Below are positions 1 through 64,000 of a DNA stretch of 64,000 nucleotides, one piece after another. The stretch spans positions 62,001-126,000 of the forward strand of contig JAJFFK010000002.1 in assembly GCA_021776655.1 (NCBI GenBank), read 5' to 3'. A program made the position numbers and the translations under genes. Within the stretch, counting starts at the first letter, position 1. Every line of letters starts with the position of its first letter. The stretch is from Henriciella sp. Its GTDB lineage: Bacteria; Pseudomonadota; Alphaproteobacteria; Caulobacterales; Hyphomonadaceae. The notes beneath the pieces were generated by a model. The model saw nothing but the letters and a program-made list of their open reading frames with translations, was not told the DNA's origin and ran no database searches.

Positions 1-2197
<2,197 letters not shown>

Positions 2198-2234
2198 GCG
2201 ACTCTATATCACGAGAACATATACGGAACAAGTA

Positions 2235-3068
2235 TTATTTTCCGCCGGGAATCAAGCGCTGGAGCCAGGTCCGGCGTTGGCTCTCTGTGGTCGCCTCAGG
2301 GTCCAGCCCTTGCCCCGATAGCAGGCGATAGGAGCTACGATACCAAGTACTATCTGGATAATTATAGCCTAGCACGGCACCGGCTGCGAGGGCCTCTTGC
2401 TTCAAGCCCAGCGACAGATAGGTCTCGACCAAACGGTGCAACGCTTCAGGTGCATGGCTCGTGGTTTCATAGTCTTTGACCACGGTGCGGAACCGGTTGA
2501 CCGCTGACAGATGCTGGTTGCGGCGCAGGTAATAGCGCCCGACCGTCATCTCTTTGCCAGCAAGCTGATCGTAAACCATGTCCAGTTTGATCGTGGCGTC
2601 GCGGGCATAATCGGTTTCTGGGAAGCGCCGCACAACATCGAGCAGAGCCGCGCGCGCCAGTTCGGTTGTCTTCTGATCGCGGCCAACATCCATGATTTGA
2701 TCAAAATAGCTCTGCGAGATCAGGTAATAGGCATAGGGCGCGCCCGTACCGGCAGGGTTCAAAGACAAGTAACGCTGTGAGGTCAGGATCGCATCATCAT
2801 ACTTGCGCGAGGAATATGACGCGTAAGCTGACATCAGGGACGAGCGGCGCGCCCATTCGGAATATGGGTGCTGGCGCTCGACCTCATTGAAGAGCAGGAT
2901 GGCGTTGGAATAATCGTGATCATCCAGCTCATCGGTTGCCCGCTTGTAGAGCTGCTCCACGGGTCTTTCGACATAGGCCACCCGTTCGGTCCGCCCGCGT
3001 GACTGACAAGCGGCCAATAGCACGGCGAGCACAGGAAAAACGAGAATGGATTTGGAGACGCTGCGCAT
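2235..3068 (-). CDS. bamD: Outer-membrane assembly lipoprotein BamD
   Basis: Essential lipoprotein of the BAM complex, which folds beta-barrel proteins into the outer membrane. The 277-residue product has a signal peptide ending in the lipobox LLAAC with lipidated Cys21. It is followed by TPR repeats (for example ELYKRATDEL-like helices near residue 40 and RYLSLNP, VVRRFPETDYA further on) that match BamD/ComL/YfiO in order and spacing. It is the first gene of the bamD-recN-ligA run. In many alphaproteobacteria lpxC lies upstream; here the upstream gene is a divergent metal exporter instead. Confidence 0.95.
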   Translation of the reverse strand: MRSVSKSILVFPVLAVLLAACQSRGRTERVAYVERPVEQLYKRATDELDDHDYSNAILLFNEVERQHPYSEWARRSSLMSAYASYSSRKYDDAILTSQRYLSLNPAGTGAPYAYYLISQSYFDQIMDVGRDQKTTELARAALLDVVRRFPETDYARDATIKLDMVYDQLAGKEMTVGRYYLRRNQHLSAVNRFRTVVKDYETTSHAPEALHRLVETYLSLGLKQEALAAGAVLGYNYPDSTWYRSSYRLLSGQGLDPEATTESQRRTWLQRLIPGGK

Positions 3069-3250
3069 GGAAAACTCGTTATTTTTGCTTGGTATTTAAA
3101 TTCATCAGCCGCCGGACTTTGTAAAGACCAGCACTGCGGCAATTACGGGGATTTGATCACTCATTGCAGGCTTTTCATGCTCGCACAATGTTTTGCGGAT
3201 GGATCTTTGCCCAACCAGCGTGAACTTGAGCTTGGCTCGAATCGCAATAT

Positions 3251-3270
3251 TATTATGTTATAACTTTTCT
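3251..3270. promoter_or_regulatory. Candidate Zur/Fur-like operator upstream of the metal exporter
   Basis: A very AT-rich stretch centred on the 8-bp perfect palindrome GTTATAAC (3257-3264) lies about 55 bp upstream of the CDF exporter start. The core resembles the GTTATA-type half sites of alphaproteobacterial Zur operators. Zinc-dependent control of this gene is inferred from position and core only; the outer arms are weak. Confidence 0.3.
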
Positions 3271-3319
3271 AAGTCATTGTTTAACTTGATAATTATTATA
3301 TTTAGAATATGCATTGCTG

Positions 3320-4258
3320 ATGTCAGGCCATTCACACACTCACCGTCATGACCTTAGCGGACATTCGCACGACCATGCGCTAACTGACACCAAGGATGGC
3401 CGCCGCCGGATTGCGGCAGCTGCGATCCTGACATTCGCCTTCATGCTGGCCGAAATCGCGGGTGGGGTGATCTCCGGATCGCTCGCATTGCTGGCCGATG
3501 CGGCGCACATGCTGACAGATGCGGGCTCATTGGCGCTGGCATGGTTTGGGTTCAAACTGGCTGAGCGCCCCGCAGATGCCAACCGTTCTTTTGGCTGGTC
3601 GCGGTTCAAGGTGTTGGCCGCTTTCGTCAATGGCCTGGCCCTGATCGCCCTCGCCGTCTGGATCATCATCGAAGCTGTACAGCGCCTGATCAACCCAAGC
3701 CCAGTGATTGGCGGCCTGTTGCTGGTGATTGCCGTCATTGGCCTGTTGGTGAACCTTGTTGCCTTTGCGATCCTGCACGGCGGAGACCGCGAAGACCTCA
3801 ATATGCGTGGGGCGCTCTGGCATGTCGCTGGTGATCTGCTTGGATCGATCGCTGCAATCATTGCGGCGCTTGTCATCCTCAACACTGGCTGGTCACCGAT
3901 CGACCCGATCCTGTCAATCCTGGTTGCCGGGATCATTTCTGTCGGTGGCTACCGCCTGATCCGCAGCACCGGGCATATCCTGATTGAGGGCGTGCCTGCC
4001 GGATTATCTCCAGCGACCATCCAAGCCGACCTGACCGCAAATATCCCCGAAGCAGAGACAATTGAGCACATTCACGCCTGGGCATTGAACGAATCAACTT
4101 CGCTGGTGACGTTGGATGTTAAAGCCTACCCCAAATCGTGCCCTGAAACCTTGCGCCAATTGATCAAGGCGCGACTGAAACAGGAATTTGGTGTGACCCA
4201 CGTGACGGTTGAAGTCACCAGCGACAAGCGCCCGCCCGAACCAGACGATCAGACATGA
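3320..4258 (+). CDS. Cation diffusion facilitator (CzcD/ZitB-like zinc exporter)
   Basis: Inner-membrane proton antiporter that exports Zn2+ or related divalent cations. The N terminus is His-rich (HSHTHRH, then GHSHDH), and six membrane segments follow. The CDF metal site is visible as LLADAAHMLTD in TM2 (about residues 57-68) and HVAGD in TM5, followed by the cytosolic C-terminal domain (about 215-305). The ATG at 3320 is preferred over the in-frame TTG at 3314. The product is 312 residues, normal for the ZitB/CzcD subgroup. The gene stands alone, is divergent from bamD, and has a Zur-like AT-rich upstream region. Confidence 0.93.
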   Translation: MSGHSHTHRHDLSGHSHDHALTDTKDGRRRIAAAAILTFAFMLAEIAGGVISGSLALLADAAHMLTDAGSLALAWFGFKLAERPADANRSFGWSRFKVLAAFVNGLALIALAVWIIIEAVQRLINPSPVIGGLLLVIAVIGLLVNLVAFAILHGGDREDLNMRGALWHVAGDLLGSIAAIIAALVILNTGWSPIDPILSILVAGIISVGGYRLIRSTGHILIEGVPAGLSPATIQADLTANIPEAETIEHIHAWALNESTSLVTLDVKAYPKSCPETLRQLIKARLKQEFGVTHVTVEVTSDKRPPEPDDQT

Positions 4259-4260
4259 AA

Positions 4261-4285
4261 AAGGGAGGCCAGAAAAGCCTCCCTT
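4261..4285 (-). terminator. Intrinsic terminator between convergent genes
   Basis: A 9-bp perfect stem (AAGGGAGGC / GCCTCCCTT) with a 7-nt loop. Read on the minus strand it is followed by TTTTTC, so it should terminate the phasin-like gene ending at 4382. It sits directly behind the stop of the plus-strand exporter and may also help there, although the plus strand lacks a T-run. Confidence 0.6.
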
Positions 4286-4381
4286 GAACACTCTACACTT
4301 ACTCTACTTCGCCTTACATACCCGATTTGCGATGAATAGCAAATTAACCCCGCGTCATGCAGCGCTATCGGGCATCAGGGG

Positions 4382-5314
4382 TCAGGCTTTAGCAACGCTC
4401 TTTGCGAAGGCCTTTGCCTGTGACTTCCAGGCTTCGCGGGTGGCGCGACCAGGAAAGTTCAAGTCTGTTTCAAGCGCTGATATCTGCGCCTTTGTCAGCG
4501 CCGCCAACTGCCAGAAGTGGAAAATTCCAGCCTGGTTCATTTTGGTCTGCAGCACCGCACCAACACCTTTGATCATGGTCAGATCATCAGCGCCGCCACG
4601 CGCAGCTTTCAAACGCCCCATTGGGTCAGCTTTTGCCACTGCGGTCTTCACGCGGTGGACAACTTTCTTGGCTGATTTCTTCGCAGCCTTTACCGGCTTT
4701 TCAGCAGCCTCGGAAATTTCCTTGCTCAGACGTTCGATCCGCGCTTTCACTTTGGTATCGGCGCCTTCAGCACCGGCCCGAAGGGCTGCAACCTGCTCTT
4801 CAAGGTCATCCAGCTTGGCGTGCAGTTTTTCAGATGTCTTGGCTTTGCCGCTGAACCGTTCAAGGCCGAGGGCTTCACGCATCCGCTCCATCCGGGCGTC
4901 GAGACGCTCGCGCTGCTCTTCCTGGAATTTGGCAACCGTTCCAGACATGTCTTCCGACGCGCCTTTCACCCGCTTGCGAACCTTGGAGACTTGTGCGTTG
5001 ACCTTCGAAAAGCGTGCATTCATCTGCTCGCTCATTTTTGCAACAGCGGTGTTCGACTTCAAACGTGCCCGCACATCGCCTTCAATTTCTTCGCCGCGCT
5101 TGACCAGGTCTTCAAACAGGACACCGCTCTGGTCGCTAACTTTGCCAACCCCATCGGTGGCCACATCATAGGCCTTGCCATAGGCGCCAACGCCTGCCAG
5201 CCAGATCTTGTGCGCCGCATCAAAGCCTTTGGCATCGGTCATTGCGCTGACCAGCTTGTTGCGAGCTTTAGTCGCTTTTTTGGCCTGCTTGGCTTTCTTG
5301 TTCGTCTTAGCCAT
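4382..5314 (-). CDS. Phasin family protein with C-terminal helix-hairpin-helix domain
   Basis: The N-terminal half (about residues 25-150) resembles PhaF/PhaI-type phasins, which coat polyhydroxyalkanoate granules: a Lys-rich leader, then IWLAGVGAYGKAYD and LFEDLVKRGEEIE, then long amphipathic helices. A Lys/Ala-rich linker (KPVKAAKKSAKK, about 205-225), of the kind that binds DNA in PhaF, leads to a C-terminal domain (about 243-310) beginning DDLTMIKGVGAVLQTKM. This looks like the helix-hairpin-helix module found at the end of several alphaproteobacterial proteins. The start at 5314 has an AAGGAG ribosome-binding site; an in-frame TTG two codons upstream was rejected. No PHA synthase gene is in the window. 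Confidence 0.82.
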   Translation of the reverse strand: MAKTNKKAKQAKKATKARNKLVSAMTDAKGFDAAHKIWLAGVGAYGKAYDVATDGVGKVSDQSGVLFEDLVKRGEEIEGDVRARLKSNTAVAKMSEQMNARFSKVNAQVSKVRKRVKGASEDMSGTVAKFQEEQRERLDARMERMREALGLERFSGKAKTSEKLHAKLDDLEEQVAALRAGAEGADTKVKARIERLSKEISEAAEKPVKAAKKSAKKVVHRVKTAVAKADPMGRLKAARGGADDLTMIKGVGAVLQTKMNQAGIFHFWQLAALTKAQISALETDLNFPGRATREAWKSQAKAFAKSVAKA

Positions 5315-5554
5315 TTTCAAGGCTCCTTGTTTAAGGGCGAGCCGACAACACGCCGTCTCTCAATGGATACAGAGATACGCCGCTTGTCTAGAAAACGCAT
5401 ACTAATCGCCTTAGAGACTGTATTAATTGGATAATTTTCTCTGAAGATCAGGAATGTCGCGAAACGATCAATCGCAAACATGTTAGCAGACCCAGCCCAA
5501 ACCAGGCTATTGACAAGCGTGCATAATATTTTTGAGAACATACCGTCAATATTC

Positions 5555-5641
5555 TGGTGCCCAGAAGAGGACTCGAACCTCCACGTCCATACAGACACTA
5601 CGACCTGAACGTAGCGCGTCTACCAATTCCGCCATCTGGGC
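5555..5641 (-). tRNA. tRNA-Leu(CAG)
   Basis: Class II tRNA of 87 nt including an encoded CCA end. Acceptor stem GCCCAGA/TCTGGGC pairs perfectly. The anticodon stem CTACG/CGTAG encloses loop TTCAGGT with anticodon CAG. A variable arm (GTCTGTATGGACG region) and the TTCGAGT T-loop are present. Confidence 0.97.
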
Positions 5642-5803
5642 ACGAGATCGCAAGCGCGGTTACTAAGGTTTGAGGCAACGATGGTCAACAATCAAATGCC
5701 GCAATAACTTACGCGCCCTCGGGCTTGATCGAAGACACAAGTTATCGGTTTCAATCAGGTCAATCTTCCATGCTGGTCCCAGCGCTTGATTTGCGTTTCG
5801 CGC

Positions 5804-5834
5804 CGCCCCGCGTGACGCGCAGCGTCTTAGCGCG
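5804..5834 (-). repeat. 31-bp dispersed repeat fragment
   Basis: The reverse complement is identical over all 31 bases to 32811-32841, which lies at the start of a full family-A repeat. It is therefore a fragment of that dispersed family (GCGCTAAGACGCTGCGCG core). Confidence 0.85.
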
Positions 5835-5934
5835 AAGCAAAATAAACCACGCGCCACCAAGACCGGGAGCCTTGCAAGAGACCCCGGATCAAGTCCGGGA
5901 CAATCGGGGTGGGGATTGTGCCCTCCCATATCAA

Positions 5935-6025
5935 ATTGTCATCCCGGAATTTGCATCAGCAAATATCCGGGACCCAGGGGCGCTTGGCACTGGGTCCCGG
6001 ATCGCTACGCGTCCGGGATGACAAT
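5935..6025. repeat. GTCATCCCGG palindromic element (family B)
   Basis: A 91-bp inverted repeat. Its ends are ATTGTCATCCCGGA and TCCGGGATGACAAT, and an internal mirror GGGACCCAG...CTGGGTCCC splits it into two hairpins. Related copies occur at 33012-33056 and 54725-54815, with a shorter variant at 9382-9451. Confidence 0.85.
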
Positions 6026-6047
6026 GGAGGGTTAGGGTGAGGTACCC

Positions 6048-6143
6048 AGCCCTGAGCCCGGTTCATGTGGCAGCGCACAGCGCTGACGCGGAACCCGCTT
6101 CGCCTCGCGTCGCCCGCAGGGCGTTAGCGCGAGGCAAAACCAG
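6048..6143 (-). repeat. Family-A dispersed repeat, uninterrupted copy
   Basis: Read on the minus strand: CTGGTTTTGCCTCGCGCTAA, a hairpin around CGCCCTGCGGGCG, GCGGGTTCCG, then CATGAACCGGGCTCAGGGCT. The same blocks occur in the same order at 9503-9751, 9788-9857, 32803-32902 and 32901-32989. This copy supplies the empty-site sequence for the insertion at 9524-9684. Confidence 0.85.
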
Positions 6144-6351
6144 AGAGCCTTAACGCGGGGCAAAACTAGAGTTCACCCCCCATTCCTCCGGCCCTCAATC
6201 CCCCAAAACCCGCCCATGCGGTGCCAGTCGGGATTGTCAGCCCTTTCGCTCAATGGCGAGAGGCTTCTGAAAGAGGTGTAAGAGCAAGCTTCCCGGAGCG
6301 ACCCAAGGCAGCGACCTTGCGGCGCGAATACGGATACAAACAGCCCCGCCG

Positions 6352-6429
6352 CGGGCGCGCTCTGTTCGGGCGTTCACAGCCACGCCGAAAGGCTGGCCTT
6401 ACATTCCGCGTTCCACCTGAGCGCGCCCG
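6352..6429 (+). other. Long perfect hairpin, possible structured RNA
   Basis: An 11-bp perfect inverted repeat (CGGGCGCGCTC / GAGCGCGCCCG) encloses 56 nt that can form a second small stem (CAGCC...GGCTG). It lies between two tRNA genes and outside the recognisable repeats. I could not match it to RNase P RNA, SRP RNA, tmRNA or 6S RNA. Confidence 0.35.
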
Positions 6430-6530
6430 GCCCTGCATCTTGCTTGGGCAAAGACAGCATAACGTGACACCGAGAGGTGGTCCGGCGATGACGCATGCCT
6501 GGAAGGAGGGGTAACAGGTCCGAACAAGGC

Positions 6531-6607
6531 TGGTGGTTCGGGGGAGACTTGAACTCCCGACCTCACGATTATGAGTCGTGCGCTCTAACCAGCTGAGCTA
6601 CCGAACC
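6531..6607 (-). tRNA. tRNA-Met(CAT)
   Basis: 77 nt with encoded CCA. Acceptor GGTTCGG pairs CCGAACC; D-loop AGCTGGTTAGA; anticodon stem CACGA/TCGTG around loop CTCATAA; T-arm GGGAG TTCAAGT CTCCC. The anticodon is CAT. Elongator Met is most likely, but a lysidine-modified tRNA-Ile2 cannot be excluded from sequence alone. It is not initiator-like, since the acceptor ends are paired. Confidence 0.95.
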
Positions 6608-6667
6608 GTTGGCCAGATTGATCGCCAAGCGGTCCAATACACGCCCGGCCCGCCACGTGCAACACCT

Positions 6668-7780
6668 TCAGGCCAGCATTTCTACAACATGCTGAGCAAT
6701 CGAGAGAGAAGAGGTCAAACCGGGGCTTTCGATCCCCAAAAGATTGATCAAATGCGGCCCGGCCTGCTCGATCATGAAGTCACCAGAAGGCTCACCCGGA
6801 CCAACCAGTTTCGGCCGAACACCGGCATAATCCTCTGACAATGTGCCGTCTTGCAAATCGGGCCAATAGTCGCGCGCCGAGGCGTAGAACAGCTTCGCGC
6901 GCGCCGGATCGACCCGGTAATCAAAGGGCGGCCTGGCATCGGCGTCCAGCCATTCAGCGTCCGGCCCAAGCTTGCCCCGGCCGGCCAGGTCAACCGTCAG
7001 ATGCAGGCCAAGGCTGGCTTTGCCCGGCATTGGATAGATCAGGCGCGAAAACGGTGTCTTGCCGAGGATGCTGAAATAGCTGCCTTTGACATACCGGGGT
7101 GTCGGCAGGCTCGCGATGTGCGGGCCTTCAATACTGGCGGCGAGGCGCACTGAATTGTGTCCGGCAGCGTTGATCACTGTGTTGGATTTGATCTGTGACG
7201 GGGCCGCCCCGCCAGTGATCAGTTCGACACCATCACTCAGCACGGCACCGCGTTTCACCGGCGTTTCAAAGGCAATCATGCCACCTTGGTCTTCGAGGTC
7301 GCCTTGCAAAGCCAGGAAATATCCGTGGCTGTCAAAGATCCCGGTCTCACGCGAATGGATCGCGCCTTCGATCGCCGGCGAGAGCGCAGGTTCCATAGCG
7401 CGGGCCTGATCACCGGTCAGGATTGACAGACTTTTGACACCATTGGCTTCGGCCCGCGTGACAATGCCGGCCAGGCCGTCAACTTCATCCGCTTGCGCGA
7501 CAACCAGCTTGCCACACCGATTATAGGTCACACCATGGGTTTCGAGATAGTCATACAGCAACCGCCGCCCGGCCACGCTGTGCCGCGCCTTGAGCGATCC
7601 GGTGGCATAATAAATACCGGCATGGATGACCTCAGAATTTCGCGAGGACGTGTGCGCCGCAATCAGAGGCTCAGACTCCAGCACAATCACATCACGTCCT
7701 TGCAAACTCAAAGCGCGGGCCACTGCAAGGCCGATTACCCCAGCGCCAATAACAGTCACATCTGTTTCAAATCGTTCCAT
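6668..7780 (-). CDS. FAD-dependent oxidoreductase, L-2-hydroxyglutarate oxidase-like
   Basis: A DAO-family flavoenzyme of 370 residues, the size of LhgO/L2HGDH proteins, which oxidise L-2-hydroxyglutarate to 2-oxoglutarate. The N-terminal Rossmann motif VIGAGVIGLAVARAL (about residues 10-24) is followed by LESE, then TSSRNSEVIHAGIYY near residue 45-60, which is characteristic of this subgroup. The C-terminal FAD/substrate region contains DYAGVRPKL and GIESPGLTSSL. The ATG at 7780 follows an AAAGGAAA ribosome-binding site. It is monocistronic, with tRNA-Met downstream on the same strand. The substrate is inferred from family only. Confidence 0.85.
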   Translation of the reverse strand: MERFETDVTVIGAGVIGLAVARALSLQGRDVIVLESEPLIAAHTSSRNSEVIHAGIYYATGSLKARHSVAGRRLLYDYLETHGVTYNRCGKLVVAQADEVDGLAGIVTRAEANGVKSLSILTGDQARAMEPALSPAIEGAIHSRETGIFDSHGYFLALQGDLEDQGGMIAFETPVKRGAVLSDGVELITGGAAPSQIKSNTVINAAGHNSVRLAASIEGPHIASLPTPRYVKGSYFSILGKTPFSRLIYPMPGKASLGLHLTVDLAGRGKLGPDAEWLDADARPPFDYRVDPARAKLFYASARDYWPDLQDGTLSEDYAGVRPKLVGPGEPSGDFMIEQAGPHLINLLGIESPGLTSSLSIAQHVVEMLA

Positions 7781-7842
7781 GTTTCCTTTGATCGTTCCAA
7801 AGAGGATTGGACCAGAGATGATTCTGCGTTAACTTGACGCAG

Positions 7843-8598
7843 ATGAAATATCTGATCGCCCTCCTGCTGATGCTGGCACCCTGCGCCGCTGCCGATGAAA
7901 GTGCCCAGACCAGCGCATTCTCGCAAGGGCGATACGAGGAGATTATCGCCCTGGCGGAATCTGAGCCAAATGCAGATAACCTTGCCTTTGCCGCGCGTAG
8001 CCTGCTTGCCAAAGCGATGAGCTCTGCCGACCAGACCCCACCGCCTTCACTGGCGCAACTGGCCGAAGATTATGCCAGGCGGGCGCTGTCAGTGGATGCG
8101 CACCATGTCGAAGCGCGCTTGCAACTGGCGATTGCCTTGTCGCTGCAGGCAAGGCCGATGTCGGCGCGCGAAGCGATGCGGGCTGGCTATGGCACCCAGG
8201 CCAGAGATCTGGTTGAGACAGTCCTCAGCGACACACCCGACAATGCTTATGCGCATGGCTATATGGCCGTTTGGAATATTGAAGTGGTGCGGCGCGGCGG
8301 CCGGTTTGGTGCCGCAATGCTTGGCGCTTCGGTTCGCAAAGCCCGGGCTCACTATACCAAAGCGATTGCGGTTGATGCGAGTGACGCCTCGACGCATTGG
8401 CAATATGCCCGCGCGCTGACAGCTCTGAACGCCCGCAAGTATCGCCGTGACATTGATACCGCCCTCGACGCCGCGCTGGTTGTTGAAACCGAGAGCGAGC
8501 TTGAAAGAACCATGCAGGCACGGGCGCAGCAACTCAAAACGGCGCTTGAAACACAGTCCCGCAAAGCCTGTGAACAGCTCGCAAAACGTATGCTTTAG
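7843..8598 (+). CDS. Secreted TPR-like hypothetical protein
   Basis: The ATG at 7843 (an in-frame TTG lies at 7834) begins a 251-residue protein. It has a clear signal peptide (MKYLIALLLMLAPCAAA) and then helical, Ala- and Leu-rich TPR-like units (for example AEDYARRALSVDAHHVEARL and AHYTKAIAVDASDASTHWQ). A central glycine-rich stretch, RRGGRFGAAMLG, is unusual for plain TPRs. The protein is probably periplasmic, and the repeats suggest protein-protein contacts. No specific function can be assigned. It is divergent from the flavoenzyme gene, with a 62-bp gap for both promoters. Confidence 0.8.
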   Translation: MKYLIALLLMLAPCAAADESAQTSAFSQGRYEEIIALAESEPNADNLAFAARSLLAKAMSSADQTPPPSLAQLAEDYARRALSVDAHHVEARLQLAIALSLQARPMSAREAMRAGYGTQARDLVETVLSDTPDNAYAHGYMAVWNIEVVRRGGRFGAAMLGASVRKARAHYTKAIAVDASDASTHWQYARALTALNARKYRRDIDTALDAALVVETESELERTMQARAQQLKTALETQSRKACEQLAKRML

Positions 8599-8972
8599 GG
8601 GCCGTGGATCCCGGGACGGTCGAAGGATTGGTAGGACGAGACTTGGCACCCGTGGGGCCCGCCGCGGTAAAGCCGATCGATCAACATGGTGGGCCCGGAA
8701 CCATCGCAGGAAGCCCCGCGCTACGCTTCAATCTCCCCCTCAATTCCCCATTTTCCGGCGATACCAGCGTAGGCTGGTATCCATCGCGAGGGGGTCGCCA
8801 AGCCGGGGGCGAGGTGCGTCTGTGCGGGAAGTTATACTAATGATAACAGCCTATTACCCTAGATACACTTACCAGAGATAGGCCCCAGCCTGCGCTAGCG
8901 TCGCCGGATGATTCGAGAAATAATTCACAATCTCAATCCGACACCCCCCAAACCCGACATATACTCCTGCCC
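8599..8972. other. Intergenic region with a short palindrome
   Basis: No gene seen over about 370 bp. It contains a family-C palindrome at 8761-8780 (ATACCAGC GTA GGCTGGTAT followed by CCATCGC) and a short AT-rich stretch at 8830-8880 that could hold the promoter of the next frame. Confidence 0.6.
8761..8780. repeat. Short palindrome, family C
   Basis: ATACCAGCGTAGGCTGGTAT followed by CCATCGC. The same plan, CCAGCGnAGGCTGG then TCCATCGC, is found at 51401-51427. Confidence 0.7.
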
Positions 8973-9524
8973 ATGGATTTTGCACTGCAACCCCATCTCT
9001 ATGCCAATGTGCCGGTGATTTACTGGCCGTGGCTGTTCTGGCAGCTCTGGCGCATCGCGCTGTGGGGCGAGCTGACCGGCCGCGATGTGATGATTACGGT
9101 TGATCGCGCGGGCCGGGTTTACGTCACGCGGATCGGCGACGATCCTGATCTCTGGACGCCGAGCAGATACCCGCATTTACACCAATATTATCTCACCAAG
9201 CAGCTTCCCGGCGAAAGCCGCGTGCAATGCCGGTGGAGGGTCGCAGCGGTCTATGCGCCCGGCTCTGGCGCGCAGGCCTGGATTATCTTGCCGAAGGTTT
9301 TGGGCGCGGTGGTGGCGCAGGTTTGTCGCGCCGAACGGCCCACAATTCGCGACCCGGTGGCGGGCCAAAACTCCGACTGTCCCGGGCTTGTCCCGGGATC
9401 TCCGTCGGGGCTTCCGAACGTCAATTGGACGAGATCCCGGGTCAAGCCCGGAACCATCGGAACCGGACGCCAAACGGCGCACCGGACGCACGTGCTGCGG
9501 GGTTCTGGTTTTGTCTTGCGCTAG
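8973..9524 (+). CDS. Small hypothetical protein, Trp-rich N terminus, frame runs into repeats
   Basis: The first ~80 residues look protein-like: VIYWPWLFWQLWRIALWGELTG, then a short VTVD/AGRVYVTRIGDDPD stretch. From about residue 95 the composition changes, and from residue ~137 the frame reads through the inverted repeat at 9382-9451 and ends inside the family-A repeat. The true C terminus may have been replaced by repeat sequence, or the real stop has been lost. I do not recognise a family. The gene start is supported only by frame and composition. Confidence 0.45.
   Translation: MDFALQPHLYANVPVIYWPWLFWQLWRIALWGELTGRDVMITVDRAGRVYVTRIGDDPDLWTPSRYPHLHQYYLTKQLPGESRVQCRWRVAAVYAPGSGAQAWIILPKVLGAVVAQVCRAERPTIRDPVAGQNSDCPGLVPGSPSGLPNVNWTRSRVKPGTIGTGRQTAHRTHVLRGSGFVLR
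9382..9451. repeat. 70-bp inverted repeat inside the hypothetical frame
   Basis: The left arm CCGGGCTTGtCCCGGGATCTC (9382-9402) pairs with GAGATCCCGGGtCAAGCCCGG (9431-9451), 20 of 21 positions. It is related to the CCGGATCAAGTCCGG unit near 5884 and to the family-B ends. Confidence 0.8.
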
Positions 9525-9751
9525 GCTCCAAACCCACTCAAATCGCCATTTTCACGGTGTGAGTTTGGCGCGAAGACAAGGAAACGTCGTGCAGAACTGG
9601 TTTACCCCAATTCAAAACGATGTTGACGCAGGCTTTGCGTCAAAGACGCGCCGTGAAAGTGGCAATTTGAGTTGGTTTGGAGCCTAAGGCCCTGCGGGCG
9701 ACGCAAGACGAAGCAGGTTCCGCGCTACGCGCATGAACCGGGCTCAGGGCT
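9503..9751 (+). repeat. Family-A dispersed repeat, interrupted copy
   Basis: The left part TTCTGGTTTTGTCTTGCGCTA (9503-9523) and the right part AAGGCCCTGCGGGCGACGC...GAACCGGGCTCAGGGCT (9687-9751) together reconstitute the family-A plan seen uninterrupted at 6048-6143. They are split by a 161-bp insert plus a TA duplication. Confidence 0.85.
9524..9684. mobile_element. MITE-like element with 36-bp terminal inverted repeats and TA duplication
   Basis: The outer 36 bases are imperfect inverted repeats: left end GGCTCCAAACCCACTCAAAT, right end reverse complement GGCTCCAAACCAACTCAAAT, 32 of 36 identical. Weaker pairing (TTTGGCGCGAAG versus TTTGACGCAAAG) continues inwards. The element is flanked by TA on both sides (9522-9523 and 9685-9686). 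Removing it and one TA restores GCGCTAAGGCCCTGCGGGCG, matching the uninterrupted family-A copy at 6048-6143 (GCGCTAACGCCCTGCGGGCG). It has no coding capacity, so it must be non-autonomous. TA duplication is typical of IS630/Tc1-mariner transposases. Confidence 0.85.
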
Positions 9752-9787
9752 GTTTTGTATTCGGCATGTCCGGTCTTTGTGGCAAAC

Positions 9788-9857
9788 AGCCCTGAGCCCG
9801 ATACGGAACCCGCTTCGCGACGCTGCCCCAAAGGGGCTTAGCACGTCGTAAAACAGA
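9788..9857 (-). repeat. Family-A dispersed repeat, inverted copy
   Basis: On the minus strand: TCTGTTTTACGACGTGCTAAG, a hairpin around CCCCTTTGGGG, GCGGGTTCCG, TATCGGGCTCAGGGCT. It faces the copy at 9503-9751, so the two GGGCTCAGGGCTGTTT ends form an inverted pair about 37 bp apart. Confidence 0.8.
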
Positions 9858-9886
9858 CCCTAGCCTAGCGAGAAAAAGCACGCCCA

Positions 9887-10447
9887 CTAAGTCTCGTCGG
9901 CGATTTTCTCGTGCAGCCAGGCCGCGTGGCGGGGGGCTTTTTTGGTTGCGGCCCATTCTTCGAGCATTAAGGGCGCGACCTCTTTAAGCTGCGCCATCTG
10001 CGCGGGCGTGCTGATATTGCAAGCCAGTTCGAGGCGATGACCAGACGGGTCGAAGAAATAGATCGACTTGAAGATGCCGTGATGGGTTGGGCCGAGCACG
10101 TCTAGCCCCATGCTTTCGGCGCGGGTCTTGGCGGCCATCAGGTCGTCCATCGTCGCGACCTTGAAGGCGATATGCTGGACCCATTCGGGCGTATTGTGAT
10201 CGCGGTCCATGTCGGGCTGCTCTGGTAGCTCAAAGAAGGCCAGGACATTGCCATTACCTGCGTCCATGAACACGTGCATATACGGATCGTATGCGCCCGT
10301 GGACGGGACGTGATCTTCGGCAATCGCGAGTTGAAACGCCATGCCCATGACGGACTGGTAGAACTCAACCGTCTGTTTGGCATCCTTGCAGCGATAGGCG
10401 ACGTGGTGAATGCCTTGCAGGACGGGAGCGGGGGCGTCGGACATCAT
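9887..10447 (-). CDS. VOC-family dioxygenase/glyoxalase-like protein
   Basis: A vicinal-oxygen-chelate fold protein of 186 residues with the expected metal positions: [10 protein letters not shown] (His near residue 14), the WVQHIAFKV block (about 89-97) and [14 protein letters not shown] (Glu near 139). It overlaps the 3' end of hpd by ATGA and is probably co-translated, so a role in tyrosine/homogentisate breakdown or detoxification is likely. The precise reaction is unknown. The first of two adjacent ATG codons was used because it makes the ATGA overlap. Confidence 0.85.
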
Positions 10448-11529
10448 GCGTCCTCCTTCACCTCAAGTACGCCGCGATTGATCTGGTCACGTTCCATGCT
10501 CTCGAACAAGGCTTTGAAATTGCCTTCGCCGAAGCCATCATCGCCTTTGCGCTGGATGAATTCGAAGAAAACTGGGCCGACTTGCGCCTGCGCGAAGATT
10601 TGCAGGAGCAGGCGCGGCTGGTCGTTTTCGACGATACCATCAAGCAAGATACCGCGCATTTTCAGGCCGTTGACGTCTTCGCCATGGCCCGGCAAGCGCT
10701 CTTCGAGCATCTCGTAATAGGCTTCTGGCGGCGCAGTCATGAACGGCACACCAAGTTTCTTCAGGCGATCCCAGCAGACCGGAAGGTTGGCGCAGCTAAA
10801 TGCGATATGCTGAATGCCTTCGCCGTTAAATTCGCGCAGGAATTCCTCGATTTGGCCCTTGCCGCCCTCGCCTTCTTCGTTCAGCGGAATGCGGATCTTG
10901 CCGTCCGGCGCGGTTAGCGCTTTCGAGGTCAGGCCGGTATATTCGCCCTTGATGTCAAAGAAACGGATCTCACGGAAGTTGAACAAGGTCTCGTAATAAT
11001 CAGCCCAATAAGCCATGCGGCCACCATAAACATTGTGGGTCAGGTGATCGATCACCTCGAAACCGGCGCCAACCGGCAGCTGATCGACGCCCGGCAGCGG
11101 TTCGAAATCAATGTCGTAAATGTCGAGTTCGTCGCCATAACGGTCAATCAGATAGACAATCGCACCGCCAATGCCGCGTATAGCCGGGATGTGCAGTTCA
11201 GATGGTCCGGTCTCAACACTAACTGGCTCAGCACCTTGTTTGAGCAGATAGTCATAAGCCTTGCGTGCGTCTTTGACCCGGAAACCCATACCGCAGGCCG
11301 ACGGGCCATGCTCGCGTGAGAAATACCATGCAGCGGATTTGGGCTCATAATTGGTAATCAGGTTGATCCCGCCTTGACGCCATAGCTCGACATGCTTGGA
11401 GCGATGGCGGGCGACTTTGGTAAAGCCGATGGTTTCGAATACAGCTTCAAGATGGCCAGGTTCTGGAGCTGAAAACTCAATAAATTCAAACCCGTCAAGT
11501 CCGACTGGGTTTTCGAAAAGATCGGCCAT
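10444..11529 (-). CDS. hpd: 4-hydroxyphenylpyruvate dioxygenase
   Basis: Converts 4-hydroxyphenylpyruvate to homogentisate in tyrosine catabolism, using Fe(II). The protein has 361 residues with two VOC halves. The three iron ligands are in place: His162 (VIDHLTHNV), His241 (GIQHIAF) and Glu323 ([12 protein letters not shown]), and the C-terminal [15 protein letters not shown]-like signature is present as [16 protein letters not shown] strong AGGAGG ribosome-binding site precedes the ATG. The gene is divergent from a MarR regulator, with a palindromic operator just upstream. No hmgA or fahA lies in the window. Confidence 0.97.
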
Positions 11530-11546
11530 AATGCCTCCTGATAGCT

Positions 11547-11568
11547 ATTAGTTGCATTTGTAACTAAT
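11547..11568. promoter_or_regulatory. Palindromic operator between hpd and the MarR gene
   Basis: A 22-bp site with perfect 7-bp arms ATTAGTT...AACTAAT and an 8-bp spacer, 18 bp upstream of the hpd start. Size, symmetry and position are those of a MarR-family operator. Binding by the divergent regulator at 11655 is inferred. Confidence 0.6.
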
Positions 11569-11654
11569 TTTGACCTGATGACAAGCTATGGCTTGCCACC
11601 TTATGCCAAAATCCTCCATGCTAGACGTCGATGCACACCAAGAGGCTGCCACAT

Positions 11655-12119
11655 ATGCCGGACCAACCAGATCTTCGCCTCGATAATTTCCTACCTTATC
11701 GACTTTCGGTTCTGTCAAATGCCGTATCGCGAAGAATTTCAAACATATACGAGCGTGAATTTGACTTGTCGGTTTGGCAGTGGCGGATCATCGCGATCCT
11801 CGGCGAGGGCGTCGATCTGACCAGTACCGAAGTCGCGATACGTACGTTAATGGACAAGCCATCGGTTAGTCGGGCGGCAACGAGTTTGATTGAGCGCGGA
11901 ATTATCTCACGGACAATCGATCCCGGTGATCGCCGCCGCGCGCCATTGGCACTGACCGATGAGGGACGCGCAATCTATGCTGCTGTGATCCCGCGCGCAC
12001 TGGCCTGTGAACGCGAATTACTGGACGTTCTATCAGATGCGGACACCAAATTATTGCACGACTTACTGACGCGGCTGTCGAAAATTGCATCACCCGACAG
12101 TGCGCTATGGAGCGAATAG
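11655..12119 (+). CDS. MarR-family transcriptional regulator (probable hpd repressor)
   Basis: A winged-helix regulator of about 154 residues. The dimer helices flank the DNA-binding part: LSVWQWRIIAILGE, STEVAIRTLMDKPSVSRAATSLIERG (recognition helix) and the wing SRTIDPGDRRRAPLALTDEG with the DxRxxR-type motif. The ATG at 11655 fits the usual N terminus; an in-frame ATG at 11631 would add eight residues. It is divergent from hpd and shares the operator region, so it likely controls aromatic amino acid breakdown and responds to a phenolic or keto-acid ligand. The ligand is not known. Confidence 0.88.
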   Translation: MPDQPDLRLDNFLPYRLSVLSNAVSRRISNIYEREFDLSVWQWRIIAILGEGVDLTSTEVAIRTLMDKPSVSRAATSLIERGIISRTIDPGDRRRAPLALTDEGRAIYAAVIPRALACERELLDVLSDADTKLLHDLLTRLSKIASPDSALWSE

Positions 12120-12153
12120 AGACGGCCGCAACACGACATCAAAAGAGGACCGT

Positions 12154-13230
12154 ATGGCGACGAATTTCATGGATGCCATTTTTTCAAACCTAACCGAGCA
12201 GCGCCCGGAATTTGCCAATGCCGCTACAACCTGGCGCGAGACTTTGCAGCCCGCCCTGTTGGCACGCGAAGCCGAACGAAAAGCAATCATTGCGAAAGCT
12301 CGAAAACGCACGATTCGTGTGGGTCTGATTGCCTTTGCACTAACTGCCGGAGCGATCATCATCCTGTTCAGGGGGCAATTGGCACTTTTCACCATTTTCA
12401 TAGGTGTGGTCGGGACAGCGCTGGCCAGCGGGGTCGCTTGGGTGCCCCTGTTCACGATGAAATCGGAAACCAAGCAATTGGTGGTGGGCGCCGCAGCGCA
12501 AGCTTTCGGGTTCTCCTATGACACATTGCATCCCGACGTGTCTGGGGTCACAGACTGGCGCAGTGCCGGAAGCTGGTTGAAAACAAACACCAAATTCAAG
12601 GGAACGGCCCAACACGACGCCCCGCCAACACCCGCCTTCGAGGTTCTGGACGACGCTAAACTGATGCCTGGCTATGATAGCCGCAAGTTCGAAGACCTGA
12701 TCGAGGGAGACCGCGCGGATACACACTTCTCACTGGTCGAATGCAAACTCACTCAGCAGCAAGGGTCGGGGAAAAACCGCCGGACCGTCACGACCTTCCA
12801 AGGACTTTTATTCCATATTGAATATCCCCAGCGCTTTCTGGGCCGGACGCTGATAGCTCGGCAGGGTTGGTGGAAAGGATGGTTTGGCGACAAGGATCTG
12901 AAAAAAGTCGATCTCGTCGCGAAAGAGCTGGAAGACAATTTCACCATCTATTCAAACGATCAGGTCGAGGCGCGCGCGCTACTGACACCGGATCGGATGG
13001 AACGTCTGATTGCCCTGGAGCGCCATTTCAAGGGCGGCAAGCTGCGCGGTGTGTTCGAAGGCGATCATCTGACACTTGCGCTAGAAGCCGAAGACCAGTT
13101 TGAGGCCGGATCGATCTGGAAAACACTGGTTGATCCTGAGCGCTATATTAGCGCTCTGACAGAAATCGGACTGGTTTGTGATGTGGTTGATGGCTTCCTG
13201 ACGCGCGAATGGGTCAAAGATAAATTGTAG
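12154..13230 (+). CDS. DUF3137-type membrane protein
   Basis: A 358-residue protein preceded by AGAGGA. After a soluble N-terminal segment, two closely spaced hydrophobic segments (about residues 52-95: VGLIAFALTAGAIIILF and FTIFIGVVGTALASGVAW) are followed by a long cytosolic region. That region contains FEDLIEGDRADTHFSLVECKL and TVTTFQGLLFHIEYP, typical of DUF3137 proteins. Function is unknown. It lies 34 bp behind the MarR gene on the same strand and could be co-transcribed, but no functional link to tyrosine breakdown is apparent. Confidence 0.85.
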   Translation: MATNFMDAIFSNLTEQRPEFANAATTWRETLQPALLAREAERKAIIAKARKRTIRVGLIAFALTAGAIIILFRGQLALFTIFIGVVGTALASGVAWVPLFTMKSETKQLVVGAAAQAFGFSYDTLHPDVSGVTDWRSAGSWLKTNTKFKGTAQHDAPPTPAFEVLDDAKLMPGYDSRKFEDLIEGDRADTHFSLVECKLTQQQGSGKNRRTVTTFQGLLFHIEYPQRFLGRTLIARQGWWKGWFGDKDLKKVDLVAKELEDNFTIYSNDQVEARALLTPDRMERLIALERHFKGGKLRGVFEGDHLTLALEAEDQFEAGSIWKTLVDPERYISALTEIGLVCDVVDGFLTREWVKDKL

Positions 13231-13247
13231 ACCAATTGTACAGACAC

Positions 13248-13940
13248 TTATCCAGCCATCCGGGCGAGGCAGCGCGCGTCAGTACGGACGCGGTTGAGGG
13301 CGACGCCGATAATCTTGCCGCCCACAGCTTCAATCTCTTCGCGCAAGGCCACGACTTCGCGCGGCAAGGTACGGTCAGCTTCAACCACCAGAACCACGCC
13401 GTCCTGTTCACTGGCGACCGCCAATCCTGCTGAAGACCGTGACAAGGCGGGCGCATCAACCACGGCCCAGTCGCTGGCCTTTCTCAAAGCCTGCCACCAG
13501 CCAGGTGCGGCCCGCAAACGAATCCGCACGCCCGGTGCCACGCGATCATTGCGAAACCGTGTAACCAGCAATTTTTGCCCCGATATCTGATGCACCGTCA
13601 GGAGTTTGTCTTCACCGCTGCCGGACTGAGAAGGCGAAAGGGTATAAAACGGCGTCTGTCGCAGTGAGGCATCATAAGCGCGGCCAGGACGTCCAACCTC
13701 GTCGCCAAACCCTGCCTCGAATGCCTTGAAAACAATGTTACGAGACACATCAAGCTCAACCAGCCAAGCCGACTTTTGCGCATGCTCAGCTGCCATCAAG
13801 GCAAAACTTGCCGCCAGACTGCTGGTTCCGGCACCGTCATGCGCGGCGATAAACATGATTGATCGCCCGCCCTCATCAGGGGCGTTCAGGCGTGTCGCAA
13901 GACGCCAGACATTGTCGAGATCAACGCGTAAATCACGCAT
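13248..13940 (-). CDS. HfsB-like P-loop partner of polysaccharide export (degenerate Walker A)
   Basis: The fold is that of the cytosolic BY-kinase/CpsD ATPase domain (230 residues): a P-loop region AAHDGAGTSSLAASF (about 33-46), the LVELDVSRN strand, and DWAVVDAPALSRSS as Walker B-like. The Walker A lysine is missing (GAGTSS instead of GxGKT/S), and there is no C-terminal tyrosine cluster. It is therefore probably not an active tyrosine kinase. It lies 45 bp downstream of the HfsA-like gene, and the size and pairing match Caulobacter HfsA-HfsB of the holdfast secretion complex. The holdfast assignment is inferred from neighbours. Confidence 0.78.
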   Translation of the reverse strand: MRDLRVDLDNVWRLATRLNAPDEGGRSIMFIAAHDGAGTSSLAASFALMAAEHAQKSAWLVELDVSRNIVFKAFEAGFGDEVGRPGRAYDASLRQTPFYTLSPSQSGSGEDKLLTVHQISGQKLLVTRFRNDRVAPGVRIRLRAAPGWWQALRKASDWAVVDAPALSRSSAGLAVASEQDGVVLVVEADRTLPREVVALREEIEAVGGKIIGVALNRVRTDARCLARMAG

Positions 13941-13985
13941 ACGAAACGTGTCCTGTGACTATATTCCTGCCTATCACAGCCATGG

Positions 13986-15494
13986 TTAACGGTGTTTTGC
14001 GACGGCTCGTGAACGCGATTGCCGAATCTGACCGATGACCGGCAGTCCGACGGTTCGTTGCACGGCCCCTGCAGTGGCAAACCCCCGCCTCGTCACAGCG
14101 CGCATAAGCCCTACGATCAAGGCAATCAGGCCTCCCAAAGCAAATCCACTGAGCACAATCAAACCGCGTTGTTGCAGATCAATTGACGGAACTTGCGCTG
14201 GTTCAAGTATGCGGATGGCTGCGATCTCACCACTGGCATCGGATGTATTGAAACCCGCGCTTTGTTGCCGTTCAGCAAGGCTGCGCACGCTCAAGTCTGC
14301 GATCTCACGGTTGCGCGTCAAAGTCGTCCAATTCGGCATCAGTGCGTTGAGCTGCGCAATCTGCAGCTCGATCTGCGCAAGTTGGGCGGCCAGATCTGAT
14401 TTGCGTCCAGCTTGCGATGCCGCTTCCGCTTCAGACGCATTCAAGGCGGCCCGCAAGATCTGAAAATTCGGATTGGGGCCAGAGCGTACAAGCGCGCCAG
14501 CGCGCTCCAAACTGGCCAGATAGGTTTCAACACGTGCGATCTGTGCATCAATGTTCAAGACGGCCTGGCTGTCAGGTGTATAGCGGGCCAGCAATTCCTC
14601 CCGATCGATCTGCAGGTTAAACAATCTCTGGTTTGGCCCGCCCTCGACCAGTAGATCAAGCTCTGCCGGTGTTGCCGCCAGTTGAGCGCGCGTCTTTGCA
14701 ATCTTCTGGGTGGTCGCATTGATGTCTGCTTGCAAGCGCGACTGGTCACGTGTGAGGGCGCCAAACAGCGCCTGTGCTGCTATGCGCTGGCTGTCGAAAT
14801 CAACCATATCGTTGGCCCGAAGAAAACCAGAGATCGCATCATCAGCGTTCAGCAAGTCGGTTTCAGCAAGCTTTAGCTGAGCTCCAACCGCGTCAACCGG
14901 AAGCGTGCCAACGACATCAAGCCGGTAATCAAGATAGGTTGCCAGGGCGGCGTTCAAGACTTCGGCCGCAATCGCGCCATCCTGATGGCCAAATGACACG
15001 GTCACAACCGGAGAATGCGCCTTGGTTTGAGCCGAGAAAGTGTCATGGAAGGCTGCAACGCTACGCGCCAGATATTTTGCTTCAATCACGCGACGTTGAC
15101 TGGCAGGGTTTCTGGAGAGTGCTTTGCTACGGGCCAAAGCAAGCTTGGGATAAAGTCGTTCAAGCGGAAACCGCGACAATGTTCGCTCCGCGATGACAGG
15201 ACTTTGCATCATATCAAGCTCGCCCTGAACGACTTGCTGAAGGTTGGCTTGCTGGCCGACCCGGACATATAATCGTGACGAGGAGACATGGCGCTCAGGC
15301 ATCATGGTCGCGGCGAGGACACCAAGCCCGGTTATGACCGCGATGATCAATCCCATCAGCCACTTTGCGCGCCATAGCTGTAGCAAGAGATCGGCGAGAG
15401 ACAGGCGCGCACGAATGGGTCCATACCCAGCCATGGCCGGGTTGGCACTGTGCCACCTCACGTCTTGCCTGCCTGCCATTTGGGTTGGCTCCAT
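13986..15494 (-). CDS. Wzz/GNVR chain-length determinant, HfsA-like
   Basis: Inner-membrane polysaccharide co-polymerase with a large periplasmic coiled-coil domain. TM1 is at about residues 47-67 (LMGLIIAVITGLGVLAA), then a Wzz domain, long Ala/Gln/Leu-rich coiled coil (about 200-420), and TM2 at about 455-475 (GLIVLSGFALGGLIALIVGL). The 502-residue length agrees with Caulobacter HfsA. The ATG at 15494 was chosen; an in-frame TTG lies at 15512. It is divergent from the OPX gene at 15585 and followed by the ATPase-like gene, so export of holdfast or another capsular polysaccharide is likely. Confidence 0.82.
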   Translation of the reverse strand: MEPTQMAGRQDVRWHSANPAMAGYGPIRARLSLADLLLQLWRAKWLMGLIIAVITGLGVLAATMMPERHVSSSRLYVRVGQQANLQQVVQGELDMMQSPVIAERTLSRFPLERLYPKLALARSKALSRNPASQRRVIEAKYLARSVAAFHDTFSAQTKAHSPVVTVSFGHQDGAIAAEVLNAALATYLDYRLDVVGTLPVDAVGAQLKLAETDLLNADDAISGFLRANDMVDFDSQRIAAQALFGALTRDQSRLQADINATTQKIAKTRAQLAATPAELDLLVEGGPNQRLFNLQIDREELLARYTPDSQAVLNIDAQIARVETYLASLERAGALVRSGPNPNFQILRAALNASEAEAASQAGRKSDLAAQLAQIELQIAQLNALMPNWTTLTRNREIADLSVRSLAERQQSAGFNTSDASGEIAAIRILEPAQVPSIDLQQRGLIVLSGFALGGLIALIVGLMRAVTRRGFATAGAVQRTVGLPVIGQIRQSRSRAVAKHR

Positions 15495-15584
15495 GCCTCG
15501 TCGATAGATCAATTTCGCATCTTCGGCTTGATACTTCCTTAAGCATTGGCCTAGACTTTTGCTGGATTCAGCTAGGTGAGGTCA

Positions 15585-16004
15585 GTGAAAAAAACGAGAC
15601 GCGTCCTGCCGGTTCTATTCATCATCCTGTGGCCAGCTGCATGTGTTGCAAAGCCGCCTTTGCCGCAGCCTGTCTCGCCATTATTGGTAACCCTTAACCA
15701 GACTGACGCCCCTGATGCGGTCTATACGTTCAAAGCCGGTGATCAGCTTGAGGTGATTATCCCCAGCGCGCCTGAACTCTCACGGTCGGTGACAGTTGAT
15801 CATGAGGGCCGTTTCCACCTGCCCTATATCGGGCAGGTTGCGGCCGCAGGGCTCTCGATCGGCGAGTTACGCGACACCATCGAAACCGCACTTGACCGCG
15901 AGCTTCTCGATCCACGGGTCGATCTTGTGCTGACCACCAACGCGGCACAACCAACACGTGCCAGAAATTGTGCCTGCACACCCGCCACAGCGACGCCTGA
16001 ATAG
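15585..16004 (+). CDS. Polysaccharide export (OPX/HfsD-like) lipoprotein, lacking the SLBB part
   Basis: Starts at GTG 15585 behind AGGTGAGG. A signal peptide ends in WPAAC (Cys20). The Poly_export domain occupies about residues 45-118 (YTFKAGDQLEVIIPSAPELS, HLPYIGQVAAAGLSI, DPRVDLVLTT). OPX proteins normally continue with an SLBB domain and run to about 180 residues or more. Here the protein stops at 139 with a low-complexity tail (ARNCACTPATATPE), and none of the three frames downstream resembles SLBB. It is either a truncated gene or a minimal OPX. It is divergent from the Wzz-like gene. Confidence 0.75.
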   Translation: MKKTRRVLPVLFIILWPAACVAKPPLPQPVSPLLVTLNQTDAPDAVYTFKAGDQLEVIIPSAPELSRSVTVDHEGRFHLPYIGQVAAAGLSIGELRDTIETALDRELLDPRVDLVLTTNAAQPTRARNCACTPATATPE

Positions 16005-16106
16005 GCCGTTCCATAACCGAAAGCGGCAAAAACCGCATTCTGACCCTTTTCCCAGCCCCACGATCACCTTATGCCGAGAGGGAACCATTATAACAGGACA
16101 TTCCCA

Positions 16107-16571
16107 ATGGCTGATGCTGAAAACACACTTATCCTCGAAACCACAAAAGGCAGCGCGAAGATTGAGCTGCGCCCGGATCTCGCGCCCGGCCATGTCACCC
16201 GAGTCAAAGAACTGGCCCGTGAGGGATTTTATGACGGGATCGTCTTCCACCGCGTGATTGATGGCTTCATGGCGCAATGTGGCTGCCCCCAGGGTAACGG
16301 CATGGGCGGATCATCCAAGCCCAATCTGAAAGCCGAGTTCAATAGCGAACCTCACGTACGCGGCACCTGTTCAATGGCACGAAGCCAACAGCCGAACTCA
16401 GCCAATAGCCAGTTTTTCATCTGCTTTGGCGACACCAGCTTCCTCGACAATCAGTACACGGTCTGGGGCAAGGTCACTGAAGGTATGGACGTGATCGACC
16501 AACTCAAACGCGGGGAACCGGCGCAAGATCCAGACGCGATTATCTCAATCAAGGTTGCGGCGGACAACTAG
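16107..16571 (+). CDS. Cyclophilin-type peptidyl-prolyl cis-trans isomerase
   Basis: A single-domain cyclophilin of 154 residues that catalyses proline isomerisation in protein folding. Active-site motifs are FHRVIDGFMAQCG (the catalytic Arg is in FHRVI, residue ~49), then GTCSMARS, NSQFFICFGD and the W in TVWGKV. No signal peptide is seen, so it is probably cytosolic (PpiB type). The ATG at 16107 follows an AGGA ribosome-binding site. The gene lies 31 bp ahead of the ChvG-like kinase, possibly co-transcribed. Confidence 0.94.
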   Translation: MADAENTLILETTKGSAKIELRPDLAPGHVTRVKELAREGFYDGIVFHRVIDGFMAQCGCPQGNGMGGSSKPNLKAEFNSEPHVRGTCSMARSQQPNSANSQFFICFGDTSFLDNQYTVWGKVTEGMDVIDQLKRGEPAQDPDAIISIKVAADN

Positions 16572-16602
16572 CGTTCAGAACCGACCAGATAGACTGGAGC
16601 AA

Positions 16603-18207
16603 ATGGCAAAGACGGGTGAAATCAGAAATCGTGAACGGGGACGCTTCAGCCTCCTCGGCTCGCGTATTGCCCGCCTGATCTTTGCTTCCAATCTGGCTGG
16701 CCTGATCATATTGATCATTGGCGCGATGGTCCTGAACGAGATGCGCGCCAGTTTCGTTGTTTCCAAAAAGCAGGACCTTGTTGGTCAGGCGCAGCTTCTG
16801 TCGAATCTGATTTCCGAAGATGCAACCTACGGGTTCCCCGAGCCGGCCATTGACGAAACGCTGGCGCGTGCGGCACTGGCCTCGCTATCGTTACCTGAAA
16901 CGTTGCGCGGAAAGATTTACGGTGTCGAAGCAGACCTGCTCGGGGACAGTTACTTTCTGTCCGACCGTGTCATCGTCTCGAACCTGCCCCCGTTACGGGA
17001 ACCGGGGAAAATATCGGTCTGGAGCAAGGGCCTGTCGGAATGGGCGATCGGTGCCCTGAGCGCGGTGACCCCGGCACGCGGCAGTGATGCGGTCCGGACC
17101 CAGACATTTGAAGAGGAATTTGCCGAGGCAATCCTCGGCAATGACGCCGCCAGTCAACGCTTCAATGATCGCGGGCAGAGAATTATCTCGGTCTCGGTGC
17201 CGATACAGCGTGTGTCAGCTGTGGTCGGTATACTGACCCTTGAATCAAACGATATTGACGCCATCATACGCGCCGAGCGGGCAGCTTTGGTGCCGTTCAT
17301 CGCGGTGGCTGTACTGGTCGCATTGGTGACCTCAGCGCTGCTCACGATCGGGATTGCCAATCCATTAAAACGCTTGTCGCTGGCGGCGGATGAAGTGCGA
17401 TCCGGGTCGAGCAGCACACTAAACCTGCCCCGCATAACCAAACGCCATGATGAGATTGGTCGCCTTGCCCAGTCGGTTGAGGCGATGACCGCTGCCTTGT
17501 TCGAGCGCATCACCGCAAATGAAAGCTTTGCCGCAGATGTCGCACACGAGTTGAAAAACCCGCTAACCTCTATCCGTTCAGCCGTGGAAACCGCTGAACT
17601 GGTTCAGGATGACCCGGTTGCACGCGAGAAGCTTCGTAAAGTCATCGCGCAGGATGTGATGCGCCTGGATCGTCTGATCACAGACATTTCAAATGCCTCA
17701 AGACTGGAAGCAGAAATTACCAGAATACCGGCTGAAAGCCTGGATATTGCCCGGTTCGTCCGCGATGTAACAGCAACCTATGAAGGGCTGTCCCATCAAC
17801 GTGAGGCCGCCATACGGTTCACTGATGCAACCATGAATTCTGGCCTGAAAGTGCAAGGACGTGAAGGCCCGCTTGGCCAGGTTCTACGTAACCTGATCGA
17901 CAATGCACGGTCATTTTCACCCGAAAAAGACACCGTTACAGTCACAGTGGAACAGGGACGGATCGGACCGCAAACAACCGCGCGTATCCTGATTGAAGAC
18001 AATGGCCCTGGTATTCCGGATGACAAATTAGAGAAAATATTCGACCGGTTTTATACAGATCGCCCGGAAGGGGCCGCGTTCGGCAATAATTCCGGCCTTG
18101 GGCTTTCGATCGTTGCGCAGATCATTGCGACCCACCAAGGCAGTGTCGTTGCGGAGAACAGGCCCGAGGGCGGCGCGCGCTTTATCGTGGAATTACCCGC
18201 CACTTGA
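16603..18207 (+). CDS. chvG: ChvG-type sensor histidine kinase
   Basis: Membrane sensor of the ChvG-ChvI (ExoS-ChvI) envelope/acid-stress system. The order is TM1 (about 22-44), a periplasmic sensing domain (about 45-225) of the stimulus-sensing type, TM2 (about 229-250), HAMP, and an H-box ADVAHELKNPLTS with phospho-accepting His315. The ATPase domain follows with N-box NLIDNARSFSP, G1 DNGPGIPDD and G2 GLGLSIV. The ATG at 16603 has a GGAG site. The response regulator chvI, usually directly upstream, is not here; a cyclophilin takes that place. EIIA-Man and HPr follow, as in the standard alphaproteobacterial order, but hprK is missing. Confidence 0.87.
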   Translation: MAKTGEIRNRERGRFSLLGSRIARLIFASNLAGLIILIIGAMVLNEMRASFVVSKKQDLVGQAQLLSNLISEDATYGFPEPAIDETLARAALASLSLPETLRGKIYGVEADLLGDSYFLSDRVIVSNLPPLREPGKISVWSKGLSEWAIGALSAVTPARGSDAVRTQTFEEEFAEAILGNDAASQRFNDRGQRIISVSVPIQRVSAVVGILTLESNDIDAIIRAERAALVPFIAVAVLVALVTSALLTIGIANPLKRLSLAADEVRSGSSSTLNLPRITKRHDEIGRLAQSVEAMTAALFERITANESFAADVAHELKNPLTSIRSAVETAELVQDDPVAREKLRKVIAQDVMRLDRLITDISNASRLEAEITRIPAESLDIARFVRDVTATYEGLSHQREAAIRFTDATMNSGLKVQGREGPLGQVLRNLIDNARSFSPEKDTVTVTVEQGRIGPQTTARILIEDNGPGIPDDKLEKIFDRFYTDRPEGAAFGNNSGLGLSIVAQIIATHQGSVVAENRPEGGARFIVELPAT

Positions 18208-18290
18208 TCATGCTTAACGCATGCATAACCTACTTGACGTTACTCTCTCCTCTGTCAGCATTACGGGTTTGATTGGTGTTGGAAAAGCAC

Positions 18291-18695
18291 ATGATAGGCA
18301 TTGTCGTTGTCAGCCATGGGGAACTTGCGCGCGAACTCGTTCGCGCCGCAGAGCATGTTGTTGGCAAACAGCAAGCTTTTCGATCTATCTCAATCGAAGT
18401 TGAAGACGATATTGATGATCGGCGCGACCAGATTCGCGACATCGTAAAGGCCTGCGATACTGGCAAGGGCGTGATCATCCTGACCGACATGTTCGGGGGC
18501 ACACCCTCCAATCTGGCTCTGTCCAATCTGGCCTCTGGCAAGGTTGACGTGATCGGCGGAGTGAACTTGCCAATGCTGATCCACCTGGTACAAGTTCGCA
18601 ATGATGTGAAGCTGGAAGACGCGGTTAAGGCAACCTGCGACGCGGGACGGCGCTATATCCGTATCGGGTCTGAAATCATGGCGCGCAAAACGTGA
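18291..18695 (+). CDS. PTS EIIA-Man family component (nitrogen-type PTS)
   Basis: A single EIIA-Man domain of 134 residues that receives phosphate from HPr on His9 (VVVSHGELAREL). Other family marks are VIILTDMFGGTPSNLAL and GVNLPMLIHL. In alphaproteobacteria this soluble EIIA is regulatory: it signals nitrogen and phosphorylation state and does not drive sugar uptake. The ATG at 18291 fits the domain start. Its stop overlaps the HPr start (GTGA). No EIIB, EIIC or EI gene is in the window. Confidence 0.93.
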   Translation: MIGIVVVSHGELARELVRAAEHVVGKQQAFRSISIEVEDDIDDRRDQIRDIVKACDTGKGVIILTDMFGGTPSNLALSNLASGKVDVIGGVNLPMLIHLVQVRNDVKLEDAVKATCDAGRRYIRIGSEIMARKT

Positions 18696-18988
18696 AAACC
18701 GTCGACATCCGCCGCCTCGTAATCGTCAATCGTAAGGGCCTGCATGCTCGCGCTTCAGCCAAGCTGGCCAAGTTGGCACTGACCCTGCCGGCCCCTGTCT
18801 CCATCGCTTATGATGGCGAGACCGCCGATGCCCGCTCGATTATGGACTTGCTATGCCTAGGGGCTGGAATGGGCGACCAGATTGTTCTGTCTGCAAGCGG
18901 ACGAGACGCTGATGCCGCGCTGGATGCCATATCCGCCTTGATAAATGACGGTTTTGGTGAGCTTCCTGATGACGGCCCTTGTTCGTAA
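18692..18988 (+). CDS. ptsH: HPr-family phosphocarrier protein
   Basis: Small phosphocarrier (98 residues) with a GTG start overlapping the EIIA stop. The phosphorylated histidine is His18 in NRKGLHARAS. The regulatory serine region is ARSIMDLLCLGAG with Ser49, the position phosphorylated by HPr kinase in other alphaproteobacteria. It works with the adjacent EIIA domain. Retention of Ser49 is notable because hprK is absent from its usual place upstream of EIIA. Confidence 0.94.
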   Translation: MKTVDIRRLVIVNRKGLHARASAKLAKLALTLPAPVSIAYDGETADARSIMDLLCLGAGMGDQIVLSASGRDADAALDAISALINDGFGELPDDGPCS

Positions 18989-19003
18989 AGTCAGCAGATC
19001 AAG

Positions 19004-20443
19004 TCACGTCCCCAAAGCCAAGGGCGCGAGCCAGAACCCGATCGCAGTAATTATTGCAATCCCGATCAGATTGATCCGCAATCCGTGCTGCATCATGTCG
19101 CCAATCGTCACTTTGTCTGTCGCGTAGATGATGGCATTCGGCGCGGTTGCCACTGGCAGCATGAAGGCGCAGCTCGCGGCCACCGCAGCGGGTGCCAGCA
19201 AACTCGCCGGCGCTGCGCCAATGCTCACGGCCAGTACGCCGATGATCGGGGCCATGGTTGTCATGGTTGCAACATTGCTGGTCAATTCCGTCAGAAAGAT
19301 AACCAGCGCAACCACAATAGCGATAATCACAATTGTCGGGAAGGATTGCAGAATACCCAAATTGTCACCAATCCACTGCGAGAGCCCGGTATCCTTGACC
19401 GCATTGCCGAGCGCAATCCCGCCGCCAAACAGCAGCAAGACCCCCCATGGCAGCTTGACCGCCTCTTCCCAGGTTAGCAGCGTGCGCTTGTGGCCACCGC
19501 CCGCAGGCACAATGAAGGCGACCACAGCACCGGCTATCGCAATCATCATGTCGACCTGAGCCCCGCTATAGCTGGCTAATGTCGGCCAGCCGAGATCAGC
19601 TGCAAGCTGAACCGTCCAGAGTCGAGAGACCCACAGCAAAGCCACGGTCACGAATACAATCGCGATGCGCCGTTCCGGTACTGTCATACGTCCCAAGCTG
19701 GTCCTGTCTTCACGAACTTGCGCCAGAACCGCTGCGCCGCCTTGTATTTTGCCGAGCCCACGAGTGACACTCCACCAGGCCGTCGGGACCAGAAGGACAG
19801 CCGCTGGGATACCGAAAGCCATCCATTGCGGGAAACTGATACTGGTTCCGGCTTCACGCTGCAGCCAATCCATTGCGATCAGATTGGTTGGCGTACCAAT
19901 CGGCGTGGCGACCCCGCCAATAGACGCGGCATAACAGACCCCGAGCAACAGGGCGACGACAAACCGTCCACTCGTATCCTTAAGCGCCGCCGCAGCCGAT
20001 AAGGCAATCGGCACCATCATCAAGGTCGTTGCGGTGTTGGATATCCACATCGACAGGAGCGCCGCCGCCGCCATGAAACCGAAGATCAGTGCTTTCGGTG
20101 ATGTGCCAACCCTCGACACGATGTTGAGCGCGATACGCTTGTGCAGGCCCCATCGCTCGATACCAATCGCGATGACAAAGCCGCCGAGCAGCAGCAGGAC
20201 GATATGGTGGGCATAACCAGCCCCAACCACTTTCGGACTGGCGGCGCCTACCAGCGGCAAAACCACCAATGGTAACAGCGATGTTACCGGGATCGGGATC
20301 GGCTCTGTCGCCCACCAGATGGCCATCCAGATCATCAAGGCTCCGGTCGCCCAACCGGCAAAGGACAGGCCGTCTGGCGCACCAGAAATCAACATAAGGA
20401 TCGCCAAAGCAGGCCCTAAAAACAGTCCATTTTTTTTTGCCAT
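19004..20443 (-). CDS. SLC13/DASS-family sodium:dicarboxylate (or sulfate) symporter
   Basis: An integral membrane transporter of about 479 residues with 11 or more hydrophobic segments. Both DASS substrate/sodium motifs are present: MWISNTATTLMMVPIA in the first half and TSNVATMTTMAP in the second, together with ASIGGVATPIGTPTN. The family imports di- or tricarboxylates with Na+. Start uncertain: ATG 20443 has GGGGCAGG upstream, while ATG 20458 would add five residues. The gene is convergent with HPr and divergent from the SBBP lipoprotein gene. Confidence 0.9.
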   Translation of the reverse strand: MAKKNGLFLGPALAILMLISGAPDGLSFAGWATGALMIWMAIWWATEPIPIPVTSLLPLVVLPLVGAASPKVVGAGYAHHIVLLLLGGFVIAIGIERWGLHKRIALNIVSRVGTSPKALIFGFMAAAALLSMWISNTATTLMMVPIALSAAAALKDTSGRFVVALLLGVCYAASIGGVATPIGTPTNLIAMDWLQREAGTSISFPQWMAFGIPAAVLLVPTAWWSVTRGLGKIQGGAAVLAQVREDRTSLGRMTVPERRIAIVFVTVALLWVSRLWTVQLAADLGWPTLASYSGAQVDMMIAIAGAVVAFIVPAGGGHKRTLLTWEEAVKLPWGVLLLFGGGIALGNAVKDTGLSQWIGDNLGILQSFPTIVIIAIVVALVIFLTELTSNVATMTTMAPIIGVLAVSIGAAPASLLAPAAVAASCAFMLPVATAPNAIIYATDKVTIGDMMQHGLRINLIGIAIITAIGFWLAPLALGT

Positions 20444-20664
20444 ATTTACCTGCCCCATGATCCCCGCATGGGACCTTCACGCGGCGCGATGTCAAGACAT
20501 TGGCCGCAAGACACAGCTGGGATGACACGTTTCTTACAGAAATTTACGGTGACATGGCTGACAGGACCGCTTGATTGCCCCAATGAAAACCAGCAATGTT
20601 CTAGTATAATCGGCCCTTGCAAAGCATCTGGCCGAAATGCGCGTGGGTTGAAAAGGAATGGCGA

Positions 20665-22269
20665 ATGAAACTGAGAAACGGTTTGCTCGTCGGGTTGATG
20701 ACCTTGCTGACGCCGCTCGCGGCCTGTTCAGGCGGCGGTGGTGGCTCCAGTCCGACAACACCTTCTCCTCCACCTCCGCCCCCTCCTCCACCTCCGCCAC
20801 CACCACCGCCTGGCGGTACGGGGTTTTCGGTTGATGGTCTTGGTCTGCTGGATGGCAACTCATCAAATCGGATAGAACATGCCCGCGGTGTGACTTTTGA
20901 TACATCAGGCGCAATCTACATTGTCGGAGCCACACCATCTTCCGATTTCCCAACCACGCCGGGCGCATTTGACCGCACATTTGCAACTGGCGGAACAGCC
21001 TTCGGCTCACAGGGGCCGCTTGAGGGGTTCGTGACCAAGATCAACGCGCAGGGCCAGATTGTATGGTCGACCTATCTTGGCGGACCAAATTTTGAGCGTA
21101 TCTATGCTGTAAAGATCGATGCGGCGGGCGATGTTTATGTCGCCGGGCGCGCTGGCCAAGGGTTTCCGACAACACCAGGCGCCTTGCAGGAGACTTTTGG
21201 CGGCGATTCAAGCCCGGACTCTGCTTATGGGCCACAAGATGGCTTCGTCACCAAACTGGCGGGCGATGGTGGGTCGCTGATCTGGTCAACTTATTTTGGT
21301 GGATCGGGCCATGGCTTCATCCGCGACATTGATATCGATCCACAAGGGCGTGTACATATCGCCGCTGTCGTGGACGGCAACTTGCCACATATTACGGCCA
21401 ATGCTGATCGCTCCAACCGTCTTGGTGTGAATGATGTTGCCTACGCCGTACTGTCAGCTGATGGCAGATCGGTGATCTATGCCACCTATCTGGGCGGGAC
21501 CAGCACCGGATCATCGTTTAGCCCGAACCCCGCCGTTCGTGTGACACCCGATGGCGGCGCTTACATTGTTTATATCGACAATGCGACTGACATTCCGGTA
21601 TCAGCAACGGCATTCCAGTCTTCTCGCGCAGGTAATTTCGACTTACTGGTGTCTCGTATCTCGGCCCAGAGAACAATCACCTGGACCACCTATCTCGGCG
21701 GTAGCGGCCGCGAGGACATCGAAACTCACTCACTCGCCGTAGATGCCAATTCGCGACCAATTGTTGTCGGAACGACGTTCTCGAAAAATTTCCCAACGAC
21801 GGCAAATAGCGTTCAGCCAAGCCCGGCAAGCTCTAACAGTTCAGATCCAGACGCCTTCATTTCAGTCCTGTCCGCGAACGGCGATAGCCTGGTTGCTTCA
21901 ACATATCTTGGCGGCAGCCAGAACGACGAATTCGAGGGCGTGACAGCCCTCTCAGATGGCTCAATCGTCGCAACTGGCGGAACTCGTTCTTCAAACTTGC
22001 CAACCGACGCGCGGTCGTATCAATCCTTCAATGCCGGGAATTTCGATGGCATGTTGATCCGATTTTCAGGCGATCTGAGATCGGTGCTATATGCCAGTTA
22101 TTTCGGTGGCTCGGCAAATGATGGTCTAACCGATGTCGCCGCCGGGCCCCAAGGCCTAGTGGCTTTTGCCGGATTTACGCGTTCAGCCAATTTCCAACCA
22201 GTCAACTCATCCGACATATCGGTGACTGGCGAATATGGTGCAATCTACGGGCAGTTATCGCCTAACTGA
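20665..22269 (+). CDS. SBBP-repeat (beta-propeller) lipoprotein with polyproline linker
   Basis: Lipoprotein with signal peptide ending LLTPLAAC (Cys21), then a GGGGGSS linker and an uninterrupted tract of about 15 prolines (residues 35-49). The rest consists of six to seven SBBP-type repeats: STYLGG, ATYLGG or TTYLGG followed 25-30 residues later by FPTTPGA or similar. These form a seven-bladed propeller on the cell surface or in the periplasm. The CCT/CCA-type proline tract is a repeat likely to vary in length between strains. It opens the surface-glycan region and is convergent (10-bp gap) with the GH-like gene. No enzymatic residues are seen. Confidence 0.85.
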   Translation: MKLRNGLLVGLMTLLTPLAACSGGGGGSSPTTPSPPPPPPPPPPPPPPPGGTGFSVDGLGLLDGNSSNRIEHARGVTFDTSGAIYIVGATPSSDFPTTPGAFDRTFATGGTAFGSQGPLEGFVTKINAQGQIVWSTYLGGPNFERIYAVKIDAAGDVYVAGRAGQGFPTTPGALQETFGGDSSPDSAYGPQDGFVTKLAGDGGSLIWSTYFGGSGHGFIRDIDIDPQGRVHIAAVVDGNLPHITANADRSNRLGVNDVAYAVLSADGRSVIYATYLGGTSTGSSFSPNPAVRVTPDGGAYIVYIDNATDIPVSATAFQSSRAGNFDLLVSRISAQRTITWTTYLGGSGREDIETHSLAVDANSRPIVVGTTFSKNFPTTANSVQPSPASSNSSDPDAFISVLSANGDSLVASTYLGGSQNDEFEGVTALSDGSIVATGGTRSSNLPTDARSYQSFNAGNFDGMLIRFSGDLRSVLYASYFGGSANDGLTDVAAGPQGLVAFAGFTRSANFQPVNSSDISVTGEYGAIYGQLSPN

Positions 22270-22279
22270 TCACAACAGC

Positions 22280-23671
22280 TCAATCAGATAAGGCTTGGTG
22301 AGACGTCACAGTCAGCACGCCGCCATCGGGAATTCGTGTCTGCAGAGCACTGCCCTGCAAGACTGTAATCGTTTGGTCCATTACACGCGAACGGCGATCG
22401 GTTGCATAAGAAATATGGTACTCGCCGTCAGGTAGGCCCTGTACAATAATCTTGCCAGACCGCGCCGCCTTAATCACCACAGTCGTCGAGCCATCCAGGT
22501 TAATGAAAGCCAGCGGGTCCATCCGAGGCTCATCCGACGATTGCGCGCCAATGCGCACGGCGCCAGCCCTGATATCGCGGAAATATTGCAGGTTGAAACG
22601 AACCTCGCGTTGCAGATTGACTTCTGGCCTTAGCGAGCGCGGCGCCCGTACCTTGAAATGCCCCTGCAAGACACGGCCCTGCCAGGCGGCGACTTGTCCG
22701 ACTTTGAGATCCGCATGCAGCACGCGATAATTCCCGTGGCCAAACCACCATTCGAGCATTGATGTCCGGATATTGTGCACCTTGCTGAACTCGACAATGC
22801 TCTCCAGATGTTCACGGCTTCGGCCGCGATAGCGATGGTAGGAAAGTTCAACGACATGATCCATTGCGCCTGGAACGGCCGCGATTTGCTGCATATATGG
22901 AACGGCATGTCCCATATCTGTGACAGACGGAACGACAAAGGCGGGGGTGAACCCTGCTTCCTCCAAACGTCTGGAGGTCGCGACAATAGCGTGCCCGATA
23001 TCGGTTCCAGACCACATCCCTCGTTTGAGGTCGGGCTCGAGGATCACTTCCCACGTCTCGGGCACGAACCCGTATTTGTCGTGCAAATGGAGATAGGTCG
23101 CCAGAACCAGTTCGGCATATTCTTCGGGATCTTTGTGAATGTACCAACCGTTCCGAAAGGCGACATAGCAGAGATTGATCGACAGGCTCTCAGCGCGCGC
23201 CTCAAGCCGCTCTTGAAGCGGTAAGACTGTATTTTCTACATGCCAGTCCAGCTCGGTAAAATCAAAACCGTCCCAATTGATCAGCAAAGGGTCATCATTG
23301 TCATTGACCGTCTGATAGCGCTTATTCTTCCACTCCGAAAACTCGGTTTCACCTCTAAAAAAGCGACCAATCACGCCGGAATTATCCTCAGCGCCAGAGC
23401 GTATCTCAAGTCGAATGCGATTGATCCCGATCTGATCAACCGAACGATCCAGGATCGTGTCATAATATTTTGCCCATTCAGGCGCATGCGGTGTGTCTGG
23501 CAAATCAGCTGTGGCTTCCCAGCCCACGATTGTCTGGTAGCTGGTATCCGGGACTAATGTAATTGTGGTTTGGGCTTGCGCCGTAGAGTTTGCCGTCAGC
23601 CAAGCCACAAGGGTGAAGACAGAGACCACCCCTGCTACCATAAAAAGCCCTCGGCGATATCGTGTCGGCAT
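22280..23671 (-). CDS. Secreted GH-A clan glycoside hydrolase-like protein
   Basis: Signal peptide at residues 1-35 (LVAWLTANSTAQAQ), then a TIM-barrel-like protein of 463 residues. The opening YQTIVGWEATAD recalls the QTIxGFG start of GH30-type enzymes. Candidate catalytic residues are Glu212 in WEVILEPDL (acid/base position) and Glu307 in RTSMLEWWFG (nucleophile position). A C-terminal beta domain (about 375-463) follows. The substrate is unknown; location in a glycan locus suggests trimming or turnover of the cell's own polysaccharide. The start is ATG 23671. It is last in a four-gene minus-strand run beginning at 26558. Confidence 0.7.
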   Translation of the reverse strand: MPTRYRRGLFMVAGVVSVFTLVAWLTANSTAQAQTTITLVPDTSYQTIVGWEATADLPDTPHAPEWAKYYDTILDRSVDQIGINRIRLEIRSGAEDNSGVIGRFFRGETEFSEWKNKRYQTVNDNDDPLLINWDGFDFTELDWHVENTVLPLQERLEARAESLSINLCYVAFRNGWYIHKDPEEYAELVLATYLHLHDKYGFVPETWEVILEPDLKRGMWSGTDIGHAIVATSRRLEEAGFTPAFVVPSVTDMGHAVPYMQQIAAVPGAMDHVVELSYHRYRGRSREHLESIVEFSKVHNIRTSMLEWWFGHGNYRVLHADLKVGQVAAWQGRVLQGHFKVRAPRSLRPEVNLQREVRFNLQYFRDIRAGAVRIGAQSSDEPRMDPLAFINLDGSTTVVIKAARSGKIIVQGLPDGEYHISYATDRRSRVMDQTITVLQGSALQTRIPDGGVLTVTSHQALSD

Positions 23672-23685
23672 CGTATTCTCTCTTA

Positions 23686-24984
23686 CTACAGCACCAGATC
23701 CCAAGCCGGATCATGCCCTGTTTCACGGTAATTACGTACCCAGACAAACATTATCACTACACAGAGCAGCATCGGTAGGCTTTTTGCAGTTGCCGCCAAA
23801 ACCATCTCAAGCTTGTCATCCAATCCCGTCAGGCGCTGAACGCCCCACCACAGTATCAAATTCTGCATTAATGCGGTTATGATTGCCAAACCTGCCACAG
23901 CTTTTGCACGCGCTGGGTAATAGTGTGCGAAGGCGAACACAGACATCAGTGGAATGAACAGTAAAGCGAGATAATGGGCCCAGGCAACCGGCGTCAAAAT
24001 CAGCGGAAACACCAGCGCAAGTATGATCGCGAAATGCTGTCTGGCGGCTGATCGTAGCCCCGTGCGAAGGTGGCGCATCCAAAGCCAGATCAGGCCGCCT
24101 ATCGTCACCAGCCGCACACCGCTGGTCAGCAGCTTCAATCCTACAGGCATGGTTGGTGAGGTCGCATAGTCGCCAGGCGACAAGACTAAGGGCTCAATCC
24201 AGGCAAACATGTTGCTGTTAAAGTGCGCTGGGTTGAGGATTCGGCTCTCTTCAAGAATTCGTTCAACCAACACAAAATGCAAATCAATCCCGAATATGCT
24301 AATCGATAGCGCCGCTAGCGCTGCCGTGATCGCGAACACAGAGAGGCGGAAACGCCCAGTCGACACAATCAACAGAAAAAGCAGACCCGGTGCCAGAACC
24401 GGCTTGATGGCGACAGCTAAAACCCAGCAGGCGGCAGGCAATACCGATGCCCCACGGGTCTGATGCACCAAGGCTAAAACGAGGGCAGCGAAGACCAGCG
24501 GCGTGACCTGACCGCCGACCACAAAAACAGTCCAAAACGGTTGAAATAACAGGGCACCGCCCCAGAAGATTGTGAAAAACTGATCTCTTGCCGCCTGCCT
24601 ATCGGCAACAAACCGCCTGAGATATTGGTACAGCATTGCCAAACCAAGACCTATAAACAGCGCACTTTGCAATTTGAACATGATCAGCGCCACAGATGGT
24701 GGAAACATCGACATCGGCACGTATAGGAGGCTCGTCAGAGGGGCGCTGGTAAAGCTCATATGACTAAGTGGCGCGGCCTCCTCGATCTGTGCGAACGGAT
24801 CAAACAGGTCATCAAACTGACCGACACGGGCTTTATGACCGGCATCATAGTAATTGGCAAAATCAAGCTCCATGCCGCGCTCGACAAACAGTCCAGCTAG
24901 GCACCCGAGCAAGATTAGTCCAATCGCCGCCCAGCCAACGAAACGCAACCAATTCGAGAGAGATATCACAGTCTGCGAGCTCAT
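23686..24984 (-). CDS. GT87-family (DUF2029) integral-membrane glycosyltransferase
   Basis: A 432-residue GT-C fold protein with about ten membrane segments. GT87 marks are the short loop after TM1 with MELDFANYYDAGHKAR, DLFDPFAQ, and the LAVAIKPVLAPGLL segment. Such enzymes use polyprenyl-phosphate sugars and act on the periplasmic face. It overlaps the upstream UPF0104 gene by ATGA and lies 14 bp ahead of the hydrolase gene, so the three are probably one transcript. Donor and acceptor are unknown. Confidence 0.85.
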   Translation of the reverse strand: MSSQTVISLSNWLRFVGWAAIGLILLGCLAGLFVERGMELDFANYYDAGHKARVGQFDDLFDPFAQIEEAAPLSHMSFTSAPLTSLLYVPMSMFPPSVALIMFKLQSALFIGLGLAMLYQYLRRFVADRQAARDQFFTIFWGGALLFQPFWTVFVVGGQVTPLVFAALVLALVHQTRGASVLPAACWVLAVAIKPVLAPGLLFLLIVSTGRFRLSVFAITAALAALSISIFGIDLHFVLVERILEESRILNPAHFNSNMFAWIEPLVLSPGDYATSPTMPVGLKLLTSGVRLVTIGGLIWLWMRHLRTGLRSAARQHFAIILALVFPLILTPVAWAHYLALLFIPLMSVFAFAHYYPARAKAVAGLAIITALMQNLILWWGVQRLTGLDDKLEMVLAATAKSLPMLLCVVIMFVWVRNYRETGHDPAWDLVL

Positions 24985-25961
24985 TGGTGCGTCTCAACCA
25001 GGCGCATAGATCGTGCTTCGGCCCATGGAAAAACGGCCAAGCCAAGCAAGATCGCAAACCACATCGTCGTGGTACGGATCAAAGCAGTTGCCGGAACCGC
25101 AATTTCCATTGGCACATCTGCGACCAATAGCAATGCGATCATCGCCGCCTCTGCGCCGCCCAGACCACCGGGCAACCCGGCCAGCGCCCCTGATGTCATT
25201 GCAGCAAGAAAGATCGTTACGGCTGTCCACAGGGGAAGCGGTGCGCCGAGCCAGTTAAGCAGTAAACCGAAGGCCAGTCCCTCCAGAAACCAACCCAAGC
25301 CACCAAGTACGAGTGCCGGAACGCCGGCGCTTGGCCGGGTGAACACACGTAACCCGGAGGCTAGACGTCTCAAACGTACAAACAGGCGCGGCCAACGGCC
25401 AACCATGCGCCAAGCCAAGGTCACAAAATAACGTAGCAATGCCGCGTTTGAAGCGAGCCATGCCAGAATCAGTGCGACGATAACAAGTAGCCAGATATAG
25501 CGTGTACCAAAAGCCGAAAGCGCCACCGCCAAGGCCAAAAGCAGCGCCACTGCAGCCAGATCCGCGGCACGCTCAGCAACAGCAATTGGGGCCACTCGAT
25601 CAATCGGTAGCCCCGTTTCTCGCGAAATCCACCGCAAGCGGACAAATTCCCCGACCCGGCCCGGCGTTGCCATCAAAGCCAGGCCACCAAAATAGTGCCG
25701 CACATCCTGCAGCCAACCGGTATTCAAACTCATTGCCCGGGTCAGAATACGCCAACGCACCGCACGCAAGCTATAGTTGAACAGCGATAGCGCCAGTAAT
25801 GCCAGAACGTGCCAGTAACCAACCCTGGCCAGCGCTTTACCGGTTTCCTGCCACCCTGTAGCCGCCGCAGCCAGCGTCAGGCTGGCCACAAACAACAAGA
25901 GCAGCAATCCAAGAGTCCAGAAACTCGAACGTTTCTCTGGCGCTGCGGTCATCGCAATCAC
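24981..25961 (-). CDS. AglD/MprF-N-terminal-like (UPF0104) membrane protein
   Basis: A 326-residue protein with eight or more membrane segments of the lysylphosphatidylglycerol-synthase-TM/flippase-like family. Marks are LSLFNYSLRAVRWRI, GGLALMATPGRVGEFVRLRWI and SGALAGLPGGLGGAEAAMIALL. Members are proposed flippases or accessory factors for polyprenyl-phosphate sugars. The GTG at 25961 starts directly behind the upstream stop and has a G-rich site; ATG 25952 is an alternative. It is translationally coupled to the GT87 enzyme, which would use such a flipped donor. A second paralog lies at 41923. Confidence 0.82.
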   Translation of the reverse strand: MIAMTAAPEKRSSFWTLGLLLLLFVASLTLAAAATGWQETGKALARVGYWHVLALLALSLFNYSLRAVRWRILTRAMSLNTGWLQDVRHYFGGLALMATPGRVGEFVRLRWISRETGLPIDRVAPIAVAERAADLAAVALLLALAVALSAFGTRYIWLLVIVALILAWLASNAALLRYFVTLAWRMVGRWPRLFVRLRRLASGLRVFTRPSAGVPALVLGGLGWFLEGLAFGLLLNWLGAPLPLWTAVTIFLAAMTSGALAGLPGGLGGAEAAMIALLLVADVPMEIAVPATALIRTTTMWFAILLGLAVFPWAEARSMRLVETHQ

Positions 25962-26558
25962 TCAGCCCCCCTCAGTTTCGGTGCTGCGTCGTCTGACGAG
26001 CACACGGATGACCATCAAAATGGCGAAAGCACCGCCATAGATGTAAATCGTGTCGCGCTTGAAACCTTCTGCGGCAAACCAGTGTAACAGGGCCAACGGC
26101 ATAGCCAGATAGATCCAGCTCTGCAACGTCTTCCAGGTCCGGCCAAGCCTGCGCACCGAATAATCATTCGAGGTCATCGCCATAGCCGTAAACACGGCAA
26201 ATCCGAGCCAGCCCAGCACCAAGGTGAGATCAACAAAACTGTGCAGGATTTTTTCCATCCCGGCTTGCTGCAACCAGTATAACGTATGAGCTGCTGCATA
26301 GGCAAAGCCAGCCACTCCGAAATATCGTCGGCGCTTGGTCAACCAAAGCGACCATGCACCGGTTCGAAAAATGCGAGTCAAAGGCGTCACGGACAAGGTG
26401 ATCAGAACGAAGATAACACTCAGCGCACCGGTCCAGTAAAAGAAGCGCCCGCCCGGCGCACCATTGACAAATTTGTCAGCGATAAGCACGCCAAGCGGGA
26501 TGCAAAGTGCTCCCCAAAATAGCCACACGCTGTTTAACAGCCATCCCAGTAAACGCAT
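25962..26558 (-). CDS. Ferric-reductase-like membrane protein (MsrQ/YedZ-like, orphan)
   Basis: A 198-residue heme-membrane protein candidate with about six membrane segments. It follows the MsrQ plan: RRYFGVAGFAYAAAHTLYW, MTSNDYSVRRLGRTWKTLQ, WIYLAMPLALLHWF. The usual LHRLVY histidine, a heme ligand in MsrQ, reads LQSWIY here, so one ligand appears to be Gln. The partner msrP (molybdopterin methionine sulfoxide reductase) is absent. It starts the run that continues into UPF0104, GT87 and GH genes, and it may be an electron carrier or simply a co-located gene. Confidence 0.7.
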   Translation of the reverse strand: MRLLGWLLNSVWLFWGALCIPLGVLIADKFVNGAPGGRFFYWTGALSVIFVLITLSVTPLTRIFRTGAWSLWLTKRRRYFGVAGFAYAAAHTLYWLQQAGMEKILHSFVDLTLVLGWLGFAVFTAMAMTSNDYSVRRLGRTWKTLQSWIYLAMPLALLHWFAAEGFKRDTIYIYGGAFAILMVIRVLVRRRSTETEGG

Positions 26559-26671
26559 TTTCTACTCCATTCGACCTGATTTAAGAATCGAGCTTATGCC
26601 ACCGAACATGTCTTTTAAAGAATGGCGCCATTTCAGGTCTCCTTGCCTATGCAATTATCCCGCCAGCTCAA

Positions 26672-27721
26672 TTATTTTGATCTTGCCATTTCCGCCATAC
26701 CAGCAGGTAAATCAAACTGGGCAATATAGCCTAATCTCTCCTGCGCCCGCTTGGTTGAGACAGCTGGCTCGGCGGCATACAAAGCCAACCTGCCCCGATC
26801 AGGCAAGGTCTGGCCTTGAGACGGCAGTCTTGCGCGGAAGCTGAGCGCGACACGATCAAACCGCTGACTCCCGACCGTCCGCCTCAACAATGCGCTGACA
26901 CGTGCCGCTACAGATGGGCTTCTGCCGGTTTGAGGCCCAGTTGGCGCAGGCAATTTGGCCTGCAACTGTGCCAAAGGAACATATTCAATTGCTCCCGTCC
27001 CGATCAGCCGAGCATGAGCCTCGAAGAACGCCCCCCAGGACGGCGTATCTGGCCCATTGATGATAAACCGCTCCTGCGCCAGGTCGGCGACACGCGCTGC
27101 CAGCAGAGCGGCGCTGACGACATCATCGACATATACAGCCGCGCACCTGCCGACAGGCTCAGGTAGCACAATCGGGCCTTTGCGCAGGGCGGCCTGCGGG
27201 GCAAGGGTCCACAATGCACTGCCTGGGCCGTAAACAATCGTCGGCTGCAGGATGGCCGCTGGCATATCGCCCTGCAGCAGCGCTCGCTCCATTGCGATCT
27301 TGGCCTGTCGGTATCCGCCGCCATCCGGCGTACTGATCGGCGAAGCCTCTGTGAGCTTGCCATTTGGCCAGTCGTCATAAACCACGATCGAGCTGGCATG
27401 GATGATCCGGTCCACACCGGCCTGCTGCGCGGCCGCATAGAGCGCACTGAAGGCTGCGAGATTATTATCGCCGCTGGCGCGCACATCATAGGCAAAATGA
27501 AACAGGACGGACTGATCTGTTAGGGCCTGTTCAAGTTTGCGTCCGGGCACAAGTTGGCAGACAACCACCTCGGCACCACGCGCCTCCAACTCGGATTTCC
27601 CATGCCGAGAGCGCAGCAGAACTGTCACAATCGCACCTATATCCAACAGCGCCGCAACCAGGCACTGGCCGATAAAGCCATTTGCGCCGGTGATCACCAC
27701 TTTAACACCGTTGAGTGCCAT
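26672..27721 (-). CDS. NAD-dependent epimerase/dehydratase family protein
   Basis: Extended short-chain dehydrogenase (about 349 residues). The Rossmann motif is VVITGANGFIGQCL, the catalytic region HASSIVVYDDW with YRQAK (Tyr-x-x-x-Lys), then LQPTIVYGPGS and YVDDVV. It probably modifies a nucleotide sugar. The start at 27721 places the glycine motif ten residues in, as usual; ATG 27769 would add a 16-residue leader of no known type and lacks a clear ribosome-binding site. It is divergent from the epimerase at 27902. The substrate cannot be read from sequence. Confidence 0.82.
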   Translation of the reverse strand: MALNGVKVVITGANGFIGQCLVAALLDIGAIVTVLLRSRHGKSELEARGAEVVVCQLVPGRKLEQALTDQSVLFHFAYDVRASGDNNLAAFSALYAAAQQAGVDRIIHASSIVVYDDWPNGKLTEASPISTPDGGGYRQAKIAMERALLQGDMPAAILQPTIVYGPGSALWTLAPQAALRKGPIVLPEPVGRCAAVYVDDVVSAALLAARVADLAQERFIINGPDTPSWGAFFEAHARLIGTGAIEYVPLAQLQAKLPAPTGPQTGRSPSVAARVSALLRRTVGSQRFDRVALSFRARLPSQGQTLPDRGRLALYAAEPAVSTKRAQERLGYIAQFDLPAGMAEMARSK

Positions 27722-27901
27722 TTTCTCTGCCAAGCCCCTAATCTTAATCTTCCTGCTGATCTCAGTCATGATGTTTGGTACGGTAATTGCTAAGACTTTT
27801 GCTATGGAATGTTGAACAAACCATGAGCCCTGGTCGGCATTTGCTGATTAACCTGCCTATGCTAATTTGGGTCTTGTTCAGATGAATATGTGTGAGGGAA
27901 C

Positions 27902-28885
27902 ATGCACGTCTTAATTACTGGTGGCGCCGGCTTTATCGGATCACACTTGGCCGAGCGTCTGATCGCGGATGGCCATCGTGTGACCGCGCTGGATGACCTG
28001 TCGACGGGCAGCCGCGACAATCTGGATGCGATCATCGATCATGACCAATTCAAACTGGTTGAAGGCTCGGTTCTCGACCGTGACCTGGTGCAGCAACTGG
28101 TTGGTGAATGCGATACAGTTTTCCACCTGGCTGCAGCGGTTGGCGTGAAGCTGATCATGGATGAGCCAAGCAAATCGATCCTGACCAATGTGACCGGCAC
28201 CGAGAATGTGCTGACAGCGGCGATTATTGGCAAGACGCCGACCTATATCGCCTCAACCTCGGAAGTTTACGGCAAGGCCTCGAAATTCCCATTCTGCGAA
28301 GATGATGATCTGACGATCGGATCAACCAAGAATTTGCGCTGGTCCTATGCCTGCGCCAAAACGCTGGATGAGTTCCTGTCGCTGGCCTATGCGCGCGAAG
28401 TTGATTTGCCGGTGGTTGTCCTGCGTTTCTTCAACACAACCGGCCCGCGCCAAACCGGACGCTATGGCATGGTCCTGCCAAACTTCGTGCAAAATGCGCT
28501 GGCGGGCAAACCCCTGTTCGTCCACGGCACGGGCGAGCAATCGCGGTGCTTTGGGCATGTGTTTGACGTGGTTGAAGCCTTGATGCGGTTGCTCAAAACA
28601 CCCGCCGCACGCGGTGAAGTTTACAATATCGGCACCGATCAGGAGGTCTCGATTATGGCGTTGGCGCAAAAGGTCGTTGCTGCAACCGGGTCAAATTCAG
28701 AGATCAAGCTTGTCCCCTATAGCAGCGTCTATCCCGAAGGGTTCGAGGACATGCAGCGCCGCCTGCCAAGCGTGGACAAGCTTCAGGCGGCCATCGATTT
28801 TCGACCAATGCGAACGCTGGATGAGATCATTGCCGACATTATCGCGGAAAAACGCGCGCTGATGGCGCTTGCAGCAGGGCGCTAG
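27902..28885 (+). CDS. Nucleotide-sugar epimerase/dehydratase (extended SDR)
   Basis: A 327-residue extended SDR. NAD motif ITGGAGFIGSHLAERL at the N terminus, ALDDLSTG after beta-2, FHLAAAVG, the catalytic STSEVYGK with SYACAK (Tyr-x-x-x-Lys), RFFNTTGPRQ, and a C-terminal substrate part with QSRCFGHVFDVVEAL. Closest in feel to UDP-glucuronate decarboxylase or UDP-glucose 4-epimerase. A GAGGGAAC site precedes the ATG. It is followed by the methyltransferase after 3 bp and heads a four-gene plus-strand run to 32665. Confidence 0.87.
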   Translation: MHVLITGGAGFIGSHLAERLIADGHRVTALDDLSTGSRDNLDAIIDHDQFKLVEGSVLDRDLVQQLVGECDTVFHLAAAVGVKLIMDEPSKSILTNVTGTENVLTAAIIGKTPTYIASTSEVYGKASKFPFCEDDDLTIGSTKNLRWSYACAKTLDEFLSLAYAREVDLPVVVLRFFNTTGPRQTGRYGMVLPNFVQNALAGKPLFVHGTGEQSRCFGHVFDVVEALMRLLKTPAARGEVYNIGTDQEVSIMALAQKVVAATGSNSEIKLVPYSSVYPEGFEDMQRRLPSVDKLQAAIDFRPMRTLDEIIADIIAEKRALMALAAGR

Positions 28886-28888
28886 ACC

Positions 28889-29671
28889 ATGACCCCGCTG
28901 GCTCGCCTCGAAAAGCTGACCCGTGATGTCGCAACCTTCATTCTGCCAGATGGTTTGCGCAAATGGGTGCGCAAGCAACAACGCCGACACAAACTGCAAT
29001 CAACCCCTGTCGGATCAGTTGATTTTGGCGGCTTACGGCGACTTTCGCCGATCAGCGCAGTGTTCGGCCAAGACCGTGATCTGGTCTCAATTGAGCGGTT
29101 TTATATCGAGGAATTTCTCGAACAGCATTGCGGCGACATTAAAGGGCGCTGCCTGGAAATGGGCGATCCGGCTTATATGACCAAGTTTGGCGGCGCATCA
29201 GTCAGTCAAGCCGATGTGCTGAATTATGTCGAGGGCAACCCGCAAGCAACAATTGTCGCCGACCTGACCGATGCGCCGCAGATCCCCGATAACAGCTTTG
29301 ACTGCATCATCATCACCCAGACCTTGCAGATGATATTCGAAGTCGATCAGGCCATTGCGACGCTTTTTCGTATCCTCAAACCCGGCGGGGTTGTCTTGTG
29401 CACCTCGCATGGCATGACCCGCGTTGCCCGGCGCGAAGGCGTCGATGATTGGGGCGAGTATTGGCATTTCACCACGCAATCGAAACGCCGTCTGTTTCAC
29501 GCCGCGTTCCCGAAAGATCAGGTTGAGGTCTCGACCGTCGGCAATGTCTTTACCTGTATCTGCAACCTGCACGGATTGGCCGCCAGCGAGGTCGACAAGA
29601 CTGAACTTGCCACCCATGATCCCAATTATGAAATGCTGGTTTTCGTGCGCGCGCAAAAGCCGCTTGCTTGA
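28889..29671 (+). CDS. Class I SAM-dependent methyltransferase
   Basis: A 260-residue methyltransferase. The SAM-binding region CLEMGDPAYMTKFG (motif I, degenerate glycine pattern) is followed by IVADLTDAPQIPDNSFDCIIITQTLQ, the acidic motif II/III typical of Methyltransf_11, and then RILKPGGVVLCTSHG. It probably methylates a sugar or glycan end. The stop overlaps the start of the next gene (TGATG). Its place in the epimerase-methyltransferase-GT-C-GMC run suggests action on the same glycan. Confidence 0.83.
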   Translation: MTPLARLEKLTRDVATFILPDGLRKWVRKQQRRHKLQSTPVGSVDFGGLRRLSPISAVFGQDRDLVSIERFYIEEFLEQHCGDIKGRCLEMGDPAYMTKFGGASVSQADVLNYVEGNPQATIVADLTDAPQIPDNSFDCIIITQTLQMIFEVDQAIATLFRILKPGGVVLCTSHGMTRVARREGVDDWGEYWHFTTQSKRRLFHAAFPKDQVEVSTVGNVFTCICNLHGLAASEVDKTELATHDPNYEMLVFVRAQKPLA

Positions 29672-31131
29672 TGGTAGACCCGCTTACACGCCGCGAATAT
29701 TATGGCCTGAGCGCGATCATGCTGCTCGCACTGGGCCTGCGCATATGGGGCCTGAACGCGCCGCTATGGTATGACGAAATCCTGACACTTGAGACGCACA
29801 TTTCCCTGCCCTGGGATGAGATGATGCAAACCTATTCGATGAACCATCATTATCTGTTCAGCCTGCAAGCCAAGCTGATGACGGTGTTGTTTGGCGAGAC
29901 CGCCTGGGCGGTGCGTCTGCCGGCTATGCTGTTTGGGCTCGGCTCGATTGCCACGGTCTGCTGGCTGGCGCGTGATCTGGCCGGGCGCAAGGTTGCGCTT
30001 GTTACAGCCCTCCTCCTCGCCATCTCGTTTCACCATATCTGGTTTTCGCAGAATGCACGCGGGTATACAGAGCTGGCCTTCTGGAGCAGCCTCGGGATGA
30101 TTTTCTTCCTGCACGGGCTGCGCGCGCCGTCGCTGAAGATATGGCTCGGCTATGGCTTGTGTCTCGCGCTGGCCGTCGCCACCCACCTGACCGGGGCATT
30201 CTTCTTTTTCGCGCAAGGCCTGGTCTGGCTTGTGCTGGCTGTGCGCGCCTTACCGTCGAAAGGCATGAAAAATCCGCTCATAATCCTGCCAGCACTTGGC
30301 TATCTGCTCGGCAGCGCATTGGCGCTTGCCTTCTACGCACCGATCCTCGCCAGCGTGTTTGAGGTTGCGGCCAATGTGGCTCAAACCTCCTCAGCTGATG
30401 TCATGCAGGAATACCAGAACCCGCTCTGGACGATCATCGAAGCGGTCCGTACCGGCATTGGCGCAATGGGGCCACTGGTCGGCGTGATCGCACTGGGTGT
30501 CCTGGCGCTTGTGGGATTGGGTAGCCGGGAATTGTGGGCGTCAGATAAAGGCAAGCTGTTCACGATCACCGTCGGGCTGCATATCGTCCTCACCATGGTG
30601 CTCCTGTCAGCGCTTGGCATGCGTATCTGGCCGCGATTCTTCTTTGTGGATATCGGGTTTCTGATGCTGCTGATCGTGCTCGGGGTTCAGGCTTTGACGC
30701 AAATGTTTGCCAGCCTCATCAAGCGTGTACCCCGGTCGCCGCTTTTCGCAATATCAGTGCTCGCGATGGTGCTCGTCTCCGGCGCTTTGGCCGCACGCAA
30801 TTACACAGCGCCCAAGCAGAATTTCGCGGGCGCGTACGGTCTCGTGCAGGCCGAGCGTCAGAATGCAGACCGGGTCTATGCAATTGGCGTCGCTGCTACA
30901 GTATTCAATGGTTATTACGATGCCAACTGGACCCCCATAGAGGACAGCTCGCAGTTTGAGACCGCGATAGCACAGCCCGGTCCGGCCTATTTCATTGTCG
31001 CCTTTCCAGCGCGATACTTCCGCGTCATCCCGCAAATGGACGACCTGGCAGAGGACGGCTCTTTGCAACTGGTCAAGCGCTTCCCCGGTACGCTGGGCGA
31101 CGGCGCTGTGCTGGTGTTGAGGCGCGATTGA
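29671..31131 (+). CDS. ArnT/PMT-like GT-C glycosyltransferase
   Basis: A 486-residue membrane enzyme with about 12 hydrophobic segments. The first extracytoplasmic loop carries the acidic pair in LWYDEILTLE, the catalytic signature of ArnT/PMT-family enzymes, and FHHIWFSQNARGY lies in the second loop. It transfers a sugar from a polyprenyl-phosphate donor in the periplasm. Start coupled to the preceding stop. Paired here with a methyltransferase and a GMC oxidoreductase. Confidence 0.85.
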   Translation: MVDPLTRREYYGLSAIMLLALGLRIWGLNAPLWYDEILTLETHISLPWDEMMQTYSMNHHYLFSLQAKLMTVLFGETAWAVRLPAMLFGLGSIATVCWLARDLAGRKVALVTALLLAISFHHIWFSQNARGYTELAFWSSLGMIFFLHGLRAPSLKIWLGYGLCLALAVATHLTGAFFFFAQGLVWLVLAVRALPSKGMKNPLIILPALGYLLGSALALAFYAPILASVFEVAANVAQTSSADVMQEYQNPLWTIIEAVRTGIGAMGPLVGVIALGVLALVGLGSRELWASDKGKLFTITVGLHIVLTMVLLSALGMRIWPRFFFVDIGFLMLLIVLGVQALTQMFASLIKRVPRSPLFAISVLAMVLVSGALAARNYTAPKQNFAGAYGLVQAERQNADRVYAIGVAATVFNGYYDANWTPIEDSSQFETAIAQPGPAYFIVAFPARYFRVIPQMDDLAEDGSLQLVKRFPGTLGDGAVLVLRRD

Positions 31132-31132
31132 T

Positions 31133-32665
31133 ATGGATATTATCGTCGGTTCAGGGCCTTCAGGGCTCGCAGTGACGACAGCTTTGCTGGCGCGTGGCCG
31201 CCGCGTCACGATGCTGGATGGCGGCGAAACGCTGGATGCAGCCACTCTCGCGCGGCAAGAGGCGATGGCCTCTACGCCGCCAAACGCCTGGACAAAGACG
31301 CAGATCGACGACTGGCAGGCCCCGCAATTTGCCGCCAAACCGGGACTCTCACGCCGCTATGGATCAGACCATGCGCAATGCCCGCCAGAACGTACACTGC
31401 AAGACAGCGCCGACGGGTTCGCTCTGCGCGCCTCCCACGCGGTCGGCGGGCTGTCAAATGTCTGGGGCGCGGCGGTCCTGCCAAGCCGCCAAAGCGATAT
31501 CAAGGACTGGCCAATCCATATCGATGATCTTGCCCCCCACTACAAATCGGTCGCAGATATAATGCCAATCTCGGGACGCCAAGACCGATTGGAACAGCTT
31601 TTCCCCGCCGCTTCAATGACCGGAAAGACCGCTCTGAAACCAGGCCCACAAGGACGTCGATTGCTGGCGAAGCTCGACAGTCTAGGTGAGGCATTGGCGA
31701 ATGACGGCGTGCATGTTGGCCAAGCCCGCCAAGCGGTTGCAGATGATTGCCAATATTGCGGCATGTGCCTGCATGGCTGCCCGTGGAGCCAGATATTCTC
31801 GGCCCGTCACGGCTTGGAAACATTGAGGGCCAACTCAAACTTTACCTATCTGCCCGGCCGTCTGGTCAGGCAGTTTTCAGACACCGGCGACGGCGTTGAC
31901 CTGTATCTGAAAGACGGCACTTGCCTACAGGGCGAGCGCCTGTTCCTTGGTGCCGGTGTACTCGAAACGGCACGCATCGTCCTGACATCGCAGCCCGCCC
32001 CAGACCAGAAGCTGACCCTGCGCGACAGCCAGCATTTCTTCTTGCCGTTTTTGCATAGCTGGAAGGCCGATGGCCGCCCTGAAACCGACCCGCATCACAC
32101 CCTGACCGAGGCGTTTATCGAGATCGACGACCCGCTTGTGTCGCCCTTCCTTACCCATACGCAAATCTATGGTTGGAACGGGTTCTACGCGCGCGAAATG
32201 ATCGCCAATTATGGCTCAAAACTGCCCGGTAGTGGGCCTTTGTTTCGCGCGCTTTCGCGCCGCCTGATGGTCGCGCAAACTTTCCTGCACTCTGATCACT
32301 CGTCAACAATCAAGCTACAATTGGGCCAAGCCAGCACCAAGCTGTCAGTGACCCATGAAGACAATTCTGAAACCAGCCGGGTTATCGCTGCGGCCAAAGC
32401 AAAGCTGGCTAAATCGCTGCGCCGCGCCGGGCTTCATGCCCTGACCTTTGCCACACGGGCAGGCGCGCCCGGCTCAAGCTTTCATAGCGGCGCAACATTG
32501 CCAATGTCGGCCGCGCCAACCGGCCTGCAAACCGATACGTCCGGGCGCTTGGCCGGGTCAAGCCGGGTGCACGTGGTGGATGCCTCTGTCCTGCCTTCAA
32601 TACCCGCCACGACGATCACCTTCACCGTCATGGCCAATGCCCACCGGATTGGTATGCTGGCCTAG
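31133..32665 (+). CDS. GMC-family oxidoreductase with cysteine cluster
   Basis: FAD-dependent alcohol/sugar dehydrogenase of 510 residues. FAD motif IIVGSGPSGLAVTTALL at the extreme N terminus, SHAVGGLSNVWGAA (GMC signature region), a cysteine cluster CQYCGMCLHGC near residue 205, and the C-terminal GMC block VVDASVLPSIPATTITFTVMA. The missing signal peptide suggests a cytosolic enzyme. The cysteine cluster resembles ferredoxin-like Fe-S ligation seen in some GMC dehydrogenases; an Fe-S centre is inferred. Last in the plus-strand run, 1 bp after the GT-C gene. Confidence 0.85.
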   Translation: MDIIVGSGPSGLAVTTALLARGRRVTMLDGGETLDAATLARQEAMASTPPNAWTKTQIDDWQAPQFAAKPGLSRRYGSDHAQCPPERTLQDSADGFALRASHAVGGLSNVWGAAVLPSRQSDIKDWPIHIDDLAPHYKSVADIMPISGRQDRLEQLFPAASMTGKTALKPGPQGRRLLAKLDSLGEALANDGVHVGQARQAVADDCQYCGMCLHGCPWSQIFSARHGLETLRANSNFTYLPGRLVRQFSDTGDGVDLYLKDGTCLQGERLFLGAGVLETARIVLTSQPAPDQKLTLRDSQHFFLPFLHSWKADGRPETDPHHTLTEAFIEIDDPLVSPFLTHTQIYGWNGFYAREMIANYGSKLPGSGPLFRALSRRLMVAQTFLHSDHSSTIKLQLGQASTKLSVTHEDNSETSRVIAAAKAKLAKSLRRAGLHALTFATRAGAPGSSFHSGATLPMSAAPTGLQTDTSGRLAGSSRVHVVDASVLPSIPATTITFTVMANAHRIGMLA

Positions 32666-32802
32666 GCTCAAGCGCGGGCGTTAGACACACTTTCCCCCGC
32701 TCCCGCCCTACTGCTTTGCTTGGCTGCAACTCATAAACCAACTCGTAGGGTGCAATGAGCCTATGCGAATTGCACCAACCCCGCGCCCGGCTGCCGCCTC
32801 TC

Positions 32803-32902
32803 CTTTGCCCCGCGCTAAGACGCTGCGCGTCACGCGGGGCGAAGCAGGTTCCGTATCGGGCTTCGCCCTCACCCACGGGTGTCATGAACCGGGCTCAGGG
32901 CT
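32803..32902 (+). repeat. Family-A dispersed repeat, tandem copy 1
   Basis: CTTTGCCCCGCGCTAAG, hairpin around ACGCTGCGCGT, GCAGGTTCCG, CATGAACCGGGCTCAGGGCT. It shares the 31-bp exact match with 5804-5834. Confidence 0.85.
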
Positions 32903-32989
32903 CTGGTTTTATCCCGCGCTAAGCGCCTTGCGGCGCACGCGGGACAGCAGGTTCCGTTCGCTGCGCGAACATGAACCAAGCTCAGGGCT
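32901..32989 (+). repeat. Family-A dispersed repeat, tandem copy 2
   Basis: CTCTGGTTTTATCCCGCGCT, hairpin around GCGCCTTGCGGCGC, GCAGGTTCCG, CATGAACCAAGCTCAGGGCT. Directly follows copy 1, head to tail. Confidence 0.85.
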
Positions 32990-33011
32990 GTTTTTCTCTC
33001 CCTCACCCTCC

Positions 33012-33056
33012 CTTGTCATCCCGGATATTTGCAAACGCAAATTCCGGGATGACAAG
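33012..33056. repeat. Family-B palindrome, compact copy
   Basis: CTTGTCATCCCGGA...TCCGGGATGACAAG, a 45-bp near-perfect inverted repeat with ATTTGCAAACGCAAAT in the centre. It lies 63 bp past the stop of the minus-strand GT4 gene and could act as its transcript end. Confidence 0.85.
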
Positions 33057-33118
33057 ACCAGCCACAATCAAGCTGACATCAAAAATACCGAAACCCGGAA
33101 GATAACGGGTTTGGAGGC

Positions 33119-34387
33119 CTAGCCAGACCCGTTTTCGAACGCGCCTGCTTCGAACGCCTTGGCGAGGTTTGCGTCGCCGCGCCGGCGCGCCGCCTTGGCC
33201 AGTTCAGCGCCGTAAGCTTGCAATACACGGTCTTCGCGCCAGTATTGCTCAAACCCACGCCGCGCTGATTGACCGTGACGGGTACGCCAGTCAGGATCGA
33301 TCTGAACCGTCTGCATCGCTTGCCGCAACTCGTTCTCTGTTTCAAACAGGACTCCGCCTTGCGCCTTCTCAATAATTTCTGGAAACGGGCCGAGACGGCG
33401 CGCGATCACCGGTGTGCCCAGCCTGAAACTCTCGATCAGGATGATCCCGAACGTTTCATAGCATATAGACGGCACGATCAGGCCAAGTGCACCGCGATAA
33501 TACGCCGTCAATTCGTCCAGCGGTTTGCGGCCAAGAAACTTGACCCGGTCATTGCTTGCTGCCAGCGCTTTCAGCTCATTGGAATAATCGCCATCCCCCA
33601 GGATCAGGAGGTCCGCGTCGGGATATTTGTCAAAGGCCGGGAAGACATCCTGCAGGCCCTTGATCTTCTCAAGCCGCCCAACAAACAGGAAATAAGGCCG
33701 TTCGTGCTGCGCCGGCTCGGGCATATCCGCCGGGTCCATATCCGGCAGGAAGTAAGGCAGCACGGTCATTTCCTGACGCAGGCCAAACGTCTCGTGCATG
33801 GATTTAGAAAATTCGCTTTTGGCAATCAGCAGGTCGATCTGATCGAGCTTGCGGTCCAACAGCCCGGTATAACGCCAGGCTTGCGGTGGGCGCTTGTAAG
33901 ACAAGGTGCAACGCAAGCATTGCTGACCGTCGCATAGCTCTTGGTTATAGCGCCACAAGACGTGCATCGGACAGACCAGCCAATGCTCGTGTGCTTCATA
34001 GATCTTCAAGCCCTGCCCCAGGTCCAACAGGCCCGGCCCACCGACAAGCGAGGTGTTATTGTGCCAGATAATATCGTAATCACCCTGCTCCAGGATCGCC
34101 TTGATCTGGCGGCCATGCACAACCGGGCGACCGATCTGCTGGGTTAGCAGGTTTGATACGGTATTCAGGCGGCTCGACAGACCTATCGTATGGACACCGT
34201 CATCGGCCACGCACACGTCTGCCACTTTGCCGCCGCCGGTCACAAACGCGTCGATATCATGCACCACAGTGATCTGGTGGCCACGCGCAGCCAGCGCCTG
34301 CGCCATACGCTGCACCCCCACCGCATCGCCGCCAAACGAATAAGGCGGGTAGAAGGTCGTGAACATGATGATGCGTAAGGATTTCAT
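33119..34387 (-). CDS. GT4-family glycosyltransferase
   Basis: GT-B fold enzyme of about 422 residues. N-terminal MKSLRIIMFTTFYPPYSFGGDAVGVQRMA is typical of GT4, with its glycine-rich acceptor loop. The C-terminal donor domain has FVGRLEKIKGLQDVF, LLILGDGDY, and the E-x7-E motif in SICYETFGIILIESFRLGTPVIA. A central CPMHVLWRYNQELCDGQQCLRC stretch is Cys-rich, seen in some GT4 proteins. The start at 34387 lacks a good ribosome-binding site. Cytosolic; adds a sugar to a lipid-linked intermediate. Confidence 0.87.
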   Translation of the reverse strand: MKSLRIIMFTTFYPPYSFGGDAVGVQRMAQALAARGHQITVVHDIDAFVTGGGKVADVCVADDGVHTIGLSSRLNTVSNLLTQQIGRPVVHGRQIKAILEQGDYDIIWHNNTSLVGGPGLLDLGQGLKIYEAHEHWLVCPMHVLWRYNQELCDGQQCLRCTLSYKRPPQAWRYTGLLDRKLDQIDLLIAKSEFSKSMHETFGLRQEMTVLPYFLPDMDPADMPEPAQHERPYFLFVGRLEKIKGLQDVFPAFDKYPDADLLILGDGDYSNELKALAASNDRVKFLGRKPLDELTAYYRGALGLIVPSICYETFGIILIESFRLGTPVIARRLGPFPEIIEKAQGGVLFETENELRQAMQTVQIDPDWRTRHGQSARRGFEQYWREDRVLQAYGAELAKAARRRGDANLAKAFEAGAFENGSG

Positions 34388-34563
34388 CGGTGAACTCGTA
34401 TCTGAATTAAGCCATAACGCCGCCACGGGTGACCCTAGCACGCAGCTTGCATAATGATGGAACTGTCAGGCGAACTAAGGCAAGACGGTGAAAATTTATT
34501 GAAGACCCGGCTTGTAAGCGTCAGTACACCCCTTCGAATGCGAAGGTCAAAAAGGACAAATCG

Positions 34564-35679
34564 TTGCGCATCATCCAGTTCTGTACGAATTACTACAAAG
34601 GCGGCGGGATCCAGACGCACGCCATCGATCTTGTGAACTGGCTGCGTGCACAAGGCCACGAGGTGGCTTTCGCTGGTGAACCGATCCGCGCGATGATTGA
34701 TACAGATGCGCCTGATTTTATCCCTTTGCCGATGGCGAAAGTATCGCGCAATGATGGCAATGTGATCTTTCGGACCGCAGCCTTGCTGCACAGCGCCTTC
34801 AAGCTGCGCCGCGCCATTTCACGCCATCCGGTTGATCTTATTCACACCCATGAAACCGCGCCTGCCATGGTCGCGCGTCTGGCGGTACTGGGCAAGAATA
34901 TCCCGGTGGTGATGACTTTTCACGGCTCGGCGCCAGACCGCATTCCCAGTGCCGCACGGATTGGCCGGTATTGCGCTGATCTTGTCGCCTCGCCGAGCCG
35001 GATTTCACTCGACGCTCTGATTGCAAATGGCGTGAACTCGGAAAAGACCATGGTGCTTGGTCTTGGTATCAAACCCCTGCCCGAGAGCTCACCAGATGAG
35101 ATTGCAGCTTTACGCGCAGACTATCTGTCTGATCCAGACGGCGCAATTGTGTTCAGCCCGTCGCGCCTCGCCCCGCAAAAAGGCATCGACATCATGATCG
35201 AGGTGGCGCGGCGTGTGACCGCCAAGCATCCAGGAACAATGTTTATTGTCGCTGGTGGTGGCCTGCTAACCGGGCAAGTTGAAGACTGGGCTCGCGCGGC
35301 TGGAGTTGGCGACAATATGCGCTTCCTCGGGCCCATCGATACGGTTCCGGCGCATTTGAGAGCGGCTGACATATTTCTCCTGACCTCACGCTGGGAAGCC
35401 TTGCCGATTTCGATTGTCGAAGCGTTTCGGGCGGGGCTACCTGTGATCGCAACCGATTGCGGCGGGGTCTCGGAACTGGTCGATGAACAGGTCGGAACCC
35501 TTTGCCCGGTTGAAGATGTTGAGGCTTTGACCCAGACGGTGCTGGATTATCTGGAACGCCCTGACCTGCGCGCCAGAAAAGGTGTCGCCGCGCTGGAACG
35601 CAGCCGCGATGACCGGTTTGATCCGCAAGCAGTGCACCAGCAGTTTGCACGCGTATATCAGGCGCTCATCACACGCTAA
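34564..35679 (+). CDS. GT4-family glycosyltransferase (TTG start)
   Basis: GT-B enzyme of 371 residues. N-terminal MRIIQFCTNYYKGGGIQTHA (acceptor loop), LIHTHETAPAMVARLA, then the donor domain SPSRLAPQKGIDIMIEVARR, FIVAGGG, and E-x7-E in SRWEALPISIVEAFRAGLPVIATDCGG. TTG 34564 is the only start that keeps the glycine loop, and it has AAAAAGGAC upstream. Divergent from the GT4 at 33119 and overlapping the convergent Wzx gene by 4 bp. Confidence 0.88.
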   Translation: MRIIQFCTNYYKGGGIQTHAIDLVNWLRAQGHEVAFAGEPIRAMIDTDAPDFIPLPMAKVSRNDGNVIFRTAALLHSAFKLRRAISRHPVDLIHTHETAPAMVARLAVLGKNIPVVMTFHGSAPDRIPSAARIGRYCADLVASPSRISLDALIANGVNSEKTMVLGLGIKPLPESSPDEIAALRADYLSDPDGAIVFSPSRLAPQKGIDIMIEVARRVTAKHPGTMFIVAGGGLLTGQVEDWARAAGVGDNMRFLGPIDTVPAHLRAADIFLLTSRWEALPISIVEAFRAGLPVIATDCGGVSELVDEQVGTLCPVEDVEALTQTVLDYLERPDLRARKGVAALERSRDDRFDPQAVHQQFARVYQALITR

Positions 35680-37130
35680 TCCAACACATCTGCGTCACCC
35701 ATTGGCGCGGCAAATGATTGTAGTAATTGTATCCGGTCGCGCATGAAGAGCCTTGTAAATACAGCAAAAATTCCGGCGCCGGTTAAGCTGGCCAATACGA
35801 CCACAGCCAGATCAGGCAGGGCAGATGTTAGATGACGAACTGCGATCACCCCAACCGCCATCATCAGGGCGCCGATGAAAGGGGCAAGCTGAATCATCAA
35901 TAATGACCGCACATCCACCGCACCGATCTGCGAAACAATCCGATATCGCACGATCCACAAGGCCAGGAATGACGCAACAAACGCCCAAGACATCGCCCCA
36001 ACCCCCAGCCCCGCAAGACCCCAGATAAGACCGGCACCAAATGCAACCTCTAACCAGGCGATAACCGCAACCGCCCTGGCACGGCCCGCAGCGAGACAGA
36101 ATGACTGGTGCACCATTTCAATCGACAAGTAGATCCCAACCACCGCAATGATTGACAGGATCGGCGCTGCACCTAGCCATTGCTCGCCGAACATCAAAGC
36201 AAGTACAGGTTGCGACAGCAGAGCTAGGCCTACAAAGGCTGGAAACGCGGCCAGGCCTGAGAGACGTGAAATATCCACGAGCAGATCTGTTGCCTTGTGT
36301 CCCTGCCGAGACAGGGCCGCAAAAGCCGGTTGCGACACCATTCTAATCGGCGTCATCACCAGGAAGGAGGCAATCTCGACCAGTCGCCACGCCAACGAGA
36401 ACAGGCCAAGCGTAACCGGCCCAAGAGTCGCCCCAATAATCACCATTGGAACCTGGATGCGCGCCACCTGCGCTGCACGCAGCCCAAGGACTGTACTGCC
36501 AAATCCAAGGATATCTTTGTACTCACGACGCGACCCCGCCAAACCAGGACGCCACGACACGGCCAGCCAGGCCAGAACCGTATTGGTCGAAACCTGAACT
36601 AGGCGCTGCGCCACCAGGCTCCAGACGCCATAGCCGTGCAGCGCCATCCAGACCGCCACAACACCGCCCGCCACAACACCACACACGGCGCGAACCGCCA
36701 GTGAACGAAATTTCAAACTCCGCCTCAACATGGCCACTGGAACAGCGCCCACCGCGACCAGCAGAACCGTTGCGGACAAGGCTTGCATCAGATCTCGCAC
36801 CTGCGCTTGACCGTAGAATGTTGCAACCAGACCCGACAGGGCGATCAACCACACAGTAAGCGCCGCGCCCAATCCAAGCAGTGACCAGAAAGCCGCATTG
36901 TGATGCCCGGCGCTCGGCTGCTCTGCAGTAATCAGATATTCCGTCAACGACTCGCGAACCAGGAACTCGGCCAGGATGACAATCGCAGCAGCCATAGCCA
37001 GAAACCCGAATGCCTCTGCACCAAGCAAGCGCGCGAGCAGGATGAACACCGAAAAATTGAGCGCTTGCTCAATCCAGTTGCCCGCTGCCATCCAGGCGAC
37101 ACTGCTGCCAAATTGCCGCTTTATCGACAT
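35676..37130 (-). CDS. Wzx-type polysaccharide flippase
   Basis: MOP/MATE superfamily lipid-linked oligosaccharide flippase of 484 residues with 12-14 membrane segments. The N-terminal MSIKRQFGSSVAWMAAGNWIEQ and FILLARLLGAEAFGFLAMA are typical of the WzxC-type (Polysacc_synt) branch, as is SLAWRLVEIASFLVMTPIRMVSQPAFA in the middle. It moves undecaprenyl-linked repeat units across the inner membrane. Monocistronic, overlapping the convergent GT4 gene by 4 bp. It is the only canonical Wzx in the window. Confidence 0.88.
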   Translation of the reverse strand: MSIKRQFGSSVAWMAAGNWIEQALNFSVFILLARLLGAEAFGFLAMAAAIVILAEFLVRESLTEYLITAEQPSAGHHNAAFWSLLGLGAALTVWLIALSGLVATFYGQAQVRDLMQALSATVLLVAVGAVPVAMLRRSLKFRSLAVRAVCGVVAGGVVAVWMALHGYGVWSLVAQRLVQVSTNTVLAWLAVSWRPGLAGSRREYKDILGFGSTVLGLRAAQVARIQVPMVIIGATLGPVTLGLFSLAWRLVEIASFLVMTPIRMVSQPAFAALSRQGHKATDLLVDISRLSGLAAFPAFVGLALLSQPVLALMFGEQWLGAAPILSIIAVVGIYLSIEMVHQSFCLAAGRARAVAVIAWLEVAFGAGLIWGLAGLGVGAMSWAFVASFLALWIVRYRIVSQIGAVDVRSLLMIQLAPFIGALMMAVGVIAVRHLTSALPDLAVVVLASLTGAGIFAVFTRLFMRDRIQLLQSFAAPMGDADVLD

Positions 37131-37302
37131 CTGCTTTCAGTCTCCTCATACAGCCTGCGCTTTGCCGGGTTGGGTTGGTAAGCTTGGCATGTATCTTGGA
37201 GCACGACGTATACTAGAAAGTTGAACACAATCTTCTTTTTCTGCGATTAGGGTGGCTGTACCCTGCTTAGTCAAACGGCCTCAGTAATGAAAGGAGCGGC
37301 AT

Positions 37303-38205
37303 ATGGCAGAACGACCCGAATTTCTGATCATCGGCGCCGCCCGCTCTGGAACGACAGCTCTGCACGCCTATTTGCGCCAACATCCGCAAATCTTCATGCC
37401 AGCGCATAAGGAACCCAACTTCTTTGCTTTTGAAGGACTGGACCTGACATGTGAGGGACCGGGCGCCGACGATATCAACAACTCGATTACACGGTTTTCC
37501 GACTATCAGAGGCTATTTGACTCAGCACCCGATACAGCGACATGCGGGGAAGCATCGCCGCTCTATCTCTATTCTGAACGCGCGCCCGCCCAGATCAAGC
37601 GGCATGTTCCGAACGCCCGAATGGTGGTCATATTACGCAATCCGGTAGAGCAAGCCTTCTCGCATTTCATGTACGCCACCAAGCAGTGCATTGAGCCTGA
37701 AAGCGACTTTACCACCGCACTTGGGCTGGAAAACAAACGCTTGGCAGACAATTGGCAGCCGCTGTTTGGGTATTCATCTTTCCCCCGCTACGCTGAGCAA
37801 TTGTCGCGCTATTTTGCAATATTCCCGAAGCAGCAATTCCTCATCCGGACCTATGAGGACTTTCAGGACAAGCCCAACGAAGTCCTCAAAGACATCTTCG
37901 GTTTTATCGGTGTTGATGTTGGTTTCAAGCCAGATATGTCGCAAAAGCTCAACGCAGGCGGTGTGCCCAAGAACCAAGCGTTGCAGAATTTCCTGATGAA
38001 GTCCAACCCGATTACGCGCGCAATCGGACTGGTTGTGCCGCCTGCCACGCGCCTGCGTATCCGTGACCGGCTCGCAAAACTCAACCTTGACCGCGCTGAG
38101 GCGATGCCAGACGCGGCGCGCACGATCCTGCATCAACGCCTCGACGATGAAATCATCCGTCTTGAGCACCTCATCGCGCGCGACCTCAGCGCTTGGCGGC
38201 AATAA
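37303..38205 (+). CDS. PAPS-dependent sulfotransferase
   Basis: A 300-residue sulfotransferase that transfers sulfate from PAPS to, probably, a surface glycan. The 5'-phosphosulfate-binding loop is IIGAARSGTTALHAYL (residues 8-23). The 3'-phosphate region contains RMVVILRNPVEQAFSHFMY, and the C-terminal part has KDIFGFIGVD. A strong AAAGGAG site precedes the ATG. Sulfated exopolysaccharide would fit a marine habitat. No PAPS synthesis genes (cysDN/cysC) are in the window. Confidence 0.9.
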   Translation: MAERPEFLIIGAARSGTTALHAYLRQHPQIFMPAHKEPNFFAFEGLDLTCEGPGADDINNSITRFSDYQRLFDSAPDTATCGEASPLYLYSERAPAQIKRHVPNARMVVILRNPVEQAFSHFMYATKQCIEPESDFTTALGLENKRLADNWQPLFGYSSFPRYAEQLSRYFAIFPKQQFLIRTYEDFQDKPNEVLKDIFGFIGVDVGFKPDMSQKLNAGGVPKNQALQNFLMKSNPITRAIGLVVPPATRLRIRDRLAKLNLDRAEAMPDAARTILHQRLDDEIIRLEHLIARDLSAWRQ

Positions 38206-38312
38206 GGTGGCCTGGTGCACAGACAAAAAGTGTTGGCCATAGAGGGGGTTTCTCTGGCAAGCTTCTTGCGTGGGCATGGGGCAAATAGGACGCGCGATAC
38301 TGGGACAGATTG

Positions 38313-39692
38313 ATGATTGATGACATGGTAAGCACGAACGCTAAGCAAGACACAGCCGACCTGCCAGAGCAAGGCATGGCTTTACTGGCGCGGCTGAAAT
38401 CAAAAACAGCGAAAGTCGCAGTGATTGGATTGGGCTATGTCGGGTTACCCTTGGCGGTCACGGCTGCGACACGCGCAAACCCGGTGATTGGCTTTGACAT
38501 TGACGCTGAAAAACTGACGCAGCTCGAAGCTGGTACGAGTTATATCGAAGCTGTTTCACAAGATGCCTTGCAAAAAGTTGCCGGAGAGGCCTTCACTTGG
38601 ACGTCAGATTTCTCAATGCTTCGATCCTGCGATGTCATCGTCATCTGCGTCCCGACCCCGCTCTCAGCGCACCGTGAGCCGGATCTATCTTATGTTGAAA
38701 AGACCGCAGCCGAAATTGCCCGGTACATGAGCGAAGAAACGCTCGTGGTTCTGGAATCGACGACATTTCCCGGCACCGCTGATGATGTACTGGTGCCGAT
38801 CCTCGAACAAAGCGGTCTAAAAGCTGGCGAGGATTTTTTCATAGCCTCTTCACCTGAGCGCGAAGATCCCGGCAACGCCTCCTACCGGACAGCAACAATT
38901 CCAAAGATTGTCGGCGCTGACGGCAAGATGGCCCGTCTTCTGGCCGTACAATTCTATAGCGGTGTTGTCGACAAGGTCGTGCCCGTATCCTCCACCCGCA
39001 CAGCCGAAGCGGTCAAGATTACCGAGAATATTTTTCGTGCCGTCAACATCGCCCTCGTGAACGAGCTGAAGGTGATCTATGATGCAATGGACATCGATAT
39101 CTGGGAAGTTATTGACGGTGCAGCAACCAAACCGTTCGGCTTTATGCCGTTCTATCCTGGTCCTGGCTTGGGCGGGCATTGTATCCCGATTGATCCGTTC
39201 TATTTGACCTGGAAAGCCCGCGAGCATGAGCTGGCCACGCGGTTCATCGAGCTGGCCGGGGAAGTTAATGCCTCAATGCCAACCTATGTTGTCGGGCGAC
39301 TGCGCGACGTTATCGATCAGACCCATGGCCGTGGCCTGCGCGGCGCGCGTATCCTGATTGTCGGCATTGCCTACAAGAAGAATGTCACTGACATGCGCGA
39401 GAGCCCGTCAATGCGGATCATGGATGTCCTGCGCGCCCAGAACGCCAATGTGGACTACCTCGATCCACTCGTTCCAACGGTGCCAAAAATGCGGGATTAT
39501 CCACAATTTGAGGGAAAAACCTCAGTTGCAGCAAGCGACGTGGCTGGGGCGAACTATGATGCGATCGTGGTCGCAACCGATCATGATGATGTCGATTACG
39601 CCGCGCTCGCAGATCTCGGTGTTCCGATCATCGATACGCGTAACGTGTTCGCCCGGCGAAACCTGCCAATGGACAATATCACCAAGGCTTGA
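38313..39692 (+). CDS. UDP-glucose/UDP-ManNAc 6-dehydrogenase family protein
   Basis: Nucleotide-sugar dehydrogenase of 459 residues making a uronic acid donor with 2 NAD+. NAD motif VAVIGLGYVGLPLAV at about 36-50, VPTPL, STTFPGT, then the central helix TENIFRAVNIALVNEL. The catalytic cysteine lies in GPGLGGHCIPIDP, and the third domain carries GIAYKKNVTDMRESPS. The pattern (VPTPLS, APGTT-like ESTTFPGT, GGHCIPIDPFY) is closest to the WecC/TuaD branch. Start ATG 38313; ATG 38325 is also possible. Confidence 0.92.
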   Translation: MIDDMVSTNAKQDTADLPEQGMALLARLKSKTAKVAVIGLGYVGLPLAVTAATRANPVIGFDIDAEKLTQLEAGTSYIEAVSQDALQKVAGEAFTWTSDFSMLRSCDVIVICVPTPLSAHREPDLSYVEKTAAEIARYMSEETLVVLESTTFPGTADDVLVPILEQSGLKAGEDFFIASSPEREDPGNASYRTATIPKIVGADGKMARLLAVQFYSGVVDKVVPVSSTRTAEAVKITENIFRAVNIALVNELKVIYDAMDIDIWEVIDGAATKPFGFMPFYPGPGLGGHCIPIDPFYLTWKAREHELATRFIELAGEVNASMPTYVVGRLRDVIDQTHGRGLRGARILIVGIAYKKNVTDMRESPSMRIMDVLRAQNANVDYLDPLVPTVPKMRDYPQFEGKTSVAASDVAGANYDAIVVATDHDDVDYAALADLGVPIIDTRNVFARRNLPMDNITKA

Positions 39693-39705
39693 AGCCATGT
39701 CCGCC

Positions 39706-40461
39706 TTACCGGACCATTTTCCCGATCCGGCGAAGGGCTTGGCGCGCCAACAGATAAGGCCCGCCTTTGCCCTGCAGGAAGTCATTCCAGACACTCGGCT
39801 TCTGGTAGTAGCACATTTCCAATCGCGGTAGATCAAGCAGGTTTGACGTTGTGTATGCGCGCCCAAACCCCACCCCGACAGAGAGTTCGAAATGCCTGGC
39901 GATCATCTTGAGCACAGCTGCATTTGACGCGCCATAAGGCGGGGCAAAATGCTGTACCGAACGGGCGAGCTTGTCCTCCAGATCAGCTTTCGATCCGGCA
40001 ATTTCATCAAGCAATTCAGGCGCGAACAGCTCGGTCAAGTTAACGTGTGTACGGCTGTGCGGGGCAATATCTACCAGGGTTTTATCAAGATCCTGCAAAG
40101 TCTGCCAAGACATCACGGCGCGCTGTGGTCCCGATATGCCGTACCAATCCTCAACCCCGCCAACGCGCCCGGTTGGGACAAACATCGTACTGGGAAAGCC
40201 ACACGCTTCGAGGACTGAATGGGCATTGTCGGCAAAATCAGTGAACCCATCATCGAAGGTTATTGCCAATGATTTTTCCGGTAAATCAATCTCGCCAGCA
40301 TGCCATTTACGCACATCGTTGAGCGAGACGACGGTCCAGTCATGCGTCTTGATCGCCGCCATTTGGGCCACAAAAATGTCCGGCGCGGTGTAGGTCGGCC
40401 CGTCGCCTTCCGAGATCGAGTGATACATCAGGATCGGGATACGAGCGGCGCGATCAGACAT
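39706..40461 (-). CDS. NodB-type polysaccharide/sugar deacetylase
   Basis: Metal-dependent carbohydrate esterase family 4 fold (251 residues). Motif 1 is TFDDGFTDF with the catalytic and metal Asp pair, motif 2 is HSRTHVNL with the two metal His, and motif 3 is FAPPYG. No signal peptide, so it probably acts on a cytosolic lipid-linked or nucleotide-linked sugar, as ArnD does. Last gene of the four-gene minus-strand operon beginning at 43862, 2 bp behind the flavoenzyme gene. Confidence 0.88.
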   Translation of the reverse strand: MSDRAARIPILMYHSISEGDGPTYTAPDIFVAQMAAIKTHDWTVVSLNDVRKWHAGEIDLPEKSLAITFDDGFTDFADNAHSVLEACGFPSTMFVPTGRVGGVEDWYGISGPQRAVMSWQTLQDLDKTLVDIAPHSRTHVNLTELFAPELLDEIAGSKADLEDKLARSVQHFAPPYGASNAAVLKMIARHFELSVGVGFGRAYTTSNLLDLPRLEMCYYQKPSVWNDFLQGKGGPYLLARQALRRIGKMVR

Positions 40462-40463
40462 GT

Positions 40464-41951
40464 TTAATCCTCGACGACGTGAGTCTCGAACTCTTCACGT
40501 AGCTCTGCCCAATGAGCCCGATCAAAGACCCCGTCCTCTGACAAACAGCTGACGGCACCATAGGCCATGGCGAGGGCGTGATGGGTGTTATCATGCGCAA
40601 ACAGACCTTGGCGACCGAAGGTTAGCACGTTTTCCAGGCCCTCAACCCATTTGTCCATAATCTCAAAATTACCAGCATAATCGCGGTCATAGACCGGATA
40701 GGCAAAAGGTAGACGGCGCGTGTGAGTACTAAGCGTCTTGGCCGTCAGGTCGAGACCAGCCGCTTTGATCCAGTCCCGCATTTTCTCGCCAAGGTCGTCA
40801 TCTGACAGACCCCAATGCTCATCACCGGAATCGGCAGGCAGCTCAGCGCAGAGAACAGTCTTTCCAGACGGCTCACGAGCGGTTGAATAATTTTTGGGCT
40901 CCGACATACGCGACATCGGGATTGAACTTTCAGGAAAATAGTGCGCGTCATATTCCGAAAATTGATCGGTATCCAGCACCAGATAGACCAAGATCATACC
41001 GCGATACTTGATTGCTTTCGCTGCGTTTTGAACCTCAGCGGGCGCTTTGTCGCCAGCCGCTCGGATCAAGGTGGTGATCGGTAAGGTCGACCAGATCAGA
41101 TCCGGCGAGCTGGTGCTCAACCCTTCAGATGTACGCACCGTGATCGATTTGACGCGGTTGCCGTCCAGTTCAATCTGCTCAACCCGGTTGTTGAGCTGAA
41201 TATCTGCGCCCGCTTTGCCTGCCGCATCGCCAAGGGCTTCACAGATCTGACCAAAGCCGCCGCGAGGGTAGTAGAACTTACCGGTTGTTGGCGATTTCAG
41301 GCCCGGCAATTGGCCGAAAATCTTCTTCATCAGCTTTGGTAGCGAGCTTCCCGAAACCCGGCGATATGCCAATGTTGTCGACAAATCCTTTGGCTCGCGG
41401 CCCCATAGTTTGCGCACATAGGGAAAATAGAAACTCTCGCACATGGTTCGTCCAAGCCCGCCAAGCAGCACTGTTTCGAAAGTTGGATCATCGGTGGGCT
41501 TGGCCCGCAGCTTGGCTGTCGCGGCATCAAAGAATAGCGCTCCTGCGAACGGGATCGGCAGGCGGGTTGCAAGATCGACCGGTTTGAGCGGAAAATGGAT
41601 CCACGACTTTTTCAACCTGATACGGCCATGACGTGGGCGCAGCAGCAGATCATCGCCAAGCAAGCCCTGAATATCCTGCATAATAGCCGGATCGGTCACC
41701 GGGTGCAGGCGGTGACTGCCATAATCAACCCGAATGCCTTCAATATCGAAGCTTGCAGCATTGCCGCCGAGCAAGCCGGCACCTTCGTGAAGCGTGACCT
41801 CAAAATTTGCCTCAGTGCGCAGCTTCCATGCCGCCCCTAGCCCAGCCGGGCCGCCGCCTAGAACCGCGAAGGTTGGTTTGGTTTCAGCGCTGACCTCAAG
41901 GGTCGTTTCAGGGTTTGATATCTTATCGGGCATCTGATCCAGCATGGTCAT
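40464..41951 (-). CDS. FAD-dependent UGM/protoporphyrinogen-oxidase-like enzyme (paralog 1)
   Basis: A 495-residue flavoprotein. FAD motif AVLGGGPAGLGAAWKL, then LLGGNAASFDIEGIRVDYGSHRLHP, the FPLKPVDL loop, LWGREPKDLS, and the C-terminal FGRQGLFAHDNTHHAL that contacts the flavin. The layout is that of UDP-galactopyranose-mutase and protoporphyrinogen-oxidase relatives found in polysaccharide clusters. Reaction unknown; a redox-neutral ring or epimer change or an oxidation are both possible. The start at 41951 overlaps the preceding UPF0104 gene by 29 bp. A paralog at 45054 shares all these blocks. Confidence 0.83.
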   Translation of the reverse strand: MTMLDQMPDKISNPETTLEVSAETKPTFAVLGGGPAGLGAAWKLRTEANFEVTLHEGAGLLGGNAASFDIEGIRVDYGSHRLHPVTDPAIMQDIQGLLGDDLLLRPRHGRIRLKKSWIHFPLKPVDLATRLPIPFAGALFFDAATAKLRAKPTDDPTFETVLLGGLGRTMCESFYFPYVRKLWGREPKDLSTTLAYRRVSGSSLPKLMKKIFGQLPGLKSPTTGKFYYPRGGFGQICEALGDAAGKAGADIQLNNRVEQIELDGNRVKSITVRTSEGLSTSSPDLIWSTLPITTLIRAAGDKAPAEVQNAAKAIKYRGMILVYLVLDTDQFSEYDAHYFPESSIPMSRMSEPKNYSTAREPSGKTVLCAELPADSGDEHWGLSDDDLGEKMRDWIKAAGLDLTAKTLSTHTRRLPFAYPVYDRDYAGNFEIMDKWVEGLENVLTFGRQGLFAHDNTHHALAMAYGAVSCLSEDGVFDRAHWAELREEFETHVVED

Positions 41952-42918
41952 TTCCCAAGCTCTCTGTTTGACGTGGGCGCGACAGGAACTGCACACACAG
42001 TCCGATCAAGCCGGTTGAAATTAGAATTGTCTGCCAGATGAAACCAACCGCAACGACGATCGGCGAGGGCGATCCAAACGCAGCGAAAACCGCTGCCAGA
42101 CTGGCCTCACGAACGCCAAGCCCGCCAATCGAAATTGGCAGGGTTGCAATCAGTTTCGCCAAAGGCCAGGCAAACAACCACATTGCGATACTGGTCGGGC
42201 CTTGCATACTCCACGCCAGAACGACATTGAGGCCGACAAAACTGACCTGAATGGCGAAAGACAGCACCGCGCAAACCAACATCCGGGTGCGATGAACGGC
42301 AATATAATTCACCAAATCAAGCAAAAGCTGGCGCCCCTTGCCGATATCGTCGCCGCCCAGCCGGGTGATCGCCCAACGCGAAAAAGCGGGCACCAGAGCA
42401 TAGGCAACTGCCCCCAGCGCCACAAAACCAATCGCCAGCCCCTGTAACCATCCGCCAGTTATTCCTGCCGTACCCAGCAATGTCGCGCCCAGAGCTGCAA
42501 CCAGAACCAGTACCGCAACATCAATCAGGCGATCAATGATCGAACCGATCACCAGAGCTTGTTTGGAGGTTGAACGGCGCGCCAGAACGCCCGCGCGCGC
42601 AACATCACCGCCAGCCACACCGGGTAGCGCCAAATTTGCCGCCAGACCCGCGAAATGTGCCCGTAATACGGTTGTAAAATCTATCCCGCCACCAGCGAGC
42701 AGTTTCCACTTGAACGCCGCAAACACATGCCCAAGCAAAAACCCGATCAGAACCAATATCCAAATGACAGGATTGGTCCGCTGAATACCAGTCCAGATAT
42801 CCTCGATGGGAACAAATCTCAGAACGATAAAAATCAACCCGCCCGTGACGGCTAACTTCAACCAGCCAAGCCACCATTTCGGCGCGGCTTTTTGCTTCGT
42901 CTCAGCTGCGGTAGTCAT
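41923..42918 (-). CDS. AglD/MprF-N-terminal-like (UPF0104) membrane protein (paralog 2)
   Basis: A 331-residue protein with about eight membrane segments. Marks: HFAGLAANLALPGVAGGDVARAGVL and ATLPISIGGLGVREASLAAVF, the two conserved blocks of the flippase-like family. Its genes flank those for polyprenyl-phosphate glycosyltransferases in bacteria and archaea. Here it sits between a DPM1-like GT2 and the flavoenzyme, so translocation of the GT2 product across the membrane is the likely role (inferred). ATG 42918 chosen over an upstream TTG. Confidence 0.83.
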   Translation of the reverse strand: MTTAAETKQKAAPKWWLGWLKLAVTGGLIFIVLRFVPIEDIWTGIQRTNPVIWILVLIGFLLGHVFAAFKWKLLAGGGIDFTTVLRAHFAGLAANLALPGVAGGDVARAGVLARRSTSKQALVIGSIIDRLIDVAVLVLVAALGATLLGTAGITGGWLQGLAIGFVALGAVAYALVPAFSRWAITRLGGDDIGKGRQLLLDLVNYIAVHRTRMLVCAVLSFAIQVSFVGLNVVLAWSMQGPTSIAMWLFAWPLAKLIATLPISIGGLGVREASLAAVFAAFGSPSPIVVAVGFIWQTILISTGLIGLCVQFLSRPRQTESLGNDHAGSDAR

Positions 42919-42950
42919 GGCCAACAATCCTGTCGCCGGGTTTCGTCAGA

Positions 42951-43862
42951 TTAGCGAAAATGTAATCGCGAGATCATGTCCGCAATCAGACCGAGTGACC
43001 AAACAACCAGCGCGGCAAGCAATGCAAAGATCGCACTTTCCGACAAGTTCCACAGTGTCAGGTCATAAACCACCTTGGCTGCACCCAACACGAACAGAAC
43101 CGCACCAAGTGGCAAGAACACCCGTAGCGGGTGAAACAAGACGATAATCCGCACCACGAGCAGCATGAACCGGAAGAAGTCAGTCGGACGGATCTTCGAG
43201 CTGCCAATACGCTTGCCATAGGTGATCGGCACATAGGTCACTTTCAATTTCGAGCAGATCATACAAAGCGTACTGGTCGTACTGAACGAAAACCCGTCCG
43301 GCATCAGGCCAAGGAAGCGCTCAATCGACTCGCGCCTGAAGACCCGCAATCCTGAATTGAGATCAGGGATCCGGCGCTGCGCCAACACGTTTGCCAGCTT
43401 GTTGAGCACCCATTTGGCCGGCTTGCGGATCAAGGGAACGCCCTTCATCGCTTCACCGCGATTACCGACGATCATGTCGGCCGTTCGGCACATGTCCAAC
43501 ATTTCGGGAATGCGCTCGGCGGGATAAGTTCCATCCGCGTCAATAATCGCCACAAAATCTGATTTTGACTGGCGGATACCTGTCTTCAAGGAATGGCCGT
43601 AGCCGACATTCTCATCAACGCGGATCACTCGGGCGCTGGTCGTTTGCGCTTTTTCATAAGTCCCGTCGGTAGAGCCGTCATCGACAATGACGACCTCCGC
43701 ATCGAGATCATTTTCGGCGATCATTTTCTGCAAGGCCTCAATCGTTTCAACGATCGCATTGACCTCATTAAAGGCCGGAACCACGATTGACAGGTCAAAA
43801 ACAGATGGCGCTGCGGCCGCCTTGCGACGCGCGGGCTGTGTGATTGCGGTTGCATCAGTCAT
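42951..43862 (-). CDS. Polyprenyl-phosphate glycosyltransferase (DPM1/ArnC-like GT2)
   Basis: GT-A enzyme of 303 residues. N-terminal catalytic domain: LSIVVPAFNEVNAIVETIE, VVIVDDGSTDGT, then VAIIDADGTYP with the DxD-equivalent. The SGLRVFRRES block typical of DPM1-like enzymes comes next, and a C-terminal pair of membrane helices (FLPLGAVLFVLGAAKVV and IFALLAALVVWSLGLIADM) anchors it. Makes a polyprenyl-phosphate-linked single sugar on the cytosolic face. First gene of the operon 43862-39706. Confidence 0.9.
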   Translation of the reverse strand: MTDATAITQPARRKAAAAPSVFDLSIVVPAFNEVNAIVETIEALQKMIAENDLDAEVVIVDDGSTDGTYEKAQTTSARVIRVDENVGYGHSLKTGIRQSKSDFVAIIDADGTYPAERIPEMLDMCRTADMIVGNRGEAMKGVPLIRKPAKWVLNKLANVLAQRRIPDLNSGLRVFRRESIERFLGLMPDGFSFSTTSTLCMICSKLKVTYVPITYGKRIGSSKIRPTDFFRFMLLVVRIIVLFHPLRVFLPLGAVLFVLGAAKVVYDLTLWNLSESAIFALLAALVVWSLGLIADMISRLHFR

Positions 43863-43997
43863 ATTGTTCGGTCCCCATTATTCTCTTCAAAACGAGCGCG
43901 TCGCAATTCGCGTACCAACGCCGCCAAATCTCCCACATGGCCTATATATGGTAAAATTACCCTAATATCTGGACCATCCCAATTCGAGCACGGCGAA

Positions 43998-44708
43998 CTA
44001 TTTGATCGCGACGAAGCCTTCAAAGCAGATGTGCTTGAAAATTGTCGTGTGGTCGGTGAACCCTGCCCGCTCAAGGAGAGCGACATTACCTTCGGTTGAG
44101 AAGGGTTCCAGCACGCCTTTCAGGCTGCGTGTTTTCGATAAAATTTCTTCGGCGCTAAAGCCCTGATCGGTTTTGAAATCATTGTACATGGAGGCAAACA
44201 TATCCTGGAACCGCGCATCTGGTCCGCGCACTTTTTCGAACATGATAAAGGCACCGCCCCAATTCAGAGACTGATAAATCCGGTCAAACAGGTCCTGACG
44301 GAACCGTGGCGGGATAAATTGCATCGTGTAATAGGAGACGAACATATCTGCAGTCTCAAAAGGGAACAGACGGACATCATCCTGAAACAGTTCAAGGTTC
44401 TTGATCCCCTTGCAATGGGATTTTGCCTTGGTCACCATTGGTTTTTCAGAGTCGATCCCAATCCACCGAGCTCCTGGCCGGTGGCTATGCCGGGTTGCAA
44501 GTTTGCCCAATAACTCGCCTGTCGATACGCCCAATTCGTAAGTCACACTGTCATCATGGATGAAATAGTCGCTTAGTTTGCAGACCAGGTCATGGCCTTC
44601 TTCATACATCGGGACTGATTGACGGATATGGTCAACAAACGTGTCGGCGACATCGCCCCCAAACGACCATTTGGCGTTCCCCGCCTCGATATCATGACCC
44701 ACTTTCAT
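43998..44708 (-). CDS. CmoA-like class I methyltransferase
   Basis: A 236-residue SAM-binding protein. DHIRQSVPMYEEGHDLVCKLSDYF, YELGVSTGELLGKLA (motif I), WIGIDSEKPMV and LFPFETADMFVSYYTMQFIP follow the CmoA/carboxy-SAM-synthase pattern closely. The protein could be a CmoA paralog recruited to the glycan locus or a general methyltransferase; the diagnostic carboxy-SAM arginine was not located with certainty. A GAGGAG site precedes ATG 44708. It lies 135 bp upstream of the GT2 operon on the same strand. Confidence 0.75.
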   Translation of the reverse strand: MKVGHDIEAGNAKWSFGGDVADTFVDHIRQSVPMYEEGHDLVCKLSDYFIHDDSVTYELGVSTGELLGKLATRHSHRPGARWIGIDSEKPMVTKAKSHCKGIKNLELFQDDVRLFPFETADMFVSYYTMQFIPPRFRQDLFDRIYQSLNWGGAFIMFEKVRGPDARFQDMFASMYNDFKTDQGFSAEEILSKTRSLKGVLEPFSTEGNVALLERAGFTDHTTIFKHICFEGFVAIK

Positions 44709-44920
44709 GCCTTACTCTCCTCTTTCGAACCCAACAGCGCAATAATTGTGCCGAACCGCATCTTTGAACTCGACGCCACCTGAATTCGGCGATCTCCATG
44801 TAGTCTTCCCGCAAATATAGCCGAGCAGCAAGTTGAGATGGCGTCCTTCGTCTCATCAAGCTCTTTTCGGCCAGGAACCACATATAGTATAAGACCCCTG
44901 CGAGCCGTATCATGCGCCAT
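44705..44920 (-). CDS. Small frame coupled to the methyltransferase gene, possibly a remnant
   Basis: A 71-residue frame whose stop overlaps the methyltransferase ATG (ATGA), an arrangement usually kept by real genes. The sequence (RRGLILYVVPGRKELDETKD, then MRFGTIIALLG) is not recognised and no ribosome-binding site is obvious. It may be the 3' end of a decayed gene once joined to the methyltransferase. The remaining ~130 bp to 45053 holds only promoter-like AT-rich sequence. Confidence 0.25.
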   Translation of the reverse strand: MAHDTARRGLILYVVPGRKELDETKDAISTCCSAIFAGRLHGDRRIQVASSSKMRFGTIIALLGSKEESKA

Positions 44921-45053
44921 GCTATTTCGCCCTGATGGTGTAAAAGTCTGTACAGGTCCCTTGCCAACCGTACCCTGATCCTGTTGGCATAGGTCTTGCT
45001 ACCGGGGGGTGTGTCTAATTTTTGGACGTGTATATTTATCTGGGGACAGAACT

Positions 45054-46565
45054 ATGGACGGCAGTACAACAAGTCTTGATATCGTCGATGTCAGCGAAGA
45101 CAAAGATAGTGACAACAATACAGTTGCAATTATCGGTGGTGGACCTGCAGGCCTGACGGCTGCGTACGAATTGCAAAAGCATAGTTCCAACTTCAAACCA
45201 ATTGTATTGGAAGCCGATAAGATTGTTGGCGGTATCGCCAGAACCGAGTCCTATAAAGGCTACAGGTTCGATATTGGTGGCCACCGATTCTTCACCAAGG
45301 TCTCTGAAGTTGAAGAGATGTGGAAAGAGGTCCTCGGCGATGATTTTATCACGCGCCCTCGCAAGAGCCGGATCTACTACCAGGACAAATATTACGACTA
45401 CCCTCTGAAGATCACCAATGCGCTAGTCAATATTGGGCCGATCGAAGCGGTTCGCATTGGTCTCAGCTACATCAAGGCGCAATTGTTCCCGTCTCGGGTC
45501 GAAGAGAATTTCGAACAATGGGTTTCCAACCGGTTCGGAAAGCGCCTGTTTCAACATTTTTTTGAGACTTACACAGAAAAAGTATGGGGCATTCCGTGCA
45601 CAGAAATTCGCGCTGACTGGGCCGCCCAGCGGATCAAGAACCTATCTCTCTTTAAAGCCGTATGGAATGCCCTGACCGGGCTGAATGATACCGCTAGCCT
45701 TATCGAAGAGTTTGAATATCCCCGCCTCGGCCCCGGCATGATGTGGGAGAAAGCTACCGAGTTGATTGAAGGCAATGGCGGAGAAGTCCGTCTGCAGGAA
45801 TGGGTCAGCCGGGTTTTCCGTGATGGTGATACTGTCACTGAGATTGAAGTTATCCGCGACGTTAATGGCGTGCGTACGCCCTATCGCTTGGCAGCCGACT
45901 ATTTCGTCAACACGATGCCCATCCGTGAACTGGTCGAGTGTATGGAACCTGAACCACCGCAATCGGTTATCGATGCTGCGCGCAAGCTCAAGTATCGCGA
46001 TTTCCTGATCGTCACATTGGTGCTCGATCATGCCGATCCGTTTGATGATAACTGGATTTACATTCACAGCCCGGAAGTCCAAGTCGGGCGTATCCAGAAC
46101 TTCCGTGCATGGTCTGACGAAATGCTGCCGGAACCAGACAAAGCCAGTATCGGCATGGAATTCTTCTGCCATGAAGGTGACGGTTTATGGGAAAAGAGCG
46201 ACGAAGATCTGATCAAGCAAGCTGCACAAGAACTAGAACATTTGGGTCTCGCCACTGCTGCGAGTGCAATTGACGGCACTGTCATTCGCCAAAAGAAAGC
46301 CTATCCGGTCTACGATGGTGAGTACAAAGACGCCTTGGATGAAATTCAGAAATGGGTTCTTTCCCTGACGAATTTTCAGACCGTTGGCCGCAATGGCATG
46401 CACCGCTACAACAATCAGGACCACTCGATGTTGACCGCGATGTTGGCCTCTAGAAATATCATGGGTGAAGATCATGACGTATGGAACGTCAATGTTGAAC
46501 GCTCATACCATGAAGAGTTTACCGTTGAGGAAAAATCCAAAGCGCTTGCGACAGTGTCAGCATAA
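45054..46565 (+). CDS. FAD-dependent UGM/protoporphyrinogen-oxidase-like enzyme (paralog 2)
   Basis: A 503-residue flavoprotein with FAD motif AIIGGGPAGLTAAYELQ and VGGIARTESYKGYRFDIGGHRFFTK, the latter as in UDP-galactopyranose mutase relatives. Further blocks are KVWGIPCTEIRADWAAQRI, YPRLGPGMMWEKATELI and VGRNGMHRYNNQDHSM at the flavin-contacting C terminus. Preceded by GGGGACA. Monocistronic with its own upstream region. Compared with paralog 1 at 40464 it keeps all blocks but is clearly diverged, which suggests a different sugar substrate. Confidence 0.84.
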   Translation: MDGSTTSLDIVDVSEDKDSDNNTVAIIGGGPAGLTAAYELQKHSSNFKPIVLEADKIVGGIARTESYKGYRFDIGGHRFFTKVSEVEEMWKEVLGDDFITRPRKSRIYYQDKYYDYPLKITNALVNIGPIEAVRIGLSYIKAQLFPSRVEENFEQWVSNRFGKRLFQHFFETYTEKVWGIPCTEIRADWAAQRIKNLSLFKAVWNALTGLNDTASLIEEFEYPRLGPGMMWEKATELIEGNGGEVRLQEWVSRVFRDGDTVTEIEVIRDVNGVRTPYRLAADYFVNTMPIRELVECMEPEPPQSVIDAARKLKYRDFLIVTLVLDHADPFDDNWIYIHSPEVQVGRIQNFRAWSDEMLPEPDKASIGMEFFCHEGDGLWEKSDEDLIKQAAQELEHLGLATAASAIDGTVIRQKKAYPVYDGEYKDALDEIQKWVLSLTNFQTVGRNGMHRYNNQDHSMLTAMLASRNIMGEDHDVWNVNVERSYHEEFTVEEKSKALATVSA

Positions 46566-46726
46566 AGGAATTTCTTCAATTTTTTTGAGCATGTGCTCTT
46601 GGCTAGAAGCCTGCGATCTGCAACATTGCACGTACGCAATGAACTTCGGCGCCAAGGCGTACCCGTCCCGGTAGGGACAGTAGAAGCTAAGTTGTATCAC
46701 CCAGAATGGGTGGTGGGGAGAGTAGA

Positions 46727-47755
46727 GTGACGAACCAGGAAGCTGCGCTGAAAATCAGTGTCGTGATGCCAGCATATTGCGCGGCGCACTATCTCGTGAA
46801 ATCTCTACCCCCGCTTATCGCTCTGCGTGATCAAGGCCTGATCGAAGACGTGATTGTTGTCGATGACGCCTCTCCCGATGACAGCACAGTCAAGACTGCA
46901 CGCGATTTCGGTGCGACAGTGATCAAGGCTGACAGCAATGGTGGCCCGGGCGCTGCACGTAATCTAGCCGCACAGACAGCCTCAAGCGATTTGCTTTGGT
47001 TTGTTGATGCAGATGTCGTGGTTCACCCTGAATCGGTTCACTGTATTGCAGGCGCATTCGAAGACAAGCAGGTGCACGCCCTATTTGGATGCTATGATGA
47101 CAATCCGCCTGCCCGTGGGTTTGCCTCGCAGTATAAGAACCTGATGCACCGCTATTACCATGCACGGGCTGAACGGCTGGCATCCACTTTCTGGTCCGGA
47201 TGCGGTGTAGTTCGGCGCGAGAAATTCCTTGGTTTGGGTGGATTTGATACCAAACAATTCCAAAAGCCTTCGGTTGAAGACATCGAACTTGGCTATCGCA
47301 TACGCAGCGCTGGCGGCTTGATTGTTCTCGACCGCAACTTCCTGTGCACTCACTTAAAAGCATGGTCTCTAAAAGAAGTGGTGATGACCGATGTCTTGAA
47401 GCGTGCCGCGCCTTGGTCAAAACTCCTGGCGACGCGCCCGAAAATGGATAAGGATCTCAACATCTCAAATGAGGAACGGTTTCGCGCTGGCCTCGCCGGA
47501 TTATGGGCGCTTTCAATCATGGTGCTGTGCACAGGCTTGTTCTGGGCAGTCACGCCTTTCATTACAGCTTTTCTCACCCTGGCAATTATGGCCAGTAGCC
47601 TGGAATTATTCAGCTATTTCGTGCGTCGGCGCGGTATATTATTTGGATTCACAGCGATCGCTTTCCACCAAATCTACTACATTTACAGCACGATTACGTT
47701 TTGTTTTGTGACGCTCCAGCACAAATTTATGCCTCAACAATCCATCAACGCTTAA
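46727..47755 (+). CDS. GT2-family glycosyltransferase with C-terminal membrane segments
   Basis: GTG start at 46727 with GGGGAG eight bases upstream. GT-A domain: KISVVMPAYCAAHYL, VIVVDDASPDDS, GGPGAARNLA, LLWFVDADVVVHP (DxD), and the ED-containing PSVEDIELGYRIRSAGG acceptor motif. The C-terminal part (about 260-335) has two to three membrane segments. 342 residues. It probably extends a lipid-linked glycan at the inner membrane. Overlaps the convergent GT-C gene by 4 bp. Confidence 0.88.
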   Translation: MTNQEAALKISVVMPAYCAAHYLVKSLPPLIALRDQGLIEDVIVVDDASPDDSTVKTARDFGATVIKADSNGGPGAARNLAAQTASSDLLWFVDADVVVHPESVHCIAGAFEDKQVHALFGCYDDNPPARGFASQYKNLMHRYYHARAERLASTFWSGCGVVRREKFLGLGGFDTKQFQKPSVEDIELGYRIRSAGGLIVLDRNFLCTHLKAWSLKEVVMTDVLKRAAPWSKLLATRPKMDKDLNISNEERFRAGLAGLWALSIMVLCTGLFWAVTPFITAFLTLAIMASSLELFSYFVRRRGILFGFTAIAFHQIYYIYSTITFCFVTLQHKFMPQQSINA

Positions 47756-49377
47756 TCCAATTGTAACGGCGCCCGCCCACCGAACAAGTATGGCGTCACC
47801 CGATGACCATCCGAGCATTTAATCGTTCGGTTTGCCTGATCAAGCTGCACCAGCGTTAGACGATCTAAGCGCCGTTCGAGACCTTCAATGCTAAACCATG
47901 TCGCATCTGTACCCGCCAATGATCCTTGATATGGTAGCTGCCGCTCAAGTCCCGCTTCTTCGAATCGACCCTTGACCAGCCAAATAGTAGCTGCATCCTC
48001 AAGCACGGTGTCTAACCCACTCAGACAATCAAGGTCAGAGACGATCACCCACGCGGTATCGTTCAATCCATATTTGTGGCGATAGAATAAATAGCCCGGC
48101 ATGGACCATTCAGACACAACCACGAGGTCATCTTGGCCAACCTTCTGCGCCAGCGTTTCCAACTCACTGTGCAACGACTTGTCACTGTTCCAGGGCGTGA
48201 ATGTGTTCTCATACCGAAACCAGCCAAACGACCCAATGCTGACCAGCAAACACAGCCCCAGCACAATTGGCAGGATCAGGCGTGGGGCTTGGCGATATAC
48301 AACCTCAATCGCATAGGCCGAAAGCAGGATAATTATCGGAACGAAATGTAGTACCAAACGCGGCATGATCGGATAGATTTTGGCAGCCGACAAGATGAAT
48401 GAGACAACAATCGGAGCGATAACAATCGCAAACGTCCACGCATTCTTGCGCATCAGCGCGACACTTCCGAAGACCGCCAGGGCAATAAAAACATAAGCTG
48501 ACTCGACCCCAAACAAGGCCCCCATCGTGTCATTGACGAATTGCGGGTACCACACCAAATCACCAAGACTAGTTGGTGGGAATGGCGCGTAGAGGCGATT
48601 GAAATAATGCCCCATACCGCCCTCACTTAATCCTCCCAGCTCGACCTGCTGCTGGTAGATCGAGAGCGCCAGAAAGAGGTAGATGATTGCGGAAAGTACC
48701 GCGCCTGCTACGAGAAGACCGGCGATGCGATACTTCCGCTCCATGACGTTTTTCAGGATTAGAACACCGCCAATTCCTCCCACCACGGCCGGCGCAGCAA
48801 ATGAATAGGCACCGCCGAAAACAAACACCAGGATCAACACACCCAAAGCCATGGTAGGGACTTGCCCATCACGCTGTATTCTCAATGCGATCGACGCAGT
48901 AATAGCCCAGAGCAACAGATCAAATGCATACGGCTTTAGCTCTGCTGAGAAATAGACCAGCATATACGAAATCGAAAAGGCGAAGACCGCCACAAAGGCC
49001 ACAGGCGGCGAAAATTCCGCGCGAGCAATCCGGTAGAAGATGAGCAAAGAGCCCAAACCTGCAAGCAGCGCCGGGAAACGCGCACCATACTCATAATTAT
49101 TGAAGAGGCTGGCAAATCCATCGACCATGAGCAGCCAGCCTGCAGGGGCGACTTGTTTGAAATCCAATGGTGTCAGCAACTGAGCCCCATCACGAACCTC
49201 GAGATTGATCGCCACCATCACCTCATCTAGCCACAACATCCGGCCAAATCCGAAATGCACCAGTCGCAGCAAGCACCCCATGAGCAAAGCCGCGAAAATA
49301 GCGTGCTCCCAGGTTAACCGAGCTGTCGACCGAGCCCAGATATCGCGCCAGACCTTAAAGCTGAAAAACTGAGGCAT
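47752..49377 (-). CDS. ArnT/PMT-like GT-C glycosyltransferase
   Basis: A 541-residue membrane enzyme with about 12 hydrophobic segments and a C-terminal extracytoplasmic domain (about 400-541). The catalytic acidic pair is in MLWLDEVMVAINLE of the first loop, as in ArnT. Later segments include YSFAAPAVVGGIGG and FSAELKPYAFDLLLWAI, the second loop having the KPY pattern frequent in this family. ATG 49377 has GGAG upstream; an in-frame GTG is at 49395. A likely user of polyprenyl-phosphate sugars made by the GT2 at 42951. Confidence 0.85.
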   Translation of the reverse strand: MPQFFSFKVWRDIWARSTARLTWEHAIFAALLMGCLLRLVHFGFGRMLWLDEVMVAINLEVRDGAQLLTPLDFKQVAPAGWLLMVDGFASLFNNYEYGARFPALLAGLGSLLIFYRIARAEFSPPVAFVAVFAFSISYMLVYFSAELKPYAFDLLLWAITASIALRIQRDGQVPTMALGVLILVFVFGGAYSFAAPAVVGGIGGVLILKNVMERKYRIAGLLVAGAVLSAIIYLFLALSIYQQQVELGGLSEGGMGHYFNRLYAPFPPTSLGDLVWYPQFVNDTMGALFGVESAYVFIALAVFGSVALMRKNAWTFAIVIAPIVVSFILSAAKIYPIMPRLVLHFVPIIILLSAYAIEVVYRQAPRLILPIVLGLCLLVSIGSFGWFRYENTFTPWNSDKSLHSELETLAQKVGQDDLVVVSEWSMPGYLFYRHKYGLNDTAWVIVSDLDCLSGLDTVLEDAATIWLVKGRFEEAGLERQLPYQGSLAGTDATWFSIEGLERRLDRLTLVQLDQANRTIKCSDGHRVTPYLFGGRAPLQLD

Positions 49378-49558
49378 CGCTTGCTCCGCTTGCACATATC
49401 CAATCCGTGTTTGATCACATCAGGCTTAAAAACAAGTCAAAACGCGTCTTGAGAGCTTTATGCGCACAAAAATGACGCGTCTGCGCATTTGCCGTGATCG
49501 GCGTGCATGCTAAAGCCCGCGCAGATAGATTACTCAGACACCGTTTCAGGAGCCTCGC

Positions 49559-50947
49559 ATGGCCGATCACCGTACCGAATCTGACACTATGGGCCCGGTT
49601 GAGGTTCCTACTGACAAATACTGGGGTGCGCAGGCACAGCGCAGTCTCGGCAATTTCAAGATTGGCTGGGAGAAACAGCCGCAACCCATCGTTCGCGCCC
49701 TCGGGGTGGTTAAACGCGCCAGCGCCGAAACCAATATGGCGCTCGGCAAGCTCGACGAAAAACTCGGCGCGGCCATCATAACCGCCGCCAATGAAGTCAT
49801 CGAAGGCAAGCTGAACGATCATTTTCCGCTCGTGGTTTGGCAAACCGGGTCGGGGACGCAGTCGAACATGAACGCCAATGAAGTGATCTCGAACCGCGCC
49901 ATCGAAATCCTTGGCGGCGAAATGGGTAGCAAGACGCCCGTGCACCCAAATGACCACGTCAATATGAGCCAAAGCTCGAACGACACATTCCCAACCGCCA
50001 TGCACATTGCCTGCGCCGAAGAGGTCACGCACCGCCTGCTACCAGCGCTACAAAAACTGCACAACGCCTTGAATGACAAGGCGGAAGGCTGGAAACAGAT
50101 CATCAAGATCGGCCGCACCCATACCCAAGACGCAACCCCGGTGACGCTCGGCCAGGAATTTTCCGGCTATGCCAAACAGGTCGAAATGGGCATCAAGCGG
50201 ATCGAGAGCGCCCTGCCCGCCTTGCTTGAATTGGCGCAAGGCGGCACGGCGGTCGGCACCGGCCTCTCGACCCCGATCGGTTTTACCGAGGGCGTCGCGG
50301 CCAAGATCGCGCAGATCACCGGGCTGAATTTCGTCACCGCGCCGAACAAATTTGAAGCCCTCGCTGCGCATGATGCCATGGTGTTTGCCCATGGCGCGAT
50401 CACCACCGCAGCGATGTCCTGCTTCAAGATTGCCAATGACATCCGTTTCCTCGGCTCTGGCCCACGCTCCGGCCTTGGCGAGTTGGCCTTGCCGGAAAAT
50501 GAACCGGGCAGCTCGATCATGCCGGGCAAGGTCAACCCGACCCAATGCGAAGCCCTGACGCAAGTGTGCGTGCATATTCATGGCAACAATGCTGCCATCG
50601 GGTTTGCTGGCAGCCAAGGCCATTTCGAGCTCAATGTGTTCAACCCGATGATGAGCTATAATTTCCTGCAATCGGTCCGCTTGCTCGCCGATGCAGCGGT
50701 CTCGTTTACCGACAATTGTGTGGTCGGCATTGAGCCACGGCTCGACAATATTCAGCGCGGACTGGAAAACTCGCTGATGCTGATCACGCCGCTGAAAGAA
50801 AAATACGGCTATGACCGCGCCGCCAAGATTGCCAAAACAGCGCATAAGAACGGAACCACCTTGCGAGAAGAAGCAATCAAGGATGGTATCCCGGCAGAAG
50901 ACTTTGACGCAATCGTTCGCCCCGAAAACATGATCGGGCCAAAGTAA
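49559..50947 (+). CDS. fumC: Fumarate hydratase, class II
   Basis: Iron-independent TCA-cycle enzyme converting fumarate to malate. The 462-residue length is standard for FumC. Motifs: [69 protein letters not shown] and the fumarase/aspartase signature [15 protein letters not shown] with the catalytic serine. CAGGAGCC ribosome-binding site precedes the ATG. DUF4169, a usual fumC neighbour in alphaproteobacteria, lies 1.3 kb downstream, separated by repeats and a decayed gene. Confidence 0.97.
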
Positions 50948-51025
50948 ACCTCCCCTTTCACCCACGCCAAAGCTCCGGGCCGCGTCTCAGCGCCCGGTTC
51001 TACATAGCCCTGAATATACAGAGCA

Positions 51026-51120
51026 AGGTGCGCTCGGTTCCGAGCGCGAACTGACTGCCAGCCTTGTGAGCTGGCGTATAGCACTCATACCCGAGCGCAC
51101 CTGCAGCGGTATGTTTTTTT
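51026..51120 (+). other. Structured element with two mutually exclusive hairpins, then a T-run
   Basis: AGGTGCGCTCGG (51026-51037) pairs perfectly over 12 bp with CCGAGCGCACCT (51091-51102). The same GCGCTCGG (51030-51037) can instead pair with CCGAGCGC at 51040-51047. Inside the long version lies a third stem GCCAGC/GCTGGC (51057-51062 with 51070-51075). Seven T residues (51114-51120) follow. It may be a fumC 3' terminator region, an RNA switch or a mobile palindrome. Confidence 0.5.
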
Positions 51121-51400
51121 GGTCATCCTGCGACGCTCGTGCGCGCCGCAAGTCCGGGCTTAGAAGAATGATCTCGTGGCCATAGCCAACCTGGCGGTTT
51201 GCCAACCAGGCCCTCAGGTCACCACCCGACTGGCACCATCAGCATGGGATTTCGGATGCCCCATAAATAGCGCCAGACCGCTGCTCTCCCCTCAAACCCA
51301 GCCGATCCGGACGCCCTGTATCGAGGGAAGATGGAGCCAGTATATGCCAGGCCCAGAGAGGGAGGATAAGTTTTTTTCACATCCGGCCCCGTCTCCGCAG

Positions 51401-51420
51401 ACCCCAGCGCAGGCTGGGGT
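51401..51420. repeat. Short palindrome, family C
   Basis: ACCCCAGCGCAGGCTGGGGT followed by CCATCGC. Same plan as 8761-8780. Confidence 0.7.
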
Positions 51421-51521
51421 CCATCGCCCGAAGGTGAGATATAGGTAGTGGGTTGTTATAATTATATAATTATTGCCACAAACGCGACCCTTCATCTCGT
51501 TTGGCCGCCACCCGCTATGGA

Positions 51522-51539
51522 TACCCGCCTGCGCGGGCA
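51522..51539. repeat. Short palindrome, family C variant
   Basis: TACCCGCCTGCGCGGGCA preceded by TGGA, a variant of the GGATACC...CTGCGC...GG(G/T)ATC plan in opposite orientation. It lies about 90 bp ahead of the methyltransferase fragment. Confidence 0.5.
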
Positions 51540-51627
51540 TCGGCGGAAACTGGGGGATTGAGGGCTGAGAAATAGGGGTCGGGATGGGGGAGTTCTAAGT
51601 GTTGCTAAACTCTGCTACGCTCAACTG

Positions 51628-51828
51628 ATGGAATTTCAGCGAGTTCGCTTGAGCGAGGGTGGCTACCAGCTCAAACCGCTTGTCATGCGCTATGCTTGGC
51701 CAATGGAGATCGACCTGATGGCCAAGCTGGCTGGATTGAACCTCGAACACCGTTGGGGCAGCTGGGATCGGTCTGGCTTTTCCGCAAAAAGCGACATGCA
51801 CGTTTCGGTATATCGCAAGCCAGGCTGA
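51628..51828 (+). pseudogene. C-terminal remnant of a class I methyltransferase
   Basis: 66 codons reading LVMRYAWPMEIDLMAKLAGL, HRWGSWDRSGFS and DMHVSVYRKPG. This is the typical last ~60 residues of bacterial class I SAM-dependent methyltransferases; the SAM-binding core is missing. The frame remains open about ten codons upstream of the ATG before entering repeat-rich DNA. A 5' deletion is the simplest reading. Confidence 0.65.
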
Positions 51829-51899
51829 CCAGGCACCTGACAGGGCAGACCAACCCGTCTATTTCTATAGCGAATCACTTTCGCAAAAAGGCCCGACCC

Positions 51900-52196
51900 A
51901 TGAACACCGCCCCTATCGGCTCGAAAGCCAACCCGTCAGAGTTTGATGTTATGCCGCGCCTGGCTGATGACGAGCCGTATTTCGTCATTCGCGCCAATGA
52001 CCCTTTGTCGAGCGCTCTGGTTGAATTGCACGCCTATATCGGTGCTGGCCAAGCTGGCGCCGCCCATAACATGCTCGCCGAGATCATGGCGCTGATTTCC
52101 GCCAAAGCGCCGCGCCCGGCCTCCAGCCCAAAATATCGGGAGACCTTCGCGATTTCGCTGGCCATGGAGCAATGGCGCAATTCCCACAAGAACTAG
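51900..52196 (+). CDS. Small hypothetical protein
   Basis: A 98-residue protein with AAAAGG ahead of ATG 51900. The first ~30 residues are polar; then comes an amphipathic helical part SSALVELHAYIGAGQAGAAHNMLAEIMALIS, and an Ala/Pro-rich linker before a short C-terminal helix. No membrane segment. Lies 6 bp before the DUF4169 gene on the same strand and is probably co-transcribed. Not recognised. Confidence 0.65.
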   Translation: MNTAPIGSKANPSEFDVMPRLADDEPYFVIRANDPLSSALVELHAYIGAGQAGAAHNMLAEIMALISAKAPRPASSPKYRETFAISLAMEQWRNSHKN

Positions 52197-52202
52197 GCGC
52201 CA

Positions 52203-52382
52203 ATGGCCACGCCGATCAATCTGGGCAAAGTGCGCAAATCTCGCGCTAAAGCGGATAAGCGGCAACGCGCGGCCGAGAACCGGGTGAAATTTGGCCGTAC
52301 AAAAACCGAGAAAGCCCGTGATGTTCTGAACACATCACGGGCCTCAAAAAGCGTCGATCATGCCAATCTCGAGGATGAATAA
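52203..52382 (+). CDS. DUF4169 family small protein
   Basis: A 59-residue, very basic protein. It begins MATPINLGKVRKSRAKADK and contains RAAENRVKFGRTKTEK, the conserved core of DUF4169, a short alphaproteobacterial family often encoded next to fumC. Function unknown; the charge suggests nucleic-acid or ribosome contact. Its 3' half contains an 11-bp perfect hairpin that appears to be the terminator of the opposing lipoprotein gene. Confidence 0.85.
   Translation: MATPINLGKVRKSRAKADKRQRAAENRVKFGRTKTEKARDVLNTSRASKSVDHANLEDE
52314..52342 (-). terminator. Terminator of the opposing gene embedded in the DUF4169 coding region
   Basis: GCCCGTGATGT / ACATCACGGGC, an 11-bp perfect stem with a 7-nt loop, about 50 bp past the stop of the minus-strand lipoprotein gene. 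On the minus strand it is followed by TTTCTCGGTTTTT. On the plus strand no T-run follows, so only the minus-strand transcript should end here. Confidence 0.6.
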
Positions 52383-52390
52383 CGCCGCGA

Positions 52391-53422
52391 TTAAGACGCC
52401 GCTTCTTCCACGGGCTCGACTGGCTCTGGGCGAGTCAAATCTTCGATAATCTCAAGCCCGTAACGCTGGTCTGACAATTTGCGCAGGGCCTTGGTGAAGG
52501 CTTTAGGCGCGGTTATGCCGTCGTCACTATAGGCCACGGCCAACTGGCTAGACCGGGCATACAGAGACTGCGCGACGGTAAAATCGCTCGAGGCTTCGGC
52601 GCACGCCCCCATGTTGTGGATCACCGCCGGGGCCTCGGGATACTGCTCCGACATCTGCGTCCATGTATTACACGCCGCAACCGGGTCTTTGCGGCCTGCT
52701 TTGACGGCCAGTTCAAAGCGGGGATCTGCGGCAACAATCGGGTCGAGCGCTTTGGCAATGAATTTCGCTCTCACAGTGGCGTTGCGCGGTGCAATATCAA
52801 CGCGAATTGGGCGTAAGGTTTCACTCAAGGCCGACCGGATCAGGTCACCGGACGGGCTAGCACCTATCCCAAATAGTCCACGACGACTGCCCCCGTGGTC
52901 GTGGCCATAGGCTTCGTCACAATGCTCATAGCTGGCATCACCGCCATACGTGCCGGAAAATATTGTCGTCCCGCTATCGACGTCAATCAGACGCGGATGA
53001 ACCTGCACTTCAACCCGTTCAGCTACGCACAATTCTTCAACATCCTCGCGGCGCTCACAGTCAAACAAGCCGTCCCATTCAACACATTTGCTGACCGTCT
53101 GGTAGTATTCATCAAATGTGTGGCTGGTAATGTCGATCTCGCCGGTATAGGTGCCGGCGCGGGCTTGACCCAGGTTATCATAGCTAAAATCCGCAAGGCT
53201 GAACCAAGGCTGGCCGTCAAAGGTCGTATTGGCGAGCATCGCTTCAAACCGGGCCGCATACCAGCCGCCACCGGGGCCACGAAAGCGATCTACTTGCACT
53301 GTTCGGGTTGCTGCTGCAGCTGGGTTCGAGGCCATCAAACGGGCCTCATAGTCGATGCCCGGGGTCGCACAGGCGGCAACCGACATCAGCGCGAACAGAC
53401 TGGCATAAATGGTTTTTTTCAC
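52391..53422 (-). CDS. Lipoprotein of unknown function
   Basis: GTG start at 53422 with an AGGAGAG site. Signal peptide ends in the lipobox SVAAC. 343 residues in two parts: an N-terminal region (about 25-190) with VQVDRFRGPGGGWYAARFE, CVEWDGLFDCERRED and a paired-cysteine pattern that suggests disulfides, and a C-terminal helical part (about 225-330) with TPR-like DPVAACNTWTQMSEQYPEAPAVIHN. The extracytoplasmic N-terminal part recalls CsgG/LpoB-like nucleotide-fold lipoproteins, but I cannot assign it. Confidence 0.75.
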   Translation of the reverse strand: MKKTIYASLFALMSVAACATPGIDYEARLMASNPAAAATRTVQVDRFRGPGGGWYAARFEAMLANTTFDGQPWFSLADFSYDNLGQARAGTYTGEIDITSHTFDEYYQTVSKCVEWDGLFDCERREDVEELCVAERVEVQVHPRLIDVDSGTTIFSGTYGGDASYEHCDEAYGHDHGGSRRGLFGIGASPSGDLIRSALSETLRPIRVDIAPRNATVRAKFIAKALDPIVAADPRFELAVKAGRKDPVAACNTWTQMSEQYPEAPAVIHNMGACAEASSDFTVAQSLYARSSQLAVAYSDDGITAPKAFTKALRKLSDQRYGLEIIEDLTRPEPVEPVEEAAS

Positions 53423-53577
53423 GATTCTCTCCTCCGCCACTGTAGCCAACCTAGTCAAGCGCAGTGAATATGCCCTGAATACAATAGGGCCGTTCAAAGA
53501 CCAACTTTGACGTCAGGTCAGGGTTGCACATGCCATAACTCAGCCACATAGCAGGCTGCAAAACTGATGGAGCTTCT

Positions 53578-54690
53578 ATGTCCGATACCGCCCCCCTGTT
53601 CAAACCGCTGACCATTCGCGGCATGACCATCCCTAACCGCATTGTGATGGCACCAATGACAAGAACCTTCTCACCCGGCGGTGTACCGGGCCAGAATGTT
53701 GTTGAGTATTATGAGCGCCGGGCCGAGGCCGATGTCGGTCTGATCGTCACGGAGGGCACGACAGTGGATCGCGGCGGCGCGTCAAATGACCCAAACATTC
53801 CCAACTTCCATTCGCCCGAAGCGCTTGGCGGCTGGGACAGAGTGACCAAAGCCGTGCATGGCAAAGGCGGCAAGATCGCGCCGCAGCTGTGGCATGTTGG
53901 AATGATGCGCAAGCCTGGCACCGGGCCAGACCCCGACGCGACCTCTGACAGTCCATCCGGCAAGACCCATAAGGGCAAACAGGTTCAACCCGAACCAACT
54001 GAGTCCGAGGTGGCCGATATGGTCATGGCCTATGCCAATGGAGCAGGTGACGCGGCCAAGCTCGGCTTTGACGCGATCGAGATCCATGGCGCACATGGCT
54101 ATCTGATCGACGAGTTTTTCTGGGGCGTGATGAATACGCGTGCCGACAAATATGGCGGCGATCTGGTTGCACGCGCCCAATTTGCGGGTGAGATCATTGC
54201 TGAATGCCGCAAGCAGGTTGGCGAGGAGATGCCGATCATCCTGCGTTTCTCGCAGTGGAAACAGCAGGAATATACCGCGCGTCTGGCCCATAACCCGCAA
54301 GAGCTGGAAGCCTTCCTGGGCGTGTTTGCTGATGCCGGTGTGGATGTCTTGCACGCCTCACAGCGGCGCTGGTGGGAGCCGGAATTTCCGGAAGTTGACG
54401 GCGACAAAGGCCTCAATCTGGCTGGCTGGTGCAAGAAGCTGACTGGCCTGCCATCGATCACGGTGGGCTCGGTCGGTCTGTCTTCTGACTTTGCCGAAGC
54501 GTTTCAGGGCAAGGGCTCGAAAACCTCAACCCTCGACGAGGTTATCAACCGCCTCGACAAGGGCGAGTTTGATATGGTCGCCATCGGCCGCGCCCTGTTG
54601 CATGACCCGCTCTGGGCCCAAAAGGTCAAACAGGGCCGTTTGGGCGAGCTATCCGATTATGACGCCAAGGCGCTGGCAACACTCTACTAA
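53578..54690 (+). CDS. Old Yellow Enzyme family NADH:flavin oxidoreductase
   Basis: FMN-dependent ene-reductase of 370 residues. LFKPLTIRGMTIPNRIVMAPM at the start of the barrel, VTEGT, APQLWHVGMM, the active-site EIHGAHGYLIDEFFWGVMNTRADKYGG with its His-x-x-His/Asn-type pair read as HGAHGY, and GRALLHDPLWAQKV at the end. It reduces activated C=C bonds with NAD(P)H; the natural substrate is unknown. GGAG precedes the ATG. Monocistronic, with a family-B palindrome just past the stop. Confidence 0.92.
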   Translation: MSDTAPLFKPLTIRGMTIPNRIVMAPMTRTFSPGGVPGQNVVEYYERRAEADVGLIVTEGTTVDRGGASNDPNIPNFHSPEALGGWDRVTKAVHGKGGKIAPQLWHVGMMRKPGTGPDPDATSDSPSGKTHKGKQVQPEPTESEVADMVMAYANGAGDAAKLGFDAIEIHGAHGYLIDEFFWGVMNTRADKYGGDLVARAQFAGEIIAECRKQVGEEMPIILRFSQWKQQEYTARLAHNPQELEAFLGVFADAGVDVLHASQRRWWEPEFPEVDGDKGLNLAGWCKKLTGLPSITVGSVGLSSDFAEAFQGKGSKTSTLDEVINRLDKGEFDMVAIGRALLHDPLWAQKVKQGRLGELSDYDAKALATLY

Positions 54691-54724
54691 AGCGTTTCAG
54701 ATTTTACCGAAAACACATTGATTA

Positions 54725-54815
54725 TTGTCATCCCAGCCTTGAGCCGGGACCCAGCTAATCTAGGTGCCATTTTTTACGCTGGGTCCCGGATCGCCTACGG
54801 CGTCCGGGATGACAA
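54725..54815. repeat. Family-B palindromic element
   Basis: TTGTCATCCC...GGGATGACAA ends with internal GGGACCCAGC...GCTGGGTCCC, 91 bp, the same two-hairpin layout as 5935-6025. It lies between the convergent OYE gene and the small DUF4287-like frame. Confidence 0.85.
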
Positions 54816-54837
54816 GTAGAGTACTAACCTTTCCAGC

Positions 54838-54966
54838 TCAGGCTGCCTGATACGCGGCCTGTAGCCAGGCTTTGATGACAGTTTGCCATTCATCCAGCGA
54901 TTTGCCAGTTTTCGCAGGTAGATTATCGATCATCGTTTGAGCCGCTTGTTCAGGTGATACGGCCAT
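54838..54966 (-). CDS. Short DUF4287-like protein, probably truncated
   Basis: A 42-residue product with a strong AAGGAGG site. It reads SPEQAAQTMIDNLPAKTGKSLDEW, the N-terminal core of DUF4287-type proteins. Those usually continue to about 70 residues or more; here the frame ends soon after the core and 23 bp before a family-B palindrome. It starts 2 bp after the SRPBCC stop, so it belongs to the ArsR-SRPBCC operon. DUF4287 domains are often found with SRPBCC proteins. Confidence 0.65.
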   Translation of the reverse strand: MAVSPEQAAQTMIDNLPAKTGKSLDEWQTVIKAWLQAAYQAA

Positions 54967-54968
54967 GT

Positions 54969-55538
54969 TCAAACCTCCTTGTTCATTGGGGTAACCATAT
55001 TGCTAGCAGCTTGCAGTGGCCAGTTCTCGATCTTGCAGATTTTCGGCGTGAGCATGCCCATCATTGGAGCCATCCAGAGCAGCATCCGGCCGCTGAACGC
55101 AGGCTTGCCCGTCTCAACCAGAGATTTGAGGTTCTTGATAATGAATGGCCCGCCTTGCGCCATGGACTTCTCGGTCTTGGATCCCACAGGCACATTCTCG
55201 GTAATCAGGGAGAACTCAACCCCATCGGGCGTCTCTTTAAGCTCGTAGATTACCGTGCAGGGCGCATCCTCAAGCGTGGTGAATTTCATCGTGTGGGCAT
55301 AGCGATGCGGCGGCGAAAAATCGAGCACTTCACCGACGACGCTGGCGAATTTTCGATTTGGCGTAATCATCCGCATGGCGGCGCCGGTTTTCAAGCCGTT
55401 TTCGGTGTCACAAACGCCGCCAAAAAAGAACGGCAGAACTTCGTCTGTCTTGACCAGCGTGTCCCAGACCGTCTCAATCGGGGCCTTGATCAGCGTCTTG
55501 TAGATCGCACGGTTTGGTGCAGGTTTCTCGTCACTCAT
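54969..55538 (-). CDS. SRPBCC (AHSA1-like) domain protein
   Basis: A 189-residue START/Bet v1-like protein. Domain marks are IYKTLIKAPIETVWDTLVKTDEVLPFFFGG near the N terminus, PPHRYAHTMKF, TVIYELKETPDGVEFSL, and a helix at about 135-165. ATG 55538 overlaps the ArsR stop by 8 bp. The ArsR-SRPBCC pair is a widespread alphaproteobacterial operon, apparently autoregulated; the ligand is unknown. A C-terminal hydrophobic stretch (GRMLLWMAPMMGMLTPK) is unusual for the family. Confidence 0.87.
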   Translation of the reverse strand: MSDEKPAPNRAIYKTLIKAPIETVWDTLVKTDEVLPFFFGGVCDTENGLKTGAAMRMITPNRKFASVVGEVLDFSPPHRYAHTMKFTTLEDAPCTVIYELKETPDGVEFSLITENVPVGSKTEKSMAQGGPFIIKNLKSLVETGKPAFSGRMLLWMAPMMGMLTPKICKIENWPLQAASNMVTPMNKEV

Positions 55539-55881
55539 TGATCTGGTCTTTCCTCTTAGCTGCGCCTTCAGCAGCATATTTGATATTGGCAATCCGCTCG
55601 GCAAAGGGCGCATCAATGGCGTTGATCCAGCGATCACGGACCAATTGGATCGGCACGGTATTGATATAGAGACAACGTTTGCGGCCTTGTTTCTCACTGA
55701 CGATCAGTCCGGCACGGTCCAGCACGCTCAGATGGTTCATGATTGCAATCCGGCTGACATCGAAGGCCTGCGCCAGTTCGCCGACACCCTGGCCCGGCCT
55801 GGCCTTGAGCAGGTCAAGGATTTGCCGCCTTATGGCGTGCGCAAGCGCGTGGAAAATATCGTCCATGTCATCATTAGTCAT
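55531..55881 (-). CDS. ArsR-family transcriptional regulator
   Basis: A 116-residue winged-helix repressor. HALAHAIRRQILDLLKARPGQGVGELAQAF leads to the recognition helix SRIAIMNHLSVLDRAGLIV and the wing EKQGRKRCLYINTVPI. No ELCVCDL-type metal motif, so it is probably not a metal sensor. First gene of the operon with SRPBCC and the short DUF4287-like gene. The upstream AT-rich stretch (55882-55905, ATATTGTAATTACTATATTA on the plus strand) may be its operator. Confidence 0.88.
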   Translation of the reverse strand: MTNDDMDDIFHALAHAIRRQILDLLKARPGQGVGELAQAFDVSRIAIMNHLSVLDRAGLIVSEKQGRKRCLYINTVPIQLVRDRWINAIDAPFAERIANIKYAAEGAAKRKDQINE

Positions 55882-55991
55882 ATTGTAATTACTATATTAC
55901 CTTTTGATTGAGTCAAGCGCTGTTTTCTAACCCATCTGAAACGTCTTGAAAAAAAATGACGCATGTGTCACTTTTAAAATTGGAGACACAC

Positions 55992-56186
55992 ATGACTGCA
56001 ATCATCAAAACCATTTTTAATTATGGCGCGCTGATCTTCGCATTCGGCTTTCTCGCGCCGCTATTTGCGCAGCTGATCTCGCAGGTCGGATGGACCCCGC
56101 CCTTTGGCTTGTCGCCGATCTTGGCGGGACTGATTGTTGCGGGGGCATACGGATTGATGGCTCAACTCCGAGGGCGCTGGATATGA
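55992..56186 (+). CDS. Small membrane protein coupled to desaturase
   Basis: A 64-residue protein with two hydrophobic helices (YGALIFAFGFLAPLFAQLI and PILAGLIVAGAYGLMAQL). ATG 55992 follows TTGGAGAC. Its stop overlaps the desaturase start (ATGA). No recognised family. Tight coupling suggests a small accessory subunit or stabiliser of the membrane desaturase. Confidence 0.75.
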   Translation: MTAIIKTIFNYGALIFAFGFLAPLFAQLISQVGWTPPFGLSPILAGLIVAGAYGLMAQLRGRWI

Positions 56187-57058
56187 GTGAAACCTCTGAA
56201 AACGCAGGCCTGTCCGACACCGAACTGATGCGGGTGGAGCGCGAGATTGCGCGCCGCCATATCGGCAAGTTCCCATACCTTGCTGTGATCTGGGCCTTCA
56301 CCAATCTGACGATCTGGCTAGCGCTTTGGCCGCTGGTCATGACGGGTACGATCCCGCTTTGGCTTGGGTTTTTGATCGCGACAGCGAACTTGATGCTGTC
56401 ATACCTGCCATCACATGAGGCCCAACATGACATTATTGCCCGCCCCGGTGACAGATTGCGCTGGTTGAATGAGATGGTCGGGCATATGTCGATCATCCCG
56501 CTGGTCTTGCCTTACCGCGTCGCCCGCTACACCCATTTGGAGCATCACAAACACACCAATGACCCCGCCCTCGACCCTGATTATTCGGTCACTGCGCCGG
56601 GGCCGTGGTCAGCCATTTGGGGCAGTCTGAAAAACCGGCAGCCGGGATCAAAAGGCGGTACAAATGCGTATGGCGACACGCTTGAGCGGATCGGGCGATC
56701 TGATACGATTATCGAAGCTGTCCTGTATGAGCTGGTCTATTACGGCATTCTGTTCGCGCTGGCCTGGACAGGCTTCGCGTTTGAAGCGGCCCTGCTATGG
56801 TGGTTGCCGCGCCATATCGCGCTGACTTATATTCAGTATTATCTCAGCTGGGCACCGCATCATCCGGGCACTGAAAAGACCCGCTATCGCAACACAAGAA
56901 GCTTCCGCTCGATCTTTGGCAATATCGGTTCAATGGGCATGCAATACCATATCGTCCACCACCTGCACCCGCGCATTCCGCTTTACCGAACACCGCGTGC
57001 TTATTGGGAGATGAAAGATGTTCTGGCCGCTAAAGGCGCGCAGATCGACGAGCTTTAG
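56183..57058 (+). CDS. Membrane fatty-acid desaturase/hydroxylase family protein
   Basis: A di-iron membrane enzyme of 291 residues. The three histidine boxes are complete: HEAQHD (78-83), HLEHHKH (118-124) and HIVHHLHP near residue 257. Four membrane segments. The spacing is that of the FA_desaturase superfamily, which also includes carotenoid hydroxylases; the substrate is not determined. Electron donor genes are not adjacent. Start set at 56183 by ATGA coupling with the small membrane protein. Confidence 0.88.
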   Translation: MSETSENAGLSDTELMRVEREIARRHIGKFPYLAVIWAFTNLTIWLALWPLVMTGTIPLWLGFLIATANLMLSYLPSHEAQHDIIARPGDRLRWLNEMVGHMSIIPLVLPYRVARYTHLEHHKHTNDPALDPDYSVTAPGPWSAIWGSLKNRQPGSKGGTNAYGDTLERIGRSDTIIEAVLYELVYYGILFALAWTGFAFEAALLWWLPRHIALTYIQYYLSWAPHHPGTEKTRYRNTRSFRSIFGNIGSMGMQYHIVHHLHPRIPLYRTPRAYWEMKDVLAAKGAQIDEL

Positions 57059-57060
57059 AC

Positions 57061-57534
57061 CTACCACTCGCCGATATTTTCCATACTCGCCCACGGCTCA
57101 TGCACAGGCAACGGGTCACCCTTTTGCAACAGCTCAACCGAGATACCAGCCGGTGAACGCACGAACGCCATACGACCATCGCGCGGCGGGCGACTAAGCG
57201 TAACGCCAAGTTTCTGGAACTGTTCACAAGCTGCGTAGATATCGCCGACACGGTATGCGAGATGGCCGAAATTGCGTCCGCCTTCATAATCTTCTGGGTC
57301 CCAATTATGGGTCAGCTCAACCATCGGGATATTCAATTGGGTTGGGCGCACGCCCTCAGGAATGCCGCCGCAACGATCAATATCATCCTTTGAAGCGAGA
57401 AAAACCAAAGTGAAACGACCCTGCTCGCTGTCAAAACGTGTCACCTCTTGCAGGCCAAGACCCTCAACATAGAATTTCAGCGCGGCGTCGATATCACCAA
57501 CCCGAACCATCGTGTGCAAAAACTCGACACTCAT
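57061..57534 (-). CDS. Glyoxalase I-like VOC protein
   Basis: A 157-residue VOC protein resembling lactoylglutathione lyase. Metal ligands of GloA are visible: His7 in EFLHTMVRV, Glu in IPMVELTHNWDPEDY, His in NFGHLAYRV, and Glu in GISVELLQKG. H/E/H/E ligands and the short loop fit Ni/Co-type bacterial GloA. It removes methylglyoxal as a glutathione adduct. Overlaps the upstream membrane-protein gene by ATGA. Confidence 0.85.
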   Translation of the reverse strand: MSVEFLHTMVRVGDIDAALKFYVEGLGLQEVTRFDSEQGRFTLVFLASKDDIDRCGGIPEGVRPTQLNIPMVELTHNWDPEDYEGGRNFGHLAYRVGDIYAACEQFQKLGVTLSRPPRDGRMAFVRSPAGISVELLQKGDPLPVHEPWASMENIGEW

Positions 57535-58010
57535 TTAGCCTTCTCCGTCAGCCGTCTTTCTTCAGATTTCAGCGACGGGCGTTTGCGTGAATAGTGAAAA
57601 ACCGTAACCCCGGCAAGCAGGCCGACATAGATCGCCATGATCACAATAAACATCACAAAGTCGCCCAGAATACCGGTCATGCGTCGACCCCGGAACGCGA
57701 TATTGTAATTGTCTTCCGACCAATCGCTGAGGGCCAGGCTCGTTTCGAAAAAGATTGAGACAAGCAATGGCAAGGTCAGCAGCGCAAGCAGCGCAACCCC
57801 GCACTGATAGGTCTGCAGGCGCGGTGCCTCAGCGCGTACATAGGCCTGAATATATTCATCGCGGTCAATCCGAGCGTCGAGCAACTCCTTCTCGACATTT
57901 GAATCATAAACCTCGCCGGCAAAATCCGGCAATTTGTACCAGCGCCATACAATCGAAGCTGCCCAGATCAAAGCCACAGCCAGCATTCCGAAATAGAGTG
58001 GTAAAACCAT
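57531..58010 (-). CDS. Hypothetical membrane protein
   Basis: A 159-residue protein with three membrane helices: FGMLAVALIWAASIVW near the N terminus, CGVALLALLTLPLLVSIFFE in the middle and GDFVMFIVIMAIYVGLLAGVTVF before a basic cytosolic tail (SRKRPSLKSEERR). Acidic loop between helices 1 and 2 (VEKELLDARIDRDEY). No recognised family. Translationally coupled to the glyoxalase gene. Confidence 0.75.
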   Translation of the reverse strand: MVLPLYFGMLAVALIWAASIVWRWYKLPDFAGEVYDSNVEKELLDARIDRDEYIQAYVRAEAPRLQTYQCGVALLALLTLPLLVSIFFETSLALSDWSEDNYNIAFRGRRMTGILGDFVMFIVIMAIYVGLLAGVTVFHYSRKRPSLKSEERRLTEKAK

Positions 58011-58048
58011 TATGAAACATATCCTGTCTTGCGCCGATGCGCAGCAGG

Positions 58049-58930
58049 TTAAGCGGCGCGCACCTTTTCATAAGTCAGCATAGCGCGTTTGCGTGCCGTA
58101 CCCCAATGGTAATTATGTAACCGGTCATCAGATGCAAGCGCCCGGTGACAGGGGATCAGCCAGGAAATATTGTTCGCACCGATCGCCGTACCCGCTGCAC
58201 GCGCCGCTTTAGGATTGCCTGCTCGCGCCGCGACTTGCCCATAGGACCAGGTTTCCCCGGCTGGAATCTCAAGCAAGGCTCGCCAGACCTGACGCCTGAA
58301 CAATGTGCCATACATCGCCAAGGCGATCTCACCGCCATCGCCAAAAATACGTCCAGCCCAGCGTTCCGCTTCGCTATCGTCGCGCGTGATGTCGGCATTG
58401 CGATGACGGGTGGATAGATCCTTAAACACGTCTGCCTCACGATAACCCGGATGCAGGAAGCCGGTCTTGTGATCCACCCCCTCATCCGCAAAACCAAGCG
58501 CGCAAAGCCCGCGCGGCGAGATTAGAAACACGCCTATCCCAAACGGTGTCAGCGCGCGCCCAATCGTCAGACGCGCGTCTGCACCGCCAGATTTCGCTTC
58601 GCCCGGCGACAAGCCTTCATGCGCGATGAACAGGTCATGCAGGCGTGAGGGTGAGGACAAACCAGCCGCATAGGTGGCGTCCAGAACACTCGCACCCTGG
58701 CGTAGCAAATCACCCGCCTCGCCATGCGCCAGCGCACTTTGATATTGACGCGGGCTGATCCCGGCCCAGCGGCTGAACTCGCGCTGAAAGTGACTAGGTG
58801 ACAGGCTCACCGCCCCTGCGCAAGCCGCCAGGTCTGGCCAATCGCGCCAGGTATCACCCAACATTTCCAAGGCATCAGCCATCCGGTGATACGCGACAGA
58901 GCGCACAGAGAGAGAAAGAATATCGGTCAT
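58049..58930 (-). CDS. Ada-like protein: AraC-type HTH plus O6-alkylguanine-DNA alkyltransferase
   Basis: A 293-residue two-domain protein. The N-terminal AraC-type helix-turn-helix region (about 10-105) contains ACAGAVSLSPSHFQREFSRWAGISPRQYQSAL. The C-terminal methyltransferase domain (about 120-290) contains the acceptor LIPCHRAL with Cys261 and the helix YGQVAARAGNPKAARAAGTAIGANN. The phosphotriester-accepting N-terminal Ada zinc domain (Cys4) is absent, so it repairs O6-alkylguanine but should not sense phosphotriesters in the classical Ada way. ATG 58930 chosen. Confidence 0.88.
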   Translation of the reverse strand: MTDILSLSVRSVAYHRMADALEMLGDTWRDWPDLAACAGAVSLSPSHFQREFSRWAGISPRQYQSALAHGEAGDLLRQGASVLDATYAAGLSSPSRLHDLFIAHEGLSPGEAKSGGADARLTIGRALTPFGIGVFLISPRGLCALGFADEGVDHKTGFLHPGYREADVFKDLSTRHRNADITRDDSEAERWAGRIFGDGGEIALAMYGTLFRRQVWRALLEIPAGETWSYGQVAARAGNPKAARAAGTAIGANNISWLIPCHRALASDDRLHNYHWGTARKRAMLTYEKVRAA

Positions 58931-59076
58931 GAGAACAGGTTTGCCGCGACTTGGACCGTCCCGCCACCCGTTTCTTGCGCTTGGGCCTCTAAAGGCCAAA
59001 CATTTCTTTCCGTTTGGCCATAGATTGCCGCCGCGCAAGCCTGATATTGTCGCCAAAATCAGATAGGAGGACCCTT

Positions 59077-59928
59077 ATGAAAGAGCTTGAAGGCAAAACT
59101 GCATTCGTCACTGGAGCCGCCTCTGGCATAGGCCTGGGGATCACAACAGCATTGGCGCAGGCTGGCGTGAAAGTCATGCTCTGCGACATTGAACAAGAGG
59201 CTCTGGACAAAGCTCTGGCTGATCTGCGCCAGACCAATGCCGATGTCGAAGGCGTCCTCGCCGATGTGTCACTGAAAGACCAATTGCAAGCGGCGGCTGA
59301 GGCCACGATTGAACGCTTTGGCAAGGTCCACATCTTGGTCAACAATGCCGGGGTTGGCGGCGGTGGATCATATGACAGTTGGAGCCAGAATGGCTGGGAT
59401 TGGACGATGGCGGTTAATGTCATGGGGGTCGTCCATGGCGTCGAAATCTTTGGCCCGCTGATCGAATCGCATGGTGAGGGCGGACAGATCGTCTCAACCG
59501 CCTCCGTTGCTGGCTTGATGGCTTCAAGCAGTGCACCCTATTTCGCATCAAAGTATAGCGTCGTTGCCTTGTCCGAAGGCTTGCGGGTTGAACTGGCCCC
59601 GCGCGGGATTGGCGTGTCGGTCCTCTGCCCCGGCATTATTCGTACGCAAATACTGGAATCAGGTCGCAACATGCCAGACCGGTTTGGCGGCAGTGTCGAC
59701 GAATTATTCAACCCCGGTGACCGCGACAACGAACTTGCTACCGCATTCCGCGCCCGCGTCGAATCCGGAATTGACCCGCTATACGTTGGCGAATTGGTGC
59801 GCGAAGGCATCGAGAAGGATTGGGATTATATCCTCACCGACACGGAATTCGAGCCGATCATTCAAGCCCGCTTTGACGCCATCAAAGCCGCCTATGATCG
59901 GATCCGCGACCGCGAACCCCGATACTAG
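59077..59928 (+). CDS. Short-chain dehydrogenase/reductase
   Basis: Classical SDR of 283 residues behind AGGAGG. Cofactor motif TAFVTGAASGIGLGI (TGxxxGxG), then CDIE after beta-2 (an acidic residue favouring NAD+), NNAGVG, catalytic Ser-Tyr-Lys in STASVAGLMAS...PYFASKYSVVALSEGL, and PGIIRT. C-terminal extension of about 60 residues as in the longer SDR subgroup. The substrate is unknown. Convergent with the NtrC-type regulator, 2-bp gap. Confidence 0.88.
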   Translation: MKELEGKTAFVTGAASGIGLGITTALAQAGVKVMLCDIEQEALDKALADLRQTNADVEGVLADVSLKDQLQAAAEATIERFGKVHILVNNAGVGGGGSYDSWSQNGWDWTMAVNVMGVVHGVEIFGPLIESHGEGGQIVSTASVAGLMASSSAPYFASKYSVVALSEGLRVELAPRGIGVSVLCPGIIRTQILESGRNMPDRFGGSVDELFNPGDRDNELATAFRARVESGIDPLYVGELVREGIEKDWDYILTDTEFEPIIQARFDAIKAAYDRIRDREPRY

Positions 59929-59930
59929 GC

Positions 59931-61403
59931 CTAGCCCGCCTTGCGCTTGGTTTCGTCATCGAGACCATACTCACGCACTTTTCGATACAGGGTCGAGCGG
60001 CCAATCCCGAGACGGCGGCTAACCTCTGACATGTGTCCAGCATAATGCTCAATCGCAAAGGCAATCAGGTCACGCTCGACATCTGACAGGCAGCGCACGT
60101 CGCCATCTGCCATAACCGGAACCGGGCTGTTACCTGCATCCGCCATGACAGGTGCCATGACTTGCACATCATCCTTGCTCGGACGGCCCTGCTCAGGCAG
60201 GTCCGGCAAGCTCGATATTTCTGGCAAAATGCCCGAGATTTGCGGGAAGTCATGAGGCTCCAGCGTCTCGGTTTCACACAAGACAACTGCGCGGAACACA
60301 GCGTTCTCAAGCTGGCGAACATTGCCGGGCCAATCGAAGGCTGACAGCATTTTCAGCGTATCCTTCGAGGCCCCGCCAATCCGTGCGCCTTCAGAAGCAT
60401 TGAACCGGCCGATGAAATGCTCAACCAGAGCAGGTATATCCTCAATACGCTCTCGCAGAGCAGGCATTTCGAGGGGGAACACGTTCATCCGATAATACAG
60501 GTCTTCGCGAAACGCGCCCTCTTTGACACGGCTGGCAAGGTCACGGTTGGTCGCAGAGATGATCCGCACGTCGACCTTGACCGGGCGACGCGCGCCGACC
60601 GGATCAACTTCACCTTCTTGTAAAGCGCGCAACAATTTGACCTGTGTGTCGAGCGGCAATTCACCAACTTCATCTAGGAAGAGCGTCCCGCCATCGGCTT
60701 CAACAAATTTGCCTGCCGAGCGTGCAACAGCGCCTGTAAACGCGCCCTTTTCATGCCCGAACAGGATGCTCTCAACCAGATTTTCCGGGATCGCACCGCA
60801 GTTCACAGCGATGAAAGGCTTACCAGAACGATCCGATGCGCCTTGGATACAACGCGCAATCACTTCCTTGCCAACGCCGCTTTCACCGAGAATCAGAACC
60901 GGAATATCTGAAGCGGCTGCGCGCTGTCCAAGCCGCAAGACCTGGCGCATGATCGGGGCCGCCGCAATCATGTCTTCAAAGCCCATTCCGCCTTCCGATT
61001 TACGCGTCAGGCGTTTGACCTCACCCGTCAATGTTGACAGTTTCAGGGCGTTTCGAATTGACACAACCACCCGTTCCGGACTGGCGGGCTTAACGATAAA
61101 GTCGACAGCTCCGGCCCGCATCGCCGACACAATCGTATCAATTCCGCTGGTCGCGGTCAGCATAACAATTGGCAGTTCAGGGCGGCGCTCGGTTAGCATT
61201 TCAAGCGTATCCATACCCGACAGACCAGGCATGGTCAGGTCGAGCAAGACAACATCTGCCCCGGCATTGGCATCAGTCGCGATTGCAACACCCGTCTCAC
61301 CATCAGGCGCTGTTCGACACGCAAAGCCTGCCTTCTCAACCGCAGCAGTCAGCAAGCGGCGTTGTGTCGGATCATCATCGATTACCAGAACGGTCTTAGC
61401 CAT
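59931..61403 (-). CDS. Sigma-54-dependent response regulator (NtrC family)
   Basis: A 490-residue three-domain activator. Receiver domain (1-120) with phospho-acceptor Asp55 in VVLLDLTMPG; AAA+ domain (about 145-375) with Walker A GESGVGKE (173-180) and the sigma-54 contact loop GAFTGA (220-225). The Fis-type helix-turn-helix at the C terminus (about 440-485) contains SEVSRRLGIGRSTLYRKVREYG. It activates sigma-54 promoters once phosphorylated. No histidine kinase partner or sigma-54 promoter is apparent nearby, so the target is unknown. Confidence 0.93.
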   Translation of the reverse strand: MAKTVLVIDDDPTQRRLLTAAVEKAGFACRTAPDGETGVAIATDANAGADVVLLDLTMPGLSGMDTLEMLTERRPELPIVMLTATSGIDTIVSAMRAGAVDFIVKPASPERVVVSIRNALKLSTLTGEVKRLTRKSEGGMGFEDMIAAAPIMRQVLRLGQRAAASDIPVLILGESGVGKEVIARCIQGASDRSGKPFIAVNCGAIPENLVESILFGHEKGAFTGAVARSAGKFVEADGGTLFLDEVGELPLDTQVKLLRALQEGEVDPVGARRPVKVDVRIISATNRDLASRVKEGAFREDLYYRMNVFPLEMPALRERIEDIPALVEHFIGRFNASEGARIGGASKDTLKMLSAFDWPGNVRQLENAVFRAVVLCETETLEPHDFPQISGILPEISSLPDLPEQGRPSKDDVQVMAPVMADAGNSPVPVMADGDVRCLSDVERDLIAFAIEHYAGHMSEVSRRLGIGRSTLYRKVREYGLDDETKRKAG

Positions 61404-61546
61404 GTTTCATCACCTTGTGCAGACCACGTATCTAGTGACGTGGTTCATTTCGCTACGCCCCGTAATGGCACAGAGAGGTGAGGTTATGGTTCAGGTGATC
61501 GATTGAATTTAATCGAATCTTTTTGAGCGCCCTGCTTTGGGATCGC

Positions 61547-62791
61547 TTAAATCCGCTCGATAATGATCGCTGGGGCCATACCGCCCGCTGCGCACATTGT
61601 GATCAGGCCATAGCGCCCATTTGAGCGTTCCAGCTCGTCCAACGCGGTCCCGATCAGGATAGACCCGGTCGCACCGATTGGATGACCCAGCGCCATCGCG
61701 CCGCCATTGATGTTGACCTTGGAACGATCCAGATCGAGGTCTCGGATGAACTTCTCCGCCACGACCGAAAATGCTTCGTTGATTTCATAAACGTCGATAT
61801 CGTCTGTGGTCAGCCCCGCTTTTTCCAGCACTTTTTTGGCTGCAGGCACGGGAGCGTTGAGCATCAGCGTTGGGCAATCGCCCATATTGCAGGTTGCCAC
61901 GATCCGCGCGCGCGGCTTCAGACCGTTTTTGTCGGCATAGTCTTTCGAGGTCACCAGAATGGCTGCAGCGCCATCAACCACGCCGGACGAATTGCCCGCA
62001 TGGTGAACATGGTTCACACCCTCTTTGAGCGTCTCATATTTGCCTGTGATCAGGTTGCCATAGGTGTTGCCCTGATCATCGACCGGAATGTCCATATACA
62101 TGTTGAATACGGTGCGCAGGCCGCTGAGCGTTTCCATCGTCGTACCCGGACGCGGGAATTCTTCCTTGTCGAGCGCCACTGTTCCATCGGGATTATGCAC
62201 CGGGACAAGTGACTTATCGAACCGGCCTTCTTCAATCGCTCTCGCCGCGCGTTGTTGAGAGACACAGGCCAACTGATCAAGCGCTTCGCGATCAATGCCT
62301 TCAAGTGTGGCAATCGCGTCGGCGCAGACACCTTGCTGGGTTTGTGGATGCTTGGTGCGCAATGACAGGTTACCCGCGTCAAGCATTGGCGGTACTTTTG
62401 GATCAGCGGTTGCCGAGGTGTAGCTCATCATCTCTGTGCCGCCGGCGATGACACAGCCTTCCATGCCCGACATAACCTGCGCCGCTGCGAGGCTAACCGA
62501 TGTGATGCCAGAGCCGCAGAACCGGTCCAGCGTGACGCCAGACGCTTTGGTGTCAAACCCGGCATCCAGCGCTGCCATGCGGCCGAGATCAGCGCCCTGC
62601 GCGCCGCGCTGAGAGCTGGTGCCCCAGATAATATCGTCGACTGTCGAGGTATCGAGATTGTTACGATCACGGATCGCACCGAGCACCGTCGCGGCGAGAT
62701 GCTGTGGGTGTAGATGCGCCAGCGCGCCCTTGCCGACTTTGCCAATTCCGCGCGGGGTGCGGCATGCGTCAATGATATAAGCCTCGGCCAT
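61547..62791 (-). CDS. Acetyl-CoA acetyltransferase (thiolase)
   Basis: A 414-residue thiolase. The nucleophile is Cys92 in TLDRFCGSGITSVS; the C-terminal catalytic residues are in NGGAMALGHPIGATGS (His) and TMCAAGGMAPA (Cys). The middle KKVLEKAGLTTDDIDVYEINEAFSVV (ExNEAF) is standard. Works in fatty-acid beta-oxidation or acetoacetyl-CoA formation. ATG 62791 follows GGAGAGA; ATG 62803 is an alternative. No beta-oxidation partner (3-hydroxyacyl-CoA dehydrogenase) is adjacent. Confidence 0.93.
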   Translation of the reverse strand: MAEAYIIDACRTPRGIGKVGKGALAHLHPQHLAATVLGAIRDRNNLDTSTVDDIIWGTSSQRGAQGADLGRMAALDAGFDTKASGVTLDRFCGSGITSVSLAAAQVMSGMEGCVIAGGTEMMSYTSATADPKVPPMLDAGNLSLRTKHPQTQQGVCADAIATLEGIDREALDQLACVSQQRAARAIEEGRFDKSLVPVHNPDGTVALDKEEFPRPGTTMETLSGLRTVFNMYMDIPVDDQGNTYGNLITGKYETLKEGVNHVHHAGNSSGVVDGAAAILVTSKDYADKNGLKPRARIVATCNMGDCPTLMLNAPVPAAKKVLEKAGLTTDDIDVYEINEAFSVVAEKFIRDLDLDRSKVNINGGAMALGHPIGATGSILIGTALDELERSNGRYGLITMCAAGGMAPAIIIERI

Positions 62792-62890
62792 TAGTCTCTC
62801 CATGATGTGATGGAAGCGACCTAAGCTTACGTGTGCGTCAACGACAATCCATCCCGTTGCGGCAAGTTTCACATACGATAGGTCTACGTC

Positions 62891-63424
62891 TTACTTCCCA
62901 AACATCATCTTTGCTTTTTCGATATCGTATGGACGCTCCAGCAAACTCCCGGGCTCCCACTCGCTGCGCTCTTGTTCAAAGAAGTTGCCGCCATAGACAT
63001 GGATCGCGCCGGTCAGTTTCATGATCGGATTGGTCACTGAATGGATAATATCCTTGCCCAGCGGCGCGACATCCCCGGTTGAGAGCGCCTTGGCCCCAGC
63101 TGCCTCGATGCGGCCATTTGGATCATCTTTGACACGCCGCCAAAAGATATTGTCCTCGCGCCCGCCATAGACCCCAATGATCGCCCACATCTCATGATTG
63201 TGCGGCATCAAGGTCATGCCGGGCTTCCAAATCACGTTGATGATTGTCAGATCGCTGGATGTATAGATCGGAATAATCCCACTTTCAGGCGGTTCGCCAA
63301 CAGCAGCCAGAACCTCCGATGGATCACTGAAAGCGCGGCTGACGACGTCATGCGCCGCCTTGTGAGACGGGTCGGCAGCAACCGCCGCTTTGCAATCGTC
63401 AACAAACCGCTCCAAATCCAGCAT
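62891..63424 (-). CDS. Cupin-fold, cysteine-dioxygenase-like protein
   Basis: A 177-residue cupin of the double-stranded beta-helix metalloprotein type. The metal motif is MPHNHEMWAIIGVYGGRE (two His and possibly the Glu), with the second block AGAIHVYGGNF. It resembles cysteine- or thiol-dioxygenase-like 'predicted metal-dependent enzyme' families. Lies 24 bp after the saccharopine-dehydrogenase-like gene on the same strand, so a shared operon is likely. The reaction is unknown. Confidence 0.8.
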   Translation of the reverse strand: MLDLERFVDDCKAAVAADPSHKAAHDVVSRAFSDPSEVLAAVGEPPESGIIPIYTSSDLTIINVIWKPGMTLMPHNHEMWAIIGVYGGREDNIFWRRVKDDPNGRIEAAGAKALSTGDVAPLGKDIIHSVTNPIMKLTGAIHVYGGNFFEQERSEWEPGSLLERPYDIEKAKMMFGK

Positions 63425-63448
63425 GCCGGCCTCCTCAACTCTTTACAA

Positions 63449-64000
63449 TCAGGCTTCAACCTCAAACGTCAGACCGGCCTTTTCCGTCAGACGCTTGACC
63501 AGCGCGCTGCCCATTGCCGGGGCGGTTGTCCAGATGCCGCCCGGTGTCGTCAGGCCGTCCTTGACCAGACACAGCGCCGCTTCGGCAATCATCTTGCTGG
63601 TCGAGCCATAGCCTGGGTCCTTGTCGCCAGTGACCCCAACCTTGATCACGTCGCCGCTCGCCGCAATGCCATAGAACAGGACATCGTAGAAACCGGCCTC
63701 GCGTTCCTCCGGGCTTGGGCCTTCCCCCGGCGCAGGACCGTCGCCGCCCATCATATTTGTACTGGCCAGGCCCTCGGCCATCGCTTTGCCTCGTTCTCCC
63801 GGCCCGGTCATCATCATCTCATCATAGACAAAATCCCGGCCATAGGCGTGGTTCAGAAGCGCATTTGAGCGGTGCACATTCTTGGTGTTGATCGACGCCA
63901 TGATGAACGGCGCCGCCCAAGCACCAATGTCGGTATCTTCGACCGGGGCCATGCCATGCGGCTGCTCTGGGCCATCAAACCCCATCGACAGCGAAAACGG
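63449..64000 (-). CDS. Saccharopine-dehydrogenase-like (trans-acting enoyl reductase) protein, C-terminal part
   Basis: Frame open to the window edge, about 183 residues visible. WAAPFIMASINTKNVHRSNALLNHAYG, DFVYDE, and near the end DPGYGSTSKMIAEAALCLVKDG are the hallmarks of the C-terminal half of the saccharopine-dehydrogenase-like, NAD(P)-binding family (about 390 residues in full). The N-terminal Rossmann fold is beyond the edge. In some bacteria such proteins are partner reductases for polyketide or lipid synthesis. Upstream of, and probably co-transcribed with, the cupin gene. Confidence 0.82.
   Translation of the reverse strand, partial: PFSLSMGFDGPEQPHGMAPVEDTDIGAWAAPFIMASINTKNVHRSNALLNHAYGRDFVYDEMMMTGPGERGKAMAEGLASTNMMGGDGPAPGEGPSPEEREAGFYDVLFYGIAASGDVIKVGVTGDKDPGYGSTSKMIAEAALCLVKDGLTTPGGIWTTAPAMGSALVKRLTEKAGLTFEVEA

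What the first reader, a model, noticed from the sequence alone, without database searches (positions are those of the whole stretch)
9503..9751. Non-autonomous transposon caught inside a dispersed repeat, with an empty site in the same window
A 161-bp element (9524-9684) has 36-bp terminal inverted repeats (32 of 36 paired, ends GGCTCCAAACC) and TA on both sides. Its flanks join to GCGCTAAGGCCCTGCGGGCG, matching the uninterrupted family-A repeat at 6048-6143 (GCGCTAACGCCCTGCGGGCG). So both filled and empty states are visible without a second genome. Arms, TA and match are read directly; mobilisation by an IS630/Tc1-mariner-type transposase is inferred from the TA duplication. No transposase gene with these ends is in the window.
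Basis: partly seen in the sequence, partly recalled or inferred. Interest (0 to 1): 0.7.

Follow-up and report, generated by a model that had tools for sequence, protein, structure and literature searches.

The report
Miniature hitchhiking transposon with resident partner
A short gene-less jumping DNA piece in this bacterium is probably moved by an ordinary IS5-type transposon in the same genome, not the IS630 type first guessed, and several copies sit exactly on genes' stop signals, which their own ends rebuild.

Summary
In detail: window 9524-9684 is a 161-bp element, 32 of 36 terminal bases paired, TA on both sides, inside a dispersed repeat whose other copies are uninterrupted there. It belongs to a young MITE family. 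Elsewhere in the genome there are five full copies, one with a nested insert, one truncated, and two identical 57-bp deletion copies; none was found in 60 relatives. The IS630/Tc1-mariner reading is not supported: no DDE_3 match. The genome instead holds a multicopy 851-bp IS5-family element whose ends match MITE ends at 13-16 of 17 bases and have the same Y-TA-R target. So: a new member of a known kind, an IS5-mobilised MITE (mobilisation inferred). Further, the element's outer TAG is exactly the stop codon of a long upstream frame at 6 of 9 paired insertions and 5 of 13 lone ends. Related ISs elsewhere show this at only 6 of 43, but those with the MITE's own end at 5 of 9. Whether this is survival or targeting is open.

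The parts
9524..9684 (+). 161-bp MITE (element with terminal inverted repeats and no transposase gene)
   Evidence: TIR 32/36 against a shuffle maximum of 19; further copies in the genome
9524..9559 (+). left terminal inverted repeat, 36 bp, GGCTCCAAACCCACTCAAATCG...
   Evidence: 15 of 17 end bases as in the left end of the resident IS5-family element
9649..9684 (-). right terminal inverted repeat, 36 bp
   Evidence: 14 of 17 with the left end of the resident IS
9522..9523 (.). left TA of the target duplication (context C-TA)
9685..9686 (.). right TA of the target duplication (context TA-A)
9500..9753 (.). interrupted copy of the dispersed family-A repeat (9500-9523 and 9687-9753 around the element)
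   Evidence: joined flanks align 95.6% over 91 nt to C40:3200-3550 and across the junction to 15 of the other 16 stretches
6048..6143 (+). uninterrupted family-A repeat, the empty site in the same window
   Evidence: 79.6% over 98 columns across the junction
8973..9524 (+). 183-aa reading frame whose stop codon TAG is made of the left TA plus the first G of the element; gene status uncertain
   Evidence: no Pfam match

Best explanation
The 161-bp segment is one copy of a MITE family that is moved in trans by the transposase of a resident IS5-family insertion sequence (851 bp counting both flanking TAs; full copy at C9:26471-27321; probably IS427 group). The transposase would bind the shared ends GGCTCYARACYCAMTCA, excise the element and insert it at the TA of a Y-TA-R tetranucleotide, which is duplicated as TA. 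In the window it landed in one copy of a dispersed ~95-bp repeat. Shown: copies, ends, TA flanks, YTAR targets, empty sites, a partner with similar ends. Inferred: that this transposase does the moving, and when.
For: Copies at unrelated sites with TA flanks. Target Y-TA-R at 8 of 9 paired insertions by my reading, against 12.8% of all NTAN sites in 463 kb of this genome. Partner: the first frame matches NF033580 transpos_IS5_3 at 121.8 bits (cut-off 110) and DUF4096, the second NF033580 at 93 bits (below cut-off) and DDE_Tnp_1 over its cut-off. One end of it lies at six further contig ends, 100% identical over 137-140 nt, so it is multicopy and young. Three MITE ends (both window ends and the C17 left end) match its two ends at 13-16 of 17 bases; the other two IS5-like elements of the genome with TA flanks match at 3-10 of 17. 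Over all positions of the window, both strands, the MITE 17-mer scores above 13 only at the element's own two ends, and 13 at five places. Relatives of the IS in Haematobacter (two plasmids) and genome G060 carry TAGGCTCCAAACCCAATCA, closer still to the MITE. In 43 related ISs of other genomes the base outside TA is Y on the left in 41 and R on the right in 43. No DDE_3 in the genome.
Against: No movement was observed. Beyond the ends the MITE core has no match in the ISs compared: only the first 15 bp, plus one 14-mer at E 0.19, so it is not a simple deletion product of these ISs. The match to the resident IS is good but not perfect; a related, now lost IS could be the true parent. Only three of six DDE_Tnp_1 hits in the genome gave recognisable ends, and transposase families other than DDE_3 and DDE_Tnp_1 were not searched. 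The script demanded TA at both ends, so in the 43 ISs only the Y and R are tested, not TA. The third plasmid IS looked at (Jiella) has a less similar left end and no recognised right end. The assembly is in 47 contigs, so an element lost in gaps cannot be excluded.
Confidence: 0.87

Rival explanations
1. The MITE is moved by an IS630/Tc1-mariner-type transposase.
For: TA duplication is typical of that family (recalled), and the RUP/IS630-Spn1 pair is a described case (PMC2229807, passages).
Against: No DDE_3 match in the genome; a resident IS5-family element shares the ends and the YTAR target.
Confidence: 0.04
2. The parent was another IS5-family element, now lost or unassembled, with ends GGCTCCAAACCCAATCA like those in Haematobacter and G060; the resident IS only cross-mobilises or does nothing.
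For: Those ends match the MITE more closely than the resident IS does, and the lone ends in this genome vary (GGGTCC, GGTTCC, GGCGCC).
Against: The resident IS is multicopy with identical ends, so it is the most evident active source now.
Confidence: 0.08
3. The copies spread by recombination or as part of other repeats, not by transposition; the 161 bp would be an internal part of family A.
For: The window copy does lie inside a repeat.
Against: The other copies lie in unrelated flanks, most with TA on both sides, and family-A units lack it in 29 of 29 alignments crossing the junction.
Confidence: 0.01

Closest known systems
IS5 family, IS427 group (e.g. ISPsp10, PMC4133298)
   Same: The resident partner has an IS5 transposase, two overlapping reading frames and TA flanks; the paper's passages give two frames as common in the IS427 group and TA duplication for ISPsp10, which was caught inserted just upstream of a TAA.
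   Different: The MITE has no transposase gene. ISPsp10 is described as lacking its own stop codon; the resident IS ends with its own TGA. Group assignment here is by resemblance, not by ISfinder.
MITEAba12 / ISAba12 (PMC6382973, abstract and passages)
   Same: A MITE of 111-114 bp with ends shared with a co-resident IS (that ISAba12 is of the IS5 family is recalled; the words were not found in the paper).
   Different: 9-bp target duplications there, TA here; new insertion seen there, not here.
RUP and IS630-Spn1 (PMC2229807, passages)
   Same: 107-bp MITE at TA targets and a co-resident IS with like ends.
   Different: Partner is IS630 there, IS5-type here.
Correia/NEMIS elements of Neisseria (PMC2229807, passages)
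   Same: ~107/155-bp elements with TA termini, terminal inverted repeats and filled/empty comparisons.
   Different: Other host group; sequences not compared here.

Membership tests
MITE | short, no transposase gene, multicopy, terminal inverted repeats, target duplication | tested here: met
MITE | ends shared with an autonomous element | tested here: met
   13-16 of 17 with the C9 element; 3-10 of 17 with the two control elements
MITE | mobilised in trans | not testable with these tools
   needs a transposition assay
IS630/Tc1-mariner | DDE_3-type transposase available in the host | tested here: not met
   no match in the genome; search rings in 3 of 14 control genomes
IS630/Tc1-mariner | TA target duplication | tested here: met
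   not specific to this family
IS5 family, IS427 group (the partner at C9) | IS5 transposase | tested here: met
   PF13340, PF01609 and PF13586 over cut-off; NF033580 over cut-off for the first frame only
IS5 family, IS427 group (the partner at C9) | transposase in two frames | tested here: met
   L024:516-941 and 187-480, minus strand; frameshifting itself not tested
IS5 family, IS427 group (the partner at C9) | TA duplication | tested here: met
   TA at both ends of the C9 copy
IS5 family, IS427 group (the partner at C9) | ISfinder group assignment | not testable with these tools
   ISfinder is not on hand

The most novel reading that the evidence does not exclude
The subfamily with ends TAGGCTCCAAACCCA uses gene ends as safe landing places. 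Its outer bases TAGG, whichever way round, turn a TAA or TAG stop codon of either strand into a TAG stop codon, so it can sit on a stop without harming the protein and adds a strong hairpin to the mRNA 3' end; after the rest has decayed, the end is kept because it is now the gene's stop codon. In addition the 53-bp deletion form, found twice with identical sequence at the stop codons of the genes for S-adenosylhomocysteine hydrolase and a glucose/sorbosone-dehydrogenase-like protein, would itself be mobile, an exceptionally small mobile element.
Probability: 0.35. Interest if true: 0.6.

Novelty: new member of a known kind. Interest (0 to 1): 0.4.

Why it matters
It corrects a common shortcut: TA duplication plus a MITE need not mean IS630/mariner. 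It gives a MITE and its probable IS5-type partner in one genome with empty sites, and a natural data set for asking how small a mobile element can be and whether element ends are taken over as gene stop codons.

Tried and rejected
IS630 partner: sought with DDE_3, none. MITE elsewhere: 22-base end pattern in genome contigs (0) and viral contigs (0), 165-bp query in plasmids (no match), 60 relatives (0 of 60); the first three tools warn that records very near this genome may be left out; phages and E. coli genomes were not searched. The other IS5-like elements (C30 and C29) as partners: ends do not match. Stop-codon targeting as a general property of this IS group: 6 of 43 related ISs elsewhere end a frame of 150 codons or more, not more than the 9.6% (all YTAR) to 22.5% (non-coding and stop) range of this genome, so I do not claim it for the group. 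Of 80 IS relatives kept (of 381 found), 33 gave no end pair and 1 was a duplicate; of 46 pairs I dropped 3 as mispaired (L125, L151, L171) before the count (before dropping: Y 43, R 44 of 46). L156 and L175 are offset by a few bases and were kept; 4 kept loci run off the contig on one side. Lone ends: 13 counted; left out were C46:23357 and C11:25671 (no TA) and C16:111432 (abuts a full copy). MITE core against the ISs: nothing convincing beyond the ends. Rfam on window 5800-10000: only a tRNA. Papers: nine searches; no title or abstract start in their listings concerns IS5-family MITEs at stop codons, and the prokaryotic MITE review PMC10969869 does not contain 'stop codon' (passages). I read listed papers no further than the passages cited.

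Full report
1. The observation. Window 9524-9684 is as described: 161 bp, 11 perfect terminal bases, 32 of 36 matching, TA on both sides. In 1000 dinucleotide shuffles the best terminal match was 19 of 36. The joined flanks align without the insert to family-A repeats in 29 alignments from 16 of 17 stretches. The nearest is C40:3200-3550, 95.6% over 91 nt.

2. The family. In the genome (2.97 Mb, 47 contigs) the element recurs in full at C16:111269-111433, C17:37529-37693, C40:31647-31811, C30:38654-38817 and C38:61054-61218, at C24:33375-33642 with a nested ~103-bp insert, and truncated at C30:48353-48440. Two identical 57-bp copies (53 bp between the TAs), at C43:8456-8512 and C24:113793-113849, have lost the middle. 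Among the window copy and four other full copies, pairs differ at 2-12 of 165 positions (the C30 copy, 164 bp, was not in that count). None of 60 relatives, 28 of the same genus, has a match. The 13-base end pattern with up to one mismatch occurs 36 times here (18 exact) against 1 for its reversed control; in each of 36 relatives it occurs 0 to 7 times, in the range of their controls.

3. The target. Of nine paired insertions (seven full-length, the C24 copy with its nested insert included, plus two small) eight have Y left and R right (reading). The exception is the C24 copy, both of whose TAs have decayed; C38 has lost one TA but keeps T and G outside. YTAR is 12.8% of all NTAN in 463 kb of this genome.

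4. The partner. DDE_3 is absent. DDE_Tnp_1 rings at six places. C9:26471-27321 is a complete IS5-family element: TA, GGCTCTAAACCCAATCAG at the left, GGCTCCAGACTCAATCAGATC at the right, TA, with the transposase in two frames. Its ends recur, identical over 137-140 nt, at six contig ends (left: C4, C46, C47; right: C20, C25, C29); with C9 that makes four right ends, so probably at least four copies, collapsed by assembly. Two other IS5-like elements with TA flanks (C30:2-854, C29:3-846) have different ends and serve as controls: 3-10 of 17 matches to the MITE ends, against 13-16 of 17 for the C9 element. Related ISs in two Haematobacter plasmids and genome G060 have the end TAGGCTCCAAACCCAATCA; a Jiella one is less similar. 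In 43 related ISs from other genomes the flanks are Y in 41 and R in 43, TA having been demanded by the script. PMC4133298 (passages) reports an IS427-group element inserting with TA duplicated, just upstream of TAA. Together this makes IS5-type mobilisation the best reading and IS630 a poor one.

5. Stop codons. At the two small copies and at C16, C17, C30 and the window copy, the TAG formed by TA plus the first G of the element is the in-frame stop of a long upstream frame (225-557 codons open). At C17 it serves two convergent genes at once. At C40, C38 and the C24 copy it is not so. Lone ends at C19, C23, C28:54411, C2:166591 and C11:80508 do the same (5 of 13 TA-bearing lone ends; C28:54411 matches only 12 of 17 of the longer end and may be chance), as do two contig-end copies of the IS (C46, C20; 2 of 7 ends). 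Fourteen such frames were put to Pfam; eleven match above cut-off: DUF3667, Lysine_decarbox, cytochrome b561/YceI, AdoHcyase, GSDH, GFA, HTS, TrcR, ABC transporter, Exonuc_VII_L, H_PPase. The C16 and C20 proteins match only below cut-off and the window frame not at all. For the sahH copy, 12 of 29 relatives' loci fitted my pattern for the gene's last residues; all 12 end in TAA or TAG and none shows the element in the 60 bases after it. For metA only 2 of 10 relatives' loci were read.

6. Is that more than chance? In 463 kb, 108 of 1407 YTAR sites are gene stops, 386 intergenic, 913 coding by a simple gene caller. By the open-frame rule (150 codons or more on either side), 135 of all 1407 and 111 of 494 non-coding or stop sites qualify. 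Against the latter, 6 of 9 gives P = 0.006 (5 of 9, without the doubtful window frame, 0.03) and 5 of 13 lone ends, one-sided, 0.011. These tests were chosen after seeing the pattern. The 43 ISs of other genomes show 6 of 43. Nine ISs have the exact end TAGGCTCCAAACCCA: six from genome contigs (L134 and L163, which had given no end pair, and L146, L157, L184, L196, which are among the 43), the G060 one (L050) and the two Haematobacter plasmid copies. Five of the nine end a long frame: L050, L134, L146, L184, L196. Within the 43 the count is 3 of 4 with this end against 3 of 39 with others, P = 0.006. The frames at L050 (Cupin_5), L146 (TonB-dependent receptor) and L184 (aminotransferase) have Pfam matches over cut-off; those at L134 and L196 have none, and the frames at L050, L184 and L196 have long rivals or are short, so chance frames in GC-rich DNA are possible for the unmatched ones. 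L157 and L163 end no such frame. The two plasmid copies had only 300 bases of flank; the gene tables of the wider stretches list no gene ending at the element (such tables are incomplete). Of the three with other ends, L153 and L168 have Pfam matches, L160 none. The split was made after the fact. So survival of harmless insertions, with later retention of ends that have become the stop codon, explains the data, but a real preference of this end type is not excluded.

7. The small copies. Two identical 57-bp copies at unrelated sites, both TA-flanked and in YTAR, suggest that the 53-bp form itself moved. A recurrent deletion between TGAGT repeats in two separate full copies is the alternative; both small copies share a CCACTTT variant that among the full-length copies appears in that arm only at C38.

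8. Folding. As RNA the window copy folds at -101 kcal/mol (z -13; other strand -83, z -11) and the small copy at -40.5 (other strand -38.3), so copies next to stop codons would put a hairpin at the mRNA end; effect untested.

9. Organism.

Noticed in passing
window 6048-6143, 9500-9753; L082, L083: Family A is a ~92-95-bp repeat with 47 matches in this genome and only weak partial ones in 5 of 30 relatives; it forms tandem arrays (4.0 copies of 95 bp in L083, 4.3 of 92 bp in L082), some at contig ends.
   Followed up: partly
L014:1876-2143 (C24:33375-33642): One MITE copy carries a nested ~103-bp insert with its own inverted ends TGCCCCTCATCTAT/ATAGATGAGGGGCA; no other copy of these ends in the loci held.
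   Followed up: partly
L009 (C16:111432-111444): A MITE copy abuts a second end-like sequence (TAGGCACCAAACCC) and looks inserted at the TA of an older remnant.
   Followed up: no
L093:2-854 and L094:3-846 (C30, C29): Two further IS5-like elements with TA flanks and other ends lie at contig starts.
   Followed up: partly
L087 (C46:160726-160821): A 73% match to the right end of the resident IS, apparently a decayed remnant.
   Followed up: no
L046:136-936 (C20): A frame with a sub-threshold HamA match (24 bits, cut-off 25) ends at the TAG of an IS copy.
   Followed up: no
L116 and L157: The Haematobacter and Schlegelella IS copies show the same first right-flank bases and frame lengths, so they may be one shared insertion.
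   Followed up: no
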